Positions 1 through 64,000 of a stretch of 64,000 bases of DNA are shown here, in pieces (positions within the stretch are counted from its first letter, which is position 1; every line of letters starts with the position of its first letter). The stretch lies in the NCBI GenBank assembly GCA_902776645.1, contig CACYQT010000002.1, forward strand, positions 1 through 64,000, in the 5' to 3' direction. The notes under the pieces are model-generated. The model saw only the letters and a list, made by a program, of their open reading frames with translations. It had not been told where the DNA came from and made no database searches. This DNA is from an uncultured bacterium. Its GTDB lineage: Bacteria > Verrucomicrobiota > Lentisphaeria > Oligosphaerales > Oligosphaeraceae. The translations under genes were made by a program, and so were the position numbers.

Positions 1-1
1 G

Positions 2-607
2 ATTCTGGAGGATTTTAAAGCGAAGATGGAACATTCGAATATGGCGGTGCGCATTCTTGCGCAAGAGCGCCATGAAAATGCGGCTGGTATTCCAGATGCT
101 TGGAACCAAGGGATTTCCGAAGCGACTGGTGACGTTGTCGGTCTGCTGAATAGCGACGATTGGTATGAATCGACAGCGTTGGAGAGCGTGGAAACCGTTT
201 TAGAGGCGCATCCGAAATGCGGTGCCGTTTCTTGCCCGACGCGATTTGTGAACGAATACGGCAAGGAAGAGAAGGTGTTCTATCCGAAATGCTTGTGTGT
301 TTTTCTGCCGTTCATGATGCCGGTCCCCCATCCGGGGCTTTTCGTGAAGCAGAAGACGTATGATTTCATCGGAAAATACAATGTCGGCTACAGGATTTCC
401 GCCGATTACGACTGGATATGGCGTTTTTACAAGGCCGGCCTGCAATTGGCGTATGTGAAGGATCCGCAGGTGAACATGGAGCTTGGCGGCTTGGCGAACA
501 GCAACCGCGATTTGGCCCGCAATGAAACGCTGGAAATCGCATCAAAACATGGTGCTAAGCGTCTTGCCCGCATGGCCTGGCTGTTGCGAAAAATCACTGG
601 ACGATGA
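2..607 (+). CDS. Glycosyltransferase family 2, 5' end cut off by window edge
   Basis: The frame is open to the left edge, and eight codons precede the first ATG (position 26), so the true start lies outside the window. The visible part has the middle of a GT-A fold: an asparagine-rich stretch, then GLLNSDDWYE, where the Asp pair is the nucleotide-sugar and metal binding DXD-type motif, and later an RISADYDWIWRF segment typical of the acceptor-side region of family 2 enzymes. It probably transfers a sugar to a growing surface polysaccharide at the inner face of the membrane. The sugar cannot be told. A second family 2 enzyme lies at 30390-31562. Family call is firm; the role is inferred. Confidence 0.85.
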   Translation: MLEDFKAKMEHSNMAVRILAQERHENAAGIPDAWNQGISEATGDVVGLLNSDDWYESTALESVETVLEAHPKCGAVSCPTRFVNEYGKEEKVFYPKCLCVFLPFMMPVPHPGLFVKQKTYDFIGKYNVGYRISADYDWIWRFYKAGLQLAYVKDPQVNMELGGLANSNRDLARNETLEIASKHGAKRLARMAWLLRKITGR

Positions 608-610
608 TTT

Positions 611-645
611 TTTAGAACCACGAATGAACACCAATGGACACCAAT
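611..645. repeat. Dispersed repeat, CCACGAATGGACAC type (copy 1)
   Basis: This A-rich string contains two imperfect copies of ACGAATGRACAC. Near-copies lie at 13198-13232 and 44293-44325, always in a spacer and each followed within about 150 bases by a CTCACCGCC-type or CTCGCCGCC-type string and an AGCTTT-rich string. The rest of the 608-831 spacer holds no gene that I can see. Confidence 0.6.
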
Positions 646-784
646 AAGCCTCACCGCCGGGCCGTCAATTTTTTAGAAGATTTTTTCATTGACATAATGA
701 ATTCAGAAAGTCAAGGCGGTCAACGGCTCCGGCGGCTCGGCGGTTTCCATGTGCTTCGCGGAAGTGAGAATGGCATGCTTCCGT

Positions 785-830
785 ATTTGCTTTAAGCTTT
801 CAGCTTTAAGCTTTTAGCTCCGCGAAGCGG
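785..830. repeat. Dispersed AGCTTT-type repeat with CCGC-GAA-GCGG hairpin (copy 1)
   Basis: ATTTGCTTTAAGCTTTCAGC is followed by more AGCTTT units and ends in CTCCGCGAAGCGG, a small hairpin. Its close copy at 2286-2331 has the same layout, and weaker copies lie at 7065-7102 (inverted), 13336-13371 and 44368-44402. Four of the five sit just after the stop codon of a minus-strand gene, so they may act as processing or termination sites. Confidence 0.65.
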
Positions 831-831
831 C

Positions 832-2112
832 TCATTTGAGCAGAAGCAGGCTGTCCTGCGTGTTGTCGAAACTGGCGGGAGGCGTGAAGCGATGCGTTAT
901 TTCATTCGCGGCAAGTCGTTCCGTGGCGGTGATCTGTCCTGTTCGCGGATTGATGAAGACGGCTTCCGCGGGAAGTTTTGAAAGAATGCCGAGATTGATG
1001 TCAACATTCTGCGACTTAGGAAGATAGACAAGCGCCCACGCTCCTTCCGCGTCGCGGCAGGCGACGGCCGGGAGAATCGGTTTGTCCTGTGGGTTCAGGA
1101 AGCTGTCGGCAGGTTCGCGCAAGGTTGTCGGCAATTCCGCAAGCAGTTTTTTCGCGATGGCAAGCTGTTTGGCGCCAGGGAGTTCCAATGCTTCAAACCA
1201 TGTGAGGCGCGGCTGGTTGATGGGCGGATTCAGTTGCGGATTGCAGAACTGCCAGATGGCGTGGGCTCCGTAGGTGTAGCCCGCCGCGCCCGAACAGATC
1301 GTGTAGTAGAGGTCGCGGCGGACGTCCGATTCGTCCAGCCAGCCTTCATAGCCGCCTTTGAAGTTGTTGGGGTGCGCTTCGTAGGCGGGCTCGCCGTTGA
1401 TGAATGGACGCGGCGGCGTGAGCGACCAGTCGTGACGGAGGAATTTCAGAGCCTGCGGGCCGTGGCTGTGGCCGGACTGGATCATTTGAATGTCCAGCAA
1501 GTCGCTGTCGCCGAACCAGTTGGATGACGACTGGCCGCCGCTTGGATGGAAGGTGATGAGATGGCTTCCTCCGTCGCCTTCGCGAAGGCCTGCGGCGAAG
1601 GCTTCCGTGATTTGGCGGTGGAGGTCGCTCTCGATGGGGCGGTCGCCGCCGAGAATCCAGATGATGGCGTCGTCGCGGTAGCGGTTGGCGAGCCATTTCG
1701 CGTAGGCGCGGGCGTTTTCCGGCGTGAAGATTTCCGGACCGACGCCCCACTTCTTGTTCCATTTGTCGCCCCATGTCGGCAGGAGGCCGACGTAGAGGCC
1801 GAGTTCGTTGGCGCGTTTGACGACGGTGTCGACATGCTGCCAATAGGGCTCGTTCGGTTGTGTCGGATCGTTGTCCGTCAACGGTTTATGACCGTAGCGA
1901 TTGGGCTTGTTCAGACCGTCGCATTCCGCAAGGGCGACGGCTTGGACGACGTTGAAGCCGCGGGCGGCGCGGTTGTGCAGATAGATTTCGGCCTCTTCCA
2001 ACGTGAGGCGGTGGAAGAGCTCCCACGCCGTGTCGGCGAGATAGAAGAACGGCTTGCCGTCATCGGTGACGAGAGTACGGCGGTTGTTGGAAATAATTAA
2101 ATTTGGAAGCAT
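832..2112 (-). CDS. DUF4038/GH140-like glycoside hydrolase, cytoplasmic
   Basis: The 426-residue protein reads as one TIM-barrel DUF4038 domain. Visible family marks are ADTAWELFHRL near the N-terminus, the WILGGDRP strand (residues about 148-155), a FHPSGGQSSSNWF segment and FINGEPAYE, where the Glu of NGEP is the probable nucleophile. DUF4038 proteins include GH140 apiosidases acting on rhamnogalacturonan II side chains, but the substrate cannot be read here. I chose the ATG at 2112 over a longer frame starting at 2175 because the family fold begins directly after it. No signal peptide is seen, so it should act on imported oligosaccharides. It is followed by an AGCTTT-type repeat. Confidence 0.75.
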   Translation of the reverse strand: MLPNLIISNNRRTLVTDDGKPFFYLADTAWELFHRLTLEEAEIYLHNRAARGFNVVQAVALAECDGLNKPNRYGHKPLTDNDPTQPNEPYWQHVDTVVKRANELGLYVGLLPTWGDKWNKKWGVGPEIFTPENARAYAKWLANRYRDDAIIWILGGDRPIESDLHRQITEAFAAGLREGDGGSHLITFHPSGGQSSSNWFGDSDLLDIQMIQSGHSHGPQALKFLRHDWSLTPPRPFINGEPAYEAHPNNFKGGYEGWLDESDVRRDLYYTICSGAAGYTYGAHAIWQFCNPQLNPPINQPRLTWFEALELPGAKQLAIAKKLLAELPTTLREPADSFLNPQDKPILPAVACRDAEGAWALVYLPKSQNVDINLGILSKLPAEAVFINPRTGQITATERLAANEITHRFTPPASFDNTQDSLLLLK

Positions 2113-2285
2113 AATGACTTTTCGTGTGAATTGTGGCGCTCTTGCGAGCGCTGTTTTATAGAGAGGTCTTCCCACAGGCTGCGCGCCGCTCCGGGCGCTT
2201 GCCTGTGGTTAAGCATGGTTCCGCGCTTCGCACGGTGTCGCTTCGCGACGATTTTCTCGCTAAGCAGTGGGAAACCAGACTTTGT

Positions 2286-2331
2286 ATTTGCTTTCAGCTT
2301 TCAGCTTTCAGCTTTTAGCTCCGCGAAGCGG
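2286..2331. repeat. Dispersed AGCTTT-type repeat (copy 2)
   Basis: Nearly identical to the copy at 785-830, with three CTTTCAG units followed by CTTTTAGCTCCGCGAAGCGG. It lies two bases beyond the stop of the gene at 2333-5737. The neighbouring 2176-2285 spacer has further small hairpins such as GTCGC-TTC-GCGAC at 2237-2249. Confidence 0.65.
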
Positions 2332-2332
2332 T

Positions 2333-5300
2333 TTATTTTATATTGTATGAGCGGGAGAAGATGAAGGGGATGAGTTCGTTGTTTTTGTCGAAGAAAGCGT
2401 ATCTGAATTCGTAAGTGCCTTGGGGAAGGGGGATTGGGCCTTCATAGGCGGGGGAGGACGATGTCGGGTTGGAGGCGTCCAGCGTGTAGCGGATGGTCAT
2501 GCCGGAGGCGTTGTCGATGGTGAGTTTCGTGCCATGCGGGTAGTTGCCGCCGGCGGGCTTGACGGTCGCATGCCAGGCCGACAGCGGCAGTGAGGATTCG
2601 AGGGCGATGTCGTCGAACAGCACGTCGATGCGTCCGCCGCCGCTGCGCGAATCGTAGGCGGCCATGATCTTCTCGATGGTCATGCCGCAGGCGGCGGTCT
2701 TGCCGAGATCGATGACGACTTCCGTCCATTCGCCGGTCTTGCCTTTGGCGTTTCCGATATGCTGCACCATGCCTGTCCGCGAACGGATGCCCATGTCCCG
2801 CATGACCTTGCCGTTGGTGAAATGGATGTCGAGGCCCGTGGGGAAGCTATTTTCATTGAGAAGTCTGATCCAGTAGCGGAAGACGGTGTCCGGCATGACG
2901 GTGAAGGGGCCGCGGAAGATTTCACAATATATATAGGAATAGGACGGATCGTCGGAGTTGCCCTGCAAACGGAGGGCATGGTTGCCGGAATGCGCGTCGT
3001 CGCGTTCGACGACGCGGCAGGAGTAGTCGGAGACCTGCTTGATTCCGCCGCCGATCTGCGCAACGGTGTCTTGAACGACTGGCGGATTGGATTCGCTTTC
3101 GAAATCGGCCCGCCAGTTCGGGACGACGGCGTCCTTCGGGATGGGCGGAAGAACAGGCTGTGAGTTCGCGACCATTTTGACATCAGCTCCTTGTGGGTAT
3201 TCGGCCGTGACGGAGTTGCCTGGCGTGGACGCGGCGATGCTTCTAACGCGGCGTGCACCCTTTCTGATATGGATGTGCGGTGAAAGCGTGGGATTCGTGA
3301 AATGTGCGGCTACGAGTTGACAATCGCCTCCATTGATGTTCAACGGACCTGTCAGCGTATTGAACTGGTCGAGAATGACTGTGCCGTTGCCGACGAGTTT
3401 GGCGGTGGCGGGTGCCGTCCATGGCTGGCCGTTGACAGGCGTCCCCCACAGCTGCGAGTTGGCGAAAACGACTTTTCCCCTGAATGGCGACCGTGTCACG
3501 ATGCCACCGACGACTCCCTTGCCCATCGGGACAAGCTGCGCGAGGGCGAAGCGGAGCTCGCAGTCTTTCAGGTTGACACGGTTGTCAATGGTGTCGCATT
3601 CAAGCGCGACAGGATTCCAGACGGTGTCCGCGCCGTGCATGAGAATGTCGCCCGTGCATTTGCCTTGGAAGCGGAGGCCGTCGCGAGCGGCGTAGAGGAA
3701 GTTGCCGATCATCGTCTCGTTCAAGGCGTCCTTTGCGACGATGGCGTCCAGATTCGCTCGCTGGTAGTCGATGAAGGCGAAGAAATCCGGCAGTTTTTGA
3801 TGCGGGAGATAGGAGGGCAGGCGGTGCGTGTAGTGCGGGTTGAACTGGACGTCGATGACCGTGCCGTTCATGGAGTTGCCGACCTGCAGGCCGCGCCGTA
3901 TCATGCCGCCTGACAAGTAGTTGACGTAGTGGTTGTCCGACGGGTTCGTCAGGAAGTCGACGCCTTGCCAGGCGTTGCCGATGTTCGTGTTGACGAGCCA
4001 GCAGTCCGCTCCGAGGCTTCGGACGGTCCATGGATAAGGAACGGGTTCGACGGTGCTTTGCTCCGGATACCAGAAGCTCAGGCCGTTCAGGCCGGATTTG
4101 GGTTGCAGCGAGACGAACGGCGTGCCGTTTTCATCGCCTCTGCCCTGCAGCGGCATGAGGACGGTGCCGCCGGAGACCGTGTGGTGCGGGACGCAGAAGC
4201 AACCGCGCAGTTCGACGTTGGACGGGACGGTGATGTTCGTCTGGAAACGATAGAGCCCCGCGGGCGCGTAGACCGTCGCGCCGCCCATTTCGGCGGCGGC
4301 GTCCAACGCCTTCTGGAAGGCGGGGCCGTTGTCGTCAATCGTCGGCGATGCGCCGTAAGCCGTTGCCAGAACGAGATTTTTCGACTGGAAATAGCGGAAG
4401 TCGCGTGTTGTGACATTGCGCAGTTTGTATTCACGTGGCGGCAGATAGGTCTCGTCGATGTCCGACTGAATGTAATCGATGTTCGTGGCGTTGTTTTTAA
4501 TGTTGGCCTTTTGCGCGAGCGAGCCGCCGAGCAGATGGGCCATCTTGACATTTGGCGCGAGCTTGATGCTGAACGGCTTCATGTCCTTCGGATTGCCCGG
4601 CAGGGCGATGTCGCAGTTGACGAATTGCAGGCGGCCCGCTTCGGCGACGATGCCGTCGCCGGTCGCTTTGCCGAAATCGCATGCGTCAAACGTGAGAATA
4701 CCGCTTCCGTTGGCGCGTACGATCGCCTCGCTGTTCATATCGATGAGACGGCAGCGGTTGAACTGGGCGACCGTCTCGAAAAGAGGCGTCGTCAGGACGG
4801 CCTGCTTGGTTCCCGCGAGCGTGCAGGAGTAGAGGGAGACGCCGATACCGTCCAACTCGTTGAGTTCCAAAGCCGTTTCGCAGGCTGCTATCGTGCTGTA
4901 GGCCATGACGGCGTTCGTCGCGCCTTTACTGCCTTTGCGGAAGCGGACGCCAATCTTCATACCGGCCACGTTGATGTTGCGGATGTATTCCCAGTCGGAA
5001 CGGCCGATGTCGATGCCCACGGAATTGATGCCGTCCAGTTTTGGATTGGCGAGATTCGGGAGGCTCGGGTAGATTTTTGCGGCGTATTCGGGGGAGAGGA
5101 TGTGGAGACCGTCAAGCCGTCCGATATCGGTCGTGAAATCCATGAAGAGACCAGTTTCAAAAGGGAAGATCTGCGTGTTGCGGATGGTGTGCAATTCGTT
5201 CCATTCGGGGCCGATGTGGATGGCTTTCCACGGGTTCAGGAAGACACAGTTGAAGATGGTGAAGTTGTTGCCGCAGTTTTTGGCGGTGGCGTAGACGGTC

Positions 5301-5737
5301 CATGGATAAGGGACTGGGGCTGAGGCGTTTTGCTCCGGATACCAGAAGGCGATTTCGCGGAGGCCCGTGCCGCGTTCGACGCCGAAGGCGGGCTTGCCGT
5401 CCGGCTCGTTTTTGCCGCAGACGATGTCGAAGACGGTGCCAAGGCGGCTGTCCTGCTGGAAGGGTAGGAAATCGCCGCGGAGGACGACGCCTTCCTTCAG
5501 GATGATCGGCGTCGCGATGCGGACATGGCCGGCGGGAATGAAAATCGTGCCGCCGCCCGCTTTGGCGAGTTCGTCGATGACGGCCTGCAGGGCGGGGGAG
5601 GCGTCTTGATCTGGCGGCGGCGGATTGAAGATTCGGTCCACGATCGGCACGTCTTTGGTCGGAAACGTCGTCGGTGCGATTTGCGGGGCGGCGATGACGG
5701 CCGCGCTCAGGAAGAACAACGGAAGAATGTGTTTCAT
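2333..5737 (-). CDS. Secreted twin beta-helix protein, pectate-lyase-3 type, with chitobiase-like C-terminal domain
   Basis: The 1134-residue protein starts with a signal peptide (MKHILPLFFLSAAVIAAPQ). Two right-handed beta-helix modules follow. The first starts near residue 48 (ALQAVIDELAKAGGGTIFIP) and the second near 475 (AFQKALDAAAEMGGATVYAP). Both contain FWYPEQ followed by VPYPWTV, so they arose by tandem duplication. Residues about 880-1050 look like a carbohydrate-binding jelly roll, and the last 80 resemble the chitobiase/hexosaminidase C-terminal domain (YTLDASNPTSSSPAYEGP). Pectate-lyase-3 folds include lyases, hydrolases and phage tail spikes, so polysaccharide binding or cleavage outside the cell is inferred. 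Start supported by AAGGCG upstream. Confidence 0.75.
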   Translation of the reverse strand: MKHILPLFFLSAAVIAAPQIAPTTFPTKDVPIVDRIFNPPPPDQDASPALQAVIDELAKAGGGTIFIPAGHVRIATPIILKEGVVLRGDFLPFQQDSRLGTVFDIVCGKNEPDGKPAFGVERGTGLREIAFWYPEQNASAPVPYPWTVYATAKNCGNNFTIFNCVFLNPWKAIHIGPEWNELHTIRNTQIFPFETGLFMDFTTDIGRLDGLHILSPEYAAKIYPSLPNLANPKLDGINSVGIDIGRSDWEYIRNINVAGMKIGVRFRKGSKGATNAVMAYSTIAACETALELNELDGIGVSLYSCTLAGTKQAVLTTPLFETVAQFNRCRLIDMNSEAIVRANGSGILTFDACDFGKATGDGIVAEAGRLQFVNCDIALPGNPKDMKPFSIKLAPNVKMAHLLGGSLAQKANIKNNATNIDYIQSDIDETYLPPREYKLRNVTTRDFRYFQSKNLVLATAYGASPTIDDNGPAFQKALDAAAEMGGATVYAPAGLYRFQTNITVPSNVELRGCFCVPHHTVSGGTVLMPLQGRGDENGTPFVSLQPKSGLNGLSFWYPEQSTVEPVPYPWTVRSLGADCWLVNTNIGNAWQGVDFLTNPSDNHYVNYLSGGMIRRGLQVGNSMNGTVIDVQFNPHYTHRLPSYLPHQKLPDFFAFIDYQRANLDAIVAKDALNETMIGNFLYAARDGLRFQGKCTGDILMHGADTVWNPVALECDTIDNRVNLKDCELRFALAQLVPMGKGVVGGIVTRSPFRGKVVFANSQLWGTPVNGQPWTAPATAKLVGNGTVILDQFNTLTGPLNINGGDCQLVAAHFTNPTLSPHIHIRKGARRVRSIAASTPGNSVTAEYPQGADVKMVANSQPVLPPIPKDAVVPNWRADFESESNPPVVQDTVAQIGGGIKQVSDYSCRVVERDDAHSGNHALRLQGNSDDPSYSYIYCEIFRGPFTVMPDTVFRYWIRLLNENSFPTGLDIHFTNGKVMRDMGIRSRTGMVQHIGNAKGKTGEWTEVVIDLGKTAACGMTIEKIMAAYDSRSGGGRIDVLFDDIALESSLPLSAWHATVKPAGGNYPHGTKLTIDNASGMTIRYTLDASNPTSSSPAYEGPIPLPQGTYEFRYAFFDKNNELIPFIFSRSYNIK

Positions 5738-5772
5738 GGGGCGCCTTGTTGAGATATGATGGTGAAAAATGA

Positions 5773-5805
5773 TTGATAATTAGGAAAGATGTATTACATT
5801 ATAGT
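5773..5805 (+). promoter_or_regulatory. Possible promoter of the aldolase gene
   Basis: An AT-rich patch contains TTGATA (5773) and TATAGT (5800), the latter one base from the sigma-70 -10 consensus. The spacing of 21 bases between them is too long for a standard promoter, so only the -10 is suggestive. The location upstream of a highly expressed gene is the main support. Confidence 0.25.
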
Positions 5806-5871
5806 ATTAAAAGCTTTTTTCAATAAGCGGTCGATTCGGCCGTAAAAAAAATCAACCAACAGGAGAAAAAG

Positions 5872-6852
5872 ATGGTTAATTACAAAGATCTGGGTCTTGT
5901 GAACACCCGCGCAATGTTTGCGAAAGCCGTGAAAGGCGGTTATGCCATTCCCGCTTACAACTTCAACAACATGGAACAGCTCCAGGCCATCATCCAGGCC
6001 TGCGTCGAGACCGAGTCCCCCCTGATCCTGCAGGTTTCCAAGGGCGCTCGTGAATACGCCAACCAGACGCTGCTGCGCTACATGGCCCAGGGCGCGACGG
6101 AATACGCGAAAGAAATCCAGAAAGACGGCAAGCTGATCCCGATCTGCCTGCATCTGGACCACGGCCCGGACTTCGCGACCTGCAAGAGCTGCGTCGACTA
6201 CGGCTTCTCCTCCGTCATGATCGACGGTTCCAAGCTCCCGTTTGACGAAAACTGCGAACAGACCGCGAAGGTCGTCGAATACGCACACAAATTCGACGTG
6301 ACGGTCGAAGGCGAACTCGGCGTTCTGGCCGGCAAGGAAGACGACGTCGAAGCCGCGAAGCACATCTACACGCAGCCCGAAGAAGTCGAAGAATTCGTGA
6401 AGCGCACGGGCGTTGACTCCCTGGCCATCGCTATCGGCACGTCCCACGGCGCCTACAAATTCAAGCCCGGCACTGATCCGAAGATCCGCCTGGACATCCT
6501 CCACGAAATCGAAAAGCGCATCCCCGGCTTCCCGATCGTCCTCCACGGCTCCAGCTCCGTCCCGCAGGATCTCGTGAAGATCATCAACGAGAACGGCGGC
6601 AAACTGAAAGACGCCATCGGCATCGGCGAAGACCAGCTCCGCGAAGCCGCGAAGAGCGCCGTCTGCAAGATCAACATCGACAGCGATGGCCGTCTCGCCA
6701 TGACCGCCGCCGTCCGCAAGGTCTTCCACGACAAGCCCGAAGAATTTGACCCGCGCAAATATCTCGGCCCGGCCCGCGAAGCCCTCAAGCAGCTGTACAT
6801 GCGCAAGAACCGCGAAGTCCTCGGCTCCGCCGGCCACGCGTTTGACTGCTAA
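5872..6852 (+). CDS. fba: Class II fructose-bisphosphate aldolase
   Basis: The 326-residue zinc enzyme splits fructose 1,6-bisphosphate into dihydroxyacetone phosphate and glyceraldehyde 3-phosphate in glycolysis, or runs in reverse. Family marks are AIPAYNFNN at residues 25-33, HLDHG at 94-98 (zinc ligand), GELG near 147, the GTSHG phosphate loop, LHGSSSVP and KINIDSDGR. Length fits the class II family. A strong AGGAGA lies nine bases before the ATG. Codon choice is very biased (mostly C-ending, GAA for Glu), as in secDF, which suggests high expression. It is monocistronic: a perfect terminator hairpin follows at 6885-6925. Confidence 0.93.
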   Translation: MVNYKDLGLVNTRAMFAKAVKGGYAIPAYNFNNMEQLQAIIQACVETESPLILQVSKGAREYANQTLLRYMAQGATEYAKEIQKDGKLIPICLHLDHGPDFATCKSCVDYGFSSVMIDGSKLPFDENCEQTAKVVEYAHKFDVTVEGELGVLAGKEDDVEAAKHIYTQPEEVEEFVKRTGVDSLAIAIGTSHGAYKFKPGTDPKIRLDILHEIEKRIPGFPIVLHGSSSVPQDLVKIINENGGKLKDAIGIGEDQLREAAKSAVCKINIDSDGRLAMTAAVRKVFHDKPEEFDPRKYLGPAREALKQLYMRKNREVLGSAGHAFDC

Positions 6853-6884
6853 TCACAGAATCACGTCGTAAAAGACGAAAAATC

Positions 6885-6925
6885 AGCCCGGAATTCTTGA
6901 CAAAAGTCAATTCCGGGCTATTTTA
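6885..6925 (+). terminator. Rho-independent terminator after fba
   Basis: AGCCCGGAATT (6885-6895) pairs perfectly with AATTCCGGGCT (6909-6919) and is followed by ATTTTATT. It lies 33 bases after the stop codon of the aldolase. Confidence 0.85.
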
Positions 6926-6949
6926 TTAGGCGTTTTTTGAAAACACAGT

Positions 6950-7025
6950 GCCCTCGTAGCTCAGTCGGTAGAGCAGTTGACTCTTAATCAATTGGTCCGC
7001 GGTTCGAGTCCGCGCGAGGGCACCA
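6950..7025 (+). tRNA. tRNA-Lys (anticodon CTT), CCA encoded
   Basis: Full cloverleaf: acceptor GCCCTCG pairs with CGAGGGC; D arm GCTC-AGTCGGTA-GAGC; anticodon stem TTGA/TCAA around the loop CTCTTAA, giving anticodon CTT for codon AAG; T arm CGCGG-TTCGAGT-CCGCG. The discriminator is A and the CCA tail is encoded at 7023-7025. It is a single tRNA with its own terminator at 7033-7063. No integrase or second acceptor-end copy is visible, so it does not mark an island here. Confidence 0.95.
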
Positions 7026-7032
7026 ATATAAA

Positions 7033-7063
7033 AGCCTCCAGCGGTTGCTGGGGGCTTTTTTTG
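7033..7063 (+). terminator. Rho-independent terminator after tRNA-Lys
   Basis: AGCCTCCAGC pairs with GCTGGGGGCT (one G-T pair) around GGTT and runs into seven T residues. Confidence 0.85.
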
Positions 7064-7064
7064 T

Positions 7065-7102
7065 AGCTAAAAGCTTAAAGCCGAAAGCTTAAAGCGAAAT
7101 GC
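7065..7102. repeat. Dispersed AGCTTT-type repeat (copy 3, inverted)
   Basis: AGCTAAAAGCTTAAAGCCGA is followed by AAGCTTAAAGCGAAATGC. Read on the minus strand it matches the copies at 785-830 and 2286-2331 without the terminal hairpin. Confidence 0.5.
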
Positions 7103-7115
7103 AGGCGGCTTGTAT

Positions 7116-7179
7116 CCTAGAATACTAGAAGTCTAGAATACTAGAAGTCTAAAATTCTAGAAGTCTAGAATCCTAGAAC
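7116..7179. repeat. CTAGAA word repeat
   Basis: About nine imperfect copies of CTAGAAT or CTAGAAG follow each other up to the last codons of hisF. Similar CTAGAA clusters occur at 16624-16648 and 38294-38370. The words are self-complementary in part, so the cluster can fold into alternative hairpins downstream of hisF. Confidence 0.7.
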
Positions 7180-7941
7180 TTACTTCACTGCAACGCCGTT
7201 CGCCTTCAGATACGCTTTCAGTTCGCCGATGTCGATCATGTGGAAATGGAAGACGGAGGCGGCGAGGAGGACGGTTGCTCCGGCCTTCACGGCGTCGAGG
7301 AAGTGCTCCAGTTTGCCAGCGCCGCCGGAGGCGACGATGGTGGCCTTGCAAGCGTCCGCCATCGCCTTGATGACGGGCAGGTCATAACCGGTCTTCGCGC
7401 CGTCGCCGGCCTTGGAGGTCGGCAGGATGACATTGACGCCGTAGCCATCGACCTTCTTGGCCCATTCGATGGCGTCGGCGCCCGTGGCGGTGCGGCCGCC
7501 GTCGATATAGACTTCGTAGCCGGACGGCAGTTTCGGATTGACATCGACGTCGATGGCGACGGTTAACGCGTTGACGCCGAACTCTTTGATGATTTCCGGA
7601 ATGATTTCCGGCTTGCGGAAGGCGGCGGAGCTGACGGAGACGCGGTTGGCGCCCGCGTTGAGGACTTCCGCCGCGGATTTGACATCTTTGATGCCGCCGC
7701 CGACGGTGAACGGGACGGAGCAGGCCGCCGCCGTCCGTTTGACGACGTCCAGCAGGGTGCCGCGGTTTTCGACGGTGGCGCAGATGTCGAGGAGGGCGAG
7801 TTCATCGGCTCCGGCGGCGCAATAGGCGCGTGCGCATTCGACGGGATCGCCCGCGTCGGCGATGTCGACGAAATGGACGCCTTTGACGACGCGGCCGTTT
7901 TGCATGTCGAGGCAGGGCATGATGGAGACTGGATTGCTCAT
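7180..7941 (-). CDS. hisF: Imidazole glycerol phosphate synthase cyclase subunit HisF, orphan
   Basis: The 253-residue TIM barrel would close the imidazole ring from PRFAR with ammonia from HisH in histidine synthesis. Visible marks are IMPCLDMQNGRVVKG (Asp12, equivalent to the catalytic Asp11), VGGGIKD, NRVSVSSAA and TVAIDVD (second catalytic Asp). The usual loop LLTSMDxDGT is replaced by ILPTSKAGDGAKTGYD, which is unusual. The ATG at 7941 is preferred over a longer frame because IMPCLD follows at the normal distance and AAGGAT lies before it. No hisH, hisA or other his gene is nearby, so another barrel function or a dispersed pathway is possible. Confidence 0.85.
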   Translation of the reverse strand: MSNPVSIMPCLDMQNGRVVKGVHFVDIADAGDPVECARAYCAAGADELALLDICATVENRGTLLDVVKRTAAACSVPFTVGGGIKDVKSAAEVLNAGANRVSVSSAAFRKPEIIPEIIKEFGVNALTVAIDVDVNPKLPSGYEVYIDGGRTATGADAIEWAKKVDGYGVNVILPTSKAGDGAKTGYDLPVIKAMADACKATIVASGGAGKLEHFLDAVKAGATVLLAASVFHFHMIDIGELKAYLKANGVAVK

Positions 7942-8092
7942 GGAAGATCCTTTTTGATAAATGGTGAACGAAAAAAGGTTGTCTGAAAAAAAGCGTTTTA
8001 CTATAAATCGTGTGGATTCATTTTCAAAAAATCGGAATGACATTATAATGAAAGGATTGGACGAAATTGAACATGACAGGCATAGGAAATGA

Positions 8093-9850
8093 ATGATGGA
8101 AACGATCCAGCATAAAGCGGAATTCTGCGTGGTCGGCGGTGGTCTGGCGGGCATGGCGGCGGCCGTGGCGGCGGCGCGTCATGGGGCGAAGACGGTTTTG
8201 ATACAGGATCGTCCTGTTCTAGGCGGCAATGCGTCCAGCGAATGCCGCATGTGGATTTCGGGGGCGCGGAACGACGTCCATGAGACAGGCTACGTGGAGG
8301 AGCTGAAGCTGGAGAACAACTACCGCAACCCGCAGCTAAGCTGGTCGATATGGGACAGCATCACCTACGAATCCGTCCGTTTCCAGCCGAATCTGGAGGT
8401 GATTCTGAACTGCTCCGTGAACGATCTGACGATGGACGGCATGCGCATCACGTCGGTGAAAGGCTGGCAGCTGACGACGCAGACGTGGCATGTCGTGGAG
8501 GCGGATTTGTTCGCGGATTGTTCTGGCGATTCGATTCTCGCGCCGTTGTCCGGAGCGGATTTCCGCATCGGACGCGAGGCCCGCAACGAGTTCGGAGAGG
8601 ATTTCGGGCCGGATGAAGACGATTTGAAGACGATGGGCATGAGCTGTCTCATCCAGGCCAGAGAGACGGATTCGCCGAAGAAATTCATCCCGCCGGCATG
8701 GGCGAACAAGTATTTGACGGACGATGACATGCCGAACCGCGGCCATGGCTACCGCGGCCTGAGCAATTTCTGGTGGATCGAACTGGGTGGCGAAGATGAT
8801 TCCATCCGTGATACAGAAGTCATCCGCGACCGCCTGCTCGCTGTCGCCTTCGGCGTGTGGGACCATATCAAAAATCATGGCGACCACAAGGCCGACAATT
8901 GGATTTTGGATTGGGTCGGCTTCCTGCCGGGCAAACGTGAGTCGCGCCGCTATCTTGGCGACCATATTCTCACGCAGCAGGAAATCAAGGCGGGAGGGCG
9001 TTTCGACGACATGGTCGCCTACGGCGGCTGGCCGATGGACGACCACGATCCGGCGGGCATGAACGGCACGGGTCGCCCGAACATGAACTATCCCGCGCCG
9101 TCGCCGTATGGCATCCCTTATAGAAGCCTCTACTCGCGAAACGTGGAGAATCTGTTCTTCGCGGGGCGGAACATCTCCGTGACGCATGCGGCGTTGAGTT
9201 CGACGCGTGTCATGGCGACTTGCGCGACGGTCGGCCAGGCGGTCGGCATCGCGGCGGCGATCGCCGCCGCCAACGGCTTGACGCCGCGAGGCGTCTATGA
9301 GCAACGGATTCAAGAACTTCAGAATGCGCTCATGGACGACGACTGCTATCTGCCGTGGCATGTGCGGCCGATTGCGGAATTATCGAAAAACGCCATTCTA
9401 CGTGCTTCCGAAGGCGATCCGGAGCCGTTGCGAAACGGCATCGACCGGCCGCTGGACGGCCAGGAGAACGTCTGGTCATGCCAGCCGAACGGCTGGGCGG
9501 AATACGATTTCGGGCGGACGGTTCCACTGAAACGCGCGCGGATGATTTTCGACAGCGACTTGAATCGCAAAGGGCAGGGCGACTGTGCGTATTACGAAGA
9601 GCGCAACCTGCTGTCGAACTACCCGCTGAACCAGCCGGACCGTCCTGTTCCCGCCACGCTGGTGAAGTCGTTCAGATTGGACGTGAAAGACGCAAATGGC
9701 TTGTGGAAAACGGTTTGGGAAACGACGACCAACCATCAGCGACTGGTTGTCGTTCCGCTGGATTGCGACGGCTGCGCCGTCCGCATCGTCCCGACGGAGA
9801 CATGGGGCGCGCCATCATGCAGATTGTTTGCGTTTGAAGTCGGTGACTGA
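8093..9850 (+). CDS. FAD-dependent oxidoreductase (FAD_oxidored family) with C-terminal jelly-roll domain
   Basis: The 585-residue protein has an N-terminal dinucleotide fold, FCVVGGGLAGMAAAVAAARHG, then LGGNASSECRMWISGA, which recurs in its paralogue at 36453-38297. The middle contains LPGKRESRRYLGDHIL and the second FAD-contact motif FFAGRNISVTHAALSSTRVM. The last 130 residues resemble an F5/8 type C beta sandwich. This family sits in many polysaccharide loci of PVC bacteria and Bacteroidetes, and its sugar-linked substrate is unknown. No signal peptide is seen. Two ATG codons in tandem (8093, 8096) follow AGGAAA. It diverges from hisF with a 151-base shared spacer. Confidence 0.8.
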   Translation: MMETIQHKAEFCVVGGGLAGMAAAVAAARHGAKTVLIQDRPVLGGNASSECRMWISGARNDVHETGYVEELKLENNYRNPQLSWSIWDSITYESVRFQPNLEVILNCSVNDLTMDGMRITSVKGWQLTTQTWHVVEADLFADCSGDSILAPLSGADFRIGREARNEFGEDFGPDEDDLKTMGMSCLIQARETDSPKKFIPPAWANKYLTDDDMPNRGHGYRGLSNFWWIELGGEDDSIRDTEVIRDRLLAVAFGVWDHIKNHGDHKADNWILDWVGFLPGKRESRRYLGDHILTQQEIKAGGRFDDMVAYGGWPMDDHDPAGMNGTGRPNMNYPAPSPYGIPYRSLYSRNVENLFFAGRNISVTHAALSSTRVMATCATVGQAVGIAAAIAAANGLTPRGVYEQRIQELQNALMDDDCYLPWHVRPIAELSKNAILRASEGDPEPLRNGIDRPLDGQENVWSCQPNGWAEYDFGRTVPLKRARMIFDSDLNRKGQGDCAYYEERNLLSNYPLNQPDRPVPATLVKSFRLDVKDANGLWKTVWETTTNHQRLVVVPLDCDGCAVRIVPTETWGAPSCRLFAFEVGD

Positions 9851-9925
9851 AGTGGTCTATTTACAGGCGGAAAGACGGGCTGATTGATCCGTTCGTCATG
9901 ATGGAAAATTAAAATATCGCATTTG

Positions 9926-9979
9926 CTTATTTTAAGATAACGGATTATCTTAAAATAAGAACAGGTGTTATTTTAAGAT
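9926..9979 (+). promoter_or_regulatory. Palindromic operator or leader hairpin upstream of fic
   Basis: CTTATTTTAAGATAA (9926-9940) and its exact complement TTATCTTAAAATAAG (9945-9959) form a 15-base perfect inverted repeat with a 4-base centre. A third, direct half-site TTATTTTAAGAT lies at 9968-9979, 11 bases before the fic ATG. The Fic protein has a winged-helix-like C-terminus, so self-control is plausible. Confidence 0.6.
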
Positions 9980-9990
9980 GGGGACGAATC

Positions 9991-11136
9991 ATGAAGCGCG
10001 GTTTACAAGGCCGTTATCAAACGGTCAGCACAATTGGTGAAAATGTCAAGGCCTTTATTCCCAATCCTTTGCCTCCAATTCCTGAATTGGAGGTGACAGG
10101 CGTTTTGCATAAAAAACTTGATGACGCCGCCTTTCTTTTGGGGAAGTTGGACGGTGCGTCGAATCTGCTGCCGGATGTCGGTCTGTTTCTTTATATGTTT
10201 ATTCGGAAAGAAGCGGTATTGTCATCGATGATAGAGGGAACACAATCGTCTCTTTCCGATCTGTTGCTTTTTGAATTGAAGGAAAGGCCGGGTGTGCCAG
10301 TGGATGACGTACAAGAAGTGAGCAATTATGTTGATGCGATGAACCATGGACTGAAACGCTTGAATGAAGGTTTTCCGATTTCACTACGGTTGATTCGAGA
10401 AATACATGCGAAGTTGTTGTCCAATGGCCGTGGTAGCGATCGTAATCCAGGGGAATTTCGTCATAGTCAGAATTGGATTGGGGGAACACGTCCAGGCAAT
10501 GCTTTTTTTGTTCCACCGCCACCGGAAGAAGCTGAAAAATGCATGTGGAAACTGGAGGAATTCCTTCATGATGAATCCATTCCTCTTCTCATCAAGGTGG
10601 CATTGATGCATGTTCAGTTTGAGACCATTCATCCGTTTCTTGATGGTAACGGCAGGACCGGACGATTGTTGATTACCTTGTTGCTCTGCGATGGCGGTAT
10701 GCTGAAGTTGCCTCTTTTATATTTAAGCTATTATTTCAAATCTTATCGACAATATTATTATGATTTGCTAAACAGCACGCGTGAAAATGGCGATTGGGAA
10801 CGCTGGTTGGATTTCTTTTTGGATGCGATCATTGAAACCGCCAAAGAGAGCAACTCAGTCATTTTCAAGTTGCATGAGCAAATCCAAAGTGATCGAAAGA
10901 AAATTGCTTCTCTTGGGAGAGGAGGCGTTTCGGCCTTGGCGGTGCATCAGGCCATGTTGCGTCATCCGATTGCTGACATAGCCAAATTGAAGGAGATGAC
11001 TGGCCTTGTAAACGCCACGATCGGCAGTGCATTAAGGCGATTGCTGGAATTGGATATTATTGAAGAAACAACTGGAAACAGGCGAAACCGTTTGTTCTGT
11101 TATACTCATTATATGGATAAGTTGTCGCTGTCATGA
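9991..11136 (+). CDS. Fic-domain protein (class II, N-terminal inhibitory helix, C-terminal winged helix)
   Basis: The 381-residue protein carries the Fic core HPFLDGNGRTGR (residues 214-225), with the catalytic His and the Asp/Gly/Arg loop that binds the nucleotide. The inhibitory motif S-x-x-x-E-G is present as SSMIEG (78-83) before the Fic core, which is class II self-inhibition. Residues about 310-381 look like a winged helix. Such proteins usually AMP-ylate a hydroxyl side chain of a target protein. The gene is more AT-rich than its neighbours, with unlike codon use, and stands next to a truncated YhcG gene, so both may have arrived by transfer. GGGGAC precedes the ATG. Confidence 0.88.
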   Translation: MKRGLQGRYQTVSTIGENVKAFIPNPLPPIPELEVTGVLHKKLDDAAFLLGKLDGASNLLPDVGLFLYMFIRKEAVLSSMIEGTQSSLSDLLLFELKERPGVPVDDVQEVSNYVDAMNHGLKRLNEGFPISLRLIREIHAKLLSNGRGSDRNPGEFRHSQNWIGGTRPGNAFFVPPPPEEAEKCMWKLEEFLHDESIPLLIKVALMHVQFETIHPFLDGNGRTGRLLITLLLCDGGMLKLPLLYLSYYFKSYRQYYYDLLNSTRENGDWERWLDFFLDAIIETAKESNSVIFKLHEQIQSDRKKIASLGRGGVSALAVHQAMLRHPIADIAKLKEMTGLVNATIGSALRRLLELDIIEETTGNRRNRLFCYTHYMDKLSLS

Positions 11137-11150
11137 GCTTTTCATGGTGA

Positions 11151-11197
11151 TTAACGTTGCAATTTTTTTGCGTTTTTTTGAAAAATTGTAACGTTAA
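11151..11197. terminator. Long hairpin between fic and the YhcG-like gene
   Basis: TTAACGTTGCAATTTTT (11151-11167) pairs with AAAAATTGTAACGTTAA (11181-11197) with a single mismatch around a T-rich loop. It lies between two convergent genes and could end transcription from both sides. Confidence 0.55.
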
Positions 11198-11230
11198 ACG
11201 CCACTTTTCGAGTTTTTACACATCCATTTG

Positions 11231-11791
11231 TCATGGATGCATGGCTGTCTCCATATATGTGACATGCGAATTTTCGTTACCGTCTGCGGATGCCTTAGTC
11301 TGCTGAATATAGAACAGGGCTTTTTGTGGATTTCCCTTGCATTTTACCAAAATATTGCGATGGTGTCCCCACGGAATGGAAAAAATCGTGCCTAATTCAA
11401 TTTCGGGCACAACTTGTGCCCGTTTTAGCTTTTTCAATTCAGGCACAACTTGTGCCTGAATTGCATTGTATTGATTATCTTGCTGTATTCCTGTAGTGAC
11501 GTAAGGTGCGTATAATTCATAGAAACGTTTCATATAACGCAAGTTTGTGGGAGAAAAACCACTCGATTGTGGCAAGACATTGTGCAAATCTATGGATAGA
11601 TTTTCATAAAAACTGCTTCCCCAGCGGAATTCGGCCTTCATTCTGACAATGTCCCTTCCAAGTGACCAATAGAAGGCAAGCATGCCGCTATTTACAGCCA
11701 TGGCCGCCTTAATCTGGTATTGTCTGAAACGTCTGCTGATTTCAGAAATCCACTCTTTATATTCTTGGTCACTTTTTATTAGTTCGCTCAT
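11231..11791 (-). pseudogene. DUF1016/YhcG-type PDDEXK nuclease gene, C-terminally truncated
   Basis: The 186 residues match the N-terminal DUF1016 domain: YWSLGRDIVR, SGFSPTNLRYMKRFYE, then IPWGHHRNIL, which normally leads into the C-terminal PDDEXK nuclease domain. Full proteins have about 330-350 residues. Here the frame ends shortly after the conserved FYIQQT, and the nuclease half is absent. The break falls at an 18-base string that recurs at 11990-12007. YhcG proteins are linked to DNA-end processing and stand beside restriction and toxin genes. The N-terminal part may still bind partners, but nuclease activity is not expected. Low GC, like the neighbouring fic gene. Confidence 0.75.
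11279..11296. repeat. 18-base direct repeat, left copy
   Basis: ACCGTCTGCGGATGCCTT occurs here, within the tail of the truncated YhcG frame, and again at 11990-12007, where it encodes the last residues of the GH28-like protein. The 711 bases between the two starts contain the conserved part of the YhcG fragment. Confidence 0.8.
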
Positions 11792-11987
11792 CTTCGTTCT
11801 CGCATGATTTCAGAAGGCGTTCCTTTGTACCTATCTCAAAGTCTTGAAATTGACGGAAAATCATTTATGTCTTGTTAATTTGCATTCCTTTTTGTTTTTT
11901 TCAATAAGGATAGACAAAAAATATCTCCTATTCTATAAAAATAATTAGATGGGATGATTGATTATTGATTTGATATGCAAATGCTTC

Positions 11988-13172
11988 TCACCGTCTGCGG
12001 ATGCCTTTGGCGGGGCGGCAGTTGTCGTTGACAACAATGTCCTGCGAGGCGACGATGTCGAAATCGGTCGTCCAGGCGGGATTGTCGGCCAGCCAATGGA
12101 CGCGGACTTTGTCGAAATCAATGGACTGGCTGTGTTTGATTTCGAAGGCGGCGTCCGTGGAGGAACGGCCCCACCAGCCTTTGGCGTTTCTGTCGGGGCA
12201 TGGGCCGCAGCCGCCGTAAGCCAGATCGATGTCGGAAAATCCGATGTCGGAGATGGTTCCGACGTTGTTGCCGTGAATATAGGACGTCAGCGTCGCCTTG
12301 CCGCGAATCTGCGAGAAATGGATCCGGCTGATGGAAGAGGGGCTTTTGATTTCAAAATTGTCGTTGTTGTCCAGCTTCAGATTCAGGAAGCGTTCGACAT
12401 CCAGCTGGAGGTTGGAGAAGGAGACGTCCGAAATCGTGACGCCTTTGATACTTTTAGGGCCGTATTTGGAGATGACGCAGACGGCCGTGCGCGTTTCCGT
12501 GATGACGATGTTGGAGAATGTGCAGTTGCGCACGACGCCGCTACCGACGCCGATGCGCAAAGCATTGGCATAGCCGCTCTTGAGCACGCAGTTCGAGACG
12601 GCGACCATCTCGCAGGGCTTCGGCGCGGACAGCCGCGCATCATCGCCGCGGAGGGTGATGCAGTCGTCGGAGGAGTCGATGACGCAGTTGGTTACGGTGA
12701 CGAAACGGCAGCAGTCGATGTCGATGCCGTCCTGGTTGGCGACGTGGACGTCGCCGTGGATGTGGACGTTGCTGATGGTGGCGAATTCGCAGCCATGGAG
12801 GAAGCATGTCCAGTAGGGGGAGTTGCGAAGATTGACATCGTCGATCCAGATGTTCTGTGATTCGCAGAAATAGAGCATCTGGGAGGGACGCCAAGTCCGT
12901 TTGTACCACAAACCATTGGGTTCCAGTTCGTTGAGGAAGGCCTTATGGTTGCCGTCGATGGTGCCGCCGCCGCGGATGACGACATCGTGCTGCTCAAGGC
13001 AGACGATGAAATGGCCGCCGCTGGCGATTTCGTTGACGGAGAACCAGTTCTGCGGGCAGAAATCGGCGGCGTTGTAGTCCTGCGGATCGGGGCTGGCCAG
13101 AAGTTTCTGAATGGCCGCCGTGTCTTTTGTGATGCCGTCGCCGACGGCGCCGAAGTCTCTGACGTTGTTCAT
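11988..13172 (-). CDS. GH28-like beta-helix protein with altered active site
   Basis: The 394-residue right-handed beta-helix begins with the family opener VRDFGAVGDGITKDTAAIQ. GH28 landmarks are partly kept: N146-x-D148 (NQDGID) and the Asp pair D169-D170 (SSDDCI). The catalytic-site His of the usual GHG motif is missing, since the segment reads SGYANALRIG at 199-208, and the RIK motif is RIG. It may be an inactive carbohydrate-binding helix or a subfamily with another specificity. No signal peptide is seen from the chosen ATG at 13172, which follows AAGGATAAG at the right distance. A longer frame to 13262 runs into a dispersed repeat and is rejected as start. Confidence 0.75.
   Translation of the reverse strand: MNNVRDFGAVGDGITKDTAAIQKLLASPDPQDYNAADFCPQNWFSVNEIASGGHFIVCLEQHDVVIRGGGTIDGNHKAFLNELEPNGLWYKRTWRPSQMLYFCESQNIWIDDVNLRNSPYWTCFLHGCEFATISNVHIHGDVHVANQDGIDIDCCRFVTVTNCVIDSSDDCITLRGDDARLSAPKPCEMVAVSNCVLKSGYANALRIGVGSGVVRNCTFSNIVITETRTAVCVISKYGPKSIKGVTISDVSFSNLQLDVERFLNLKLDNNDNFEIKSPSSISRIHFSQIRGKATLTSYIHGNNVGTISDIGFSDIDLAYGGCGPCPDRNAKGWWGRSSTDAAFEIKHSQSIDFDKVRVHWLADNPAWTTDFDIVASQDIVVNDNCRPAKGIRRR
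11990..12007. repeat. 18-base direct repeat, right copy
   Basis: Identical to 11279-11296. Here it overlaps the stop codon and last codons (K-G-I-R-R-R) of the GH28-like gene. Confidence 0.8.
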
Positions 13173-13197
13173 GCGCTTATCCTTTTCTTTCAATTTG

Positions 13198-13232
13198 TTA
13201 GAACCACTAATGGACACGAATGGACACGAATG
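13198..13232. repeat. CCACGAATGGACAC-type repeat (copy 2)
   Basis: Three imperfect ATGGACACGA units, matching 611-645 and 44293-44325. It lies directly upstream of the GH28-like gene's ribosome binding site. Confidence 0.6.
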
Positions 13233-13295
13233 CCTCGCCTCGCGCGGAGATGCTTTTTGCAAAAAACAAGAAAATAAAGGATCGTATTACAAAAT

Positions 13296-13333
13296 GCCTC
13301 ACCGCTATTGGTTTTATGGCGGTGAGGCTTTTT
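13296..13333 (-). terminator. Hairpin downstream of the DUF4091 gene
   Basis: GCCTCACCGC (13296-13305) and GCGGTGAGGC (13319-13328) are a perfect 10-base inverted repeat with T-rich flank on the plus strand. The only gene that could end here is the minus-strand gene at 13375-15861, where the following sequence is only moderately U-rich. The arm sequence recurs at about 649-657. Confidence 0.5.
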
Positions 13334-13335
13334 GC

Positions 13336-13371
13336 ATTTGCTTTAAGCTTTCGGCTTCAAGTTTTTAGCTC
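13336..13371. repeat. Dispersed AGCTTT-type repeat (copy 4)
   Basis: ATTTGCTTTAAGCTTTCGGC and a T-rich tail, four bases from the stop of the following minus-strand gene, in the same position as copies 1 and 2. Confidence 0.5.
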
Positions 13372-13374
13372 TGT

Positions 13375-15861
13375 TTACTTTCTCCAGCCACGAACGCCGA
13401 AGACGCCCTTCCACGGGTTGATGCTGGCGGAGAAGCCGCATTCTTCGATGAGATCCGCGATGTGGTCGCGCCACTTGCGGAGCTCCTGCGGGTCGCGGGA
13501 ATAGACGTCCATGCCTTTGACAAGCGTTTCCGGAACGACGAGGGCGTCCTGCGCCTCCTTCAGCCATCTTCTTTCAGCGGCGGAAATCAGCTGCTTGTTC
13601 GTGACTTGCTTGACGGCGTCTTCCAGGATGCAGAAGTAGGCGTAGTCTTCCTGTCCGTCGCGGTAGTTTTCGAGACGGATGGAGGGAAGCGGATTGCCGT
13701 CGCTGTCGCAGTGGAAGAGGGAGCCGTCGCCGTGGTAGACGGTCCATGAAACAGGATTCCATGTGGTATAAGGTCCTGCGGCGCAGTCGATACCTTTATT
13801 ATTGTTCCAGATGGAGGTGTGGTAGTAGAGGAAGCCGTCGGGGCGGAATTTGGCCGTCTGCGCGCCCATGAGGAGGCGGGATTCGATGGCAGCGTATTCG
13901 ACGAACCAGTTGGTGAACGGATTGTGCGGTCCGCAGCAGATGTACCACCAGACGTATTTGCCGGCGGCGCGGGCGGCGGGAATCTTGTCGACGGTGCGCT
14001 GATAGACGGGCGTGAGGGGGCACCATGCGTCCATGGTCTTGACGACGGAGTTGGCGCCGTAGGTGGCGTCATAGCTTGTGGTCATGAGCAGGACTTCGGG
14101 GAAGGCCTTGCGGAGGGCTTGCGCACAGCGTTCGAGAATCGCGAACTGGTCCTGTCCGCGTTCGTCGAAGCCGTAGATGTAGGCGTATTCGAGAAGGCCG
14201 AGCTCCTTCGCCTTTTCATAGGCGGGGCGGAGGCGGTCGATGGTCTGTTTCATCTTCTCTTCGAAGCCTTTTTCTTCGACGCCGCCGTTGAAGACGTTGC
14301 CGAGATTGAAGGCGGTGAGGCGGCCTTGCTTGTGGAGGCGCTGGATGATGTCGAAGTCGGGGGAGCCGCCGCGGTAGAGGTGGTCGTAGTCGATCTGGTA
14401 GTCCGCCAGGAAGTCGGAATATTTGAACTTCATGGTGTCGTAGTCTTCCTTCACGCAGCACTGCTTGTGGTTGAATCCGAACGTGATGGCGGTCGGCAGG
14501 GCGGTGTTGGCGGGGACGTTGAAGTCGCGGACTTTGATCTGGAGGTTAAGCGTGACGGGATCGGCGCCTTCGGCCTTGACGATGGCCTGGCCCGTGTAGA
14601 TGCCGGCGGGCTGTTCGGTTCCCGCGCGGAAGCGGAGCCAGAAGGTCTGAATGTCGCGCGGCTTGATGTTCACGTTCTGGCAGCCGCGGAGGATGGGATC
14701 CGGCCACCAGCCGACGTAGGAGACTTTGTAGGGCGGCCGATTGACGGTCTTGACGTAGCCGACCGTGTCCGTATCGACTTTTTCAAGTTTGTTGCCTTTA
14801 TCGTCTTTCAACGGCGTGACGTCGATCGTCACGTTTTTCAGTTCATTGTTGCCGCGCGGCATGACGGCGATCTGGACGCTTTCCCATTCGTTGCGGGCGA
14901 GCGACAGATCGACGGTCTTGACGACCTGCACGTCAAACGGCATGTCCTTCGGGAGGATCTTGACCATGGAGCTGGCGGTTCCGACGAGCATCTTCGGGTT
15001 GTCGAAGCCTTCGAGAATGGAGTCGCGCTGGAATTTCAAGATGGAGGGGAGGCGTTCGAATGTTTCAGGCATTTCCAGCAATGTCTGGCGAAGTTCGGCG
15101 TATTCGTCCATCGTGAGATCTTCCTTGGCGAGTTTGCGTTCGCAGTTGCCGAGGCGGCGATGGATGGTGCGTTTGGCGTCGGCGAGCTTGTCCTTCAATT
15201 CGGGCATGTCGCAGAGGGCGCCAAGATTATTGACGACTTTTTCGGCGGCCTCTTTGGCGGCGATGAGCGCGGGGCCGCTGAGGGCGGTGAGTTGCTTCAC
15301 GAAGCTCGTGGGGACTTCCGGAAGCTTTTCGCCTTTCTTGAGAAGCATGATGTCGGCGATGAAAAGATCCATGTCCGCTTCGGGGCGCTGCGTGAAGAGA
15401 TGGAGAATGGATATGTCCTTGCGGTCGACGGTCTTGGGGAATTTGGAAAGATTGACGACGCAACGCGTGCAGCCGCTGCCTTCTATGGTGAAGCTTTCGC
15501 CGAGAGCTTGGCGGAAGGGGATCTTCGAGTCGGAGATGAAGAGGGAGAGGCGCTGCGGCTCCGGATTCGGATTGGTGACGTCGAGGAGGAGACGGTCGTA
15601 TTCCGTCCAGTCCGCAATGCGCGGTTTGGCTTCGCAGGACGGCCATTCGGGCATGCCTTTCACCCATTTGGGCGTCTTGAAGCGGAGGCTGTTGAGGCTG
15701 AAGATGGCGTAGTCTTTCGCGGGCGTGAGCGGCTCGAGCTTCTGGGAGGCGATTCGCCAGAGCTTGAAGTCGCTTTCCGTGTTGAAATTGAACGCGAAAT
15801 CGGCGGCGGTTGCGGAAAGGCAAGCGCACAGGGAAAGGATGGAGCAGATGGATCGTTTCAT
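13375..15861 (-). CDS. Secreted DUF4091 / GH123-like protein
   Basis: The 828-residue product starts with a signal peptide (MKRSICSILSLCACLSATAA). Residues about 22-190 form a beta-sandwich module, and a helical stretch with several coiled-coil-like heptads (about 200-290) follows. The remainder has the layout of DUF4091 proteins: an immunoglobulin-like domain (about 310-460), a TIM barrel with AYIYGFDERG, where the D-E pair matches the catalytic position of GH123 hexosaminidases, and the family-ending LENYRDGQEDYAYFCIL. It probably releases an N-acetylhexosamine or related sugar outside the cytoplasm. Substrate is inferred only from family. A dispersed repeat and hairpin follow its stop. Confidence 0.75.
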   Translation of the reverse strand: MKRSICSILSLCACLSATAADFAFNFNTESDFKLWRIASQKLEPLTPAKDYAIFSLNSLRFKTPKWVKGMPEWPSCEAKPRIADWTEYDRLLLDVTNPNPEPQRLSLFISDSKIPFRQALGESFTIEGSGCTRCVVNLSKFPKTVDRKDISILHLFTQRPEADMDLFIADIMLLKKGEKLPEVPTSFVKQLTALSGPALIAAKEAAEKVVNNLGALCDMPELKDKLADAKRTIHRRLGNCERKLAKEDLTMDEYAELRQTLLEMPETFERLPSILKFQRDSILEGFDNPKMLVGTASSMVKILPKDMPFDVQVVKTVDLSLARNEWESVQIAVMPRGNNELKNVTIDVTPLKDDKGNKLEKVDTDTVGYVKTVNRPPYKVSYVGWWPDPILRGCQNVNIKPRDIQTFWLRFRAGTEQPAGIYTGQAIVKAEGADPVTLNLQIKVRDFNVPANTALPTAITFGFNHKQCCVKEDYDTMKFKYSDFLADYQIDYDHLYRGGSPDFDIIQRLHKQGRLTAFNLGNVFNGGVEEKGFEEKMKQTIDRLRPAYEKAKELGLLEYAYIYGFDERGQDQFAILERCAQALRKAFPEVLLMTTSYDATYGANSVVKTMDAWCPLTPVYQRTVDKIPAARAAGKYVWWYICCGPHNPFTNWFVEYAAIESRLLMGAQTAKFRPDGFLYYHTSIWNNNKGIDCAAGPYTTWNPVSWTVYHGDGSLFHCDSDGNPLPSIRLENYRDGQEDYAYFCILEDAVKQVTNKQLISAAERRWLKEAQDALVVPETLVKGMDVYSRDPQELRKWRDHIADLIEECGFSASINPWKGVFGVRGWRK

Positions 15862-15897
15862 GTTTTGCCTTTATTATATATTATGGTAAAGAAAAAA

Positions 15898-16608
15898 TTA
15901 CTTTCTGCGGCCGGTGAAGCGGAGGATGTAGAGGAAGAGGTTGATGAAATCCAGATAGAGGGAAAGCGCCGCGATGACGGCGACACCGCCGTGGTCGATC
16001 CCCATGTCGTTGATTTTCTTGATCTTCTGTGTGTCGTAAGCCGTGAGGCCGACGAAGATGATGATGCCGATCACGCTCGTGACGAGCTCCACGACACTGG
16101 ATTTGAGGAAGATGTTCACGAGGCTTGTGATGATCAGGCCGAACAGCCCCATGAGCAGCAGGTTGCCGAGCGATGTCAGATCACGCTTCGTGACAAGCCC
16201 GTAGAGGCTCATGACGCCGAACGTGCCGCCTGTGATGAAAAACGCCTGCGCGATCGATCCTAGACGGTAGCTGTAGAAGAGCGTAGACAGCGTCACGCCG
16301 TTGAGCGCCGCGTAGCCGATGAAGCAGAGGAAGGCGGCCATCGCCGAAAGCTTCGTGGCCGCGACGGACAGCACGATGACCAGAATCAGTTCGCCGACGA
16401 GACACGGGACGATGATCCGCGCAAGCGTCTCCAACGGAACATAGTGGAACAAGCTGTGCGCGATGAAGGCGGTCAGGAAGAGACCGAGCGTCATCAAGCC
16501 GTAGACTTTGTTGATGAAGGATGCGGTGCGGACGGCATGCGCCTCTTGCGGCGGCATATAGACGCTTTCATCCGCGGCGCGGCGGTATTCATTTGGATCG
16601 TAGCTCAT
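15898..16608 (-). CDS. Bax inhibitor-1/YccA family membrane protein
   Basis: The 236-residue protein has a soluble N-terminus of about 30 residues and seven hydrophobic segments. The family end is typical: VGLTAYDTQKIKK followed by SLYLDFINLFLYILRF, with the conserved Asp residues of the pH-sensing pair. Bacterial members are inner-membrane proteins, some acting as calcium leak channels and some binding FtsH. An AAGGAGATTC site precedes the ATG. It is 36 bases before the upstream end of the DUF4091 gene, so the two may be cotranscribed, though no functional link is known. Confidence 0.88.
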   Translation of the reverse strand: MSYDPNEYRRAADESVYMPPQEAHAVRTASFINKVYGLMTLGLFLTAFIAHSLFHYVPLETLARIIVPCLVGELILVIVLSVAATKLSAMAAFLCFIGYAALNGVTLSTLFYSYRLGSIAQAFFITGGTFGVMSLYGLVTKRDLTSLGNLLLMGLFGLIITSLVNIFLKSSVVELVTSVIGIIIFVGLTAYDTQKIKKINDMGIDHGGVAVIAALSLYLDFINLFLYILRFTGRRK

Positions 16609-16623
16609 AAGAATCTCCTTTTT

Positions 16624-16648
16624 TCTAGAAGCTCTAGAAGCTCTAGAG
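16624..16648. repeat. CTAGAAG word repeat
   Basis: CTAGAAGCT occurs in tandem almost three times, just upstream of the BI-1 ribosome binding site. See 7116-7179 and 38294-38370. Confidence 0.6.
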
Positions 16649-16714
16649 TAAACCAGATGTGGAATGCAATATTTCAGATGTTAGCCAATGACAATAGACT
16701 TATAAGCGCAAGGT

Positions 16715-18076
16715 TCAAGGCTGTGCCTTGAGCCTTGCCAACGCATGCTCCTTGGCGGCCTGGTAGGACTTCGCGTAGGTCTCCGCGTCGCGGATGACGC
16801 AGCCCGTGTGTTCGCCGTCGCGCATGATCTGCGTGCAGCGCGAACAGGTGACGCAGCATTTTTTCGGATCCATGGCGCCTTTCTGGATGACGTCGTTGGG
16901 TGTGTCCGGATAGGCGAACGCGCCGCGGCCGAGTCCGATCATGGCGGCTTTGCCGAGCTTCAGCGTGGCGGCCGCCGCATACGGGAGGAATTGGCGGAGC
17001 CATGTGTAGCCAGTGCCGATGACCGGCAGGTCCGGATTGGCCTTCTGGACTTTTCCGACGATGTCGATGAATCGCGCGACGCCTTGGAGCGGATGCTCCG
17101 GGGCGTCGGGGGCGCCGATGATCGGTGTATCGAACGGCCGCCCGTAATACGGTTCGTAGTACGGATTTGCGATGGTCAGATTGACGATCGGTATGCCGAT
17201 TTCCTTTAGACAGGCAATCAGCCAGTTTGTTTCGTTGAGGTCCGGTTCGCGGGAGCCGTCCTTCTGCATGGCGAAGCCGTAGGGGTAGGGGAGCGCGTCG
17301 TAGATGTTCATGCGCGTCGTGACGAGCAGGCCCGGGCAGGCGGCTTTGATTTTGGCGAGCGTCTCCCGCATGAGGCGCGTGCGGTTTTCGAGCGAGCCGC
17401 CGTATTTCCCTTCACGCGTGTGGGATGCGAACAATTCGGACATGAGATAGCGGTGGCATCCCTTGAGGTCGATGCCGTCGAAGCCTGCTCGCTGGGCGAG
17501 TTTGGCGGCGTTCACGAACGTGTCCTGCAGACGGTCGAGATAGTCGTCCGTCACGAGCGGATAATCTGGCGGAAGTTTGTGGATTGGATCAAGATAGAGC
17601 GAATGATGGGCGATGAGCGGCTTTGGCGTGCCTTCCGGACGGCTGTAGCGGCCCGAATGGGTCAGTTGGATGACGCAAAGCGGTTCGAAGCCGTTCGTTT
17701 CACGGGCGATTTTTTTCGTTTCGGCCAGCAGTTTCGCGAACGTCTCCCAACTGCCTTCATGAAGCCAGAACTGCGACGGATTGGAGCGGGCCTCGTGGAG
17801 GACGGCGGTCGCCTCGAACCAGATGAGCCCGAAGCCGCCGCGCGCGTAGCGTGCGTAGCGGCGGAAGGCGAGTTCGCCCGGCCTGCCCTCGGCATCGGAG
17901 TCGAAACCTTCCATCGGATGGACGGCGAAACGGCGCGGAACGGTGAACTTCTCGTTGATTTTCAACGGTTTGGTGAAAACGGAGAAGTCGTCGTCCAACG
18001 GAATCTTGTCTTCCAGACCGAAAGCATGGATGTCGGCTTTGAGTTCGTCAAGCGAATGATAGTTGAAATGGGCCAT
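16715..18076 (-). CDS. NADH:flavin oxidoreductase / Old Yellow Enzyme family with Fe-S cysteine cluster
   Basis: The 453-residue FMN TIM barrel has VIQLTHSGRYS, GFDGIDLKGCHRYLMSELF and HTREGKYGGSLENRTRL, the signature of the enoate-reductase branch. The C-terminal KCCVTCSRCTQIMRDGEHTGC holds the four Cys of the [4Fe-4S] site found in 2,4-dienoyl-CoA reductase. The second half of those larger enzymes, the FAD/NAD domain, is absent, so electrons must come from a partner. Such enzymes reduce activated double bonds. Its own substrate is unknown. I chose the ATG at 18076 because AAAGGAGCACC precedes it; a longer frame to 18145 has no such site. Confidence 0.85.
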   Translation of the reverse strand: MAHFNYHSLDELKADIHAFGLEDKIPLDDDFSVFTKPLKINEKFTVPRRFAVHPMEGFDSDAEGRPGELAFRRYARYARGGFGLIWFEATAVLHEARSNPSQFWLHEGSWETFAKLLAETKKIARETNGFEPLCVIQLTHSGRYSRPEGTPKPLIAHHSLYLDPIHKLPPDYPLVTDDYLDRLQDTFVNAAKLAQRAGFDGIDLKGCHRYLMSELFASHTREGKYGGSLENRTRLMRETLAKIKAACPGLLVTTRMNIYDALPYPYGFAMQKDGSREPDLNETNWLIACLKEIGIPIVNLTIANPYYEPYYGRPFDTPIIGAPDAPEHPLQGVARFIDIVGKVQKANPDLPVIGTGYTWLRQFLPYAAAATLKLGKAAMIGLGRGAFAYPDTPNDVIQKGAMDPKKCCVTCSRCTQIMRDGEHTGCVIRDAETYAKSYQAAKEHALARLKAQP

Positions 18077-18344
18077 GGTGCTCCTTTTATTATGATAAGG
18101 TATAGACTTAATCTTGTAAAATATCGTGTAAAAGCAAAAAATCAAGCGGAAAGAAAAGCAAGACTTGCCGTGTCTTGCGCGGATGGAAAAATAGTTGCCT
18201 TGAAAGCGAGGCGGACAAGTGAAAAATATGGATTGGATATTAAATTAATGTAGATTGGTTAATCGGCCTTTCGGGCCATGTTCCAGAAGAGTAGCGGCGG
18301 CCTTTCTTCGGAAGGGCTGTATTTTAAGAGATACGGAGTCTGTT

Positions 18345-20453
18345 ATGCGTTGGTTTAGCGTGATTTTGGTGTTTGCGTGCATGTTCGGGCGGGCGGAGGA
18401 CGAGACGCCTCTGGAACGCGAGATGCTCACGTATTACGTGTCGAATCTCGGTTCGGACGAAAATCCGGGCGGAAAGGACATGCCGTTCGCGACCTTCCAT
18501 CGCGCGCAGCAGCAGGTCAAAACGTTGCTGAACGCGGGGGCGATGCCGCCGGGAGGCGTTACAATCATCTTGAAAGAAGGGACATACGCCTTGAAGTCGC
18601 CGTTGGTTTTCACAAAACGTGACAGCGTTCGAGAGTTTTCAAGCACCAGTGATGGGGTGATCACGACCGTTAAATGGGCTGGTGAGGGAGATGTGAAGCT
18701 GATTGGCGGTGACGAGATTCCGCTGACGGCGTTTTCGCCTGTCACTGACCAGAATGTATTGGACCGCCTTCCTGAAGCGGCGCGGCCATTTGTCCAGCAA
18801 GTTGATTTGAAGGCGTTTGAAATCAAGGAGTTCGAGACTATGGGCGATGTGACGCATGGTGCGGCTCCGTTCGGGGAGGTCTTTTTCCGCGGCCGTCCCA
18901 TGACGCTTGCACGCTGGCCGAATGAAGGCTGGGCGACGACGGCGGCGATTGCTGAACGCGGCGGCAAGGCGGGAGACGCGGACGCGAAAAACGGCGTCTT
19001 CGAATATGATCCGCAAGTCGTTCCCGCGGAACGTTGGAAGGTGGAGAATGGTGTCTGGCTGCAGGGCTTCTGGAGCCATGACTGGTATGACGAAATCATT
19101 CGTGTCAAAGCAGTTGACGCAGAAAAGAAAGCGGTGGAGCTTTGTTCCGCGCAAAGCCGTTACGGGCTGGGCGCATCGGAGCAGGCGGATGCGGCGCATC
19201 GTCGTTTCCGCGTCCTCAACTGTCTGGAGGAACTGGACGCGGAGGGCGAATGGTTTGTCGATGCGAAGACAGGCATGCTGTACTGCTGGCTGCCGCCGTT
19301 GCAGAAAGACGAACTGGCGACAGGAAGCATCATTTATTCGCGGATGCGGGAACCGCTTGTGCAGTTGGATGGATGCAACTATGTGACACTCTATAATTTA
19401 ACGATTGGATATACGTTGGGCGGCGGCATTCTGGTGCGCGGCGACCATAATTTCCTGTCGCGTTGCCGTGTGGAGAATACGGGGGACTATGGTGTCGATC
19501 TTGAAGGAAAAACCAATCTTATCATGGAATGCGTCATCAGACAGACGGGCACGTATGGCGTCTCCATGAACGGCGGGGATTTGAAGACATTGGAGGAGAG
19601 CGAAAACCGGATAGGATATAGCTTGATATGCGAAACGGGCCGCTGGCAGATGGCGTATTCGGCCGGCGTGAAATTGAAGGGAATTGGTAATTCCCTTAAA
19701 AACTGTGAATTGCGTGATTTTCCGCATTACGCCGTCATGTATTCCGGCAACAACCATGGGATTGCCGGAAATGAAATCAGCCATGCCTGCCAGGAGACGT
19801 CGGACACGGGTGCCCTCTACACAGCGCGCGATTGGGGCAGCCGAGGCAATATCCTCCGACACAACTACATCCATGATGTCACCGGGCTGAACGGCCTGGC
19901 CATGGGCGTCTGTCTGGACGATTGCGACAGCGGAGATACGATCGAAGGCAATGTCTTCGCCAACGTGGGCACCGCGGTTTTCATCGGCGGCGGCCGCGAC
20001 AACATCGTGCGCAACAACATTTTCATCAACTGCCCCACCGCCTTGTACATGGACGCGCGTGGCCGCGAGAACGTGAAATGGAACACGGGCGACGCGGACG
20101 GATGGGATCTGGAGGCGAAGCTGAAGGCCGTCAACTACCAGCAACCGCCGTGGAGCAAACGGTATCCGAAGCTGACGAATATCATGCAGGACCGCCCCGA
20201 ATGGCCGTTGCACAACGAAGCCTGCCGCAATGCCGTCATCGGTGGGGCGGGATTCGTGATGAAGGAGGAGCTGAAGCCGTTGTTCAAGGCGGAGGACAAC
20301 TGGTTCACGGAGGAGGAACCGACGGCCGAGCCCATTGACTGGACCCGTATCGACTTGTCGTTGCGCGGCTTGCAGATCATCCAGGCCCATATTCCGACCT
20401 TTGTGGAAATCCCCTTCCGGAACATCGGCCGTTTTCCCGTGAAAACGAAGTGA
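18345..20453 (+). CDS. Secreted right-handed beta-helix protein
   Basis: The 702-residue protein starts with a signal peptide (MRWFSVILVFACMFGRAED); GGAG lies seven bases before this ATG, so a longer frame from 18255 is rejected. YYVSNLGSDENPGGKDMPFATFHRAQQ is the usual start of DUF1565/beta-helix proteins. A separate beta module (about 160-330) interrupts the helix, which continues with repeating NRIGYSLICE and GNEISHACQETSDTGALYTA coils. The last 150 residues lack repeats. Related proteins bind or cleave plant or host glycans outside the cell; no catalytic residues can be assigned. It is divergent from the Old Yellow Enzyme gene. Confidence 0.75.
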   Translation: MRWFSVILVFACMFGRAEDETPLEREMLTYYVSNLGSDENPGGKDMPFATFHRAQQQVKTLLNAGAMPPGGVTIILKEGTYALKSPLVFTKRDSVREFSSTSDGVITTVKWAGEGDVKLIGGDEIPLTAFSPVTDQNVLDRLPEAARPFVQQVDLKAFEIKEFETMGDVTHGAAPFGEVFFRGRPMTLARWPNEGWATTAAIAERGGKAGDADAKNGVFEYDPQVVPAERWKVENGVWLQGFWSHDWYDEIIRVKAVDAEKKAVELCSAQSRYGLGASEQADAAHRRFRVLNCLEELDAEGEWFVDAKTGMLYCWLPPLQKDELATGSIIYSRMREPLVQLDGCNYVTLYNLTIGYTLGGGILVRGDHNFLSRCRVENTGDYGVDLEGKTNLIMECVIRQTGTYGVSMNGGDLKTLEESENRIGYSLICETGRWQMAYSAGVKLKGIGNSLKNCELRDFPHYAVMYSGNNHGIAGNEISHACQETSDTGALYTARDWGSRGNILRHNYIHDVTGLNGLAMGVCLDDCDSGDTIEGNVFANVGTAVFIGGGRDNIVRNNIFINCPTALYMDARGRENVKWNTGDADGWDLEAKLKAVNYQQPPWSKRYPKLTNIMQDRPEWPLHNEACRNAVIGGAGFVMKEELKPLFKAEDNWFTEEEPTAEPIDWTRIDLSLRGLQIIQAHIPTFVEIPFRNIGRFPVKTK

Positions 20454-20600
20454 CAGGCGGTTCGCGGTGATTTCTTTCCTGTGAGTTTATTGAAAATTTT
20501 CGGATTAATGATATGTTATTCTTTTTTCGTTTAGTCATAGTCGGCGCATCGTGTCAACACCATGCGCATTGATGTCATAGGGTTGTTCAAGGAGACAATA

Positions 20601-21020
20601 GTGGATATGTTTTTTACGGATGGTATGCGTGTTCTGGCTCAGGCTGCGGGCGGGGCTTCCGGCGGCGGCATGGGCGCGATGGGGCAGTTTCTGATTTTCA
20701 TCCCGATTCTGGGAATCATGTATTTTCTGATGATCCGCCCGCAGCAGCAGAAGCAGAAGGCGCAGGCCGAAATGCTGAAACGGCTGAAGGTCGGCGACAA
20801 AGTGCGTACGGTCGGCGGCGTTCTGGGAACCATCAAATACGTCTCCGAGCAGACGGTCAAGCTGGAAGTCGCTCCGAACACGGTCATTGAGTTCCTGCGC
20901 GGCGCCGTTGACAAGGTGATGGAAGACACCGTGGCGGATGCCTCGAAGAAGGATGACAAGAAGGACGAGAAGAAAGACGATACAAAGAAAGAGAAAGAAG
21001 GCGACGAATATAAAAAATAA
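20601..21020 (+). CDS. yajC: Preprotein translocase subunit YajC
   Basis: The product (about 139 residues) has one membrane helix, QFLIFIPILGIMYFLMI, followed by the family hallmark RPQQQKQKAQAEML and the small beta domain GDKVRTVGGVLGTIKYV. A Lys/Asp/Glu-rich tail ends it. YajC joins SecDF and SecYEG at the inner membrane. The start is probably the GTG at 20601, six bases after GGAGA; ATG 20607 and ATG 20562 are in frame, but the second lies before the ribosome site. It is 76 bases upstream of secDF, the usual order. Confidence 0.92.
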   Translation: MDMFFTDGMRVLAQAAGGASGGGMGAMGQFLIFIPILGIMYFLMIRPQQQKQKAQAEMLKRLKVGDKVRTVGGVLGTIKYVSEQTVKLEVAPNTVIEFLRGAVDKVMEDTVADASKKDDKKDEKKDDTKKEKEGDEYKK

Positions 21021-21096
21021 CGCCATTGGACGGCGCGCTGGATTTGATTAAATAAACATCATATATATCAAACGTCAACAAGGAATTGAACTGGCT

Positions 21097-23805
21097 ATGA
21101 AAAAATCGTTGATTATTCGCATGATCATCATCGCGGCGGTCATCATTGGATGGACGGCCTCGATGTTTCCGATCAGGGAGCAGGATTTCCTCAAGAAATT
21201 CGATTCACTGTCAAGCAAGACGGTGGCGAAACTGAACAAGTCGGCCGAAGCCATCGGCTCGCTTGAAGAGGCGAAAGAGAAGCTGGACAAGATGGAAGAC
21301 AAGTCCGGCAAGGAATACAAGGCGCTTCAGGAGAAGTATGCCGACGCCGTCAAAGCCAAGACGTTCAATGATTTGAAGACGCGCATCGCTTCCGTCCAGG
21401 CCGAAAATCCCACGTTGTCCCCCTTCCGCGTTCTGGAACGCGCCGCGCAGGGCGGTGAAAACGAAAACACGATCCATTTGAGCGACTACATCTCCGTCCC
21501 CGGCATGAAGGACGCCTCCAACCCCATCGTGCTGCGCTATTTGCGCCGCAAGACCGCCGGCCGCATGGTCCTCGGTCTTGACCTGCAGGGCGGTACCGAA
21601 TTCGTCGTCGGTTTCGACAAAGAAAACCTGAAGAACGGCGAAGTGGCGACGGATATCCGCGACCGCATCCAGACGATTCTTGAAAACCGCTTGAACAAAC
21701 TCGGCGTGACGGAGCCTGAAATCAAGGCCTCCGGCGACACGGCGATCTCCGTCCGCATGCCGGCCGTCAACGAAGGCGACAAGGCCGACATCCGCAAGAC
21801 CATCAAAGACACGGCCAAACTGGAATTCCATCTGGTCGCCGAAAACAACGCCACGCTGGTCCAGAATTATTATGACGCCATCAACAACGGCCGCAAGTTC
21901 GACGTTCCCGCCGACTTGATCCGCAAGGAGATCACGGAAGAGCGCAACGGCGTGGAGACGACGCAGATCGTCTTCATCAAGAAGGAAGCCGAACGCGTGC
22001 AGGGCAGCGACGTGACGCGCGCCGCCCCGAACATGGACCAGTTCGGCAACTGGTCCATCGGCCTGGGCTTCAATCAGCGCGGCGCCATCGCCTTCGGCGA
22101 AGTGACCGGAGCGAACATCGGCCGCATGCTGGCCATCGTTCTCGACGGCCGCGTCTACAGCGCCCCCCGCATCAATGACGCCATCACCGGCGGCAACGCC
22201 GAAATCACCGGCAGCTTCACGTTTGAAGAAGCGAAACGCCTCTCCGTCGTCATCTCCTCCGGCAACGTTCCGGTCTCCATCGAAATCAATTCCGAATTCG
22301 GTACGGATCCGACGCTCGGCGCTGACTCCGTCCGCAGCGGCGCCCTGGCCGGTGTCGTCGGTCTCGCGCTGGTCATCCTGTTCATGCTGTGGTACTACAA
22401 GACGGCCGGTCTGTTGGCCGACATCGCCCTCGGCGTGAACACGCTGCTGGTCCTCGGCTCCATGTCCATCACCCACGCCACCATCACGATGCCCGGTATC
22501 GCCGGTATGGTTCTGACCATCGGTATGGCCGTCGACGCGAACGTCCTGATCTTCGAACGTATCCGCGACGAACTGAAGAAGAACAAGGCCCTCCCGAACG
22601 CCGTCAAGGCCGGTTACGAACGCGCCTTCAGCAGTATCTTCGACTCCAACCTGACGACGTTGATCGCCTGCTTCTTCCTCTACAACTTCGGCACGGGCGC
22701 CATCAAGGGATTCGCCGTCACGCTGAGCTTCGGTATCTTCGCCTCCATGTTCACCGCCATCTTCATGACGCGCACCATCTTCGATCTGCTCATCCAGAAG
22801 GATATCCTCAAATCCCTGAACATGCGTTCCTTCGACTTCCTCGTCGATGTCAAGATCGACTTCCTGAAGCACCGCAAGCAGGCCGTCTCCATCTCCGTCG
22901 CGCTGCTCATCATCTCCATCGTCTGCTTCGCCGTCCGCGGCCGTGACATGCTGGGCATCGACTTCGCCGGCGGCACGCAGCTGCTGTACAAGTGCGGCCA
23001 GACCATGCCCGACGTGGCGGACATCCGTTCCTTCATGGCCGAGCAGGGCTTCAAGGACAACCTCCGCATCGGCACGATGAAAGGACAGGGCGGCGACAAG
23101 ATGCTGGAAATCGTCCTCCCGATGGCCTCCAAGGGCGACGCCCTCGGCAATGTCGATCCTGAAGAGCTCCGCCAGAAACTGAACGCGAAGTTCGCGGGCG
23201 CGGACTTCGGCGAAGGCGAGACGCGTGTCGTCGGCGGCCACGTCGGCGCTCAGTTCCGCAGCGCGTCGTTCAAGTCCGCCTTCTGGGCGATCATCGGCGT
23301 CGTCCTCTATCTGGCCTTCCGCTTCGAATTCATGTACGGTGTCGCGGCCGTCGTCGCCGTCGCGCACGATATGATCATCTGCACGGGCCTGTTCATGCTG
23401 ATGGGTGGCCGCCTGACGCCGAGCGTCATCGCCGCCATCATGACGATCTTGGGTTACTCCCTGAACGACACTATCGTTATCTTCGACCGCATCCGCGAAA
23501 CGCAGAAGCTGAATCCGGATGTGAAGTACTCCACGCTCATCAACATGAGTCTGTGCGACACGGTCTCCCGTACGTTCCTGACGTCGTTGACGACGTTGCT
23601 GGCCGTCGTCGCCATCCTGGTCATCGCCGGCGGCGATGTCTGGGATTTCGCGATGGTCATGTTCTTCGGCGTGTTCGTCGGTACGTACTCCTCCATCTTC
23701 ATCGCCAGCTCGTTTATCAACACGTGGCACAAGAAGTCCCTCCGCAGCGCGTCGCGCCGTGCCGAGGCCGCTTCCGGCGAGCTTGAAACCGTCGAGGCCA
23801 AATAA
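21097..23805 (+). CDS. secDF: Fused protein translocase SecDF
   Basis: The 902-residue membrane protein uses the proton gradient to pull secreted proteins through SecYEG. The SecD half shows TM1 (IIIAAVIIGWTASMF), LDLQGGTEFVVG near residue 163, GMAVDANVLIFERIRDEL and its helices. The SecF half starts near 575 with GIDFAGGTQLLY and ends with GYSLNDTIVIFDRIRET. The Asp and Arg of the two channel motifs are intact. An unusual stretch of about 85 charged residues with heptads (about 26-110) separates TM1 from the first periplasmic domain. AAGGAA precedes the ATG. Codon bias is extreme, as in fba. A terminator follows at 23841. Confidence 0.95.
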   Translation: MKKSLIIRMIIIAAVIIGWTASMFPIREQDFLKKFDSLSSKTVAKLNKSAEAIGSLEEAKEKLDKMEDKSGKEYKALQEKYADAVKAKTFNDLKTRIASVQAENPTLSPFRVLERAAQGGENENTIHLSDYISVPGMKDASNPIVLRYLRRKTAGRMVLGLDLQGGTEFVVGFDKENLKNGEVATDIRDRIQTILENRLNKLGVTEPEIKASGDTAISVRMPAVNEGDKADIRKTIKDTAKLEFHLVAENNATLVQNYYDAINNGRKFDVPADLIRKEITEERNGVETTQIVFIKKEAERVQGSDVTRAAPNMDQFGNWSIGLGFNQRGAIAFGEVTGANIGRMLAIVLDGRVYSAPRINDAITGGNAEITGSFTFEEAKRLSVVISSGNVPVSIEINSEFGTDPTLGADSVRSGALAGVVGLALVILFMLWYYKTAGLLADIALGVNTLLVLGSMSITHATITMPGIAGMVLTIGMAVDANVLIFERIRDELKKNKALPNAVKAGYERAFSSIFDSNLTTLIACFFLYNFGTGAIKGFAVTLSFGIFASMFTAIFMTRTIFDLLIQKDILKSLNMRSFDFLVDVKIDFLKHRKQAVSISVALLIISIVCFAVRGRDMLGIDFAGGTQLLYKCGQTMPDVADIRSFMAEQGFKDNLRIGTMKGQGGDKMLEIVLPMASKGDALGNVDPEELRQKLNAKFAGADFGEGETRVVGGHVGAQFRSASFKSAFWAIIGVVLYLAFRFEFMYGVAAVVAVAHDMIICTGLFMLMGGRLTPSVIAAIMTILGYSLNDTIVIFDRIRETQKLNPDVKYSTLINMSLCDTVSRTFLTSLTTLLAVVAILVIAGGDVWDFAMVMFFGVFVGTYSSIFIASSFINTWHKKSLRSASRRAEAASGELETVEAK

Positions 23806-23834
23806 AGCCCACGGCATCATGAATCGATAAAAAC

Positions 23835-23873
23835 GAAAAAATCTGCGCAGCAAACGTTGCGCAGATTTTTTTT
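23835..23873 (+). terminator. Rho-independent terminator after secDF
   Basis: ATCTGCGCA (23841-23849) pairs perfectly with TGCGCAGAT (23858-23866), flanked by A and T runs so the stem can extend to 13 pairs. The T run has eight residues. Confidence 0.9.
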
Positions 23874-23936
23874 GCCGTATATTAATCATAATGACTTTTT
23901 TGGAAAACACGATCCATATTTAACAAGGAGAACAAC

Positions 23937-25283
23937 ATGAACGAATTCCCGAAAGGCGGCATTTCCGCGAAGCAACTGGCAGATTTCGCAAAAGCGTATG
24001 ACAACGCGCCGAACGCGCGGCTGCTGACCAACGCTTTCCACAAGCTGAAAATCAACGACATGGCCCTTTCCGCCGACGGACTGGCCGCGCAGAACTTCGT
24101 GTTCTCCACGGACATCAAGACGATGGCCTCCACCAACCAGAAGTCGTCCGGCCGCTGCTGGCTGTTCGCGGCGACGAACTGCCTCCGCGAAATCGTCGCG
24201 AAGAAGAACAAGCTCGACGATTTCGAACTGTCGCAGAGCTGGCTGGCCTTCTGGGACAAGTTCGAACGCGCCAACTACTTCCTGGAGAGCATCTTGGCGA
24301 CCGCCAACCTGCCGGTTGACGACCGCGTCGTGGCCTATATTCTGAACACGGGCGTCGGCGACGGCGGCCAGTGGGACATGTTCGTGAACATCATCAATAA
24401 ATATGGTATCTGCCCGAAGAGCGTCTATGGCGAGACGGCGCAGTCCAGCGGCACGGGCAACATGAATTCGTTGCTGAACCGCGCGTTGAAGGTCGACGCC
24501 ATCGCCTTGCGCAAGATGGTCGCGAAGCGCGCCACCGCGGCGAAGATCGCGGCGGCGAAGGCGGACATGATGTCCAAGATCTACACGTTCCTCACGACCT
24601 GCTACGGCAAGCCCGTGACGAAGTTCGATTTCGAATACAAGGACAAGGACGGAAAGTACCACTGCGAAAAGGGGTACACGCCGTTGTCGTTCAAGAAGAA
24701 GTACTTCGGCAACATGCTGGACGACTACGTCTCCATCATCAACGCCCCGACGGACGACAAGCCGTTCAACGAAGTGTTCACGGTGGACTTCCTCGGCAAC
24801 GTCGCGGAAGCGGCGCCGCTCCGTTATCTGAATTTGTCGATTGATGATTTCAAGGCGTTGGTCCTGAAGCAGTTGCAGGATGGTGAAATCGTCTGGTTCG
24901 GTTCGGACTGCGGCAAATATTCCGAACGCGGCGAGAAGAACCTCTATGATCCGGACGTGTTTGATTTCGAATCGGTCACGGGCCTCGATCTGACGATGAC
25001 GAAGGCGGAGATGCTGGACTACGGCTTCAGCGCGATGAACCACGCGATGGTCATCACGGGCGTGAACGTCGTGAACGGCAAGCCGAACCGCTGGAAGATC
25101 GAGAACAGCTGGGGCACCGACGGCCCGAACAAAGGCTATTACTTCATGTCGGACAAGTGGTTTGATTCCTACGTCTTCCAGGCGGTCGTCCACAAGAAGT
25201 ACCTTGGCGACAAGGCGGCGTTGCTGAAGCGCAAGCCCGTCGTTTTGAAGCCGTGGGATCCCATGGGAACGCTGGCGGATTAA
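23937..25283 (+). CDS. pepC: Aminopeptidase C (bleomycin hydrolase family C1)
   Basis: The 448-residue cytoplasmic thiol peptidase has the full papain-type triad: TNQKSSGRCWLFA with Gln68 (oxyanion) and Cys74, SAMNHAMVITG with His369, and KIENSWGTDG with Asn390. Length fits bacterial PepC, which forms a hexameric barrel and trims N-terminal residues from peptides. The C-terminus normally reaches into the active site; here it is extended by about 30 residues rich in Lys and Pro (KRKPVVLKPWDPMGTLAD), so processing may differ. AAGGAG lies eight bases before the ATG. Single gene between the secDF terminator and the hairpin array at 25458. Confidence 0.92.
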   Translation: MNEFPKGGISAKQLADFAKAYDNAPNARLLTNAFHKLKINDMALSADGLAAQNFVFSTDIKTMASTNQKSSGRCWLFAATNCLREIVAKKNKLDDFELSQSWLAFWDKFERANYFLESILATANLPVDDRVVAYILNTGVGDGGQWDMFVNIINKYGICPKSVYGETAQSSGTGNMNSLLNRALKVDAIALRKMVAKRATAAKIAAAKADMMSKIYTFLTTCYGKPVTKFDFEYKDKDGKYHCEKGYTPLSFKKKYFGNMLDDYVSIINAPTDDKPFNEVFTVDFLGNVAEAAPLRYLNLSIDDFKALVLKQLQDGEIVWFGSDCGKYSERGEKNLYDPDVFDFESVTGLDLTMTKAEMLDYGFSAMNHAMVITGVNVVNGKPNRWKIENSWGTDGPNKGYYFMSDKWFDSYVFQAVVHKKYLGDKAALLKRKPVVLKPWDPMGTLAD

Positions 25284-25609
25284 GAAAATGGCCGTACACC
25301 GCCACGTTGTGCGCCGTGTCTGCCGCGTCATGGGGCTAGATTTCTACGCGCAATTTGACGGGTCGATATCAAATTTCGCCATATCCGACGTGTGACCGCA
25401 ATATCGGTTGCCAGTGCCCAAATGGCAGAAAACACGTCTTAAAATCAAGAAAATTTCGGGCGACTATTTCCGTTTTTGGCAAATAGTCGCCCGAAAACAG
25501 GCCGTCAAATTTGGGCGACTATTTCCGTTTTTGGCAAATAGTCGCCCGAAAATTGACCATCGAAAATGGGCGACTATTTCCGTTTTTGGCAAATAGTCGC
25601 CCGAAAAAA
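25284..25609. other. Gene-free spacer between convergent genes, with hairpin array
   Basis: The first 170 bases hold no recognisable feature. The rest is the three-copy hairpin array at 25458-25602. Short frames here simply read the repeat and are not genes. Confidence 0.7.
25458..25602. repeat. Three identical 35-base hairpins at 55-base period
   Basis: Copies lie at 25458-25492, 25513-25547 and 25568-25602. Each is GGGCGACTATTT, an 11-base loop (CCGTTTTTGGC) and AAATAGTCGCCC, followed by GAAAA. The 35 bases are identical in all three copies, and the two 20-base spacers differ but share a GAAAA-n-CC-n-T layout. Lying between the pepC and GH127 3' ends, they may be a bidirectional terminator or a mobile palindrome amplified in tandem. 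Confidence 0.9.
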
Positions 25610-27466
25610 TCAGACCCACACGGAGAATGTGTTGCCCGTCGGGCCGCCGTAATGCGAATCGGCGGCCGACTGGAAGTCGCACACGGGGAAGGACTTGACG
25701 ACTTTTCCGTCGTGGATGATCTCCGCGTCCCATGCGCCCCAGCAAAGGTCGTTCTTGCGTGGCGACAACTTCAACGTGCAGGCCATGCCGTTCACCGTGT
25801 CGTCGCTGTAGAGCTGATCCGCCGTGGCGCCTGCGCGGCGTGCGCGGGCCAACACGAGCGGGCCGGTCATCATCGTCGCGGCCATCGTGGAGCGGTAGTT
25901 GCGGATGACGGCATCTCCCGAATACATGGCGACGCATTGGTAGCGTTTATACGGCCAGCCTTTCGGATCGTTGGCGTCCGCCGCGATGTTGTCCGTCGGT
26001 CGGCTGACGATGCGCGGCGCCATGTCGAACGTCAGCATATAGACATTCCCCTGTTGGGAGACATCGAGTTTCGGGCACCAGCCCGGCTTGCGGAAGCGGA
26101 TTTTCGCGGATGTGTCGCTAACTGTTACGGTCACGATGTTTCCGACGGGATAGTTGCCGCGGATCTTGAAGGTGACGCCGTCCAATGTAGCCGTCGCGTC
26201 CTGATAGAAATTGACTTGGAACACGCCGTCCTGATCGCGGACGACGGTGGCGGAGGCCATGTCCATGAACGTGCGCGGTACGTTGTTGACACAGCAGTGG
26301 TTGTAGGCGCAGTTGCACTGGAAATTCGGCTCGTGGCGGGTGGCGGCGCGGATGGAGAAGGCCGCCCATGAGCCGTCGCGGTAGACGCCGGCGAGGAACG
26401 CGTTGAAATACGCGAACTCCATGTAGTCCAGATACTTGTCGTCGCCCGTGATCAGGAAGAGATCGTAGGAGAGGCGGATCCAGTGGATCGTGTCGCAAAG
26501 CTCCGTGGCGGCGTTCGGATAATGGGCCGCGCCGATGAATTTATCGACGAAACCGACGTCGCCGATGGGATTCAGCTCGCTCTTCGCAAGATTTTCATGG
26601 ATGGCGGCGACGGCGTCCAGGCAGCGTTTCTCGCCCGTCACGCGGTAATATTCCAGCAGGCCGTCGAGACAGCTCATCATTTCATAGCTTTTCGCCCAGC
26701 CGGCGGCGTTGGGGTACCATTGCCATAGCTCCTTCCCGTTGAAGGCATTGCGGAAGAAGTTCGGGCCTTTTCCGTCTTCACGGTCCCAGTCGGGAAGCAT
26801 TTCCGCCGCGTACTCCAGATACTTCTTGTTTTGGGTCTCTTCGTAGAGCATGACCAACGGCTTCAAAACGGACATGGAGGCGACGCCCATGATCTGGTCG
26901 TTGCCTGTCACATACAACGGGATGCCAAGGCGATGCATCATGTCGATCCATTGGTCCATCTGGCGGACGACGCTGTCCATGATGGCCTGGTCCTTTGTGA
27001 CTTTCGCGACCATCAACATGGCCCATATCAGATACTTGCGGTTCCACAGATTCCAGAGGCAGTGCCATCCGAAGGCCGGATTCTGATCCATCATGCGGCC
27101 AGTCTCCTCCGTGAAGGCGACGCGTTCTTTATCGGTGTAGGAGCCAAGATAGCCGTCGTCGTCCTGCAACGTCATCAGCCGATGGCATTCGTCCTGAATG
27201 AATTTCAGCAAGCCGGCGTCCTGCGTATAATCGGCCACGCGTGCCGCGCTGAGCATCAACTTGCCCCAGAATTCGCCGCGCCACATGCCGCCGGCGGGCA
27301 TGCCTTCGTCATCGTCGCGCCGTTCGATAGGGGAGCGGGCCTCGCCGAAAATGTCTTTTTTCGCGAAATCCGAAAGGACGCGGAACTGGAGGAAACGGTC
27401 CATTTTCTCGCCCGGAACGCCTTCCAGGCGGACATCCTTCAACTGGCAGTCACGATATTTGTCCAT
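25610..27466 (-). CDS. GH127 beta-L-arabinofuranosidase-like (DUF1680)
   Basis: The 618-residue protein shows an (alpha/alpha)6 barrel: GMWRGEFWGKLMLSAARVADY at about 80, HCLWNLWNRKYLIWAML, and the zinc/cysteine active-site segment FQCNCAYNHCCVNNVPRT, with the Cys pair typical of GH127 and its catalytic Cys. C-terminal beta domains follow. GH127 removes terminal beta-L-arabinofuranose from plant glycans and glycoproteins; related GH146 and GH142 share the fold, so specificity is uncertain. No signal peptide is seen, thus action on imported sugars. AAGGTTGCT precedes the ATG. Convergent with pepC and divergent from the hydrolase at 27618. Confidence 0.85.
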   Translation of the reverse strand: MDKYRDCQLKDVRLEGVPGEKMDRFLQFRVLSDFAKKDIFGEARSPIERRDDDEGMPAGGMWRGEFWGKLMLSAARVADYTQDAGLLKFIQDECHRLMTLQDDDGYLGSYTDKERVAFTEETGRMMDQNPAFGWHCLWNLWNRKYLIWAMLMVAKVTKDQAIMDSVVRQMDQWIDMMHRLGIPLYVTGNDQIMGVASMSVLKPLVMLYEETQNKKYLEYAAEMLPDWDREDGKGPNFFRNAFNGKELWQWYPNAAGWAKSYEMMSCLDGLLEYYRVTGEKRCLDAVAAIHENLAKSELNPIGDVGFVDKFIGAAHYPNAATELCDTIHWIRLSYDLFLITGDDKYLDYMEFAYFNAFLAGVYRDGSWAAFSIRAATRHEPNFQCNCAYNHCCVNNVPRTFMDMASATVVRDQDGVFQVNFYQDATATLDGVTFKIRGNYPVGNIVTVTVSDTSAKIRFRKPGWCPKLDVSQQGNVYMLTFDMAPRIVSRPTDNIAADANDPKGWPYKRYQCVAMYSGDAVIRNYRSTMAATMMTGPLVLARARRAGATADQLYSDDTVNGMACTLKLSPRKNDLCWGAWDAEIIHDGKVVKSFPVCDFQSAADSHYGGPTGNTFSVWV

Positions 27467-27617
27467 AGCAACCTTATGATTAACTGTTCAACACCGTCGC
27501 CGCGATTCACGGCGAACCATTAGAATACTGTGCATCGTCTTGCAAAGATTGCAAATCGAATTATCTTTTTCATGTAAACATAGATAAAAACACGTCCGTC
27601 AGACAAAAGGTGAAACG

Positions 27618-29246
27618 ATGTGCAGTGAAGCATGTTCCGCAATCAATTCCAATCAAGGCCCACATCCCGTCCTCCCGTTGCGTTTCCGTTCGCCGACGAC
27701 AGGTAGCGACGAGGCATGGCGCAAAACCTACCAGATGATCGCCGAAAATCCAGGCTGCTGCGACGAAGCGTGGTTTTCCACGGGAATCGGCGTCCCGCCG
27801 CTGGAGTGGCACGCTGAAAACGCCGCGCGAATCGCGCGCGGCGCGGAGGAGCTGCGCAAGCTTGGCATCGCGTCGAGCATCCAGATACAGGCCACCATCG
27901 GCCATTCGGATGAACTGTCGGCCTCGGAACGGACGGACGGCAAGGCGTGGGGCGGATGGGTAGGGCGCGACGGCACAAAGTGCCTCTATTGCAATTGCCC
28001 GCGGCAGCCCGCGTTTCTTGACTATATCCGAAAAATGACGGAATACTACGCCGCCTTCCAGCCGCTAAGTGTCTGGATTGACGATGATTTGCGCATCACA
28101 AACCACAGCCCCGCCGCCCCTTCGAACAAGGCGAAGGACGGATGGATCGGCTGTTGGTGCGACACATGCATCGCCGCCTTCAACAACGAAACTGGCGGCA
28201 ATTGGACGCGCGAATCGTTGGACAAGGCGATGACGATGGAAAGCGATTTGTTCAAGCAATGGAAGGCGTTTTCGGAGCGTTCTGTCGTCGCCATCGCGCA
28301 ATTGATCGCCGACGTTTTCCAACGTGTTTCGCCGGACACGATGCTCGCCCTGCAGCATGGGCAGTGGATGAACGACGGATTCACCGCCATGCTCAAGACG
28401 CTGCATGAGGCAAGCGGTCGGCCCGTCGGCTCCCGCCCCGGCGGCGGCCAGTATTATGATGTTAATCCGAATGACCAGATTTACAAGAGCTTGATGTCCT
28501 GCCGCTTCCGTAAGGACATGGGCGATCCGGAATGGATTTCCGTCTGGACGCCTGAAATCGAGACGTTCCCGCGCAACTACGGCTCCCGTTCCGCGCAGAG
28601 CGTCATCGTGGAGGCGTTCTCCGCTTTCATGTATGGCATGAACGCCGCCAGCCTGTTCGTCACGCAGACGGGGCATGAATCGGAAGAGCTGTATTCGCGC
28701 ACGATGCTCAAGCCGCTGGCCGACGCGTCGCCTGTCCTGAAAGGCTACGCAACTTCCTGCGAGGGAACATTTCCCGCAGGTTTTTCCAGCGACCTTCCAG
28801 TCGATAAGCTCTATGCGTTTTCACAGACGGGCGTTCCCGTCCTGTTCGGAATCGGCAAGTCGTATGGCGGCTTGACGGAAACGGATCTGAAGGTGAATCG
28901 TTGCACGGCGCTTTCCGCGGAAGTCCAGCAGCTTCGCGACGATCTGGACGCGCGTTGCGGTGGCACGGTGGCTGTCGTGGAATCGCCGTTCGTCGGCCTC
29001 ATGATTCCGCATGTAACGGATGAATGGCAACTTAGGAATGTCGCATTGCTGAATGTGCGGATTGATTCGCAAGGGCCGATCTGGCTGCGTCTTCGCGGCA
29101 TCTCCGGCGATGTGACGAAGGCCGTCTGGCATGAACTGCGGCGTGAGCCGCGCGAACTGCCTGTGCGGTTCGACGACGGCTGCGTCCGCGTGGCCATTCC
29201 GGAAATCGGCGCATGGAACGGCGGCTATCTTGAGCTGTGTCAATAA
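27618..29246 (+). CDS. Putative TIM-barrel glycoside hydrolase with CxCxxC motif
   Basis: I do not recognise a named family for this 542-residue protein. It looks like a beta-galactosidase-type barrel: PLSVWIDDDLRI (about 149-160) puts acidic residues at a strand end, followed by C179-x-C181-x-x-C184-x-x-x-F, probably a structural metal site. The same order, acidic strand then C-x-C-x-x-C-x(3)-F, appears in the proteins at 44396-45430 and 59513-61690. WISVWTPEIETFPRN (near 315) could hold a second catalytic Glu. The C-terminal 60 residues form a small beta domain. No signal peptide. AAAGGTGAAACG precedes the ATG. It is followed after 30 bases by the FkbM gene. Confidence 0.6.
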   Translation: MCSEACSAINSNQGPHPVLPLRFRSPTTGSDEAWRKTYQMIAENPGCCDEAWFSTGIGVPPLEWHAENAARIARGAEELRKLGIASSIQIQATIGHSDELSASERTDGKAWGGWVGRDGTKCLYCNCPRQPAFLDYIRKMTEYYAAFQPLSVWIDDDLRITNHSPAAPSNKAKDGWIGCWCDTCIAAFNNETGGNWTRESLDKAMTMESDLFKQWKAFSERSVVAIAQLIADVFQRVSPDTMLALQHGQWMNDGFTAMLKTLHEASGRPVGSRPGGGQYYDVNPNDQIYKSLMSCRFRKDMGDPEWISVWTPEIETFPRNYGSRSAQSVIVEAFSAFMYGMNAASLFVTQTGHESEELYSRTMLKPLADASPVLKGYATSCEGTFPAGFSSDLPVDKLYAFSQTGVPVLFGIGKSYGGLTETDLKVNRCTALSAEVQQLRDDLDARCGGTVAVVESPFVGLMIPHVTDEWQLRNVALLNVRIDSQGPIWLRLRGISGDVTKAVWHELRREPRELPVRFDDGCVRVAIPEIGAWNGGYLELCQ

Positions 29247-29276
29247 TACAGCAGATTGGAAAAAAGGAAACACATC

Positions 29277-30365
29277 ATGGCCGACAAGACGGAAAGAAAG
29301 CAGTGGATGCCGCGTCCAGGCAAAGGCAGAAGTATTGTCGTCGGAATCTTGTATCCTATGATCGATGCGTTGTTCTCCTATAAATATTCGCAACGCATCA
29401 AGATCGCGATGAACGTACTTGGAAGCGACTGGCGGATGCCGTCCCCTTGCACATTCTGGCCGGATCCGCATGGGCATTGGTATTCCCATGAGGAATTCAT
29501 GGACATTTTCAAAGGAATGGACGCCTGCTCGCTTAATGTAGCGGAAAAGTTCTTCGAATGCAGCATGAAGATGCCACAAATTCCCCACGAATACGAACGG
29601 ATGTTCTTTTACAATTATTCTTATTTCAAGCCGTCGTGGCTGAAGAGCGACGACGTAAAACGGCAGATGCGGCAGGATGCCAAGGCTTTCCAAAAGAAAT
29701 ACGGCTTTGGTTGCGGCGCTGAAGTCTCGCATTATCACCATGGACTGCGTCTGCTGCACAAGAGTCTACTGGAATACATTTCCGGCCGCGCTTTCATGGA
29801 TGTCGGAGCCTGTTCAGGGGATTCATCCATTGCGTTCAAAGACTATTCGCCGTCAAAAATATATGCCTTCGAGCCATCCCGAAAAAGCCGTGACGAATAT
29901 GCGGAGAACGTCGCACGGGCTGGAATGTCCGCTGACATATACGAACTTTTGCCCTTCGGTCTCGGCGATACCGAAACGGAAATCCATTTCAATGATTTCG
30001 GTGACGGCGGCACCACCTTGAACAATTCCGGCGACGATGTCTGCAAGATCATCACCCTGGACTCTTTCTGCATGAATCGCGACATCACAGTGGGACTCAT
30101 CAAGATAGATGTCGAAGGCATGGGCGAACAGATGATTCGCGGTTCGCTTGAGACAATCGAAAAGTGCCGTCCAGTTCTTTCATTGGCGATCTACCACCAT
30201 GCAGGCGAACTCTGCGAAACGACAAGGCTTCTGCGTGAACGGCTCAATGGTTATCGCTTTGAGTTGCGCAATTTCGGTGCACAGGATCTCTGCTGCGAAA
30301 CGACTCTCATCGCGTGGCCGGAGGAAATATTCAATGGCGGTTGCGCCGAAGAGTGCAAATCTTAA
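29277..30365 (+). CDS. FkbM family methyltransferase
   Basis: The 362-residue protein has about 175 residues before the SAM-binding core FMDVGACSGDSSIAF, then IYAFEPSRKSRDEYAENV, a KIITLDSFC segment and GLIKIDVEGMGEQMIRGS, the typical FkbM order. FkbM enzymes O-methylate sugars or lipids. With the family 2 glycosyltransferase right after it, methylation of a surface glycan is likely. The ATG at 29277 is preferred because AAAGGAAA lies before it; TTG at 29256 is in frame without a ribosome site. Six residues in the N-terminal part (CTFWPDPHGHWYSHEEF) suggest a separate recognition domain. Confidence 0.82.
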   Translation: MADKTERKQWMPRPGKGRSIVVGILYPMIDALFSYKYSQRIKIAMNVLGSDWRMPSPCTFWPDPHGHWYSHEEFMDIFKGMDACSLNVAEKFFECSMKMPQIPHEYERMFFYNYSYFKPSWLKSDDVKRQMRQDAKAFQKKYGFGCGAEVSHYHHGLRLLHKSLLEYISGRAFMDVGACSGDSSIAFKDYSPSKIYAFEPSRKSRDEYAENVARAGMSADIYELLPFGLGDTETEIHFNDFGDGGTTLNNSGDDVCKIITLDSFCMNRDITVGLIKIDVEGMGEQMIRGSLETIEKCRPVLSLAIYHHAGELCETTRLLRERLNGYRFELRNFGAQDLCCETTLIAWPEEIFNGGCAEECKS

Positions 30366-30389
30366 GCGGAATTGCCAATTAAATTTTCC

Positions 30390-31562
30390 ATGAACATGCA
30401 AAATGAACATAATCCATCGATGTCTTTCCTGATGATCACCTACAATCAGGAAAAGACGATTGAACAAGCCTTGAAATCCGCTTTGGCGCAAGATTATCCG
30501 CAACTGGAAATCATCATCTGCGACGATTGTTCTAAGGACAAGACGTTTGAAATCGCCACGAAAATAGCGGCGGAATACCATGGACCGTTCAAAATCATCC
30601 TTCAACGGAACGATCCGAATCTTGGCATCGGCGCCAATTTCCACAAGGCGTTCACGCTCGCAACGGGCGAATGGCTGTTCATGGCTGCCGGCGACGATAT
30701 CTCCACGCCAGACCGCTGCCGAGCCGTCGCCGACGGAATCCGCCAGTTCCCGAACGCGCTCGCGTTTGGCTCCAACTATGAAGTCATCGACGGCGATTCC
30801 AAACGAATTGGTTTCTCGCGGCCCGAGCAACTGCTTGGTCCGGGGGCTGTCATCGCATGGCATCGCTCTGTCTTTACGTCATTTGCGCCATTGGGAAAAG
30901 AACTGAAAGTGGAGGATGCGCCGCTCTATCCGCGTGTCTTCCTGCTCGGCGGAACGTATGTCAAACTGCCGCAAGTCACGCTTCAATACAGGATGGACGG
31001 CCACAGTTTTACGGGGCAGGATCGCGACAATGCGCTGAACGTCCAGAAATACTTCCTCAAAGTTCGGAAAGTTCTGGACAAAGTCATGGAACACCGTTTT
31101 GCGGACATCGCGGTGGCGCGTTCGTTTCCTGCTGGAAATAAATGGTTTGACTTGCTGGAAGAACGGCAGAAATGGGTCGCCAAAGCCATTCGGGAGGACG
31201 TGGTCGCGCGGGAGGAGACCATCCGTATTCTCGAAGCTCCGCTCATGTCCAAACTGCATTTTCTGTTTTTCAATAACGCGCCATCGTTGCACATGGGCTT
31301 TGCACAGCGATTGAAACTCGTCCTTTCCAACTACAAGCCTCTCATCTGGCTCAAACGGAAGATATCCAAACCGGTCGAATGGTCGGAAATGATTGCAAAG
31401 GAAACAGTTCCAGAACTTCCTGATAATCTTTCGCCGCAAATAATCGACGCGCGGCATTACTTGACGCACGTCGATTGCGACTACTGCGGATCGGACTATT
31501 TCGTGAGTTTCGAGCGTGATTTTCTCACTCCTGAACGGCGGAAAGTCCTTCAGTTTCCATAA
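30390..31562 (+). CDS. Glycosyltransferase family 2
   Basis: The 390-residue protein starts with the GT-A opening SFLMITYNQEKTIEQALKS, IICDDCSKDKT and the metal-binding MAAGDDISTPDRC. The Rossmann half ends near residue 215. The C-terminal half is helical and has CDYCGSDYF at its end, a Cys pair. It likely adds a sugar to a glycan at the membrane face. No clear ribosome site precedes ATG 30390 (or ATG 30396), but it lies only 24 bases after FkbM, so coupled translation is plausible. Its stop is two bases from that of the opposing gene. Confidence 0.85.
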   Translation: MNMQNEHNPSMSFLMITYNQEKTIEQALKSALAQDYPQLEIIICDDCSKDKTFEIATKIAAEYHGPFKIILQRNDPNLGIGANFHKAFTLATGEWLFMAAGDDISTPDRCRAVADGIRQFPNALAFGSNYEVIDGDSKRIGFSRPEQLLGPGAVIAWHRSVFTSFAPLGKELKVEDAPLYPRVFLLGGTYVKLPQVTLQYRMDGHSFTGQDRDNALNVQKYFLKVRKVLDKVMEHRFADIAVARSFPAGNKWFDLLEERQKWVAKAIREDVVAREETIRILEAPLMSKLHFLFFNNAPSLHMGFAQRLKLVLSNYKPLIWLKRKISKPVEWSEMIAKETVPELPDNLSPQIIDARHYLTHVDCDYCGSDYFVSFERDFLTPERRKVLQFP

Positions 31563-31564
31563 AC

Positions 31565-34500
31565 TTATTTAGCCAGCTTCCAGCAACGGCGGTTGGAGCT
31601 TTCGCGCGGAAGGTTCCACGGCGAATCATAGAGATGGATGACCGTTCCCGTGATGACGCCCGACAGCACGTCCATCGGCGGATTGAAGCCGCCCGCGCTG
31701 AAGAAATAGCCCCATCCATCACAGCGGATTCCGCCCACGAAGCAGTCGGAGCCGCCCATGACAAGTTTTTCCTGATAACCAGTTGTCACAAACGACCGCT
31801 GCACGCCGGCCCGCATGGTTGCCAGACGGTTGCTCCGTTCTTCGCCGAACCACGCCTTGCCCGCCGCCGTGACCGACAATGGCCGCGCGGGATCCTCAAC
31901 GGGCGTCGTCGCGCAGGAGAAGCCCAGCACGGCGGCGTTGCCGCCACCGACGGATTGGCCCTTGTACGTTCCATCGGCTTGCTGCTGACGCAGGATGAAG
32001 AACGGATAACCGCCTGTCGCCCAGAGAATTCCGCCTGTTTCAACATAACGCTTGATGGCGCCGATTGTCTCCGACATGCTGCCGCCATACGGCACGAAAA
32101 TGCCTTCGCCGCCCCAGTTCACGACGACGAACGGCCGCTTGGCCCTATCCGTCTCCGCCATCATCGCCAACAGTTCCTGCGGCTTTTTGACGCGCATGAC
32201 GTCCAGTCCTGTTCCCGCCAGTTGCTTTTTCAGTGATTCTATCAACGCCAGTCCGGCCTGTTCCTCTGGTCTGGATACGCCATCGACGCACAGCACGGCG
32301 ATTTTGTTGTTCCAGCTCAACGATTTCGGCGACTGCTTCTCCAGTTCCTGCGGCATGGCGTTCGGCTGATTGGCACCGCTCGGCAACGTCAGCGTCCATG
32401 TTTCACCATCCTGCCGTTTCCATTCCGCAATGGCCGTCTTGCCGTCCGAAGCGAACACCGTCTGCTTCTCGTCAGCCCATGCGGGCCGCGAGCAAACGGG
32501 AACGACCGCCCCTGTGGCACCGTAAAACGCGCCATGCAGCTTGCCATCGCGTTCATACAGCGCGAAGCCGCCTTTGCCTCCTGTTTTGACGGATGTCTCC
32601 ACGTAGCCAACGCATCCCTTCGGCGCCACGGCGAAGAAACCGTAGCCGCAAAGGCGATGTTGCGCAAGCCATTCGTTTTCAGCGAACTCCGTATTCGCTA
32701 AATCATTTTTCGTCAATGAAACGGCTTCCGGCCCGAGATTCACGACGACCGCCACGCCGCCGCCGTATTGTGCGTAGACGACGCCGTCCGGCGCTTCGCC
32801 TTTCAGATAACGGAACTCCCAAAGCTTCTTGCCTGCGTATTGCGAGCAGATGGCCTTCTGGAGGGCGTCCAGCCAGTTCAGCCAGCTACGGCGTGTCTCG
32901 CTTCGTTCCGCTCCCAAATACCAGTTGTAGCTTAAGCTGTAACCAAACGCAAGTGTCTCGGCAAGACGTTCTTCCGTCTCCGTAAAATGGCCGAGGTCAT
33001 GCGTCGTGAAGAGGCATTGGTCATGGCCGAGGAAGCTCAACAGCGGGAAGAACTCCCATTCGCCGTCCGGATAGCGGAACCGCAGATGCTGGCCGTGGCG
33101 TTTGCCACCCGCATCCACACTGGCCCATGCGCAGCCGCAAATCATGGTTTCGAAATTCAGCACGCGGTCATGGCCGTCCTCCGTGGCCATGGGGACGACC
33201 GCCGAATCCTCCATCGTCAACGAATGCATGCCGTCCAGACCGGAGGCTTTCAGCGGCTCCAACTCGTTGTAGTTCCATGTCCAACGGCGGGCGCCGATCT
33301 GGTCTTGGAACAGCACGTCGCTCGGAAACTCCTCCGTCATCTGGCGGCGGACCTTCCGATGGGCGGCCTGCACGGCGGGATGCCAAAAGCACAGGCTGTA
33401 GCCTTTGTTTCCCGAATAGTTTTCCAGATTCGTCGAGCCGTCACGACGTCGTAGTAATGGCGCATCTCCTTCGCGTTCAAATGTTTCCCCCTTCGGCTCG
33501 ATGCACCACCATGACGTGTTTGTGTAGGGCATCATCAAATGGCCCATCGCCTTGCCGTCCATGATGAACTGCTTCAGATCGTCGTTCGTCCCCCAGCTTT
33601 CACGCGCAGGCAGATGGTCTGGATACTGCTTGTCGAAGCCACCATGCATGTATTCCGTGTAATGGACAAGACTAGGAACAGGAAGCGCCTTCATGGCTTC
33701 CGTCTGCTCCGCCGCCGTCCGCCCGCCAAGGCGTATCAGCAACGAATTTTTCAACTTGTCCAACACATCTGTTTTCGGGACTTTCACCTCCAGACTGCCA
33801 TGAATTTCGTTCAGTTCCGCGTATTTAGCCATTGCTTTGTGTACATCACGATACCCTGCCAGCCGCAGTACTGGCGACGACCATGTCTGCCCAGGCTCGC
33901 AGGCCATCATCCAACTGTGGCGATAGCGTGCACAGTCATTTTCACGGCCGGATAAATCCAACTGACATGGTTTCAGCAGGCGTTCCTTATCCCACGGCTG
34001 CCGCATCATCGGCTGGACGCCCATCACCGCCACGGAATCCGCGCCGTAGTCTAGATACATGAAATCGGCCACGGCGGACGTATAGGTCTCGGACACAGCC
34101 ATATACGGCTCCGGTTCGATGATCGTGTAGAACGAATAGCCGCCGACCTCCCACCAGACACCGCCTTTCTTCACATAGTTTTTCACCAAATCCAAATCCG
34201 CCAACAGATTTTCAGGCTTCATGCTTGGAAACATTTCGCCGTATGGATTCAAAATCATTGCGAAATCATTGCCGCGCAACGCTTCCCGCATGGCATCCGC
34301 CGATTCCAAAATAATGAACTTTCCTTTGCAGGCCGCCATGAACGGCGCACGTTGGAGAAACGACTCCCAATCCAACGGCGAGCCTGGCGTCCATGAACCA
34401 TGCGCAGGACCGTTTTTCAACATCACAAGACCGATTTTCTTCTCTTGAAAACGCGCCATGTCACGATAGATCAACGCGTTCATCGTGCCGTTCACCATCG

Positions 34501-35392
34501 TGCGGAACAGCGCTGCGCCATAGTCGCCTGTGGCGCTATCATTGCCGTTGCCGCCCATACGGAACAGCCATCCGTCGCCACCGAAACGGCTGCCGGACAA
34601 CGCGGAACCGCATTCGTTTTCAATCAACGATACATCATATTGCCCTTCCGCAGGCGGGCGATTGACACGCATCACTTGTGCTTCGACGGAACGGATCACT
34701 TCGCCTGTGAACCACTTGCGGCCTTCATCCGTCACTTTCAGCGGATGGACAGGCTCGCGGTCCGCCAGTGATTTCAACGGTCCGCCATAGACATGTTCAT
34801 AGCCACGCGGCCCCGAACCTGCCGTTTTGTATTTGCAATGCGGATACTTATGTTCTTTGAAGAATGACGGCTTGTAGGCGACGCCCAGCCCTTCCGCGCC
34901 GCGCATCGGGAACACGACGCGGTTCAGTCCGTCCAGTCCGAAATCCACGCCGTCAGGAAGCGTCAGCTTCAATATCGGACGGGTTGTCCAGTGGATGACG
35001 GCGCTGATGTCAAGACTGCGGCCAAGCGCAAACTGCTCTTTTCTTGGTCCATCCCCCGCCAAATTGACGCTTTGGCCGAACGTGAACTTCACAGACATGC
35101 TCAACAGGTCGCTTTCATACGTAATGACGGCTCCACCGCCGTTGTCCATCATCATCGACTTCACCGTTCCGTTCCACGGTTCCGACAGGAATTCCGCGGC
35201 CGTGATGGTTTTCTTCTTCGTCGCCGGCAGGACATCCGCGAATTCCAGCGTCCACAAGTTGTTCATTGTCAACTGCTGCCCGTTGCCATACGTGATGAGG
35301 ACGGCGTTTTTGTTGTCGAATTTGAATTGATAGGCGTTCAACGCGCCTGCGCCGACCATCGCCAGCAGCAGGATATTGACAAATTGCTTCAT
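31565..35392 (-). CDS. Large secreted DUF6259-like hydrolase with two amidotransferase-like modules
   Basis: The 1275-residue protein begins with a signal peptide (MKQFVNILLLAMVGAGALNA). A beta-sandwich covers about 22-180, and a TIM-barrel-like centre (about 560-930) includes YTEYMHGGFDKQYPDH and SDVLFQDQIGARRWTW. Two flanking regions match each other but in shifted order: VKNYVKKGGVWWEVGGYSFY (about 410) with IKRYVETGGILWATGGYPFF (about 1130), and HPLKVTDEGRKWF with RPLSVTAAGKAWF. I take them as glutamine-amidotransferase-like folds. Substrate is unknown; an alpha-galactosidase-like role would fit DUF6259. GGAGACTCC precedes the start. Family name is by eye. Confidence 0.6.
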   Translation of the reverse strand: MKQFVNILLLAMVGAGALNAYQFKFDNKNAVLITYGNGQQLTMNNLWTLEFADVLPATKKKTITAAEFLSEPWNGTVKSMMMDNGGGAVITYESDLLSMSVKFTFGQSVNLAGDGPRKEQFALGRSLDISAVIHWTTRPILKLTLPDGVDFGLDGLNRVVFPMRGAEGLGVAYKPSFFKEHKYPHCKYKTAGSGPRGYEHVYGGPLKSLADREPVHPLKVTDEGRKWFTGEVIRSVEAQVMRVNRPPAEGQYDVSLIENECGSALSGSRFGGDGWLFRMGGNGNDSATGDYGAALFRTMVNGTMNALIYRDMARFQEKKIGLVMLKNGPAHGSWTPGSPLDWESFLQRAPFMAACKGKFIILESADAMREALRGNDFAMILNPYGEMFPSMKPENLLADLDLVKNYVKKGGVWWEVGGYSFYTIIEPEPYMAVSETYTSAVADFMYLDYGADSVAVMGVQPMMRQPWDKERLLKPCQLDLSGRENDCARYRHSWMMACEPGQTWSSPVLRLAGYRDVHKAMAKYAELNEIHGSLEVKVPKTDVLDKLKNSLLIRLGGRTAAEQTEAMKALPVPSLVHYTEYMHGGFDKQYPDHLPARESWGTNDDLKQFIMDGKAMGHLMMPYTNTSWWCIEPKGETFEREGDAPLLRRRDGSTNLENYSGNKGYSLCFWHPAVQAAHRKVRRQMTEEFPSDVLFQDQIGARRWTWNYNELEPLKASGLDGMHSLTMEDSAVVPMATEDGHDRVLNFETMICGCAWASVDAGGKRHGQHLRFRYPDGEWEFFPLLSFLGHDQCLFTTHDLGHFTETEERLAETLAFGYSLSYNWYLGAERSETRRSWLNWLDALQKAICSQYAGKKLWEFRYLKGEAPDGVVYAQYGGGVAVVVNLGPEAVSLTKNDLANTEFAENEWLAQHRLCGYGFFAVAPKGCVGYVETSVKTGGKGGFALYERDGKLHGAFYGATGAVVPVCSRPAWADEKQTVFASDGKTAIAEWKRQDGETWTLTLPSGANQPNAMPQELEKQSPKSLSWNNKIAVLCVDGVSRPEEQAGLALIESLKKQLAGTGLDVMRVKKPQELLAMMAETDRAKRPFVVVNWGGEGIFVPYGGSMSETIGAIKRYVETGGILWATGGYPFFILRQQQADGTYKGQSVGGGNAAVLGFSCATTPVEDPARPLSVTAAGKAWFGEERSNRLATMRAGVQRSFVTTGYQEKLVMGGSDCFVGGIRCDGWGYFFSAGGFNPPMDVLSGVITGTVIHLYDSPWNLPRESSNRRCWKLAK

Positions 35393-35441
35393 AGGAGTCT
35401 CCGTATTAAGGGGGTGTCAGCGGTGTCTCGCCAACTTTTAA

Positions 35442-35475
35442 TGGGACAACTGGGATAACTGAGACTTATGGGACT
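35442..35475. repeat. TGGGACAA word repeat
   Basis: ATGGGACAACTGGGATAACTG and TTATGGGACT, in the spacer between divergent genes. Related strings lie at 46340-46423 and 54478-54552, where both orientations are present. Confidence 0.55.
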
Positions 35476-35576
35476 AAAATGAACCATTCTTGAAAAGAAA
35501 TGTTTTTTTCTTTTGTTACATTATATTACATGATTATCCAGAATCAAATCCAACAGCCAAAAACACAAAGGCACAT

Positions 35577-36356
35577 ATGTCGAAAATCCGTTTGCAAGCC
35601 CATCGTGGCGTCAGTTCAGAATTTCCCGAAAACACCTTCGCCGCCTTCCAGGCCGCCATTGACGAAGGCTACGATATCATCGAACTCGATCCGAAATACA
35701 CGGCGGACAACCATATCGTCATCCTCCATGACCGCACGGTCAACCGCACGGGCCGCCGCCAGGACGGCTCCACGCTCCCGCCGGACACTGCGATAAAGGA
35801 TCTTACGTTTGCGCAGGCCCGCGAACTCGAATACGGCTCATGGAAGGATCCGAAATTCAAAGGCGAGAAGCTGCCGTCATTGGAGGAACTGATTGATTTC
35901 ATCAAAGCGCATGACATTCCGTTCAAGTTCGACAATGTATGGGAAACCTTCCCGCCGGAACAGCAGGAGATTTTCCTTTCGCAGCTTGAAAAGGCGAATC
36001 TCGGAAGCAAGATCGGCTTCACCTGCCGCAAGCCGGAGTGCTTCGCGCTTGTCGCCAAACGGTTTCCGCAAGCGGAGCTCCATTGGGACGGTGCGAATGA
36101 CAAGGCGACATTGGAGGATGTCGTGAAGGTCGCCGCCGGCCACCGCCTGACCATCTGGGTCTGCTACGACAACAAGCTGACGGGCTGGTTCAAAGGCGCG
36201 AAGGCCACCGCGGAGCTTTGCGACATGGTCCATCAGTTCGGTGAAATCGGCATCTGGATCCTTTCGCAGGAAGCGGAGCTCGACGACACCGTCAACGTCT
36301 TCAAGGCGAACGCCATCGAGACGACAGGCCACATCAAGCCTTCCATGCTTGCATGA
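35577..36356 (+). CDS. Glycerophosphodiester phosphodiesterase
   Basis: The 259-residue protein has the GDPD signature: AHRG (8-11), EFPENT, E36-x-D38 (IIELDPK) and H51-D52 (ILHDRTVNRT), which are the metal and catalytic residues. Length is that of small cytoplasmic enzymes. It lacks a signal peptide when started at ATG 35577, before which AAAGGCACAT lies. It would split glycerophosphodiesters into glycerol phosphate and an alcohol. Standing among glycan genes it could also act on another phosphodiester. The downstream half (GHRLTIWVCYDNKLTGWFKG) is unusual for the family and lacks the common WTVN motif. Confidence 0.82.
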   Translation: MSKIRLQAHRGVSSEFPENTFAAFQAAIDEGYDIIELDPKYTADNHIVILHDRTVNRTGRRQDGSTLPPDTAIKDLTFAQARELEYGSWKDPKFKGEKLPSLEELIDFIKAHDIPFKFDNVWETFPPEQQEIFLSQLEKANLGSKIGFTCRKPECFALVAKRFPQAELHWDGANDKATLEDVVKVAAGHRLTIWVCYDNKLTGWFKGAKATAELCDMVHQFGEIGIWILSQEAELDDTVNVFKANAIETTGHIKPSMLA

Positions 36357-36365
36357 AAAACATAC

Positions 36366-36415
36366 GGGAGGGTCGCGCTCCTGCGCGACCGGTCGCTCTG
36401 GAGAGCGACCCTCCC
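36366..36415. repeat. REP-like double hairpin, GGGAGGGTC family
   Basis: Two hairpins, GGTCGCG-CTCCTG-CGCGACC (36371-36390) and GGTCGCTC-TGGA-GAGCGACC (36391-36410), are enclosed by GGGAGGGTCGC (36366-36376) and GCGACCCTCCC (36405-36415). A half unit with exchanged arms (GGTCCCGC-GGGA-GCGGGACC) lies at 39304-39323 and continues into CTCCC. Confidence 0.75.
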
Positions 36416-36452
36416 TGATTCATTTAAGTAAATATAAACAACCGGAACAATC

Positions 36453-38297
36453 ATGAGAAAACGTTACCAGGAAGTTAGTTATGACATCGTCGTGGTCGGC
36501 GGCGGCATGGCCGGCCTCTGCGCGGCGATTTCCGCCGCGCGTCATGGCGCGAAGGTAGGGCTCGTCCACGCCCGCCCCGTGCTCGGCGGCAACGCCTCCA
36601 GCGAAATCCGCATCCATATCAGCGGTGCCGACCAGAGCCTCCGCCAGACGGATTACGCGGAATCAGGCCTGCTCTATGAACTGATGCTCGAAAACAAGAG
36701 CCGTAACGATACGTTCAACTACTCCATCTGGGATATGGTTCTCTTCGAAGCCGCCAAAAACGAAAGGAATCTGACCGTCTATCTGAACTGCCCGATGTTC
36801 GACTGCTCCGTCGATGGCGACATCATCACCTCCATCTCCTGCTTCCAGGAGACGACGGAACTGACGTTGAAGATCTCCGCGCCGCTGTTCGTGGACGCCA
36901 CAGGCAACGGCACGCTCGGCTATTTCGCGGGAGCGGACTACACGCAGGGCAGCGAATCGAACAAAGAATACGGCGAGCCGCACGCACCCGACCAGCCCAA
37001 CAACGAACGCATGGGAAACACGATTCTCATGAAGGCCGTCGATACGGGCCATCCCGTCAAATACGAGCCGCCCGCCTTCGCGAAGAAGCTGACGGAGCAT
37101 CAGTTGCGCTACCGCGTCCATTCCAAGACGATGAAAGTCGATGCGAGCATGGCGCCCGATCCGGAGGAATGGCTTCGCCTGTCCGCATGCAGCTGCGCCG
37201 CCGTCGATTACGGCTACTGGTGGCTCGAACTCATGGGCGACGGCGACGACATCATTCCGGACTATGAGAAAATCCGCGACGACTTGATGGCCTACGCCTA
37301 CGGCCTGTGGGATCACATCAAGAACGGTGGTCAGCATGGCGCGGAAAACTTTGCGCTCGAATGGGTTGGCGCATTGCCTGGCATGCGCGAGAGCCGTCGT
37401 CTGCTCGGCGACTACGTGCTGAACGAATGCGACATTCTGGAACACCGCCAGTTCGACGACGCCGTCGCCTACGGCGGCTGGTGTGTCGATCTCCATGCGC
37501 CGCATGGACTTCTGGATTTCGACGTCCTGCCCAGCGACTGCCATCATTTCACTGGCGTCTATACGATTCCGTATCGTTCCTACTATTCGCGCAATATCCG
37601 CAACCTCTTCCTGGCGGGGCGCGACATCAGCACGTCCAAGCTCGGCCTCGCGAGCACGCGTATTCTCGGCTGTTGCGCCGTCGGCGGCCAGGCGGTCGGC
37701 ACGGCCGCCGCCCTCTGTGTGAAATACAACGTGCTGCCGCGCGAACTGGCGCCGCATATTCCTGAAGTCCAGCAGCTTATCTTGAAGGACGACGGCTTCC
37801 TGCCGAATATCCTCAATCAAGATGAAAAGGATTTCGCACGGAAAGCGACGTTCACGGCGAGCTCCTCAAAAGCGAACGGCGTTCCGCAAAATGTCGTCAA
37901 CGGTGTTTCCCGCAAGCTCGGTGACGAAACAAACGCGTGGATTTCCGACGGTCTCTCCGCCAATGGCGAAACGCTTTGCATGAAATTGGATGCTCCGCGT
38001 ACGATCTCCGAACTGCGGCTGACGTTCGATTCCAATTTCGCCTATCCGATCCGCGTCACGATGTCGGCCAACCGCCAGGCGCAGCAGCGCATTGGCATCC
38101 CGCCGGAACTCGTTAAGGATTATACCATTACGGCCTTTCGCAACGGGAAGGCCGTCTATACCAAAGAAATAAAGGACAACCACCAGCGGCACAACGTCGT
38201 GGCGATTCCGCCGACGGAATGCGACGCCGTCGAATTCCGCTTCACCGCCACGAACGGCGCGGCCGACGTGACGGTGTATGAAATCAGAGCCTACTAG
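36453..38297 (+). CDS. FAD-dependent oxidoreductase (FAD_oxidored family), paralogue of 8093-9850
   Basis: The 614-residue protein opens with YDIVVVGGGMAGLCAAISAA and LGGNASSEIRIHISGA, then a central LPGMRESRRLLGDYVL and LFLAGRDISTSKLGLASTR. The last 140 residues form a beta sandwich (F5/8 C-like), as in its paralogue. It likely oxidises a sugar or sugar acid with FAD, electrons going to an unknown acceptor. No signal peptide. The preceding spacer carries a REP-like hairpin, and a hairpin built of CTAG words lies after the stop, between it and the convergent isomerase gene. Confidence 0.8.
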   Translation: MRKRYQEVSYDIVVVGGGMAGLCAAISAARHGAKVGLVHARPVLGGNASSEIRIHISGADQSLRQTDYAESGLLYELMLENKSRNDTFNYSIWDMVLFEAAKNERNLTVYLNCPMFDCSVDGDIITSISCFQETTELTLKISAPLFVDATGNGTLGYFAGADYTQGSESNKEYGEPHAPDQPNNERMGNTILMKAVDTGHPVKYEPPAFAKKLTEHQLRYRVHSKTMKVDASMAPDPEEWLRLSACSCAAVDYGYWWLELMGDGDDIIPDYEKIRDDLMAYAYGLWDHIKNGGQHGAENFALEWVGALPGMRESRRLLGDYVLNECDILEHRQFDDAVAYGGWCVDLHAPHGLLDFDVLPSDCHHFTGVYTIPYRSYYSRNIRNLFLAGRDISTSKLGLASTRILGCCAVGGQAVGTAAALCVKYNVLPRELAPHIPEVQQLILKDDGFLPNILNQDEKDFARKATFTASSSKANGVPQNVVNGVSRKLGDETNAWISDGLSANGETLCMKLDAPRTISELRLTFDSNFAYPIRVTMSANRQAQQRIGIPPELVKDYTITAFRNGKAVYTKEIKDNHQRHNVVAIPPTECDAVEFRFTATNGAADVTVYEIRAY

Positions 38298-38370
38298 GCG
38301 GCTAGAAGGCTAGGCGGCTAGAAATCTAGAATTCTAGAAAACTAGCCGCCTGGAATACTAGAATTCTAAT
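38294..38370. repeat. CTAG word cluster forming a hairpin between convergent genes
   Basis: GGCGGCTAG words occur twice, followed by CTAGAATT words. AGGCGGCTAG (38312-38321) pairs perfectly with CTAGCCGCCT (38342-38351) across a loop itself made of CTAGAATTCTAG. It probably ends transcription from both sides. Confidence 0.65.
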
Positions 38371-39244
38371 CTATTTTCAGCTCGTTGATGCGCCGCTGGA
38401 TCTCGGCGGCGTTCTCCAGATAGAACACGTTGCGTTCGAAGGATTTCATGACCACGTCCGGAGCGATGGCCCTGTTCTGCCATTTTGGGGCGTTCAGGAA
38501 GCCGAAGACTTCGAACATCAGCAGAACGTCGTTTGGTAACTGCTTGACGGCTTCCATGATGCCCGCCCAGTCGATGACGCCCATGCCCGGATACCAATGG
38601 CATTCATCGATGCCGTCGTAGTCGGAGATGTGGAACGTGCGGATGCGCGGCGCCAGCAGCTTGATGCCGTCCACCAGTTTTTCCGGATGGCCGCAGAAAT
38701 GGTTGACGTCGAAGCAGACGCCGACTTGTTCCATCGGGAAGCCGTCGACCATCACGGCGAGTTCCTCCGCCGTGTTGCCGAGGCATGAACGCGGCAGGTC
38801 TTCCACGTTGATGCTGATGCCCTGTTCCTTCGCGACGGGAACCAGTTCGGACAGCGTCTTGCGGAAGGCCTTGATCCATTCCGCGCGTTCGGGATTGTCC
38901 CATGGAACAGGCTCCAGGCAGCCGTGCATCGTGAAGTTCTTGCACTTCAGCGGGGCGCATGCGCGGATGAAGGCGGCCGTCTTGTCGGAGGCGGGCTTGC
39001 GTTTGCTTTCGTCCGGATCGGCGAATTCCCACGTTTTACCGAACGGAATATGGATGCTGCCGATGATGACGCCGCCTGCGTCCTGCAATTCGGCCATGAT
39101 GCGGACCTTTTCGCCAATGTTTTCCGCCGTGCAGGCTCCGCTGCAAGAGTATTCGATGCGTTTCAATTTGGCGCGTTTCAGGCCTTCAAGCCATTCTGTC
39201 TCCAAGGCGATTTTGTCGGGAACGGATGTTGCATACTGGTACAT
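38366..39244 (-). CDS. Sugar phosphate isomerase/epimerase (AP-endonuclease-2-like TIM barrel)
   Basis: The 292-residue protein has the metal site of the xylose-isomerase-like barrels: Glu in INVEDLP (about 149), Asp-x-x-His in CFDVNHFCGH (about 181), FHISDYDG and the closing Glu in LLMFEVFG. These enzymes interconvert ketoses or epimerise sugar derivatives, often inositol or 3-keto sugars. It is the last gene of the minus-strand run from 44278, next to a Gfo/Idh oxidoreductase, a common partnership for oxidation then isomerisation. AAGGAAACCACC precedes the ATG. Confidence 0.82.
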   Translation of the reverse strand: MYQYATSVPDKIALETEWLEGLKRAKLKRIEYSCSGACTAENIGEKVRIMAELQDAGGVIIGSIHIPFGKTWEFADPDESKRKPASDKTAAFIRACAPLKCKNFTMHGCLEPVPWDNPERAEWIKAFRKTLSELVPVAKEQGISINVEDLPRSCLGNTAEELAVMVDGFPMEQVGVCFDVNHFCGHPEKLVDGIKLLAPRIRTFHISDYDGIDECHWYPGMGVIDWAGIMEAVKQLPNDVLLMFEVFGFLNAPKWQNRAIAPDVVMKSFERNVFYLENAAEIQRRINELKID

Positions 39245-39270
39245 GGTGGTTTCCTTATAATGGTAAAAAA

Positions 39271-39328
39271 GGGACTAAAGCGACTAAAGCGATAAGCGCG
39301 AGCGGTCCCGCGGGAGCGGGACCCTCCC
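39271..39328. repeat. GGGACTAAAGC words and half REP-like hairpin
   Basis: GGGACTAAAGCGACTAAAGC (39271-39290) is a short word repeat like those at 41163-41201 and 52553-52583. It is followed at 39304-39323 by the hairpin GGTCCCGC-GGGA-GCGGGACC and CTCCC, related to 36366-36415. Confidence 0.6.
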
Positions 39329-39330
39329 GT

Positions 39331-40407
39331 TCAAACGTTGGCGGGCAGGCCGCTTTCCACGCTCTTGTAGCAGGCGTTCATGCAATCAATCGTCTGGCGG
39401 TGCCAACGGAGGTTGATCTTCGGCTGCTTGTGGTTGCGGATGCAATCGACGAATTCGTCGATGAGGCCGATCCATTCGTCGAAGTAGGTGTATTGCACGG
39501 TGTAGCGGTCGTTGGGGGCACCGTTGTGATAGACGTTCGGGCCGAAGCAGTCGCACATGACGGTGCCTTTCTCGCCCGTGATGGTGACATTGACCTCCAT
39601 GCGTTTCGGGAAGATCTCCCAGCCGGGCGCGGGAACGGCGAGACGTTCCTCCAGACGCGACCATGACGGATCGAACAGGAAGGACGTGCCGTCCTTCATC
39701 TTGCCGCTGGCGAGAATCATGTCCTCCACTTCGATGTCCGGCCGGAGGTTGGGGGCGACCTGCGAATAGACGTAGTCGAAATCGGAGCCTGTCAGCCAGC
39801 GGATCAGATCGAAGATGTGCGGATGGTCGCAGAGGGCGCCGCCGCGGAAACGGCTGTCGCCTTTCTTCAGCGGAACGCGTGAGCCGTAGGAGGCTTCGGG
39901 CACGCCCTGCCACGGGAAGGCCCAGACGGGCGACAGCGTGATGTTCGTCATCTGGATGGACAGCAGCTTGCCGAGCTTGCCGGACGCGATGATTTCCTGC
40001 AACCGCTTGACGACGGGATTGTAGTGCATCTCCAGTTCGATCTGGCAGACGATGCCCGCCTTGTCCACGAGTTCGATCATTTCGTCGTATTCCTTCGGAT
40101 CGAAGGTCGGAATCTTCATGGAGAGGATGTGGACGCCGCGCTCCGCGCAGAGCTTCATCTCCTTCAGATGCTGGTCGTTGGCGGATGCGATGACGACGGC
40201 CTCGATGTCGGGGTGCTTCGCGAACATCTCTTCGGCGGAGAGATAGCAGGGCACGCCGTTGTTGTAGAGTTCATAGACGTCCTTCGCACGCTGGTCGGCG
40301 GCGCAGGAGGCGACCCAGTCCAATTTGCTGTTGTCGCGGAGCGTCTGGTAGTATTTGCGGGTATGGCCGTGCGTGAGGGCCATCATGGCGATTTTGACGG
40401 GTTTCAT
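39331..40407 (-). CDS. Gfo/Idh/MocA family oxidoreductase
   Basis: The 358-residue NAD(P)-dependent enzyme starts with the nucleotide fold VKIAMMALTHGHTRKYYQTL, then VIASANDQHLKEMKLCAERG. The catalytic Lys of the usual EKP motif is kept within ILSMKIPT, although the Glu is replaced. C-terminal beta sheet with GALCDHPHIFDLIRWLTGSD, where the His pair fits the catalytic site. Such proteins oxidise a sugar hydroxyl or act in 3-keto-glycoside cleavage. Strong AGGAGGAA lies eight bases before the start. The gap to the upstream unknown gene is 12 bases, so they are cotranscribed. Confidence 0.88.
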   Translation of the reverse strand: MKPVKIAMMALTHGHTRKYYQTLRDNSKLDWVASCAADQRAKDVYELYNNGVPCYLSAEEMFAKHPDIEAVVIASANDQHLKEMKLCAERGVHILSMKIPTFDPKEYDEMIELVDKAGIVCQIELEMHYNPVVKRLQEIIASGKLGKLLSIQMTNITLSPVWAFPWQGVPEASYGSRVPLKKGDSRFRGGALCDHPHIFDLIRWLTGSDFDYVYSQVAPNLRPDIEVEDMILASGKMKDGTSFLFDPSWSRLEERLAVPAPGWEIFPKRMEVNVTITGEKGTVMCDCFGPNVYHNGAPNDRYTVQYTYFDEWIGLIDEFVDCIRNHKQPKINLRWHRQTIDCMNACYKSVESGLPANV

Positions 40408-40419
40408 GTGTGTTCCTCC

Positions 40420-41148
40420 TCAGCAGCAGACGGGTTTGCGTGACTTATCCGATTCGAGCGCGTTCTGGACCTGCGCCGTGACGTTCGCGTCGATGGCGTT
40501 CCATTGCGCGGCGAGCGACGGATCGGAGAGGACGGCGTAGGCGGCGCGGATGGTGAGAATTTCATCCAGTTCGAAGCCGAAGAGCTCCGTGTCCGTATCG
40601 GTATAGCGCTTTTCGCCGTCGGCCGTGAATTCGTAGATGGAGGCCTGTGGGACCTGCGTATCGACGGTGCGGTCGCAGGCGACGCCGCGGCGGGCGATGA
40701 TCTCATGCTTGTCGATGGGCTCCGCGTTGGGGGGCAGGGCGGCGGAACATTCGATGGAGACGCTCTTTCCGTCCGCGAGACGGACGATCAGATTGGCGGT
40801 CTTGCCGTTGACGGTCGCGAAGAGGGAGGCGACTTCCGCTTCGCCGAGGAAGGCGGCCAGATCGAGTTCGCGGTAGAGGAGCGGGCGGATGCAGGCAGCC
40901 GCCTTCAGATTCATGAAGCGGAGGGTGGAGACGCCTTCCAGAATCTTGTTGTCGATGAGATTCTTCAATTCGATGAAACGGCGTTCCTTGCGCCACGGCA
41001 ACAACTTGCAGACGGTGCCGTCCGCGAATTTGAGTTCGGCGGCGTTGCCGATGGAGCCTTCCTTGGCGGCGACGATCTCGCCGTCCGCCTTGACGGCGTA
41101 TTTGTCGCGGAGGCGTTGGAGCGCCTCGTTCATTTCTTTTAGTTTCAT
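40420..41148 (-). CDS. Unknown protein in the sugar operon
   Basis: I do not recognise this 242-residue product. It is soluble, with no signal peptide. The N-terminal 50 residues are charged and helical (KEMNEALQRLRDKYAVKADG), then a mixed alpha/beta part includes LKFADGTVCKLLPWRKERR, and it ends in RKPVCC, two Cys that could bind a metal. The start ATG 41148 follows AGGAAACACC; the longer frame would translate a GGGACGAAAG word repeat. Lying between the SIS protein and the Gfo/Idh oxidoreductase in a tight operon, it may be a subunit of, or chaperone for, one of them; this is inference. Confidence 0.6.
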   Translation of the reverse strand: MKLKEMNEALQRLRDKYAVKADGEIVAAKEGSIGNAAELKFADGTVCKLLPWRKERRFIELKNLIDNKILEGVSTLRFMNLKAAACIRPLLYRELDLAAFLGEAEVASLFATVNGKTANLIVRLADGKSVSIECSAALPPNAEPIDKHEIIARRGVACDRTVDTQVPQASIYEFTADGEKRYTDTDTELFGFELDEILTIRAAYAVLSDPSLAAQWNAIDANVTAQVQNALESDKSRKPVCC

Positions 41149-41162
41149 GGTGTTTCCTATTA

Positions 41163-41201
41163 GGGTTAAGGGACGAAAGGGATAAAAGGGACGAAAGGGA
41201 C
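41163..41201. repeat. GGGACGAAAGGGATAAAA word repeat in operon spacer
   Basis: Four units of GGGA(C/T)RAAA, lying between the SIS gene stop and the next ribosome site on the minus strand. Its purine run is one-stranded: the minus-strand RNA reads as CCCUUUNRUCCC. Confidence 0.6.
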
Positions 41202-41960
41202 TTAGAGCATTTTGATGCGCGGTTTGTATTTGGCGAGATAGGCGGCGTTCTTCTCGTCGCCGCCGGGCGCGTTGGCGCTGTTCCAGACGGGCGGGACGAT
41301 GCCGCGTTCGACGCATTGGCGAACCGTCTCAATTTCAAGCAGATGGGCGATCGTGAAATCGACGATGTTGGAGACGGGAGCGATGGGCGTGTCCAGCCCG
41401 GGGATGTTGACGATGGCGTCGCCGACGGGATTGTAGTCGTCGATGCAGACATCCGCGAAATCGAAAAGATTCTTGCCGGACGGATGGCGGATGAAATGGT
41501 CTTTCGGCATTTCGTTCTGCCAGTAGGAGCTCGCGACGGCGATGATTTTGCCGCCTTGCTTTTTGATCTGCATGGCCGCGTCGATGGTGGCGGGATTGAT
41601 GCCGATGTTGTGGAAAATGATGACGACGTCGTCCTGTTTGATGTCGTAGTATTTGATGATGGACGCGCCGAAATTGACGGTGCGTTCCAGTTCCAAATAT
41701 TTCAGCGACTGGTTGAAGACGGAGAGGGCGGTCTCCATGAGCGGGTTGATGTTGGCGAGGCCGCCCGCGCGGAAGAACATTTCGCCCATGGGAAGCGTCG
41801 TGTGGCCGCCGCCGCCATAGACGCTGATGAGGCGGTCGTCGGCGATGGCGTCCGCCATGAGGCTTGCGGCCTTGCGGATGTTGTCGCTCTGCTCATCGAC
41901 GACCTTGCGGATGTTGGCGAAGGCGTTGTCGACGTAGCCGAAATCGTTGAGTTTTTCCAT
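41202..41960 (-). CDS. SIS-domain sugar-phosphate binding protein
   Basis: The 252-residue protein has one sugar isomerase domain: ISVYGGGGHTTLPMGEMFFR near 45-64, IFHNIGINPATIDAAMQIKKQGGKIIAVASS and VPPVWNSANAPGGDEKN near the C-terminus, matching the UPF0309 type of SIS proteins. The group probably isomerises or binds phosphorylated amino sugars. AAGGAACCAAC precedes the ATG. It is 17 bases after the GH89-like gene, so the pair is one transcript: one enzyme frees the sugar, this one may convert it. Confidence 0.78.
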   Translation of the reverse strand: MEKLNDFGYVDNAFANIRKVVDEQSDNIRKAASLMADAIADDRLISVYGGGGHTTLPMGEMFFRAGGLANINPLMETALSVFNQSLKYLELERTVNFGASIIKYYDIKQDDVVIIFHNIGINPATIDAAMQIKKQGGKIIAVASSYWQNEMPKDHFIRHPSGKNLFDFADVCIDDYNPVGDAIVNIPGLDTPIAPVSNIVDFTIAHLLEIETVRQCVERGIVPPVWNSANAPGGDEKNAAYLAKYKPRIKML

Positions 41961-41977
41961 GTTGGTTCCTTATATGG

Positions 41978-44278
41978 TTATAGGCTTGTGAGCTCTGCGA
42001 TGATGGTGGCCATCGTCGAAATCGTCTCCGGCAGATTTTCGAAGGCCTCTTCCGTGTCAACCTGCATGTCCGCCAGCGGCTTGTCGTAGAACACATCCAC
42101 AACGGGCTGGGCGAGCTCCTTCAACGGTTGCGTCAAATCGTTGAACGGCGCGTGGTTGCCGGAATCAAAGCGTTTGGCGAAATAGTCTGTGAAAGCGTCG
42201 ATGACAGGAATGTAGATGTCGGAGACGAGTTCCCTGATCTGCGTGCGGCAGTAGTTGTTTTCGGCGTTGCCCTTCAGCGTGGTTTCGAACTTCGGATTCG
42301 TCTCATGCTTCTCCTGAAGTGCCTGCAACGACGCATACAGGGAGAATTCGTCACTGGCGGAGAGGATGTCCAGCATGACGGCGAGAACCTCCCGAATTTT
42401 CGTGAGGAAGGCGAGAGGCTTCTCCTTCGCCGCGAGGCCGTTCCGCCAGTCTTCCGCCGCAAGCTTGAAGGATGCGCAGGCGTATTCGGCGGCGCGTCCA
42501 GCGACCATGCGCGCGATGTCGATGACATCGCGTTTCACAAACGGCGTGTCGTTCTCAATATCCACATCCGCAAGCATTTGCAGCAACGGCTGGCAATTCG
42601 CGAGCGGCCCTCTGGCGCCGTTGGCGAACATCTCCATTTGCAATAAATGGCGTCTTGTCCAGGCTGCCCATTGCGGAATGCGCATGGCGTACAGTTCATA
42701 GTCATGGCCGGATATGGAATTCGGCCCCGACCAGTGGTCGGATTTCGCCAGCGGCAGGGCGGCCTGCCAGATCGGCAACATCGTCTCGGCGGTCTCTTCG
42801 TCATAGCGGTTTTGGCAGAATGTCTTGACAAAATCGTTGATTTTGATGTTCGACGGTGTCGGCGACCACGTGTTGGCGGCGAAATATTCGAGCAGCAGCG
42901 TGTCGGAGTGGGAAATCTCCGGCCAGTAGATAAGTCCTTTGCACATCGGATCTTCCACGGCCATGGGGAGGTTGCGTTCGATGACGTTGTAGTTGCCGCG
43001 CATTTCCGAATGGGCTTCGTAGGCGTGGAAGATGCCGAACATCCACGGGAACTTGCCAAGAAGGCCCCAGTTCTTGAAATTGTTCAGCTCGTCGTCCGTG
43101 TCGGACGTGTAGTCGAGAATGATCGTGTTGGCGGGATCGAATTGTGAGACGAGTTCGCGGACTTGCTCGGGCCGCCAATGCATGCAGAAGTCCCATGACG
43201 CGATCAATAGCGGAGCCTGCGGGTATTTTTCACGCAACTTATTGATAATGCGACGGTACGTGTAGAGCTTCATTTCGTGATTGGCGGCGTCGTCTTTGTA
43301 GCAGCGGCGCTCCGCGAGGCCGATCGTGTGGAAGAGTTCGGGCGCGCCATATTCGCGGATGTGCGTCTCCGTGAGCTTGAAATAGGCGTCCAGATTCTTG
43401 TCCTGCCGGATGTCCCACACGAGGCCTGTCTTCTCGCTGTAGCCGCTGGTCGATTGCGGGACGAAATCAGGCTTGACTTTGTCCAGATATTGCACAGGCG
43501 TGCGGCTGTACCAATGCGTCATCGTGCCGATGTCCTCCGGATGGAGGAGGTCGCGGTCACGGGCGTACTGCAGCAACTGCTTCCGCAGTTCGCCGCGCGT
43601 CTGCAGCGACCAGAAGAGGTTGCGGTCGTCATACGAACGCGGCACGGCTTCGGGTACGTCCCATTTCGGATAATCGACGATGTCCGGAAACGCCTTCTGG
43701 AAGAGGTCGTCGAGACCGATTCGCAGCATGAAGAAGTTCAGCCGTTTTTTGAGAATCCAGTCGATTTCCTTTTGCCATTGTTCGAGATCCCAATGCTCCG
43801 CCTGGAAGCGGTCGAGGCTGCGGTGGGCGAAATAGCGTAGGCCGCGGTAGTCGAATCGCGGCGATTCGGCGACATCGAGATTCGCGATATCGATGTCCGG
43901 AAGCGACGGAATGACGTCGCCATCCCAGAAGTAATGGCAACCGGCGCTGCGTTCGAAGAAATCATAGACGGCGTAGAGCAGGGCGCGGCCGCGGCCACCC
44001 GCGAGAAACAGGAGATGGCGGCCGTTCTCAAAGGCGGATTTGACGACATAGTCGTCCGAGCCTGTGCGCAGGGCGAAATCGCGGATCGTCCCGTCGATGA
44101 TCTTCTCATGGACGAAATGGTTCGCCGCATCGGAACCGATGACGACAAGATCATCGTCGGCAGGCGCTTCCGTGACGATATCTAGCTTGACGCAAGTGAC
44201 TTGAAACCAAAGATCCGCGAATGTGCGGGCGGCGATTGCGAAGATGCCTTCGTCTTTTGGAATATGGATTTTCAACAT
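41978..44278 (-). CDS. GH89-like alpha-N-acetylglucosaminidase, cytoplasmic
   Basis: The 766-residue protein has the NAGLU three-part layout: a small N-terminal alpha/beta domain (LVVIGSDAANHFVHEKI), a TIM barrel with FDYRGLRYFAHRSL and EHWDLEQWQKEIDWILKKRL, then FPWMFGIFHAYEAHSEMRGN, matching the conserved FGG-type loop region, and a helical C-terminus from SHSDTLLLEYFAA. Family enzymes cut terminal alpha-GlcNAc from heparan sulfate or mucin. The match is divergent, so I hold the family call loosely. No signal peptide, so it would act on imported pieces. It is the first gene of the operon ending at 38366. Confidence 0.6.
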   Translation of the reverse strand: MLKIHIPKDEGIFAIAARTFADLWFQVTCVKLDIVTEAPADDDLVVIGSDAANHFVHEKIIDGTIRDFALRTGSDDYVVKSAFENGRHLLFLAGGRGRALLYAVYDFFERSAGCHYFWDGDVIPSLPDIDIANLDVAESPRFDYRGLRYFAHRSLDRFQAEHWDLEQWQKEIDWILKKRLNFFMLRIGLDDLFQKAFPDIVDYPKWDVPEAVPRSYDDRNLFWSLQTRGELRKQLLQYARDRDLLHPEDIGTMTHWYSRTPVQYLDKVKPDFVPQSTSGYSEKTGLVWDIRQDKNLDAYFKLTETHIREYGAPELFHTIGLAERRCYKDDAANHEMKLYTYRRIINKLREKYPQAPLLIASWDFCMHWRPEQVRELVSQFDPANTIILDYTSDTDDELNNFKNWGLLGKFPWMFGIFHAYEAHSEMRGNYNVIERNLPMAVEDPMCKGLIYWPEISHSDTLLLEYFAANTWSPTPSNIKINDFVKTFCQNRYDEETAETMLPIWQAALPLAKSDHWSGPNSISGHDYELYAMRIPQWAAWTRRHLLQMEMFANGARGPLANCQPLLQMLADVDIENDTPFVKRDVIDIARMVAGRAAEYACASFKLAAEDWRNGLAAKEKPLAFLTKIREVLAVMLDILSASDEFSLYASLQALQEKHETNPKFETTLKGNAENNYCRTQIRELVSDIYIPVIDAFTDYFAKRFDSGNHAPFNDLTQPLKELAQPVVDVFYDKPLADMQVDTEEAFENLPETISTMATIIAELTSL

Positions 44279-44292
44279 GTCGATACCTTGCT

Positions 44293-44402
44293 TTTAGGAA
44301 CCACGAATGGACACTGATTGACTCGATTTGCCTCGCCGCCGTTGGCCTTGGCGCTGAAGCGTCTGTCTTTGCCTTAAACTTTCAGCTTTAATCTCTTAGC
44401 TC
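44293..44402. repeat. Composite spacer repeat (CCACGAATGGACAC plus AGCTTT parts)
   Basis: Same order as at 13198-13371: CCACGAATGGACAC (44293-44325), GCCTCGCCGCC, then CTTTCAGCTTTAATCTCTTAGCTC (44368-44402). The tail overlaps the last codons of the next minus gene. Confidence 0.55.
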
Positions 44403-45430
44403 TTCTTCAGCACGCGCTTGTAGTTTTCGCCGATACGGTCCCAAAGCTTCAGCGCGTCCGGAGCGGCGAGAACCGTGCCGTAGCCGCCGCGGTAGGTCCA
44501 TGAGGAGAGGCGATCGACGCCGAGCGATTCATACAGATCGACCGTCTTGTCGATTTGCGCGAAATCGGCGGGCTGCTTGTAGTAGCCCATGAGCCAGCGT
44601 TCCGACTTCTTGCCGTACTTGCGGGCGGCGGTGACGGTGCGCTCCGTGATGTCGCGGAAGAAGGCTTCGGGCAGCGCCCAGTTGAGAATGGTCGTGGAGA
44701 AGACGTCGAAATACGGGCAGGCGGCGACCGTGTCCCAATTGTCGTAGCCGCGATATTCCGTTACGTAGTATGTGTTCTGCGTGGCGTGGACGCAGCAGGT
44801 GATTTCCTGTTTGGCGTTGATCTCCTTGATGGCTTTTGACGTGTTGGAGAGGATTTCCATGGCCTCCCGCCAGCGGAACTGCTTGACGTCGTCGTTCATG
44901 TATTTCGGCATTTCATAGCCGTAGTAGTCTTGGAACTTCTTCTGGCAGACGGGGCAGCGGCATGTCCAGTCGTCGGCGACGCCGCCCGTGATGGAGGCGA
45001 TGCCTTTCGGGAAGGCGTAGTGCGGTTCATCCCAGAAGAAACCGTCGGCTCCCGCTTCCTTCGCGAGCGTGACGCAGAAGTTCATGAAATAGTCGCGGAA
45101 ACTGTTCGTGTTGAAGCAGGCATAGGGGAGCTTTTCGCCCGTCAGCGCGGAGACCTGGCGGTTTTCCGTGTTGTTTTGCAGGAACTTGGAGACTTGCTCG
45201 CCGCCGAAATATTTGCCGATGCCCCATGGATCGAGCACGACTTTCAGGCCGAGCTCATGGCCTTTTTCGACGATTTTCGGGATGTTCGGCCGCCAGAAGT
45301 CGAAATCGAATTCCGTGACGGCGAGATAGACGGTGTTGCAACCGTGGGCGATCATCTCCTGAAAATCCGCTGCGGCGTGTTCGACGTATCCGAGGCCGTA
45401 GTAGCTGACGGCTGTTTGCGTGATGGGCAT
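44396..45430 (-). CDS. Putative TIM-barrel glycoside hydrolase with CxCxxC motif
   Basis: The 344-residue protein is a single barrel. FFWDEPHY (residues 131-138) gives acidic residues at a strand end, then C157-x-C159-x-x-C162-x-x-x-F, the same layout as in the proteins at 27618-29246 and 59513-61690. ERWLMGYYKQPADF lies near the sixth or seventh strand. No signal peptide and no named family that I can fix. The ATG at 45430 follows AAAGGAGCAAGCC; a longer frame crosses REP-like palindromes and is rejected. It stands upstream of the GH89 operon, with a 117-base gap. Confidence 0.6.
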   Translation of the reverse strand: MPITQTAVSYYGLGYVEHAAADFQEMIAHGCNTVYLAVTEFDFDFWRPNIPKIVEKGHELGLKVVLDPWGIGKYFGGEQVSKFLQNNTENRQVSALTGEKLPYACFNTNSFRDYFMNFCVTLAKEAGADGFFWDEPHYAFPKGIASITGGVADDWTCRCPVCQKKFQDYYGYEMPKYMNDDVKQFRWREAMEILSNTSKAIKEINAKQEITCCVHATQNTYYVTEYRGYDNWDTVAACPYFDVFSTTILNWALPEAFFRDITERTVTAARKYGKKSERWLMGYYKQPADFAQIDKTVDLYESLGVDRLSSWTYRGGYGTVLAAPDALKLWDRIGENYKRVLKKS

Positions 45431-45455
45431 GGCTTGCTCCTTTTGCATGGGTGGT

Positions 45456-45536
45456 GTAGCGACGGCGTCCCCGCCGTCGGGGGCGTCGGCGTTCCTGCCG
45501 ACGTTTGGAGGTTGTTGTAGCGACGGCGTCCGCCGT
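45456..45536. repeat. REP-like palindromes with GTAG head, three units
   Basis: Units are GTAGCGACGGCGTCCCC-GCCGTCG (45456-45479), GTCGGCG-TTCC-TGCCGAC (45485-45502) and GTAGCGACGGCGTCCGCCGT (45517-45536). Same head and GTC centre as the units at 55677-55752 and 61693-61827, but with other arm bases. The remaining 45537-45710 spacer is AT-rich, with a TATAAA at 45657 as a possible -10 of the nitroreductase gene. Confidence 0.75.
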
Positions 45537-45710
45537 GCGAGTGCAGGCGGGACACCGATGCCACCTCCGTAAGTACAATATAATAAAAGGTGATGACAAT
45601 GCAAATGCCGTTTGGCATGATTGGGATGATTGATTTTTTGTCGTTGGACGGTAAATTATAAAACAGTTTTATTATGGTAGCAATCAAAAGCCGAATGAAG
45701 GAGTAACACG

Positions 45711-46322
45711 ATGAAGAAAGAAATAATCACGAAATTGGCGGCCGTTTGCGCGGCTGTTGTCTGCATGGCTATGTTCATGGGCGGCAACGCGATGGCGGCG
45801 GAAGGCGATTCGCCGTTCATGGATCTGGCGAAAAAACGCTTCTCCGTGCGTCAGTTTGCCGACAAGCCAGTTCCGAAAGAGTTGTTGCTGAAGGTGTTGG
45901 AGGCCGCCAACGTCGCTCCGACGGCGAAAAACCTCCAGCCTCACCGCATCCATGTGCTGACGAAGACGGAGGACATCGCCAAGTTGGATGAATTGTCGCC
46001 CTGCCGCTACGGCGCTCCCGTCGTATTGGTTTTCAGCTATAATACGGAGGAGGATTGGAAGCATGGCGAGGAGCCCGGCGTTCGTTCGGGCGTGGAGGAC
46101 GTGAGCATCGTGGCGACGCATGTCATGCTGCGCGCCGCCGAACTCGGCCTGGGCACGACGTGGGTCAACCGCTTCCGCAACTCCCAGCTGGAGAAGGCGT
46201 TGCTTCCCGAAAACGAACGCAGCGTGCTGATCATGCCCATCGGCTTCCCCGCTGAGAACGCGAAGCCGTCCCGCATGCATACGACGAAAAAGCCGCTGGA
46301 CAAGACGGTGATTTGGCATTGA
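45711..46322 (+). CDS. Exported nitroreductase family protein
   Basis: The 203-residue protein has a signal peptide (MKKEIITKLAAVCAAVVCMA... ending GGNAMAAE), then the nitroreductase fold: KKRFSVRQFADKPVPKELL, AANVAPTAKNLQPHRIHVL for FMN contact, EDVSIVATHVMLRAAELGLG and IMPIGFPAENAKPS. Most of these FMN enzymes are cytoplasmic, so an exported copy is unusual; its electron donor outside the cytoplasm is unclear. At about 175 mature residues it is of the short class. AAGGAG lies seven bases before the ATG. Single gene. Confidence 0.85.
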   Translation: MKKEIITKLAAVCAAVVCMAMFMGGNAMAAEGDSPFMDLAKKRFSVRQFADKPVPKELLLKVLEAANVAPTAKNLQPHRIHVLTKTEDIAKLDELSPCRYGAPVVLVFSYNTEEDWKHGEEPGVRSGVEDVSIVATHVMLRAAELGLGTTWVNRFRNSQLEKALLPENERSVLIMPIGFPAENAKPSRMHTTKKPLDKTVIWH

Positions 46323-46339
46323 AATGGAAGGCGGGCTAA

Positions 46340-46423
46340 TGGGACAACTGGGACTTCTGCGACATTTGGGACAACAGTGAAAGATTCAAAGTCCCAGAAA
46401 TCCCAGATATCCCAGATGTCCCA
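46340..46423. repeat. Inverted TGGGACA / TGTCCCA word repeat
   Basis: ATGGGACAACTGGGACTT (46340-46357) and then, 33 bases on, AAGTCCCAG with three more TCCCAG words and TGTCCCAT at the end. The two halves can pair into a long hairpin upstream of the DIP1984-like gene. Confidence 0.65.
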
Positions 46424-46472
46424 TGAAACGGTTTTGAATATCTACAATGAAAGTCAATAGGAGGTTGTAAAT

Positions 46473-46940
46473 ATGAAAATCACATTGGCGCAGGCACTTA
46501 AGGAAAAGAATCGCCTTGCCGGCGAAATCGCGCGGGCATGGACGTTTATCCAGACGGAGAACTCCAAACGGGAGGACATCCGCCGCGTCGTGGACGTTGA
46601 AGAAACATACAAGAAGATACAGCTCTATACGGAAAAACTGATTGAGCTCAAGACGAAAATCGGTGTCGCCAACGCCGACAATATGGAGCGGATCTATCGC
46701 ATGGAGGAGTACAAGAGCGCTCTTGCCAGATTGGACAACATCAATACGGATGAGACGTCGGTCTTCCAGAAACTGACGGAATCCACCTACAAGGAGTTCA
46801 AACGGACGGTCGTCTACACGGCGTCGCAGATTCTGGAAATGCGTGAACAGCTCCAGAAGGAATGCAATCGCCTGCAGGACGAGATGGACGCCTTCAATGT
46901 AGCAACGAAAATTGATTTCGAGTCGCCTCTCAGTCATTGA
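46473..46940 (+). CDS. DIP1984-like (septicolysin-type) helical protein
   Basis: The 155-residue protein is almost wholly helical with heptads: MKITLAQALKEKNRLAGEIAR, then LYTEKLIELKTKIGVANAD, and a C-terminal EMREQLQKECNRLQDEMDA. This matches the DIP1984 family of small cytoplasmic coiled-coil proteins, of unknown function, which share a short N-terminal LAEAL-like opening. AGGAGG lies eight bases before the ATG. An inverted word repeat precedes it. Single gene. Confidence 0.6.
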   Translation: MKITLAQALKEKNRLAGEIARAWTFIQTENSKREDIRRVVDVEETYKKIQLYTEKLIELKTKIGVANADNMERIYRMEEYKSALARLDNINTDETSVFQKLTESTYKEFKRTVVYTASQILEMREQLQKECNRLQDEMDAFNVATKIDFESPLSH

Positions 46941-46980
46941 TCGACCGGCGCCTCAAAAAGAAAACAACGCCGCCTTATCC

Positions 46981-47020
46981 AGCCTTAAAACGGCTGTTCG
47001 TGCGTTTTACGCACGGGAAA
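46981..47020. other. Two small adjacent hairpins in the spacer
   Basis: AGCC-TTAAAAC-GGCT and CGTGCG-TTTTA-CGCACG lie next to each other about 40 bases after the DIP1984-like gene, with no T run. They may block RNA decay. No gene is visible between 46941 and 47197. Confidence 0.4.
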
Positions 47021-47092
47021 ACTTCTGATTAGCGATTAATGGGAAAGAAAAAGAACCTTGACAAAATTTAAATTTTAACGCATATCGATTTA

Positions 47093-47185
47093 CCGTTCAA
47101 TCATCAGAAAATCAAAACTCTTTTGGCGGCCGCGTTTTCTTCCGGGAGCTTGTTGCTTCGGCTTCAGGCTCCCGGTCTTTTTTTC
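47093..47185 (+). ncRNA. Candidate small RNA with promoter-like start and terminator
   Basis: TTGACA at 47058 (perfect -35) is followed 17 bases later by the weak -10 CATATC, so transcription could begin near 47093. It would end at the strong hairpin CCGGGAGC/GCTCCCGG (47142-47149, 47168-47175) and T run (47177-47183). No reading frame of note lies within. The terminator is too far (over 200 bases) from the upstream gene to be clearly its own, and the opposing gene starts its stop codon at 47198. Confidence 0.3.
47142..47185 (+). terminator. Rho-independent terminator
   Basis: CCGGGAGC pairs with GCTCCCGG around an 18-base loop with a small inner hairpin, followed by TCTTTTTTTC. It could serve the DIP1984-like gene or a small RNA. 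Confidence 0.75.
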
Positions 47186-47197
47186 TGGAAGTTATTG

Positions 47198-49051
47198 TTA
47201 TTCCAGCGGGATAATCATGCTTAGTCTTGCTTTTTTCCAATTTGGTTTAGCAGCATGCTCTTCGTCTGGAATGAAAAGCCGGAAGCCGCGGATGGTGATC
47301 ATACCGTCGCCACCGTCTGAAAGGATTTCGATGTCGCCGTGCTCATAGACAAACGGCAGGTTGTTCAGAGTCGAGACAGGCGATTCGCCAATCTGCGCAA
47401 GGCTTTCCGGCAGAGCGCCTTGGTGTTCATGGCTGTATTCCATGATCTTCCATGAGAGCATCGCCATTTGCCGTGCGTCTGTCATATTGTTTTGCATGGC
47501 ATAGAATGACAGGGGAGGTTCAAAAAACATAAGAGTCTTTTTTGTCTTCAGTTCATTTTGTAGCATTCTAGCTTCTTCCATGGTGGAGGATTCATCCAGT
47601 GACAGTCTGACGAATTCTGCATGATATTTTTGGTTGATGCATGCAGGATCCATGAACAATCGCTTCAGGAAAGAAGCAGGACCGTTCATCCAGAGACTTA
47701 CACCGCAGTATAAACTGTTCACAAGCCATTGAATATAAAAGCGATTGTACAGATTTATGTCAGCATCTAGTTTGAGTGTGTTTGCAAAGTCATAAAGAGA
47801 TCGTGTGCTGTCGGCATTCGTCTTATAGGCGCAGGCGGCGATGTATCGCCAATCCGGTTCGTTTCCAAGCAATTCCAGCCATTCCTTTTCCGTATAGCGG
47901 TTTTGCGGTAGTGTGCGAGCCAATGCATCGAGTCGTCTGCCTTCTACACTACGTCCATAGGATTTATCGTATGGACTGGATTCCTGTTGCAGACACCAGT
48001 CACGCAGGCTGATCATGGCAGCGTTATCTTGCTTGACGAGATCGCGTTGTTGGGCGTTGGCCATCATTTCAATGGCCAGAAAACGGGCGGCTTCGGGAAG
48101 AGATTTTGAGAAAGGATGGGACGATTCATCAGTGATTGGCTGGGTATGAGTGACAGGACGTGGCGGCATGGCGGCCAAGGCGATGATGGCATCTCGCACG
48201 CCGTTGGATTTCTTTGATATGTCGGCAAATTGCTTTTGGATGCCGGCTTGTGTATTGGAGATCGATTGCTCCCAAACAAATTGCTTTTCAAGAGCCTGCA
48301 TAAGCGAGACGACGTTTTTCAGAGGTTCTTTTTCCAAGAGGGATTCGTCGCATGGCTGAACATTGATGCCGTGTTTTTGGCGATAGTCCGCAAGCATGGT
48401 TTCCATTTGTGCGGGTGCGTCTATAAATTGTTGTACAAGGGGATATTCGGTTGCGATACGGATGATACCAGTGACAGCGGCGATGGCGAAGGAGATTTTT
48501 ACGATATTCTGGCGGAATTTCAGATCGCCGACGAAAACGACACCGAGCATGGCGAAGAGAGGGTTGATAAAAATGGCCAGAAACAGCGCAAGTGGTTGGA
48601 GTGGAAGATATCCCATGCAGATGGATTGGGCATACAAAAACAGGATCAAACTTGCCAAGGACATTAAAACAGCGTAAGGACGGCTTTTTTTCACACCCAA
48701 CCAGACGATTGTAACGATGCCGAGTGGTGAAAACAGGAGAAATACAAGAGCTCCGAAAATGCGACATGGCCATTTCCAAGGCGATGACGGTGTTTCGAAC
48801 ACATCCAAGACAGTACTGACTAGTTGTTGGGTTTCATAGAGCAACAGTCCCCAGACGATGATTAGGATCATGCAAAACGGCCATTTCCCCTGGACGCCTG
48901 CTGTGAATGCCCATGGGATGATAATGTTACAAGGTAATGACAAGGCGATTGCCAGCAGTAAAGCTTCGTATGGGGCGCCTTTCAATGAAATGATATTGTT
49001 GAAATGCTGTAGTTTGGTTACTTGCTTGGGGGTGTCTTCATTCTTTTCCAT
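47198..49051 (-). CDS. Unknown polytopic membrane protein
   Basis: I do not recognise this 617-residue protein. The first 25 residues are polar. Five to six membrane segments lie within about 27-200: LLLAIALSLPCNIIIPWAF, MILIIVWGLLLYE, GALVFLLFSPLGIVTIVWLG, a long hydrophobic stretch 130-175 and ISFAIAAVTGIIRIA. The remaining 400 residues form a soluble helical domain, with a C-terminal part (KIMEYSHEHQGALPESLAQI) that resembles the globular domain of pseudopilin-like proteins. The region is more AT-rich than its neighbours. It is 300 bases downstream of the radical SAM gene on the same strand, but an AT-rich gap makes cotranscription uncertain. Confidence 0.6.
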   Translation of the reverse strand: MEKNEDTPKQVTKLQHFNNIISLKGAPYEALLLAIALSLPCNIIIPWAFTAGVQGKWPFCMILIIVWGLLLYETQQLVSTVLDVFETPSSPWKWPCRIFGALVFLLFSPLGIVTIVWLGVKKSRPYAVLMSLASLILFLYAQSICMGYLPLQPLALFLAIFINPLFAMLGVVFVGDLKFRQNIVKISFAIAAVTGIIRIATEYPLVQQFIDAPAQMETMLADYRQKHGINVQPCDESLLEKEPLKNVVSLMQALEKQFVWEQSISNTQAGIQKQFADISKKSNGVRDAIIALAAMPPRPVTHTQPITDESSHPFSKSLPEAARFLAIEMMANAQQRDLVKQDNAAMISLRDWCLQQESSPYDKSYGRSVEGRRLDALARTLPQNRYTEKEWLELLGNEPDWRYIAACAYKTNADSTRSLYDFANTLKLDADINLYNRFYIQWLVNSLYCGVSLWMNGPASFLKRLFMDPACINQKYHAEFVRLSLDESSTMEEARMLQNELKTKKTLMFFEPPLSFYAMQNNMTDARQMAMLSWKIMEYSHEHQGALPESLAQIGESPVSTLNNLPFVYEHGDIEILSDGGDGMITIRGFRLFIPDEEHAAKPNWKKARLSMIIPLE

Positions 49052-49352
49052 GGAGGTATTTCCGCTTCAGACATTTATCTGTATTCATTGTGGATATATT
49101 GGAATTAACGCATTACCAAAATATAAATGATGATGCTGAATTGTCCAACATTTGTTGGAGAGATGGAGGGAAGACGCAGCCATTATGAAAAATGGACGGT
49201 GATTTAGAGAAGTATTTGATGAAAATGAATAAAAGTACTGTTGAAAATGCGATTAAATTAGCAGAAAATGATGATGAAAATGTGGTTTTGAAAAATATAA
49301 ACAATTTGAATTTAATAGGTTGAAAATAATAATGCAGAATAATGCATTATTC
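49052..49352. other. AT-rich spacer with two palindromes
   Basis: The 301 bases are much poorer in GC than the rest. TCCAACA-TT-TGTTGGA (49144-49159) could be an operator for the membrane-protein gene. GAATAATGCATTATTC (49337-49352), a perfect palindrome, abuts the stop of the radical SAM gene and may end its transcript. A possible small gene lies between them. Confidence 0.6.
49192..49323 (+). CDS. Possible 43-residue small protein
   Basis: A plus-strand frame reads MDGDLEKYLMKMNKSTVENA, then IKLAENDDENVVLKNINNLN and ends shortly after. It is acidic and helix-prone, and differs from random AT-rich translation in its even use of charged and hydrophobic residues. No ribosome site precedes it, so it may be a remnant of a larger gene. 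Low confidence. Confidence 0.2.
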   Translation: MDGDLEKYLMKMNKSTVENAIKLAENDDENVVLKNINNLNLIG

Positions 49353-50180
49353 CTATCTCCATTCAATATTTTCAATCGTATGAAGGCATTTGCGGAAATA
49401 GCCTGACGGGCCGATGACACCGAAGGTCTTTCCCGCCGTGCATGGACGCGATTCATTGTTGCCGAATGCCTTGACCAATTCCTTCGGCTGCAGGCGACAT
49501 TCGCAGAGCATTTCATTGACGAACCAACGGGAAACGCCGCCTTGCGGCAACGCGTAGATTTCCGCCTTGACCGCCTCCCATTCGTCATGGGAGAACGCCA
49601 GTTCGGGATGGCTGCGCGCCTTGCCTTCAAGCATGACGGCGCCGATCTGGATGCTTTTCGCATGGGAGAGGACGGCGGCGGCCACCATGTCGGCGATTTC
49701 ATGACGATTGACTTTGTTGACCGTTATGCTGACATTGGTCGGCCATTCCAGTTCGGCGGCTCTGGCGATGAAGGAGAGGGTTTTCGCAAACATCCGCCGG
49801 GTGCCGGTCTGCATACCGTAAGTCTTTAATCCTTGAAGACTTGTTGAAAGTTCAATTTTCTTTTCCTTGCACCAGAGCAGTTTCTCTTCCGTCATGCGGC
49901 TGCCGTTGGTGAAAAGGGCGAGACGGCTGGACGGCATCAGGCCTCGCGCGAAATCCAACAGATGCCAGATGTCCTGCCGCAACGTCGCTTCGCCGCCTGT
50001 TAACAGGATGTCGTTGACGCCACGGGCGGCGCAATCCCGCAGAATATCCTCCCATGCCGCCGTATCCAGTTCAGGCTTCGCCAGTTCCGGAAATTCGTGC
50101 CACACGCAATAGCAGAATGGGCAGTGAAAATTGCAGCGTGTGGTGACTTCAAGAATGAGATGGGGAGGCAATTGAAGCAT
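49353..50180 (-). CDS. Radical SAM enzyme with SPASM/twitch-like C-terminus, linked to two small secreted proteins
   Basis: The 275-residue protein has the SAM-cleaving [4Fe-4S] motif as C16-x3-C20-x2-C23 (TRCNFHCPFCYC), a GGEATLRQD loop and the barrel. The end carries more Cys: C226-x-C228, C247 and C265 in PCTAGKTFGVIGPSGYFRKC, which matches the C-x-x-G-x-n-G-x-n-C layout of SPASM/twitch domains in peptide-modifying enzymes such as anSMEs and RiPP maturases. It starts 26 bases after the stop of the small protein gene at 50207, with no ribosome site of its own, so translation is probably coupled. I infer that it modifies one or both small proteins. Confidence 0.88.
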   Translation of the reverse strand: MLQLPPHLILEVTTRCNFHCPFCYCVWHEFPELAKPELDTAAWEDILRDCAARGVNDILLTGGEATLRQDIWHLLDFARGLMPSSRLALFTNGSRMTEEKLLWCKEKKIELSTSLQGLKTYGMQTGTRRMFAKTLSFIARAAELEWPTNVSITVNKVNRHEIADMVAAAVLSHAKSIQIGAVMLEGKARSHPELAFSHDEWEAVKAEIYALPQGGVSRWFVNEMLCECRLQPKELVKAFGNNESRPCTAGKTFGVIGPSGYFRKCLHTIENIEWR

Positions 50181-50206
50181 GGCATAAAATGGAAACGGCG
50201 CAACGG

Positions 50207-50593
50207 TTATTGATTCGCCTTGTCAGCGGGCGGTGGCAGGGGTGCTCCCATGAGCGGTCGCGGCTGCTGCTTTTCGTTCTCTTCGTTCTTTTCTTCGCAT
50301 GGCGGCGCGGGTTTTCCCATGAGCGGACGCGGCTCGGGAGCCTGCTTGTCGTTTACCTGTTCTGCCGAATTGTTTTCAACATGATTCTGACTGGGAGTGG
50401 AAGCTTTTTCATCTGAATAACTTATGTCGGAAACAGCGTCAGGGTTTGGAACGTCGCCGGCCGTTCTTCTGAAAAACACGTCGCAACCGGTGGTCGCCAC
50501 CAACGACGACAACAATCCCACCAGCGGCAGTCCTTTCTGCAAGGCGTTTGCGATGGCGGCCTGTCTCTTTTTTCCTTTTGGCGTGAGTTTCAT
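50207..50593 (-). CDS. Small secreted or lipoprotein-like protein A, likely radical SAM substrate
   Basis: The 128-residue product starts MKLTPKGKKRQAAIANALQK, then a short hydrophobic run (GLPLVGLLSSLVATTG) and Cys37-Asp. It is nearly identical to the start of the protein at 50613-51257, also at DNA level. The lipobox is not canonical, as Thr is at -3. The rest is low-complexity, Pro/Glu/Asn-rich, and repeats R-P-L-M-G: RPLMGKPAPP at 89-98 and RPLMGAPLPP at 112-121. Cys99 is the only other Cys. AGGAACGT precedes the ATG. It lies 19 bases after protein B and 26 before the radical SAM gene. Confidence 0.8.
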   Translation of the reverse strand: MKLTPKGKKRQAAIANALQKGLPLVGLLSSLVATTGCDVFFRRTAGDVPNPDAVSDISYSDEKASTPSQNHVENNSAEQVNDKQAPEPRPLMGKPAPPCEEKNEENEKQQPRPLMGAPLPPPADKANQ

Positions 50594-50612
50594 ACGTTCC
50601 TACTGTTTGTAT

Positions 50613-51257
50613 TTATTTGTTGTCAATTAAAATACCCGGCACGTCACGGGGCTTTGTTTGCTCAATAATATCATAGATTTGCTTAATAAAATCATCGTTA
50701 TCGATTGGATCCGGTTGATCAACTTGAATTATTGGGAAGGGAGCAATAAAATCGCCCGGCACGTCACGGGGCATACTTAGCTCATTAATAATCGGATCCG
50801 TTTGATCAAGTCTGAATTCAATTGGATTGGCTTGTATGATATCAATCAGATCCTTTTGATCAATTTTGGACTCGATAAGTGAATTAGGGGCAAGTTTTTC
50901 AAGCATTTTCGCCCTTAGTTCAACGCTGACATCCGTCATGACAGGAAGGTTGGGAGTCCCCGTGGTGAGCTGTTGTGAACCAAGCGGATGCTCCGATGCG
51001 TTGCATTTTTGTCCTGTGGGCGAGTCTGATGGTTGATCATCTGATGGTTTTTCCGTTGATTCTTCAGCCTCCTCCGGGGTGATTGTCGTTGGCTTCGGTG
51101 CCATTCTTCCCATTGTATGGCGATTCATGATTCCTTTGATCAAATCGCAGCCTGGAGTCACCAGCAGCGACGACAGCAATCCTGCCAGCGGCAGTCCTTT
51201 CTTCAGGGCTTTGGCGATGGCGGCCTGTCTCTTTTTTCCTTTTGGCGTGAGTTTCAT
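50613..51257 (-). CDS. Small secreted or lipoprotein-like protein B, likely radical SAM substrate
   Basis: The 214-residue protein shares the first 38 residues with protein A (32 identical), including KGLPLAGLLSSL and GCD at 36-38. Its tail has R-x-x-M/P-G segments: RHTMGRMAP (46-54), PRDVPGDFIAP (163-173) and PRDVPGILI (203-211). A second repeat, DQxDPI, occurs at 151-156 and 180-185 (DQTDPI, DQPDPI). The PRDVPG copies are also near-identical in DNA (ACGTCACGGGG). There is a second Cys at 85. AAGGACATCTCC precedes the ATG. First gene of the trio; a 227-base spacer separates it from the C45-type gene. Confidence 0.8.
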   Translation of the reverse strand: MKLTPKGKKRQAAIAKALKKGLPLAGLLSSLLVTPGCDLIKGIMNRHTMGRMAPKPTTITPEEAEESTEKPSDDQPSDSPTGQKCNASEHPLGSQQLTTGTPNLPVMTDVSVELRAKMLEKLAPNSLIESKIDQKDLIDIIQANPIEFRLDQTDPIINELSMPRDVPGDFIAPFPIIQVDQPDPIDNDDFIKQIYDIIEQTKPRDVPGILIDNK

Positions 51258-51484
51258 GGAGATGTCCTTGTGGATTGCTGGGTTCTGCGAGGAGTTTGTC
51301 CCAAAATACGTTGCCTGATATTTTTTATATCATTAGACGGACGGACATGCGAAATCTTATGGCGTTTGCTGAAAAAAAGATATTTTTTATCACGTGAAGA
51401 GTTGTATCAAATCTTTGTCTAAATAACGGCTCAATTTGAAGGATATTGGTGATTTGAATGAATATGACAAATTCAGAAAAAGTG

Positions 51485-52543
51485 TCATAGCACGGCTTTG
51501 CGGGCGATTTCACAGCATTTTTCAAAAGCGTCGTTAAGGATGGCCTGCGCATCTTTGCGACGGCGATTTTGCATGGCTTCCTTCGCTTTTGCGAGGGCGG
51601 GGCGGTAGATGGCCATGACCGCTTTTTCGTGGGGGAGCCACACGTCGCTGTCGAACGACAGTCCATTCGCGTCGCGTCTTGCGAAGGCGGCTTTGGACCA
51701 TGACCGGTCGGCGATGTCCTGCGGGATTTCCTTCAGGCAGATCGGCGCGGGAATGTACATCGTGTGGCCGACGGGACCGATGGCTACATACATCGTGCTG
51801 AGCATGTTAGGATAATCTTTGTCGATGGCGATCGTGGCGGCGGAATTGGTCGTCTTGTTGCAAAGGCCGTGCTCCGTCATGACGGATTCCATGGTTCCGC
51901 GCATGCGGGATGTCCGCCAGATATCCTCCAATTCGATGACGCCTTTTTTCTCCAATGCTTCATTCAGGCCTTTGGCGGCCTGGAATTCACGGGACTGGCT
52001 GTTCATGGTTGATTTGATGCCGCTTCTGGAGAATTGGGCCATGCCCGGATTGTGCCAGATGTTGGCGCGGATGGTCATGTTGCCGGTGACGACGACAGGC
52101 ATGACGCGCTTCGCGGTCAATTCGGCGATGTAACCGCCCTTCGTGTCCATGATGAAGAAAATGGAGCCTCTTTCCTTGTGCGTGTATTGGCCGTTTTCGA
52201 TGAAGCCCGTGAGCATTTTCAAGGCTTCTTTCGCGTTTTTCGTGTTTCCAAGTATCTGCACGAGAATCTCCGGCGTCGTCAGGCGGCCTTCGGTGGCCGG
52301 GGCGAATTCAGGCGTCGTTTCGCCGCTGTTCATGACGCAGGCGACGCCTTTTTCGTTGAAGCCCATGCATGGATTTTCGTCGCCGAGGCCGAGCCATTTG
52401 ATTTTGGCGTCGCGGTCGCTTTTGATGAGGCGGATGTCTTTTTTGCCGGAATCACGGTTCTTGTGGAGGATCATGGGGCCGCCCGTCAGTTCGGGGAAGA
52501 GCATCCAGCTGGTGCATTCGTGGTCTAAAGAATCGTTTTTCAT
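51485..52543 (-). CDS. C45-type Ntn hydrolase (acyl-CoA:6-APA acyltransferase-like)
   Basis: The 352-residue protein has a Cys at residue 10 (MKNDSLDHEC-TSWML), followed by HKNRDSGKK, GLGDENPCMGFNEKG and the Asn-containing VMNSGETTP. This is the layout of the choloylglycine/C45 N-terminal nucleophile group, which exposes the Cys by self-cleavage and then hydrolyses or transfers acyl-amide bonds. A nine-residue propeptide fits. C45 enzymes act on beta-lactam precursors, dipeptides or acyl amides; the substrate here is unknown. The start at 52543 has only weak ribosome pairing. It lies upstream of the lipoprotein-like genes on the same strand, so it might process them, but that is inference. 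Confidence 0.75.
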   Translation of the reverse strand: MKNDSLDHECTSWMLFPELTGGPMILHKNRDSGKKDIRLIKSDRDAKIKWLGLGDENPCMGFNEKGVACVMNSGETTPEFAPATEGRLTTPEILVQILGNTKNAKEALKMLTGFIENGQYTHKERGSIFFIMDTKGGYIAELTAKRVMPVVVTGNMTIRANIWHNPGMAQFSRSGIKSTMNSQSREFQAAKGLNEALEKKGVIELEDIWRTSRMRGTMESVMTEHGLCNKTTNSAATIAIDKDYPNMLSTMYVAIGPVGHTMYIPAPICLKEIPQDIADRSWSKAAFARRDANGLSFDSDVWLPHEKAVMAIYRPALAKAKEAMQNRRRKDAQAILNDAFEKCCEIARKAVL

Positions 52544-52552
52544 AGTAGTATT

Positions 52553-52583
52553 AGGGATAAGAAGGGATAGAAGGGATAAAAGC
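52553..52583. repeat. AGGGATAAGAAGGGATAGA word repeat
   Basis: Three purine-rich units in the leader of the C45-type gene, just before its start, like 41163-41201. Confidence 0.55.
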
Positions 52584-52592
52584 AAGATGGTT

Positions 52593-54182
52593 TTAGAAAC
52601 CGTTGTGCGGGGTGAACTGGTCGTAGTCGAAGCCGTCCAATGTGCGGAGGAGATGGAGCCGTTCGGGAGCCACGGCTGGTTCTACGCCGCGCATGAGATT
52701 GGTCAGCGTCTCCCAGCGGCGCGGCCAGACGGCGGTATGATCGCAGACATCCCATAGGAAAAGCCCTGATGCGCCGTTGGATACGGCGTCGTTGAACATT
52801 TTCGGAAACTGCTCGCCACCGCCGTTGTCCTCGCCCTTTGGATACCAGCGGCAATCCGTTCTCGCGCAGAGCTTTCCGAAATAAGCGTAGTCGATGTTGG
52901 CGATCTTCTCGTCGTGGTTCCGCTTCATGAGCGCGCCGTCGACTTCAAGCGAATCGATGATCTTCTCCGCCACAAGTGTTTCGAGATCAAGGCCGAAGAA
53001 ATGGTTGGCGGCGGGCGTCGCCAAGACATCTATGGAGAAACCAAAGCGGCGGCCGCGTTTCTTCCCCTTGTCGTCGAGCAACTTGCGGATATCACGGAGG
53101 AAATCGGTAATCATGTTGCTTCGCAGGGAGATGATTCGCGGATCGTCTTCCGGAATCTCCAGCGGGGAGACACCGTATTTTTCATGGAAGGCGTTGCAGA
53201 ACGCAGGCTCGAAGGCGATAAGCGGCACGCTGCGCATGAGAATCAGATTGAGGCCGTCCAGATCGAAATCGGTCATTTCGTCGAACAGCTGCAGGAAATG
53301 GTTTCGGACTTCCGGTTTGGCGAAACTCAGCCTCGCGACAGGCGTTCCGTTACGTGTTTTGCAATGGTATTCCGGATGTTTCTGGAAAAATTCCGAATAG
53401 TTGCAAAGGCCTGGCATGTAGCATGCTCCGAGGCGGATGCTACCATAGAATTCCATGCCGTGGCGGTGGGTGAAATCAATCAGTTTCGGAACAAGTTGCG
53501 GCTCCTCTTCGCGCAGTTTATTGACCTGCAACGTGATGTCATGGTGCAGACGCGTCATGTGGCTGCCGAACATCGTGTTGAAACCGTTCGTGCCGACCTT
53601 TGTCGTGAAATGCGACACGACATCTGATTCGCCCAGGCAGAACTGTAGCCGTCCGATGTTTCCGCCTGCGAAGGAGGCGATCCGGTCATAGTAGGTGGCC
53701 AGCGTATCCGTCCAGTAGCCGTCCATCGTGGCGACGCAATGGTATTTTTGATCGGCAGGCCGTTCCGTCATCGGCTCCAGACGAATCCACGCCAATGTGC
53801 TGATTTCCTGCGCATTGCGGATTTCAAGCAGCTGGCCGTGCAAGTCCGCTTCTCGGTACAGATATTCGATGCATTCCGGAAACCAGTTGATGCCTCTTCC
53901 GCGAAGCAGCCTCCACTGGCTTTCGCCGCCGAGGCGGAGCTTAATCCGCGTGAAGTCGCCGAAGCAGCCTATTCCGATATAGATGCGGCACGGGCCGACG
54001 GATGGCAACGGCAGCGTCAAATCACGAAAATAGCCTACGGCGGATGAAATAATCATCGTGCCTTTGATGCCGTCCATCGTTTCATACGGCATGTATCTCC
54101 ATGATGTTTCGGGACTTAAATCCGTCGTTCTTGTTTGGACGCCGCACAGTCCCGCCACATCTGTCAACCATTTGTCCTGCAT
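52593..54182 (-). CDS. TIM-barrel hydrolase-like protein (GHL10-type)
   Basis: The 529-residue protein has a 170-residue N-terminal beta domain and then a barrel: HRHGMEFYGSIRLGACYMP, DLDGLNLILMRSVPLIAFEP (strand end) and FHEKYGVSPLEIPEDDPR, a string common to GHL10/DUF4015 barrels. IDSLEVDGALMKRNHDEK and CDHTAVWPRRWE follow. A catalytic Glu cannot be named with certainty. No signal peptide. AGGAAAAAACA precedes the ATG. Upstream of it lies the inverted repeat TATTGTTGA/TCAACAATA, which could be an operator. Confidence 0.6.
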   Translation of the reverse strand: MQDKWLTDVAGLCGVQTRTTDLSPETSWRYMPYETMDGIKGTMIISSAVGYFRDLTLPLPSVGPCRIYIGIGCFGDFTRIKLRLGGESQWRLLRGRGINWFPECIEYLYREADLHGQLLEIRNAQEISTLAWIRLEPMTERPADQKYHCVATMDGYWTDTLATYYDRIASFAGGNIGRLQFCLGESDVVSHFTTKVGTNGFNTMFGSHMTRLHHDITLQVNKLREEEPQLVPKLIDFTHRHGMEFYGSIRLGACYMPGLCNYSEFFQKHPEYHCKTRNGTPVARLSFAKPEVRNHFLQLFDEMTDFDLDGLNLILMRSVPLIAFEPAFCNAFHEKYGVSPLEIPEDDPRIISLRSNMITDFLRDIRKLLDDKGKKRGRRFGFSIDVLATPAANHFFGLDLETLVAEKIIDSLEVDGALMKRNHDEKIANIDYAYFGKLCARTDCRWYPKGEDNGGGEQFPKMFNDAVSNGASGLFLWDVCDHTAVWPRRWETLTNLMRGVEPAVAPERLHLLRTLDGFDYDQFTPHNGF

Positions 54183-54202
54183 TGTTTTTTCCTGTAGAAT
54201 AC

Positions 54203-54227
54203 TATTGTTGATTCTTTTTCAACAATA
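54203..54227 (-). promoter_or_regulatory. Operator-like inverted repeat upstream of the GHL10-type gene
   Basis: TATTGTTGA and TCAACAATA pair perfectly around seven bases, 20 bases upstream of the start at 54182. On the minus strand, TTGTTG and TATTCT stand 18 bases apart, so the repeat overlaps a possible -35/-10 pair, as a repressor site would. Confidence 0.35.
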
Positions 54228-54371
54228 ATATGGTATGGAGGCAAACGATGTCAATCTGAAATCATGATGAAAAAAGCCTCATTTGGGGCAAAATTCACGA
54301 AAAGCAAATATCTCAAGTGGCGTTCTTCACGAAAACGCAACATCTTAGAGAAAAAAGACCGTTTGATTTTC

Positions 54372-54406
54372 AACGCAGAGTCGCAGAGACACAGAGATGC
54401 AGAGTT
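54372..54406. repeat. CGCAGAG word repeat
   Basis: AACGCAGAGTCGCAGAGACA and AGAGATGCAGAGTT form about five units of GCAGAGnC, a word repeat seen in other GC-rich bacteria as a spacer element. Single copy here. Confidence 0.6.
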
Positions 54407-54477
54407 ATTTTTGTTTATTGATTCATCACTGTAGATAGGAGGGCCAGTGGCGTCCTGTGAACAATTTTAGCTTCAAG

Positions 54478-54552
54478 GGGACATCTGGGACTTATGGGAC
54501 AAATGCGACAGTAAAATTTATTCCCAGTTGTCCCAGCAGTCCCAGATGTCCC
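54478..54552. repeat. Inverted GGGACATCTGGGACT element
   Basis: GGGACATCTGGGACT (54478-54492) and its exact complement AGTCCCAGATGTCCC (54538-54552) flank 45 bases in which further TGGGACA and CCCAG words pair as well. It is the clearest copy of the element also seen at 46340-46423 and, as half, 35442-35475. Confidence 0.75.
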
Positions 54553-54598
54553 ATTGAAAAAGTCAAGAGCAGTGGCCCGCATTGCTTTTAGATTTGCA

Positions 54599-54619
54599 GA
54601 CGCAGGCGAGACGCCTGCG
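54599..54619. repeat. REP-like hairpin, GCAGGC arms
   Basis: CGCAGGC-GAGA-CGCCTGCG; on the minus strand the loop reads GTCTC, the same centre as in the GTAG-headed palindromes at 55677-55752. It lies five bases beyond the pta stop. Confidence 0.6.
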
Positions 54620-54624
54620 CCGCT

Positions 54625-55620
54625 TCAGCCTTGGGCCTGAACGGCCGTGAGGGCGACCGTCGCGACGATGTCGTCGACGGAGCAGCCGCGGGAGAGGTCG
54701 TTGCACGGCTTCGCAAGGCCCTGCAGGACGGCGAACGCTTCCGCGCCACCGATACGTTGCGTGATTTTGTAGCCGATGTTTCCAGCCTGCAAGTCCGGGA
54801 AAATCAACACGTTGGCGTGGCCGGCCACGGGGCTTCCCTTCGCTTTGGAGGCGCCGATTTCAGGAATGATCGCGGCGTCGAACTGCATTTCGCCGTCCAA
54901 CGCGAGATCGGGGGCCATTTCATGGGCGAGACGGGTCGCCTCCTGCACTTTCGTCACGAGTTCATGCTTCGCGCTGCCCTTCGTGGAGAAGGAGAGCAGG
55001 GCGACTTTCGGCTCTTCGATGCCGCACAGGACGTGGGCTGTTTCCGCCGCCGAAACGGCGATGCTCGCCAATTCCTCCGCCGTGGGGCAGGGGACGACGA
55101 CGCAGTCCGAATAGACCAGCAAACCGTTGTGGCCGAGGCTCTTGTTGGGGCAGTCCAGCAGGAAGCTGGAGGAGACGACCTTGATGCCGGGCTTCGTCTT
55201 GATGATCTGCAGGGCGGGGCGGAGCATGTCGCCAGTCGTGTGGACGGCGCCGGAGACGAGGCCGTCGGCGTCGCCAAGCTTGACCATCATGATACCATAG
55301 TACATCGGATCGGCCACAAGCTGTTTCGCCTGTTCTTCCGTGACGCCTTTCGCCTTGCGCAGTTCGTAGAGGGCGTTCGTGTATTCCGCCGCCTTCGGGC
55401 TGGCCAGCGGATTGACGATTTCGATGTTGGAGACATCCACGCCTTTTTCCGCCGCGACGGCTTTGACGCGTGCGGGATCGCCCAGCAGGATCGGACGGGC
55501 GATTTTTTCCTGCACGATTTTGACGGCGGCCTGCACCGTGCGCGGTTCGTCGCCTTCCGGCAGGACGATTGCCTTGACGCATTGACGCGCCTTCACTTTG
55601 ACTTGTTCTATCATTCCCAT
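54625..55620 (-). CDS. pta: Phosphate acetyltransferase (or phosphate butyryltransferase)
   Basis: The 331-residue protein is the short Pta/Ptb type. Seen: IVLPEGDEPRTVQAA near 18-32, DGLVSGAVHTTGDMLRPALQ with the active Ser/Thr loop, SSFLLDCP, GEMQFDAAIIPEIGASKAKGSPVAGHANVLIFPDLQAGNIGYKITQR and GLAKPCNDLSRGC. It makes acyl phosphate from acyl-CoA and phosphate. The strong PDLQAGNIGYK signature favours acetyl-CoA; the butyrate-kinase-type partner (55759) leaves butyrate or another acyl group possible. The ATG 55620 follows AAAGGAAACAACC; a longer frame to 55680 lacks a ribosome site. A 38-base tandem repeat separates it from the kinase gene. Confidence 0.88.
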   Translation of the reverse strand: MGMIEQVKVKARQCVKAIVLPEGDEPRTVQAAVKIVQEKIARPILLGDPARVKAVAAEKGVDVSNIEIVNPLASPKAAEYTNALYELRKAKGVTEEQAKQLVADPMYYGIMMVKLGDADGLVSGAVHTTGDMLRPALQIIKTKPGIKVVSSSFLLDCPNKSLGHNGLLVYSDCVVVPCPTAEELASIAVSAAETAHVLCGIEEPKVALLSFSTKGSAKHELVTKVQEATRLAHEMAPDLALDGEMQFDAAIIPEIGASKAKGSPVAGHANVLIFPDLQAGNIGYKITQRIGGAEAFAVLQGLAKPCNDLSRGCSVDDIVATVALTAVQAQG

Positions 55621-55676
55621 GGTTGTTTCCTTTTGTTGAAATATTTTTAATTTGGAAGTAGCAAAGGCGTTGCCGC

Positions 55677-55752
55677 TCATGTCAAGGCCGAGACGGCCTT
55701 GCTACCCCAATTGCTCATGTCAAGGCCGAGACGGCCTTGCTACCCCAATTGC
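55677..55752. repeat. 38-base tandem repeat containing GTAG-headed REP-like palindromes
   Basis: TCATGTCAAGGCCGAGACGG followed by CCTTGCTACCCCAATTGC occurs twice without change. Each copy holds a palindrome (55683-55705, 55721-55743) that on the minus strand reads GTAGC-AAGGCC-GTCTC-GGCCTTG. The tandem lies in the leader of pta, between buk and pta. Confidence 0.85.
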
Positions 55753-55758
55753 TGATTA

Positions 55759-56883
55759 TTAAAGATCAACGCCTTCAAAGCCGTCCCACACGGGCTTGCC
55801 GGAATACGTCAGAATCGGCGCTTCGCCGCGCAACGCCTTAAGAACGGAGAGCGCCAATGCATCTTGTTCCATTTCACCGGGATACACGCTGATCGGGGCG
55901 ATCCATCCGCAGCGCATCTGGATACCGTCGATGATGTCTTGGAAACGCATCAAACCGCCTGTCAGCAGGATGCCATCGACCTTTCCGCAGAGGACGGCGC
56001 TCATTTCGCCGATCTGCTTGCAGATCTGGTAAATCATTGTATTCCAGACTAATGAGGCTTTGCGGTCGCCTTCTTCGACTTTTTTGTGGATGACGTCCGA
56101 ATCCGCCGTTCCGAAGAGGCTGACGAAACCACCTGCGCGGGAGCACATCAGCCGCGCTTCCTTCACGGAATGCTTGTCGATGTAATCCAGCAGCGACAGG
56201 ACGGGAACGCTGCCGATGCGCGTCGGCGTGAACGTGCCTTCGCCGTCCGCGCCCATGTTGCCGTCGACCATGCGGCCGTGGTCATGCGCGCTGACGGTGA
56301 TGCCGCCGTCGATATGGGCCACGATGAAATTGCAGTCTTCATAGCGTCTGCCGAGCTTGTTCGCATGGAATTCCGCGACGGCCTTCTGGTTGAGCACGTG
56401 GGAATGGGAGTAGCGATAGACGCCTTTGATGCCCGTCAGACGTGCGTAATCGCCGTATTCATCGACGTTTGTCGGATTCAACGTATAGGCGTTGCGGCCG
56501 AATTCCTGCGCGAATTTCCACGCCAGCATGACGCCGAGCTTCGCGGGATGCTCGCTGCCGCCGACGGCCGCCACCGTGTCGTCGTAAAGCCGTTTGTCAA
56601 CGGCCGTCACGCCGCCTGGCTGCGTATAGGCGCTGCCGCCGCGGCCGACGAATACGTCGATGTCCGACGCCGCGACGCCGTAGTCTTTCAGCATGTCCAT
56701 GATGACTTGGTAACGGAACGGCATCTGGTCGTTCACGTGGGGGAACTGCAGCAAGACTGGCGCGTCATGGAAAATGCTTTTTTCGAAGAGCGATTTTTCG
56801 TTTTCGTAAAGGCTTACCTTCGTGGAGGTCGAGCCCGGGTTGATGACAAGGATCTTTAGCTTTTTGCTATCCTGTGCGTTCAT
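55759..56883 (-). CDS. buk: Butyrate kinase family (acetokinase superfamily)
   Basis: The 374-residue protein transfers phosphate from an acyl phosphate to ADP. Seen: ILVINPGSTSTKVSLYENE, VGRGGSAYTQPGG, NPTNVDEYGDYARLTG, FIVAHIDGGITVSAHDHGRMVD, TFTPTRIGSVP and ILLTGGLMR. These match Buk rather than AckA (which has NxGSSSxK and longer sequence). It pairs with pta (gap 138 bases), together giving ATP by substrate-level phosphorylation from acetyl- or butyryl-CoA. ATG 56883 follows AGGAACCACAC; a longer frame from 56925 has no such site. Confidence 0.9.
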   Translation of the reverse strand: MNAQDSKKLKILVINPGSTSTKVSLYENEKSLFEKSIFHDAPVLLQFPHVNDQMPFRYQVIMDMLKDYGVAASDIDVFVGRGGSAYTQPGGVTAVDKRLYDDTVAAVGGSEHPAKLGVMLAWKFAQEFGRNAYTLNPTNVDEYGDYARLTGIKGVYRYSHSHVLNQKAVAEFHANKLGRRYEDCNFIVAHIDGGITVSAHDHGRMVDGNMGADGEGTFTPTRIGSVPVLSLLDYIDKHSVKEARLMCSRAGGFVSLFGTADSDVIHKKVEEGDRKASLVWNTMIYQICKQIGEMSAVLCGKVDGILLTGGLMRFQDIIDGIQMRCGWIAPISVYPGEMEQDALALSVLKALRGEAPILTYSGKPVWDGFEGVDL

Positions 56884-56936
56884 GTGTGGTTCCTGATGTT
56901 TCAGCGCAAATGTTTTGAGATTCATGGTTGTCTATT

Positions 56937-56967
56937 TTGACAAATAGGCTACTCCAATAAATATATG
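56937..56967 (+). promoter_or_regulatory. Possible promoter of the SAH pair
   Basis: Perfect -35 TTGACA at 56937 and an AT-rich -10 (AATATA at spacing 17, TATATG at 19). About 180 bases of untranslated leader would precede the GTG at 57150. No known riboswitch fold could be recognised by eye in that leader. Confidence 0.3.
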
Positions 56968-57149
56968 GCATGGACGATGATTTTCAATTTAATTGCCTAT
57001 GTCACAAGCATAAAAACACAATGGATGCCGATGGAAAACCATTTGCCGAAAGATATGAAATGATGGCGACCGCCGTGCATATTTTGAAATGGAAGGATAT
57101 ATTAAACAAAGGAAAAAGTCATATCGTCCAAATTGTCTAATTCGTCACC

Positions 57150-58205
57150 GTGAAAACCGAAGCTATCCAATCTATCGCCAATCACATTGGCCAGCGTTAC
57201 GACGTCGCGGAATATCCTGCGCTGCGCCGCCAGAACCAAGACTGGCAGGAACGGAAACCATTGCAGGGCATGAAGTTGCTTGATGGAACGCCGTTGTTCA
57301 CGAACACGCTCGTGAAATTTCTTCCGCTACTTGCGGGCGGAGCGGAACTGACCGTCGCCGTGTCTGACGCGATTCCGTATGACGCGTCGTTGCCGCCGTT
57401 GCTGGCGGAATGGGGCGTGCCCGTCGTGAAGAACGCGACGGCAGGCGATTACGATGTCGTCATGGACTGCGGCGGCGCCCATGCGGGGCTGACGCCGCGG
57501 CTGGGCGTTGTGGAACTGACGCGTTCGGGCTACTATCATTACGAATCGTCGAAACTGCCCGTGATTCTCGTCGATGACAGCCGTGTGAAGACGATCGAGA
57601 CGTGCCTTGGCACGGGAGACGGCTTCATGCGCGGCATGGAGAAGCTTGGCTATGATGACTGGAAAGGACGGAATGTCGTCATCTTCGGCTATGGAAAAGT
57701 CGGCCGCGGCGTAGCGTACTACTGCCATGAAAAAGGCGCGGTCGTGACGGCGGTGGATCGACCGGAAGTCGTTGTGGCTGAATATGTGACGTTGGTGGAT
57801 AAAAAAGACCGCAAGGCGATACGGACGGCTGTGAAGGAGGCGTGGTGCGTCGTGACGGCGACAGGCGTCCGCCATGCGTTGCGCGGCAACGGCGCGGCGG
57901 AAATCCTGCGTGACGGCGGCCAGCTGGTGGCCGCCATCGGCATAGAGGACGAATGGGGCGACGAACTGCCCATGAAACGCCGCCTCTGTGGCGGAACGGC
58001 CGTCAATTTCCTGTTGGACGAACCGACGCGGCTGCGCTACATCGACGCGACGATGGCGCTGTCCAACGCCGCCGTTCTGGAGTTGAAAAAGGGCGGCGTG
58101 GCGGCGGGCGTGCACCGCATCCCGCCGTCCGTTGAAAGCTATTACTGGCAGGCCGTCGAAGACGGCGGCCTGATATCGAACGAACTGAAAGGAGCTGGCC
58201 TGTGA
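57150..58205 (+). CDS. S-adenosylhomocysteine (or S-inosylhomocysteine) hydrolase-like protein, short form
   Basis: The 351-residue protein has an NAD fold FGYGKVGRGVAYYCHEKGAVV (179-199) and the substrate-domain line PVILVDDSRVKTIETCLGTGDGF, which aligns with the AhcY string NDSVTKSKFDN. By eye the catalytic Lys is K147, but the next key pair (Asp-Asn in AhcY) reads Thr151-Cys152. Length is well below the usual 430-470, and the N-terminal His-Met motif is absent. It overlaps the deaminase gene by four bases. I infer a role on the deaminated SAH product rather than on SAH. The GTG start is uncertain, with no clear ribosome site. Confidence 0.65.
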   Translation: MKTEAIQSIANHIGQRYDVAEYPALRRQNQDWQERKPLQGMKLLDGTPLFTNTLVKFLPLLAGGAELTVAVSDAIPYDASLPPLLAEWGVPVVKNATAGDYDVVMDCGGAHAGLTPRLGVVELTRSGYYHYESSKLPVILVDDSRVKTIETCLGTGDGFMRGMEKLGYDDWKGRNVVIFGYGKVGRGVAYYCHEKGAVVTAVDRPEVVVAEYVTLVDKKDRKAIRTAVKEAWCVVTATGVRHALRGNGAAEILRDGGQLVAAIGIEDEWGDELPMKRRLCGGTAVNFLLDEPTRLRYIDATMALSNAAVLELKKGGVAAGVHRIPPSVESYYWQAVEDGGLISNELKGAGL

Positions 58206-59461
58206 GCATTCTCATCAAACATGTTGAACTGAACGGAAACCGTACGGACATCGCCATCGAAGGCAACCGCATCGCCGACATCGGGCCGCAGGACGCGGCC
58301 CTCTTCGACACGATTGTCGACGGCAGTTATTCCATCGCCGTGCCTGCCTTCTACAATTGCCATACCCATTCGCCCATGACGCTGTTGCGCGGCTACGCGG
58401 ACGACATGGAGTTGATGGACTGGCTGAACAACCATATCTGGCCGGCGGAGGCCAAACTGCAGCCGGAGGACATCTACTGGGGGACCCGCCTGGCCTGCAT
58501 GGAGATGATCCATTCAGGCACGGTGTATTTCAACGACATGTATTTCATGCCGTCCGGAACGGTCCGCGCCGTGGAGGAGAGCGGTCTTCGCGCGACGATC
58601 GGCATGTTCCTCAACGACGCGGCGCCGAACAAGGAGATGTTCGAGAAGGATAGCAAGGAACTGTGGGAACGCCGCGACACGCTGTCGCCGCGCATCCAGT
58701 TGTCCATCGCGCCGCACGCCATCTACACGTGCGGGGAGAAGACGTTGAGAGAATGCGCGGAGATGTCACAACAATATGGAATCCAGCTACATGTCCATGT
58801 ATCCGAGACGAAGACGGAATTCGACGGCTGCAAGGAGCAGCATGGCGGCATGACGCCTGTGGAGTATCTGGACACGCTGGGCGTCTTGTCGGAACGGACG
58901 TTCGCGGCGCATTCGGTCCATGTGACGGAGCATGACATGGAGATTCTGGCGGAACGCGGCGTGCACTGCGTGTTCAATCCTGTCAGCAATCTGAAGCTGA
59001 TGTCCGGTCTGTTGCCGTTGCGGCGGATGCTGGACAAAGGCGTGTCCGTCGTGCTAGGGACGGACGGCACGTCGTCCAACAACAACTTGTCGATGTTCGA
59101 CGAAATGAAGGTCGCGTCATTGGTTTCGAAGCTGGCGAACAATTCGCCGATTGGCGCGCAAGTCGATGAAATCTACAAGATTGCGACGCGGAATGGCGCG
59201 GTGGCCTCCGGCCTGGACGCGGGCGTGATTGAAAAGGGCCGTCTGGCGGACATCGTGCTGCTGGACGCCAGTTCGGCGCAGCTGACGCCGTCGTACAATC
59301 TCGTCTCCAATTTGGTCTATTCCGCCGACACGAGCTGCGTGAGGACGGTCATCTGCGACGGAAAGGTCCTCATGCGAGACGGCTTCATCGAAGGCGAGGC
59401 GGAAGTCATTGAGAACGCCCGCCGTTGCGCGAAGAGGCTGTTGGCCGCTGCTCGTGGGTGA
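58202..59461 (+). CDS. mtaD: 5-methylthioadenosine/S-adenosylhomocysteine deaminase-type amidohydrolase
   Basis: The 419-residue cytoplasmic metal enzyme removes the amino group of the adenine in SAH, MTA or 5'-deoxyadenosine. Seen: N-C-H54-T-H56-S (metal), GTVYFNDMYFM, SIAPHAIYTCGEKTL with the His/Glu region, HVHVSETKTE, TFAAHSVHV, CVFNPVSNLKLMSG and the Asp of VVLGTDGTSSNNNLSMFDE. Length and motifs fit the mtaD/dadD/ATZ-TRZ group. GTG start overlaps the stop of the SAH-hydrolase-like gene (translation coupling), so the two act together. Followed after 51 bases by a TIM-barrel hydrolase gene. Confidence 0.88.
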   Translation: MSILIKHVELNGNRTDIAIEGNRIADIGPQDAALFDTIVDGSYSIAVPAFYNCHTHSPMTLLRGYADDMELMDWLNNHIWPAEAKLQPEDIYWGTRLACMEMIHSGTVYFNDMYFMPSGTVRAVEESGLRATIGMFLNDAAPNKEMFEKDSKELWERRDTLSPRIQLSIAPHAIYTCGEKTLRECAEMSQQYGIQLHVHVSETKTEFDGCKEQHGGMTPVEYLDTLGVLSERTFAAHSVHVTEHDMEILAERGVHCVFNPVSNLKLMSGLLPLRRMLDKGVSVVLGTDGTSSNNNLSMFDEMKVASLVSKLANNSPIGAQVDEIYKIATRNGAVASGLDAGVIEKGRLADIVLLDASSAQLTPSYNLVSNLVYSADTSCVRTVICDGKVLMRDGFIEGEAEVIENARRCAKRLLAAARG

Positions 59462-59465
59462 GAGC

Positions 59466-59497
59466 TAGAACATCCAGAACATCCAGAACATCCAGAA
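59466..59497. repeat. ACATCCAGA word repeat
   Basis: AGAACATCC occurs three times in direct tandem, in the spacer just before the AAGGAGA site of the next gene. The number of units could vary between strains. Confidence 0.65.
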
Positions 59498-59512
59498 AAA
59501 GAAGGAGATATC

Positions 59513-61690
59513 ATGCAGATCGGTCGTGGAAACTGGTACGGGAAGAAATATTATTTCGGCATGCATTATGACTTGCATGCGAACGCCAACGATACGGAGC
59601 TGGGCACGCATTGCAGTCCGGCGGAACTCGTTCCAATGCTGAAAATCATGAAGCCGGATTTCGTGCAGACGGACTGCAAAGGCCATCCGGGCATGACCAG
59701 CTGGTTTACGCAAGTGCCTGACGGGACGGTGTCTCCGGGCGTCGTGAAAGATGCGATGGCGCAGTGGCGCGAGGCAACGAAACAGTTGAAACTGCCGCTT
59801 CACTGCCATTATTCTGGCATTTGGGACATGGCGGCGGCAAAGAAGCATCCTGAATGGACCGTTGTGCCCGCGCCGGGCTCGGACCGCAAGTCGGATAAAA
59901 TGTGTCCGCGCAGCCCCTATCTGGAGAAACTGCTGATTCCGCAGCTGTTCGAATTGATTGACCGATACGGCGTCGATGGCTTCTGGATCGACGGCGATTT
60001 GTGGGCGGTCGAACCGTGCTATTGCAAGAAGTGCACGGCGGAGTTCAAGAAACGCACGGGAATCGCGGAACCGCCTGTCTCTGAAAAAGATGCGAACTGG
60101 ACGGCGTGGATGAACTTCCAGCGGGAAAGCTTCATGGAATACGTGACGAAATACACGGAGGCCGTCCATGCGCACAAGCCGGACGTGAAGGTCTGTTCCA
60201 ACTGGTTGCAGACGTTGCGCAATCCGGGCGATCCGTCTGTTCCGACGGATTGGATCAGCGGCGACAACAGCTGGATCTGGGGGCTTGACGGCAGCCGTTG
60301 CGAAGCCCGCTGGCTGTGCAATCGCGACAAGCCGTGGGACATCATGCTGTGGTCGTTCAGCAAGTCGTCCGAGATGGGCAATCCCGCGTCGCCATGGATC
60401 ATGAAACCTGTGGAAATGCTTGAACAGGAGGCGGCTATGCTGCTTTCGACGGGCGGTAACGTGCAGATCTACGAGACATGCGGATTGCGTTCCGGGCAGC
60501 TCGTTCCGTGGCGCATGGAACGTCTTGGCGAAGTGTCGAAATTCGTGAAGCAGCGCCGCAAGCTCTGTCAGGACACGCAGACCTTCCCGCTGGTCGCCGT
60601 GCTCCATTCGGAGGCCCATTATTATTCGCAATGCACGTCGTCCAGCATCATGTACGGCTACGACATCGCGCCTGTGCAGGGGGCGACGTGGATTCTGTCG
60701 GACTGCCATTACGGCGTCGATATTCTGGACGAATTCATGCTGGAGGAGATGCTGGAGCAGTTCCCCGTGGTGGTCGTCCCCGAGCAGACGCGCATGTCGG
60801 ACAAGATGGTGAAACTGCTGAAGGCGTATGTGAAGGAAGGCGGTTGCCTGCTGCTGACGGGCGTCGGCATGGCGGAGCGTTTCGGCTACGACTATCTCGG
60901 CGTCCAGAAGATGGAGACGGTCGAGAAGGCGACCTATTACCTGCCAGTCGGCAAGAAGGAGATGTTCCCGCTATACAGTGGTACATGGGGACTTGTGACG
61001 ACCGCCAAGGCGAGCCGTGCGTTCGGCAGGCTTGGCAGCAGTCCGTTGCGCAATGAAAAACTGACGGATTATCCCGTGGCGGTTTTTAAACGGCATGGCT
61101 ACGGGACGGTCGCCTTCATGCCGGCGGACATCTGCCGCGACTACCAATCCAATCGCTATCCGGAGACGCGCAAGTTCATGAAGGAACTGATGGACCGTTT
61201 GTTCACGGAGCAACCGGTGGTCGTCGACGCGCCGGTCGGGTTGGATTTCGTGGCGCGTTGCGGCGACAACGGCCTGCTGTTCCATTTCATCAACCGCACG
61301 TCCGGTAATCCGACGCGGCCCGGCCAGGGGATGGTGGAGGAGATTCCGCCGCTCGGCCCCGTGAAGATGACGCTGCGCATGGGCTGGAAGCCCGAACTTG
61401 TGAAATGGCATTTCGAAGACGATGCCGCCATGACATGGACGTGGACGCCTGTCGATTTCGACGGCGAAGCCGAGCATGAGCACGATGAGCACTGTGACTG
61501 CGGCCATGACCACGAGCATGGCGAAAAATGCGACTGCGGCCACCATCATGAGCATGGCGAAAAGTGCAATTGCGGCCATGACCATGAAGACGGCGACGAC
61601 TGTTGCGGCGAGATTCTGGAAGGCGAGTCAGGCGTTCTGGAAGTGACGCTGTCACAGGTGAAACTGCACGGCGTCGTGCAAGTTTTGTAG
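59513..61690 (+). CDS. TIM-barrel hydrolase-like protein with CxCxxC site and His/Cys-rich repeat tail
   Basis: The 725-residue protein has a barrel with VDGFWIDGDLWAVEP (154-168), then C169-x-C171-x-x-C174-x-x-x-F, as in 27618-29246 and 44396-45430, and a beta-galactosidase-like trimerisation domain (VVVPEQTRMSDKMVKLLKAY, near 418) in which VKEGGCLLLTGVGM resembles amidotransferase-like domains. After residue 652 lies an unusual insert: three 12-residue units (C-D-C-G-H-D-H-E-H-G-E-K) with 13 His and 8 Cys in about 48 residues, then the normal beta strands. No signal peptide. AAGGAGA lies nine bases before the ATG. Substrate unknown. Confidence 0.65.
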   Translation: MQIGRGNWYGKKYYFGMHYDLHANANDTELGTHCSPAELVPMLKIMKPDFVQTDCKGHPGMTSWFTQVPDGTVSPGVVKDAMAQWREATKQLKLPLHCHYSGIWDMAAAKKHPEWTVVPAPGSDRKSDKMCPRSPYLEKLLIPQLFELIDRYGVDGFWIDGDLWAVEPCYCKKCTAEFKKRTGIAEPPVSEKDANWTAWMNFQRESFMEYVTKYTEAVHAHKPDVKVCSNWLQTLRNPGDPSVPTDWISGDNSWIWGLDGSRCEARWLCNRDKPWDIMLWSFSKSSEMGNPASPWIMKPVEMLEQEAAMLLSTGGNVQIYETCGLRSGQLVPWRMERLGEVSKFVKQRRKLCQDTQTFPLVAVLHSEAHYYSQCTSSSIMYGYDIAPVQGATWILSDCHYGVDILDEFMLEEMLEQFPVVVVPEQTRMSDKMVKLLKAYVKEGGCLLLTGVGMAERFGYDYLGVQKMETVEKATYYLPVGKKEMFPLYSGTWGLVTTAKASRAFGRLGSSPLRNEKLTDYPVAVFKRHGYGTVAFMPADICRDYQSNRYPETRKFMKELMDRLFTEQPVVVDAPVGLDFVARCGDNGLLFHFINRTSGNPTRPGQGMVEEIPPLGPVKMTLRMGWKPELVKWHFEDDAAMTWTWTPVDFDGEAEHEHDEHCDCGHDHEHGEKCDCGHHHEHGEKCNCGHDHEDGDDCCGEILEGESGVLEVTLSQVKLHGVVQVL
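61466..61609 (+). repeat. In-frame repeat coding the His/Cys-rich tail
   Basis: Three 36-base units code for C-x-C-G-H-x-H-E-x-G-x-x. They differ at few bases, which suggests recent expansion by slippage or unequal crossing-over. Confidence 0.85.
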
Positions 61691-61692
61691 GG

Positions 61693-61827
61693 GTAGCAAG
61701 GCCGTCCCGGCCTTGGCGTGGTAGCGAGGTCGTCTCGGCCTTGGCAGGGGTAGCAAGGCCGTCTCGGCCTTGGCAATGGCGTGATGGCCTCGTTATTTTC
61801 TAATCAAGGGCGGGACGCCCTTGCTAC
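61693..61827. repeat. Four REP-like palindromes with GTAG head
   Basis: Direct units at 61693-61716 (AAGGCC-GTCCC-GGCCTT), 61721-61744 (GAGGTC-GTCTC-GGCCTT) and 61750-61773 (AAGGCC-GTCTC-GGCCTT), and an inverted unit at 61806-61827 (AAGGGC-GGGAC-GCCCTT). All carry GTAGC at the 5' side. They fill the space between convergent genes. Confidence 0.85.
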
Positions 61828-61830
61828 TTC

Positions 61831-64000
61831 CTACGGCGTGTAGAAGCAAATCTCCTTCAGGCTGATCCATGGCCCGTTGAAGCAACCGGGCGCCTTCCTG
61901 ACCGTCAGGCGGGCGAAACGGGCCGTTTGCGGCGGCAGGTCGAAGTTGAAGATGATCTCGTTCCGATGCGGCTTCGTGTGGTCGATGACTTTCCGCCACG
62001 CGACGCCGTCGTCGGAGAATTCCATGGTGAAGGCGTAGTTGCGTTTTTGCATGGGGATGACGGCGATCTTTCTGAACGTCAGTTTCGTGCCGAAATCAAA
62101 ATCAACGACGGCCGGCCATGTGTCGGTGGACCAGCGTTCGCCGTGGGCTTCCGACCACTTGCCGTCGCAGAGCTTGTCCGGCGAATTGCCTGGCTGGAAA
62201 GGACTTGTAGACGTGACGGTGATTTTCTTCCTGTAGAAACCGCTTTCTGGGCGCATGAAGGAAGGCACTTGCGATTGGAAATCCAATGGAACGGTCAGAA
62301 GTGGCGGCTGGTAGTCGTCGCACATCCGCATGAGGGCGGAGGCGGCAAGCAGGAAGAGGCCGTTTCCGAAGCGGTTGGAACGCATTTTCGTGAAGGCTTC
62401 GTTGCGGTAGTTGTCGGGCGAATCGGAGCCGACCTGCATGTAGCCGATGCGGCCCGGAGCGAGCTGGCAGACGGTCGTGAGGGCGTTGTAGGCCTTGAGG
62501 GCGACGGGCAGGTATTCCGCCTTGTCCAAATAGCCGTACTGGACGCCGATGGCGAAGCCGTAGAGGAAGCCGCAAGTGCCTGTGGTTTCCATACCTCCCG
62601 CATGTTGCGGATCGTCGAGATTGGAATTCCACGTGCCATCCTCCCGCTGGCATGATTTCAGGGCTTTCGCCATGATTTTGAAATCCTTTTCATATTGGCG
62701 GAAGGCGTCCGTGTCGTGCGGGAGATAGACAAGCTGGCGGGCCAAGGCGGCGAACGCCCACGCGTCGCCGCGTGACCAGAAGATCTTGCGGCCCTGCTTG
62801 GTGCGTCTGTTGACGAAGCGCGAATCACGGTACCACAGCCCCGCCTCTTCGTCGAAAAGCTTTTCGCGCCATTTCTTGTAGGAGTTGAACTCGCAGTCGA
62901 TATAGTCCATGCGGCCAGTAAGCCTCGCGAGCTGCGTATAGACGGAGGCGGACATGTAGATCGCATCGACCCAATGGTAGTCGACGGCGTTCTGTTTGAG
63001 ATTGAAATCCGTGCAGGCGATGATGTTGCGGAGCTTGTCGTCGCGCGGCGCAAGCTGCGCGAGCGTGATATACGCCTGTCCGATGCAGTAGAAGTCGCCG
63101 TTCGTCGTGGGATGGCCGTTGTTGACAAGATAGCGGTGGGTTTCGGCGACATGGCGTGAATAGAGATAATGGCGCCAATCGCCCGTCGTGAGGAAGGCGT
63201 CCATGTTGCCGATATGGAAGACACCGTCCTCCCATGAATTGCTGTCCGAACGGAATGACGACTGGGTGTAGGAAAGGACGTTTCGCATGACGGCGGCGAT
63301 GTCCGCGGCATGAAGCGCATCCGTCTTGACAAGAGGAACTTCCGCCATCGGATCGATGCGGAATCCACGCCTGACGGCGACGGGATTTTCTGTCTTGTCC
63401 GCCTCATGGCCCCATGCCTGAAGCTCCACGAGCGCCGCCCAGTTTTCGGATTTGTCGCTCATGGCGCGAACGAGATTGCGCAGGCGGATGCTGTCCGTCT
63501 TGCGCGGCTCGAAGGAGAACTTCTGCGGCTGGCCGCCCTTCACGGGATGGACGGTTTCATGCGTGCCGTCCGAAAAGACGATGTCGGCGGACTGCCAGTA
63601 GGTGTCATGCTCCTTCTGTTTGCCTGAATAGTCCGCGCGGAGGACAAGCGAGACGCTGTCGATGACGACGGGGCGGCCGAAATAGACGATGAATTCAGAA
63701 TCGTCATGTTGCCCGTAACCCCATGACTGGTAGGGGAATGCGGAATGGCCGGATCCAGTCGTGGCGATGCCGTCGATGGCGTTTCGCGGATGGAAAATGG
63801 CTTCGTTTCGCGTGACGCGATTGGCGTAGGCGTGCGGGAAGGCGCGGAGCTCGCCATTGGCGACGGCTGCCGATTCCGTCGCCATTTTTTCATTCGGGGC
63901 GCCGCATTCCACGCGGTAGCGGAAATCATACGGATTGCAGGCGAGATTGCGGGTAGTCTGCAGGTCCTGCGGCGACGCGACGCGGGTTGCAATCGTGACA
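61831..64000 (-). CDS. GH105-like unsaturated glucuronyl/rhamnogalacturonyl hydrolase with flanking lectin-type domains, cut by right edge
   Basis: The frame remains open to the right edge and the internal GTG at 63912 is not needed as a start, so the N-terminus is missing. In the visible part, an F5/8 C-like sandwich comes first (VVIDSVSLVLRADYSG), then an (alpha/alpha)6 barrel: SYTQSSFRSDSNSWEDGVFH, HVAETHRYLVNNG, the central WSRGDAWAFAALARQL, where the Asp is the catalytic residue position in GH105/GH88, and GGMETTGTCGFLYGFAIGV. A second F5/8-like domain forms the last 150 residues (VDFDFGTKLTFRKIAVIPM). It probably removes unsaturated uronic acids from lyase-cut pectin. Confidence 0.78.
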   Translation of the reverse strand, partial: VTIATRVASPQDLQTTRNLACNPYDFRYRVECGAPNEKMATESAAVANGELRAFPHAYANRVTRNEAIFHPRNAIDGIATTGSGHSAFPYQSWGYGQHDDSEFIVYFGRPVVIDSVSLVLRADYSGKQKEHDTYWQSADIVFSDGTHETVHPVKGGQPQKFSFEPRKTDSIRLRNLVRAMSDKSENWAALVELQAWGHEADKTENPVAVRRGFRIDPMAEVPLVKTDALHAADIAAVMRNVLSYTQSSFRSDSNSWEDGVFHIGNMDAFLTTGDWRHYLYSRHVAETHRYLVNNGHPTTNGDFYCIGQAYITLAQLAPRDDKLRNIIACTDFNLKQNAVDYHWVDAIYMSASVYTQLARLTGRMDYIDCEFNSYKKWREKLFDEEAGLWYRDSRFVNRRTKQGRKIFWSRGDAWAFAALARQLVYLPHDTDAFRQYEKDFKIMAKALKSCQREDGTWNSNLDDPQHAGGMETTGTCGFLYGFAIGVQYGYLDKAEYLPVALKAYNALTTVCQLAPGRIGYMQVGSDSPDNYRNEAFTKMRSNRFGNGLFLLAASALMRMCDDYQPPLLTVPLDFQSQVPSFMRPESGFYRKKITVTSTSPFQPGNSPDKLCDGKWSEAHGERWSTDTWPAVVDFDFGTKLTFRKIAVIPMQKRNYAFTMEFSDDGVAWRKVIDHTKPHRNEIIFNFDLPPQTARFARLTVRKAPGCFNGPWISLKEICFYTP

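Follow-up and report, generated by a model that had tools for sequence, protein, structure and literature searches.

A radical SAM enzyme and its tag-sharing partner proteins suggest a leader-addressed protein-modification system in Verrucomicrobiota

What might a radical SAM enzyme be doing beside two small proteins that begin almost identically and then part ways? This question is raised by a three-gene cassette within a 64,000-nucleotide stretch of DNA, which was analysed as a whole and is referred to here as the window. Radical SAM maturases are known mainly for the production of released peptides or for the activation of single enzymes. A preliminary interpretation of this DNA, the sequence-only reading, had proposed that the common leader of the two small, secreted proteins guides the enzyme to R-x-x-[M/P]-G sites in their tails.

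Results

The window cassette

The cassette consists of three tandem genes on the minus strand, which encode a radical SAM enzyme and two small lipoprotein-like proteins. The enzyme, of 275 amino acids (49353..50180), is assigned to the radical SAM/twitch type from its ORF, Pfam PF04055, an AlphaFold model and a fold match to SkfB (6efn). The smaller precursor-like lipoprotein, of 128 amino acids (50207..50593), is an ORF whose leader and motif are kept in relatives, and the longer one, of 214 amino acids (50613..51257), is likewise defined by its ORF. Gaps of 26 bases (between the enzyme gene and that of the 128-residue protein) and 19 bases (between the two small genes) separate them, and the ORF coordinates agree to the base with the three tight genes on one strand that had been described earlier.

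The flanks of the window cassette are common only to a syntenic copy in another genome, G004. The upstream neighbour (51485-52585, minus strand) has weak similarity to AAT/Ntn-hydrolases, below cut-off, and its TTG start is probably placed too far upstream, since the G004 orthologue starts at an internal MKN. On the other side lies the gene of a 617-residue membrane protein without a Pfam match (47198-49051, minus strand), which is kept downstream of the cassette only in G004 contig C177. G004 itself contains two separate cassette copies (contigs C172 and C177; loci L024 and L023), whose enzymes are 61% and 89% identical to the window enzyme and are accompanied by one and two partners.

The enzyme resembles SkfB

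The enzyme belongs to the radical SAM superfamily, given that PF04055 is exceeded clearly (64.5 bits against a gathering cut-off of 29.5, the sole Pfam family above cut-off) and that a CX3CX2C motif is present. This cluster motif, C16-x3-C20-x2-C23, is followed by Y24-C25 (50106..50135, minus strand); all of these residues are invariant in 24 orthologues, as are C226, C228, C247, C265 and G260 of the auxiliary-cluster region (C226-x-C228 ... C247-x12-G260-x4-C265; 49386..49505, minus strand). The C-x3-C-x2-C motif and four C-terminal cysteines reported previously for the window enzyme are thus all present and shared by these orthologues, which form one clade with support of 95/93. The C247-x12-G260-x4-C265 segment fits the CX9-15GX4C signature, by which the enzyme would fall into the twitch subclass; the other two candidate ligands, C226 and C228 (CxC), sit upstream rather than downstream, an unusual twitch order. 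Together the four C-terminal cysteines probably bind one auxiliary cluster.

No NCBIfam model reaches its cut-off with the enzyme, the best being that of SkfB (TIGR04403, 76.9 of 300 bits), and generic radical SAM profiles such as PqqE and MoaA match all 24 orthologues alike; neither kind of profile assigned the enzyme to a family with an unrelated known substrate. The fold leads to the same relative. The AlphaFold model (pLDDT 93.4, pTM 0.90) has as its top Foldseek match the RiPP maturase SkfB (6efn; E 2.8e-15, TM 0.76 on the query), and SkfB likewise headed the results when the PDB was searched with a profile (E 5.3e-29). Because this alignment begins only at SkfB residue 107, the match does not include the SkfB RRE; indeed, in both alignment and model few residues precede the radical SAM core, and the enzyme has no N-terminal RRE.

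Two further profile identities were tried and rejected: TIGR04133 for the enzyme (38.2 bits against a cut-off of 425) and TIGR04134 for the partners, which it did not match, its only sub-threshold matches being to long, unrelated ORFs.

The cassette could in principle be a divergent branch of the Bacteroidetes radical SAM/lipoprotein pair that these two profiles describe, as it has the same broad arrangement of a radical SAM gene and a small lipoprotein, and TIGR04133 is among the weak matches of the enzyme. Its truncated, twitch-like tail argues against such a branch, which we regard as very improbable; TIGR04134 was above cut-off in 0 of 31 genomes.

A common leader with unrelated tails

Residues 1-38 of the two small proteins are identical at 32 of 38 positions (84%; 99 of 114 nucleotides) and comprise a leader and signal-peptide region, located at 50480..50593 in the 128-residue protein and at 51144..51257 in the 214-residue protein (both minus strand; leader profile match to each, with E 1.6e-17 for the latter). 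A repeat search recovers the same paralogous pair over 113 nt at 88%. The comparison bears out what had been claimed of these proteins, namely a common leader that precedes unrelated tails. In the window the leader reads MKLTPKGKKRQAAIAxALxKGLPL, and the form common to partners across genomes is MxL[ST]xxx[KR]xQxxIxxAxxxGxPLxxL. The two cassette partners are the only leader profile matches in the window genome, and neither belongs to a Pfam or NCBIfam family. Both are predicted to be secreted: they have a good h-region and a weak lipobox (TPGC, TTGC), and the lipoprotein features, judged by eye, are KKGLPLAGLLSSLLVTPGC, with Thr rather than the usual Leu at position -3. The gene of the 214-residue partner also contains short direct repeats (50624-50876) made up of DQ-DPI and PRDVPG units, which suggests that the tail has grown by duplication.

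Enzyme and leader co-occur

The enzyme and the leader are closely associated across genomes. Within a sample of 198 genomes of the class, 24 had an enzyme match with E no higher than 1e-30 (a close orthologue in 20), and the leader profile gave 18 matches at E < 1e-10. These fell in 15 genomes, every one of which was among the 20 with a close enzyme (hypergeometric 1e-18, uncorrected for relatedness). In the phylum sample of 388 genomes, the enzyme was found in 19 at E 1e-45, including five outside the class in a second Verrucomicrobiota family with enzyme orthologues (f45), and the leader was found in 16. The sequence-only reading would have been refuted had most leader homologues occurred with no radical SAM gene close by; the opposite is seen, as the enzyme accompanies the leader in 15/15 class and 15/16 phylum genomes.

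G128, a genome 85% complete, encodes a leader-bearing LysM-like protein (L111:1828-2310, minus strand) beside a Sel1-repeat-like gene and a kinase-like gene; no enzyme orthologue was found there, the only match being a generic radical SAM one.

Nearly all orthologues adjoin, or lie one gene from, leader-sharing proteins, those of G065 and G187 having no recognisable partner nearby. For example, a single gene, which we take to resemble glycerol-3-phosphate dehydrogenase, separates partner and enzyme in all of G124-G126 (L049, L048, L051). A chance operon without any functional link, for which we can cite only the general point that closely spaced genes need not be related, would hardly keep this adjacency over many genera, and in two classes of the phylum sample, when the genes on either side differ, and we consider it scarcely credible. 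Inspection of the ORFs in 12 neighbourhoods revealed no third shared gene and no consistent transporter, peptidase or immunity gene.

A scan of GTDB contigs yielded ten loci, all from Victivallales or Lentisphaerae save one partial Opitutales locus, a narrow range that is not proven thereby, since the scan used two short peptide patterns and missed known members. In the Opitutales locus L041, a partner with KRFVMGKP lies upstream of a contig-cut enzyme. Where cassette loci have named records, these are MAGs of Victivallales or Lentisphaerae, and several come from ruminants. Neither a scan of viral contigs nor a plasmid search found a relative, and thus these collections give no sign of a mobile carrier.

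A different set of related radical SAM enzymes was encountered at L060, L061, L108 and L062 (G141, G101, G319 and G062). Ahead of each lies a different partner gene, whose product has paired CxxC motifs resembling those of zinc ribbons. The enzymes at L060, L061 and L108 have a fuller SPASM-like set of cysteines, and these four loci are possibly a second enzyme/partner system.

One leader on lipoproteins, LysM proteins and signal-less proteins

Inspection of loci across genomes revealed three builds of partner, the leaders of which align with one another. Putative lipoproteins (type A) are found in the window, in G004 (three copies) and in G002, G019, G051, G083, G146, G365 and G384. Sec-exported proteins with a LysM domain confirmed by Pfam (type B) occur in G168, G167 and G194, and G319 and G329 have a LysM-like partner that also bears a lipobox-like GC. 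Finally, proteins without a signal peptide that end in a K/RKLFGK helix (type C) occur in G124, G125, G126 and G135; the partner in G136 is similar without that ending. Partners of a further kind, found in G169, G176 and G193, have no leader but retain motif-like sites. Secretion, which had been claimed for the two small proteins, is therefore predicted for the exported types and not for some orthologous cassettes, whose partners are signal-less. Partner architecture also switches within an enzyme clade, for example in G194 (LysM) beside G051 and G083 (lipoproteins). Look-ups in Pfam and NCBIfam returned nothing for the partners but LysM and, in one, a LysW-like zinc ribbon below cut-off.

Some genomes contain leader-bearing partners that are not linked to the enzyme. 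In G124 and G125, other contigs encode a leader-bearing lipoprotein and a leader-bearing LysM-like protein, with the motifs HPVAGARP and RLIGEPPERP in the G124 lipoprotein and MIGEPVRP in the LysM-like protein, and G365 has a second leader-bearing lipoprotein with the motif elsewhere in its genome. These unlinked partners make it probable that the enzyme serves more than one or two substrates, some of them in trans.

The diversity of partners bears on whether this is a classical RiPP pathway, in which the modified tail would be released as a small peptide (a bacteriocin or signal) and the resemblance to lipoproteins would be incidental. Such a pathway would fit the short precursors, their leader/core division, the fast-changing tails behind a conserved leader, and a twitch enzyme related to SkfB. 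It fits poorly with partners that include LysM proteins and that reach 269 amino acids with several motif copies, with lipoboxes that would anchor their bearers, and with the want of a conserved transporter, peptidase or immunity gene; we judge it unlikely.

A repeated glycine motif in the tails

Partner tails are rich in Pro and contain a repeated motif of approximately [T/V/M/L][M/V/A]G[D/K/S/R/E]x(1-3)P. In the 128-residue protein it appears as RRTAGDVPNP (50441..50470), recovered by an unsupervised motif search, and as PRPLMGKPAPP (50300..50332) and PRPLMGAPLPP (50231..50263), which are repeated in relatives. In the 214-residue protein the same unsupervised search recovered RHTMGRMAP (51096..51122), and two degenerate copies, MPRDVPGDFIAP (50739..50774) and KPRDVPGILID (50622..50654), are read from the sequence and overlap a 47-nt direct repeat; all six sites are on the minus strand. 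The R-x-x-[M/P]-G tails of the sequence-only reading are indeed present in the window (RHTMG, RRTAG, two PRPLMG and two PRDVPG) but are only a local form of the general motif xxG[DKSRE]x(1-3)P, in which Arg is not general.

An unsupervised Gibbs search of 24 post-leader tails returned [T/V/M/L][M/V/A]G[D/K/S/R/L].. at 14.85 bits, against 10.7-11.3 in eight shuffled sets, with Gly present in 22 of the 24 sites. Leaving out one architecture at a time gave moderate results for LysM proteins (Fisher p 1.4e-4) and signal-less proteins (1.8e-3); holding out the lipoproteins was uninformative, as training then settled on the LysM domain and the C-terminal helix, and a PWM from nine lipoproteins alone was over-specific. 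A pattern written after the sequences had been seen gave 38 occurrences, where 2000 shuffles averaged 10.7 and never exceeded 26, and the same post hoc pattern reached 15.5 per 1000 amino acids in partners against 1.7 in other window ORFs. No side chain but Gly and Pro is near-constant in the motif, and most tails are without the Cys near it that a sactipeptide would require for its thioether.

The motif helps to separate substrates from scaffolds. If the enzyme acted on some other substrate (a small molecule, a glycan or another protein), the leader proteins would be scaffolds or accessory subunits that bind it. In favour of this, the leader by itself might serve as a docking helix, and the enzyme comes from a broad superfamily, with generic profiles matching all members here. 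A scaffold role would account less well for the several unlinked partners per genome and a repeated, position-flexible tail motif that is kept across architectures. The motif is kept even in G059, where a distant enzyme (32% identity) adjoins an 81-residue lipoprotein with a different leader that nevertheless contains LAGDIAP and LGKPAP. Because the motif persists in this way, substrates fit better than scaffolds, and we hold the scaffold role to be quite unlikely.

Discussion

Co-occurrence and adjacency, a leader carried by different partners, a common motif and an SkfB-like predicted fold are direct observations, and the first four give strong comparative support to leader-guided modification as originally proposed, with its target motif corrected. 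We think it likely that this is a minimal leader-addressed protein-modification cassette, the products of which would be modified envelope proteins and not a released peptide. Under this reading, the radical SAM enzyme would bind the N-terminal leader of its partners in the cytoplasm, generate a 5'-deoxyadenosyl radical and modify one or more motif copies in the flexible tail, with the single auxiliary Fe-S cluster probably taking up an electron. Modification would precede export. For exported partners, Sec export and signal peptidase would then remove the leader with no need for a dedicated transporter or protease. Indeed, the signal peptide of types A and B follows directly on the leader, and signal peptidase might thus serve as the leader peptidase, which would explain the missing export and protease genes.

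As to the chemistry, a sactipeptide-type thioether is unlikely because Cys is not conserved in partner tails. With Gly and Pro the only near-constant residues and Cys mostly absent, our guess, which is a doubtful one, leans instead to a reaction of the backbone at Gly or at an adjoining residue, such as Calpha epimerisation or oxidation. A broader proposal, for which we see a little less than an even chance, is that Verrucomicrobiota use a general leader-addressed radical system to modify the backbone, possibly in a new way, at repeated xxG[DKSRE]xxP sites in several unrelated proteins (lipoproteins, LysM wall-binding proteins and cytosolic proteins), by means of a removable N-terminal tag and with signal peptidase doubling as the leader peptidase.

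Taken together, the enzyme family and its tag- and motif-sharing partners suggest a system, as yet undescribed, for the chemical modification of proteins on their way to the cell envelope. The pairing was not described in NCBIfam, Pfam or the open-access literature searched. That wall-binding, lipid-anchored and cytosolic proteins all bear this tag and motif suggests chemical marking of whole proteins, in a phylum of the gut and rumen that is poorly studied. With one enzyme and substrates of about 100-200 amino acids, the chemistry is directly testable in E. coli.

Comparison with known systems

The sporulation killing factor maturase SkfB (TIGR04403, PDB 6efn) is the nearest solved relative by sequence and fold. 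Both enzymes combine a radical SAM core with a twitch-type single-cluster domain containing CxC, and SkfB modifies a peptide that bears a leader, as is proposed here for the window enzyme and its partners. The auxiliary cluster of SkfB involves Cys351 and a CxC further downstream, and Cys333 precedes the hairpin (PMC6231123). The 18-residue spacing of C247 and C265 in the window enzyme equals that of SkfB 333-351, whereas its CxC (226, 228) precedes the beta-hairpin; it also differs from SkfB in scoring well below the profile cut-off (76.9 against 300 bits), in having no RRE and in partners that mostly have no Cys for a sactionine. The SPASM peptide enzymes PqqE, SuiB and CteB share the related radical SAM fold but have a full SPASM domain with two auxiliary clusters, compared to four C-terminal cysteines, enough for one, in the window enzyme. 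The Bacteroidetes TIGR04133/TIGR04134 system is alike in pairing a radical SAM enzyme with a small lipoprotein, and both of its profiles are far below cut-off here.

Dedicated export and protease genes are usual, though not universal, in RiPP systems. On comparative evidence the present cassette appears to resemble these systems in its dedicated enzyme, conserved leader and variable tail with a core motif. It differs from the usual ones in having no conserved export, protease or immunity genes, in serving several partners in trans, and in having as partners entire proteins of the envelope or cytosol, of which some contain a LysM domain.

Follow-up and report, generated by a model that had tools for sequence, protein, structure and literature searches.

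One question raised by this locus is why a sugar hydrolase should carry, within its last domain, three tandem units crowded with His and Cys, and what use a cell could make of them. The gene lies in the window, i.e., the whole stretch of 64,000 nucleotides analysed here (contig CACYQT010000002.1, from an uncultured member of the Oligosphaeraceae). The answer that we favor, with reasonable though far from full confidence, is that the insert would be a cytosolic spur for the buffering or storage of metal, probably Zn(II), carried by a bystander enzyme and taking no part in catalysis or in the enzyme's own CxCxxC cluster.

Of the 48 residues in this stretch, 12 are His and 8 are Cys (Table 1). 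The original prediction had placed it correctly, in coordinates and in frame, and had its eight Cys right, but counted 13 His. It is by far the richest His/Cys stretch among the window's ORFs of at least 100 aa, and its 20 His and Cys compare with a maximum of 12 in any 48-residue stretch over 2000 codon shuffles of the gene. Behind a His-rich cap it consists of three in-frame 12-residue units, CxCGHxHxxxxx; the fuller unit CxCG-H-x-H-x-H with a 12-residue period is satisfied by units 1 and 2, unit 3 having HxHED. Pairwise identities among CDCGHDHEHGEK, CDCGHHHEHGEK and CNCGHDHEDGDD are 11/12, 8/12 and 7/12 in protein and 30/36, 26/36 and 25/36 in DNA, and Tandem Repeats Finder reports a 36-base period at 61497-61587 (2.5 copies, 81% matches). 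The 36-base triplication first described is therefore right in spirit, there being three tandem units, but these are not fresh or exact copies; a recent exact triplication was rejected, as the units are 69-83% identical in DNA. Nor is the stretch a tail, as it had been called: it enlarges the turn of the protein's final beta-hairpin, within the C-terminal beta domain, and the closing strands lie downstream. In the orthologue alignment this turn, which follows a strand ending near W-x-W, spans 60 residues here versus a short turn in outgroups. An AlphaFold model predicts, at low confidence, a strand (640-646), a coil (647-706) and a strand (707-713), and only this local pattern was used from a run with four sequences (mean pLDDT 47, pTM 0.37). 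Searched alone against Pfam, the stretch gave nothing useful, and the metallothionein profile did not match it at E up to 1; whereas a metallothionein is a small stand-alone Cys-rich protein, this is a 48-residue insert in a protein of 725 aa.

Table 1. Coordinates of the glycosidase gene and of the features within it
Feature	Position	Strand	Basis
GH151/GH29-like (alpha-L-fucosidase-like) protein, 725 aa	59513..61690	+	ORF, translation, Pfam, profile match to 6TVK
D160, aligns with GH151 nucleophile D154	59990..59992	+	6TVK alignment, counted by eye
C169-Y-C171-K-K-C174, the enzyme's own cysteine cluster	60017..60034	+	orthologue alignment, 6TVK
D251, aligns with GH151 acid/base E235 (Asp for Glu)	60263..60265	+	6TVK alignment, counted by eye
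Expanded turn between last beta strands, residues 647-706	61451..61630	+	orthologue alignment, AlphaFold model
His/Cys-rich stretch, residues 652-699	61466..61609	+	composition count
His-rich cap EHEHDEH ahead of the repeats	61472..61492	+	translation
Unit 1	61493..61528	+	
Unit 2	61529..61564	+	
Unit 3	61565..61600	+	
Closing CCG	61601..61609	+	translation

For the host of this insert, Pfam returns GHL10 (6.6e-7) and Alpha_L_fucos (7e-7), each over its cut-off; the latter (GH29) scores 29.4 bits against a cut-off of 25.2, over residues 49-173 only, and the GHL10 score is similar. A profile of 17 orthologues matches the alpha-L-fucosidase 6TVK over its full length (1.6e-34, profile positions 16-673 of 673), the next matches being beta-galactosidases. 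In agreement with the earlier description of an otherwise ordinary beta domain in a TIM-barrel hydrolase, the protein shares with this GH151 fucosidase of Paenibacillus thiaminolyticus (iso2/ALfuk2) the barrel, central and beta domains, the CYCxxC motif and the nucleophile, aligned with D160, which is invariant in 17/17 aligned orthologues. In contrast, 6TVK has no His/Cys insert, and the Glu that serves as its acid/base is absent here, the aligned residue being an Asp in 17/17 orthologues (GH151 residue assignments from PMC10154630). Because Asp251 occupies the acid/base position, the enzyme is called GH151-like rather than a GH151 member; the relation is distant, which leaves the substrate uncertain. 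No signal peptide is obvious by eye in the 725-aa protein, which suggests that it should be cytosolic. Its two closest named matches are MAGs of Victivallales from the omasum and the reticulum of water buffalo.

That the repeated unit would bind metal is supported most strongly by the company it keeps in the phylum, for which 387 genomes were searched. The tandem pattern CxCG-x8-CxCG occurs in 89/387 genomes, much of this being low-complexity or chance, with many sites for the backward control as well. The narrower pattern CxCGHxHxH has 115 listed sites in 76/387 genomes versus 8 for the pattern read backward (tallied by hand). Ninety motif loci were fetched and their ORFs clustered with the motif masked; family names rest on representatives. 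The count includes all 90, although some 15 of the single loci are short or seem to be out-of-frame chance matches, and L291 reads as a chance match in another protein. Heavy-metal P1B-ATPases account for 39/90 loci, with representatives matching TIGR01525 and TIGR01512, and six are ABC ATPases with ZnuC as the best NCBIfam model, below its cut-off. Three further hosts (L215, L216 and L239) are HypB-like, a name that we assume from a CobW/HypB/UreG Pfam match and the N-terminal motif; three are CobW and one is CusB/HlyD-like. Metal-handling hosts thus make up 52/90 loci, and 38/90 lie outside these groups, some of them chance frames. Among the 38 are ten unknown proteins of about 500 aa, three nucleotidyltransferase/phosphotransferases, two unnamed proteins (L226, L227), two small proteins and two DUF4380-like proteins; 20/90 loci are singletons, which include the window, the CusB-like protein already counted, a transketolase and a GH2 beta-galactosidase as well as chance frames.

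The likeness to the pumps extends to the arrangement of the units. P1B-ATPases of the phylum (L307 and others, as well as L199-L203, five further motif contigs outside the 90 that are all P1B-like by sequence) carry CxCGHxHxH units in their cytosolic N-terminal stretch, several with the 12-residue tandem period, and in several pumps tandem CSCGHDHGHEHN-type units have the same 36-base period as the window insert; the difference is that the module sits on an exporter there and on a soluble hydrolase here. Since the clamp is found on metal pumps as well as on unrelated proteins, the CxCGHxHxH element is probably a reusable metal-buffering attachment. The metal binding that was originally proposed is accordingly well supported by context, both by these hosts (P1B-ATPases, ZnuC-like, HypB-like and CobW proteins) and by the conservation of His/Cys codons described below.

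Several of these loci are of interest in themselves. Most members of the group of about 500 aa (L240, L273-L275, L277, L289, L296, L300, L301, L313) have a His/Cys-rich inner stretch, and Pfam gave no match for the two queried (L274 and L300). In another family of the phylum, L204:788-2800 encodes a nucleotidyltransferase-phosphotransferase fusion with CxCG/H units within its kinase-like part. In L319 the start of a P1B-ATPase runs in one frame into a solute-binding-protein domain near a contig end, which looks like an assembly join. Within the window's own order, L229 encodes a GH2 beta-galactosidase-like protein with one CDCGHNHHH unit between the LacZ_4 and small-chain domains.

How such a spur could act can be outlined for the reading that we favor. 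Flexible and solvent-exposed, it would be an addition in the last hairpin's turn, where folding and catalysis would stay undisturbed; each 12-residue unit, with a CxC pair and two or three His, could suffice for about one tetrahedral ion, and the whole would serve as a metal buffer or store of the cytosol with the bystander glycosidase as its carrier. A buffering role would depend on how strongly this carrier is expressed. If metal binding is confirmed, short grafted repeats would be a means for bacteria to distribute metal buffering among bystander enzymes, and an enzyme could bear a metal-binding stretch that has nothing to do with its own chemistry. The proposal also yields a testable prediction on cytosolic metal control in this group, the nearest named members of which are from the forestomach of buffalo, and points to the last-hairpin turn of a glycosidase as a position that naturally tolerates an addition and could take a metal tag.

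Similar appendages exist on proteins with another job. One is SlyD, an FKBP with a Cys/His-rich tail; Pfam finds no FKBP domain in the window protein. In function, the closest counterpart is domain B of Helicobacter pylori GroES (HspA), likewise a lineage-specific Cys/His-rich addition to a conserved housekeeping protein; it binds two Ni in each monomer and influences both the content of nickel and the tolerance to it (PMC5116745). Domain B differs in being C-terminal, with disulfide-bonded Cys and nickel as its metal, whereas here the units form an internal CxCG-repeat loop, and no homology is claimed. The metal-binding His-stretches of HypB, UreG and COG0523/CobW GTPases similarly come and go, being present in some family members and absent from others (PMC2770081), although their hosts are metallochaperones and not glycosidases.

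These precedents bear on which metal would be bound. Nickel, copper, cobalt or cadmium could take the place of zinc, which is favored only by the ZnuC-like and Zn/Cd pump models, and the HypB-like and CobW hosts point elsewhere. A scavenger of nickel or another toxic metal would have an identical anatomy and differ only in its metal; it draws on the three HypB-like hosts and on the GroES precedent, whose metal is nickel. Yet the largest host class consists of heavy-metal P1B pumps that match Cd and Zn/Cd models, to which the six ZnuC-like proteins add, and we regard such a scavenger as somewhat unlikely compared with a zinc buffer.

In the window's own family, represented by 29 genomes, the CxCGHxH pattern has sites in 24/29 genomes, many of them chance frames, and a profile search of the family with the module alignment (A1) mainly recovered loci found before. 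An FKBP_N-FKBP_C protein has a His/Cys-rich linker in 9/17 loci, the window's own genome included (L136), and a small conserved protein has a His/Cys-rich C-terminus in 8/22 loci, with the 12-residue period of the window insert in L066 and L058. A GH78-type (rhamnosidase-like) protein (L046, L048) also bears the module, N-terminally, and a protein with weak similarity to DUF4380 (L057, L080, L081) bears it C-terminally. The statement that no known glycosidase of this type bears such a run was therefore too strong, as these GH78-like proteins and the GH2-like L229, all of the same order, carry one; a literature search over titles and abstract openings, which is weak evidence of absence, brought up no publication that describes a glycosidase with an insert of this kind. 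As for the individual loci, the window genome's FKBP-type isomerase lies at G000:C6:23983-24648, its Cys/His-rich linker falling between two domains. The small conserved protein (L113-L134) has a core of about 100 aa (EGRKFCVVFVKV), occurs in 22/29 family genomes with lineage-specific tails, some Asp-rich and His/Cys-rich, and has no Pfam match above cut-off.

The pumps of this family present a contrast. P1B-ATPase relatives occur at E <1e-60 in 29/29 genomes, and none of the 27 close pumps (L243-L269; 51-56% identical to the module-bearing query) has a His/Cys-rich N-terminus in the N-terminal stretch examined, whereas other families of the class have the module on pumps and on soluble proteins side by side. 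Absence from the pump together with presence on soluble hosts suggests a shift of the module from the former to the latter. A tentative extension, which we regard as possible and rather doubtful, is that in this Victivallales-type family cytosolic metal buffering moved off the exporter and the module was repeatedly grafted onto unrelated proteins (GH151-like, GH78-like, FKBP, DUF4380-like and the small conserved protein) at harmless sites, i.e., a hairpin turn, a domain linker and N- or C-termini. If true, a function like that of metallothionein would be distributed over exchangeable carriers, with no metallothionein involved.

Among orthologues of the glycosidase, the insert is present in 6/8 close same-family sequences (the window, L005, L006, L009, L010 and L011), with three units in the window protein and two in its congeners L005 and L006. 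The absence from all relatives that would have counted against the original prediction is thus not observed. L009, L010 and L011, from another genus, bear a shorter version (HxHQHxCDCGC...DDDCDCGC). Orthologues of a third genus (L007, L008) lack it, as do nine distant paralogues and 14/14 additional orthologues from the order whose C-terminus can be read (L086-L096 and L098-L100; the truncated L097 was left out). A single-genome artefact or assembly error was rejected, since independent congeners carry the insert with synonymous changes. When 21 orthologues are placed on a tree from which the insert was left out, two changes are needed and the branching of three subclades is not fixed, consistent with two gains or with one gain and a loss in genus 8. 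The genus-8 orthologues show no visible compensation in the enzyme for the missing insert, so that it is dispensable, a point that weighs against the buffering reading.

This distribution is relevant to a possible control of the enzyme by metal, in which metal on the spur would alter oligomerization or access to the active site and couple glycoside breakdown to metal status. The spur lies in the C-terminal beta domain and occurs in both of two clades of the enzyme family, which otherwise has a short turn at that place, and GH151 enzymes form an unusual oligomer in which a neighbor complements the active site (PMC10154630). However, the genus-8 orthologues do without the spur, and the module occurs on many unrelated proteins, so that a role specific to the host enzyme would need a fresh origin in every case. 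We therefore hold metal-responsive control to be unlikely.

Codon comparisons further show that selection acts on the His and Cys of the insert. Across its 17 His/Cys codons, L005 and L006, a gap-free pair, differ by six synonymous and one non-synonymous changes. Between the window and L005 the ratio is 9:0 by window residue, or 9:2 counting His/Cys of either sequence, and between the window and L006 it is 6:0 or 6:1, the either-sequence counts using the best gap position. Under neutrality, with a transition bias of 5, the synonymous share for a His/Cys codon would be 0.24; six synonymous changes out of seven then have P ~1e-3, and 9:0 a smaller value. That these codons change almost only synonymously indicates that the ligands are under selection. 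This weighs against the insert being a functionless low-complexity expansion by slippage, tolerated in a loop, for which speak the tandem units in a permissive turn and their differing number (3 vs 2) in close relatives. Genus 7 also speaks for it, since constraint on the insert as a whole is weaker there than on the remaining sequence (dN/dS 0.12-0.27 vs 0.09-0.10), but the His/Cys codons are nearly unchanged; in genus 1, by contrast, the insert's dN/dS is as low as that of the rest (0.017-0.035 vs 0.036-0.048). Taking both sides into account, pure slippage appears distinctly improbable.

The enzyme's own cysteine cluster, CxCxxC, is a matter separate from the insert. It is reminiscent of the structural zinc site of GH42 enzymes. 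Its three cysteines are invariant in 17/17 aligned orthologues, 12 of them without the insert, and 6TVK has a corresponding CYCTTC; conservation of the cluster in proteins that lack the spur means that serving it is not what the spur is for, and this candidate role was rejected. A metallochaperone arm that would load the cluster is, for the same reason, very improbable, despite the two thiolate sites within one polypeptide. Thus, of the two roles first envisaged for the insert, storing or sensing metal is the likelier half, and service to C169-x-C171-x-x-C174 is not supported.

With regard to its surroundings, the glycosidase gene keeps its amidohydrolase and GH88 neighbors in both congeners, but of the two congener loci only L033 also keeps the AHCY-like and butyrate-kinase genes (the L034 contig breaks off within the amidohydrolase gene). 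A check of eight more loci, which apart from L035 have short flanks, turned up none of these four neighbors. Between the amidohydrolase and glycosidase genes lies a nine-base tandem repeat, AGAACATCC, with 3.4 copies at 59467-59497. A 23-base element, GTAGCAAGGCCGTnnCGGCCTTG, occurs in six copies, at 55683-55743 (-), 61693-61772 (+) and 61805-61827 (-), versus a mean of 0 in 100 shuffles; with its palindromic core and its tandem copies behind gene ends, it is possibly terminator-like or REP-like. Elsewhere in the window, a 55-base unit is repeated in tandem at 25451-25607 (2.8 copies) and a CTAGAATT-type unit at 7117-7178.
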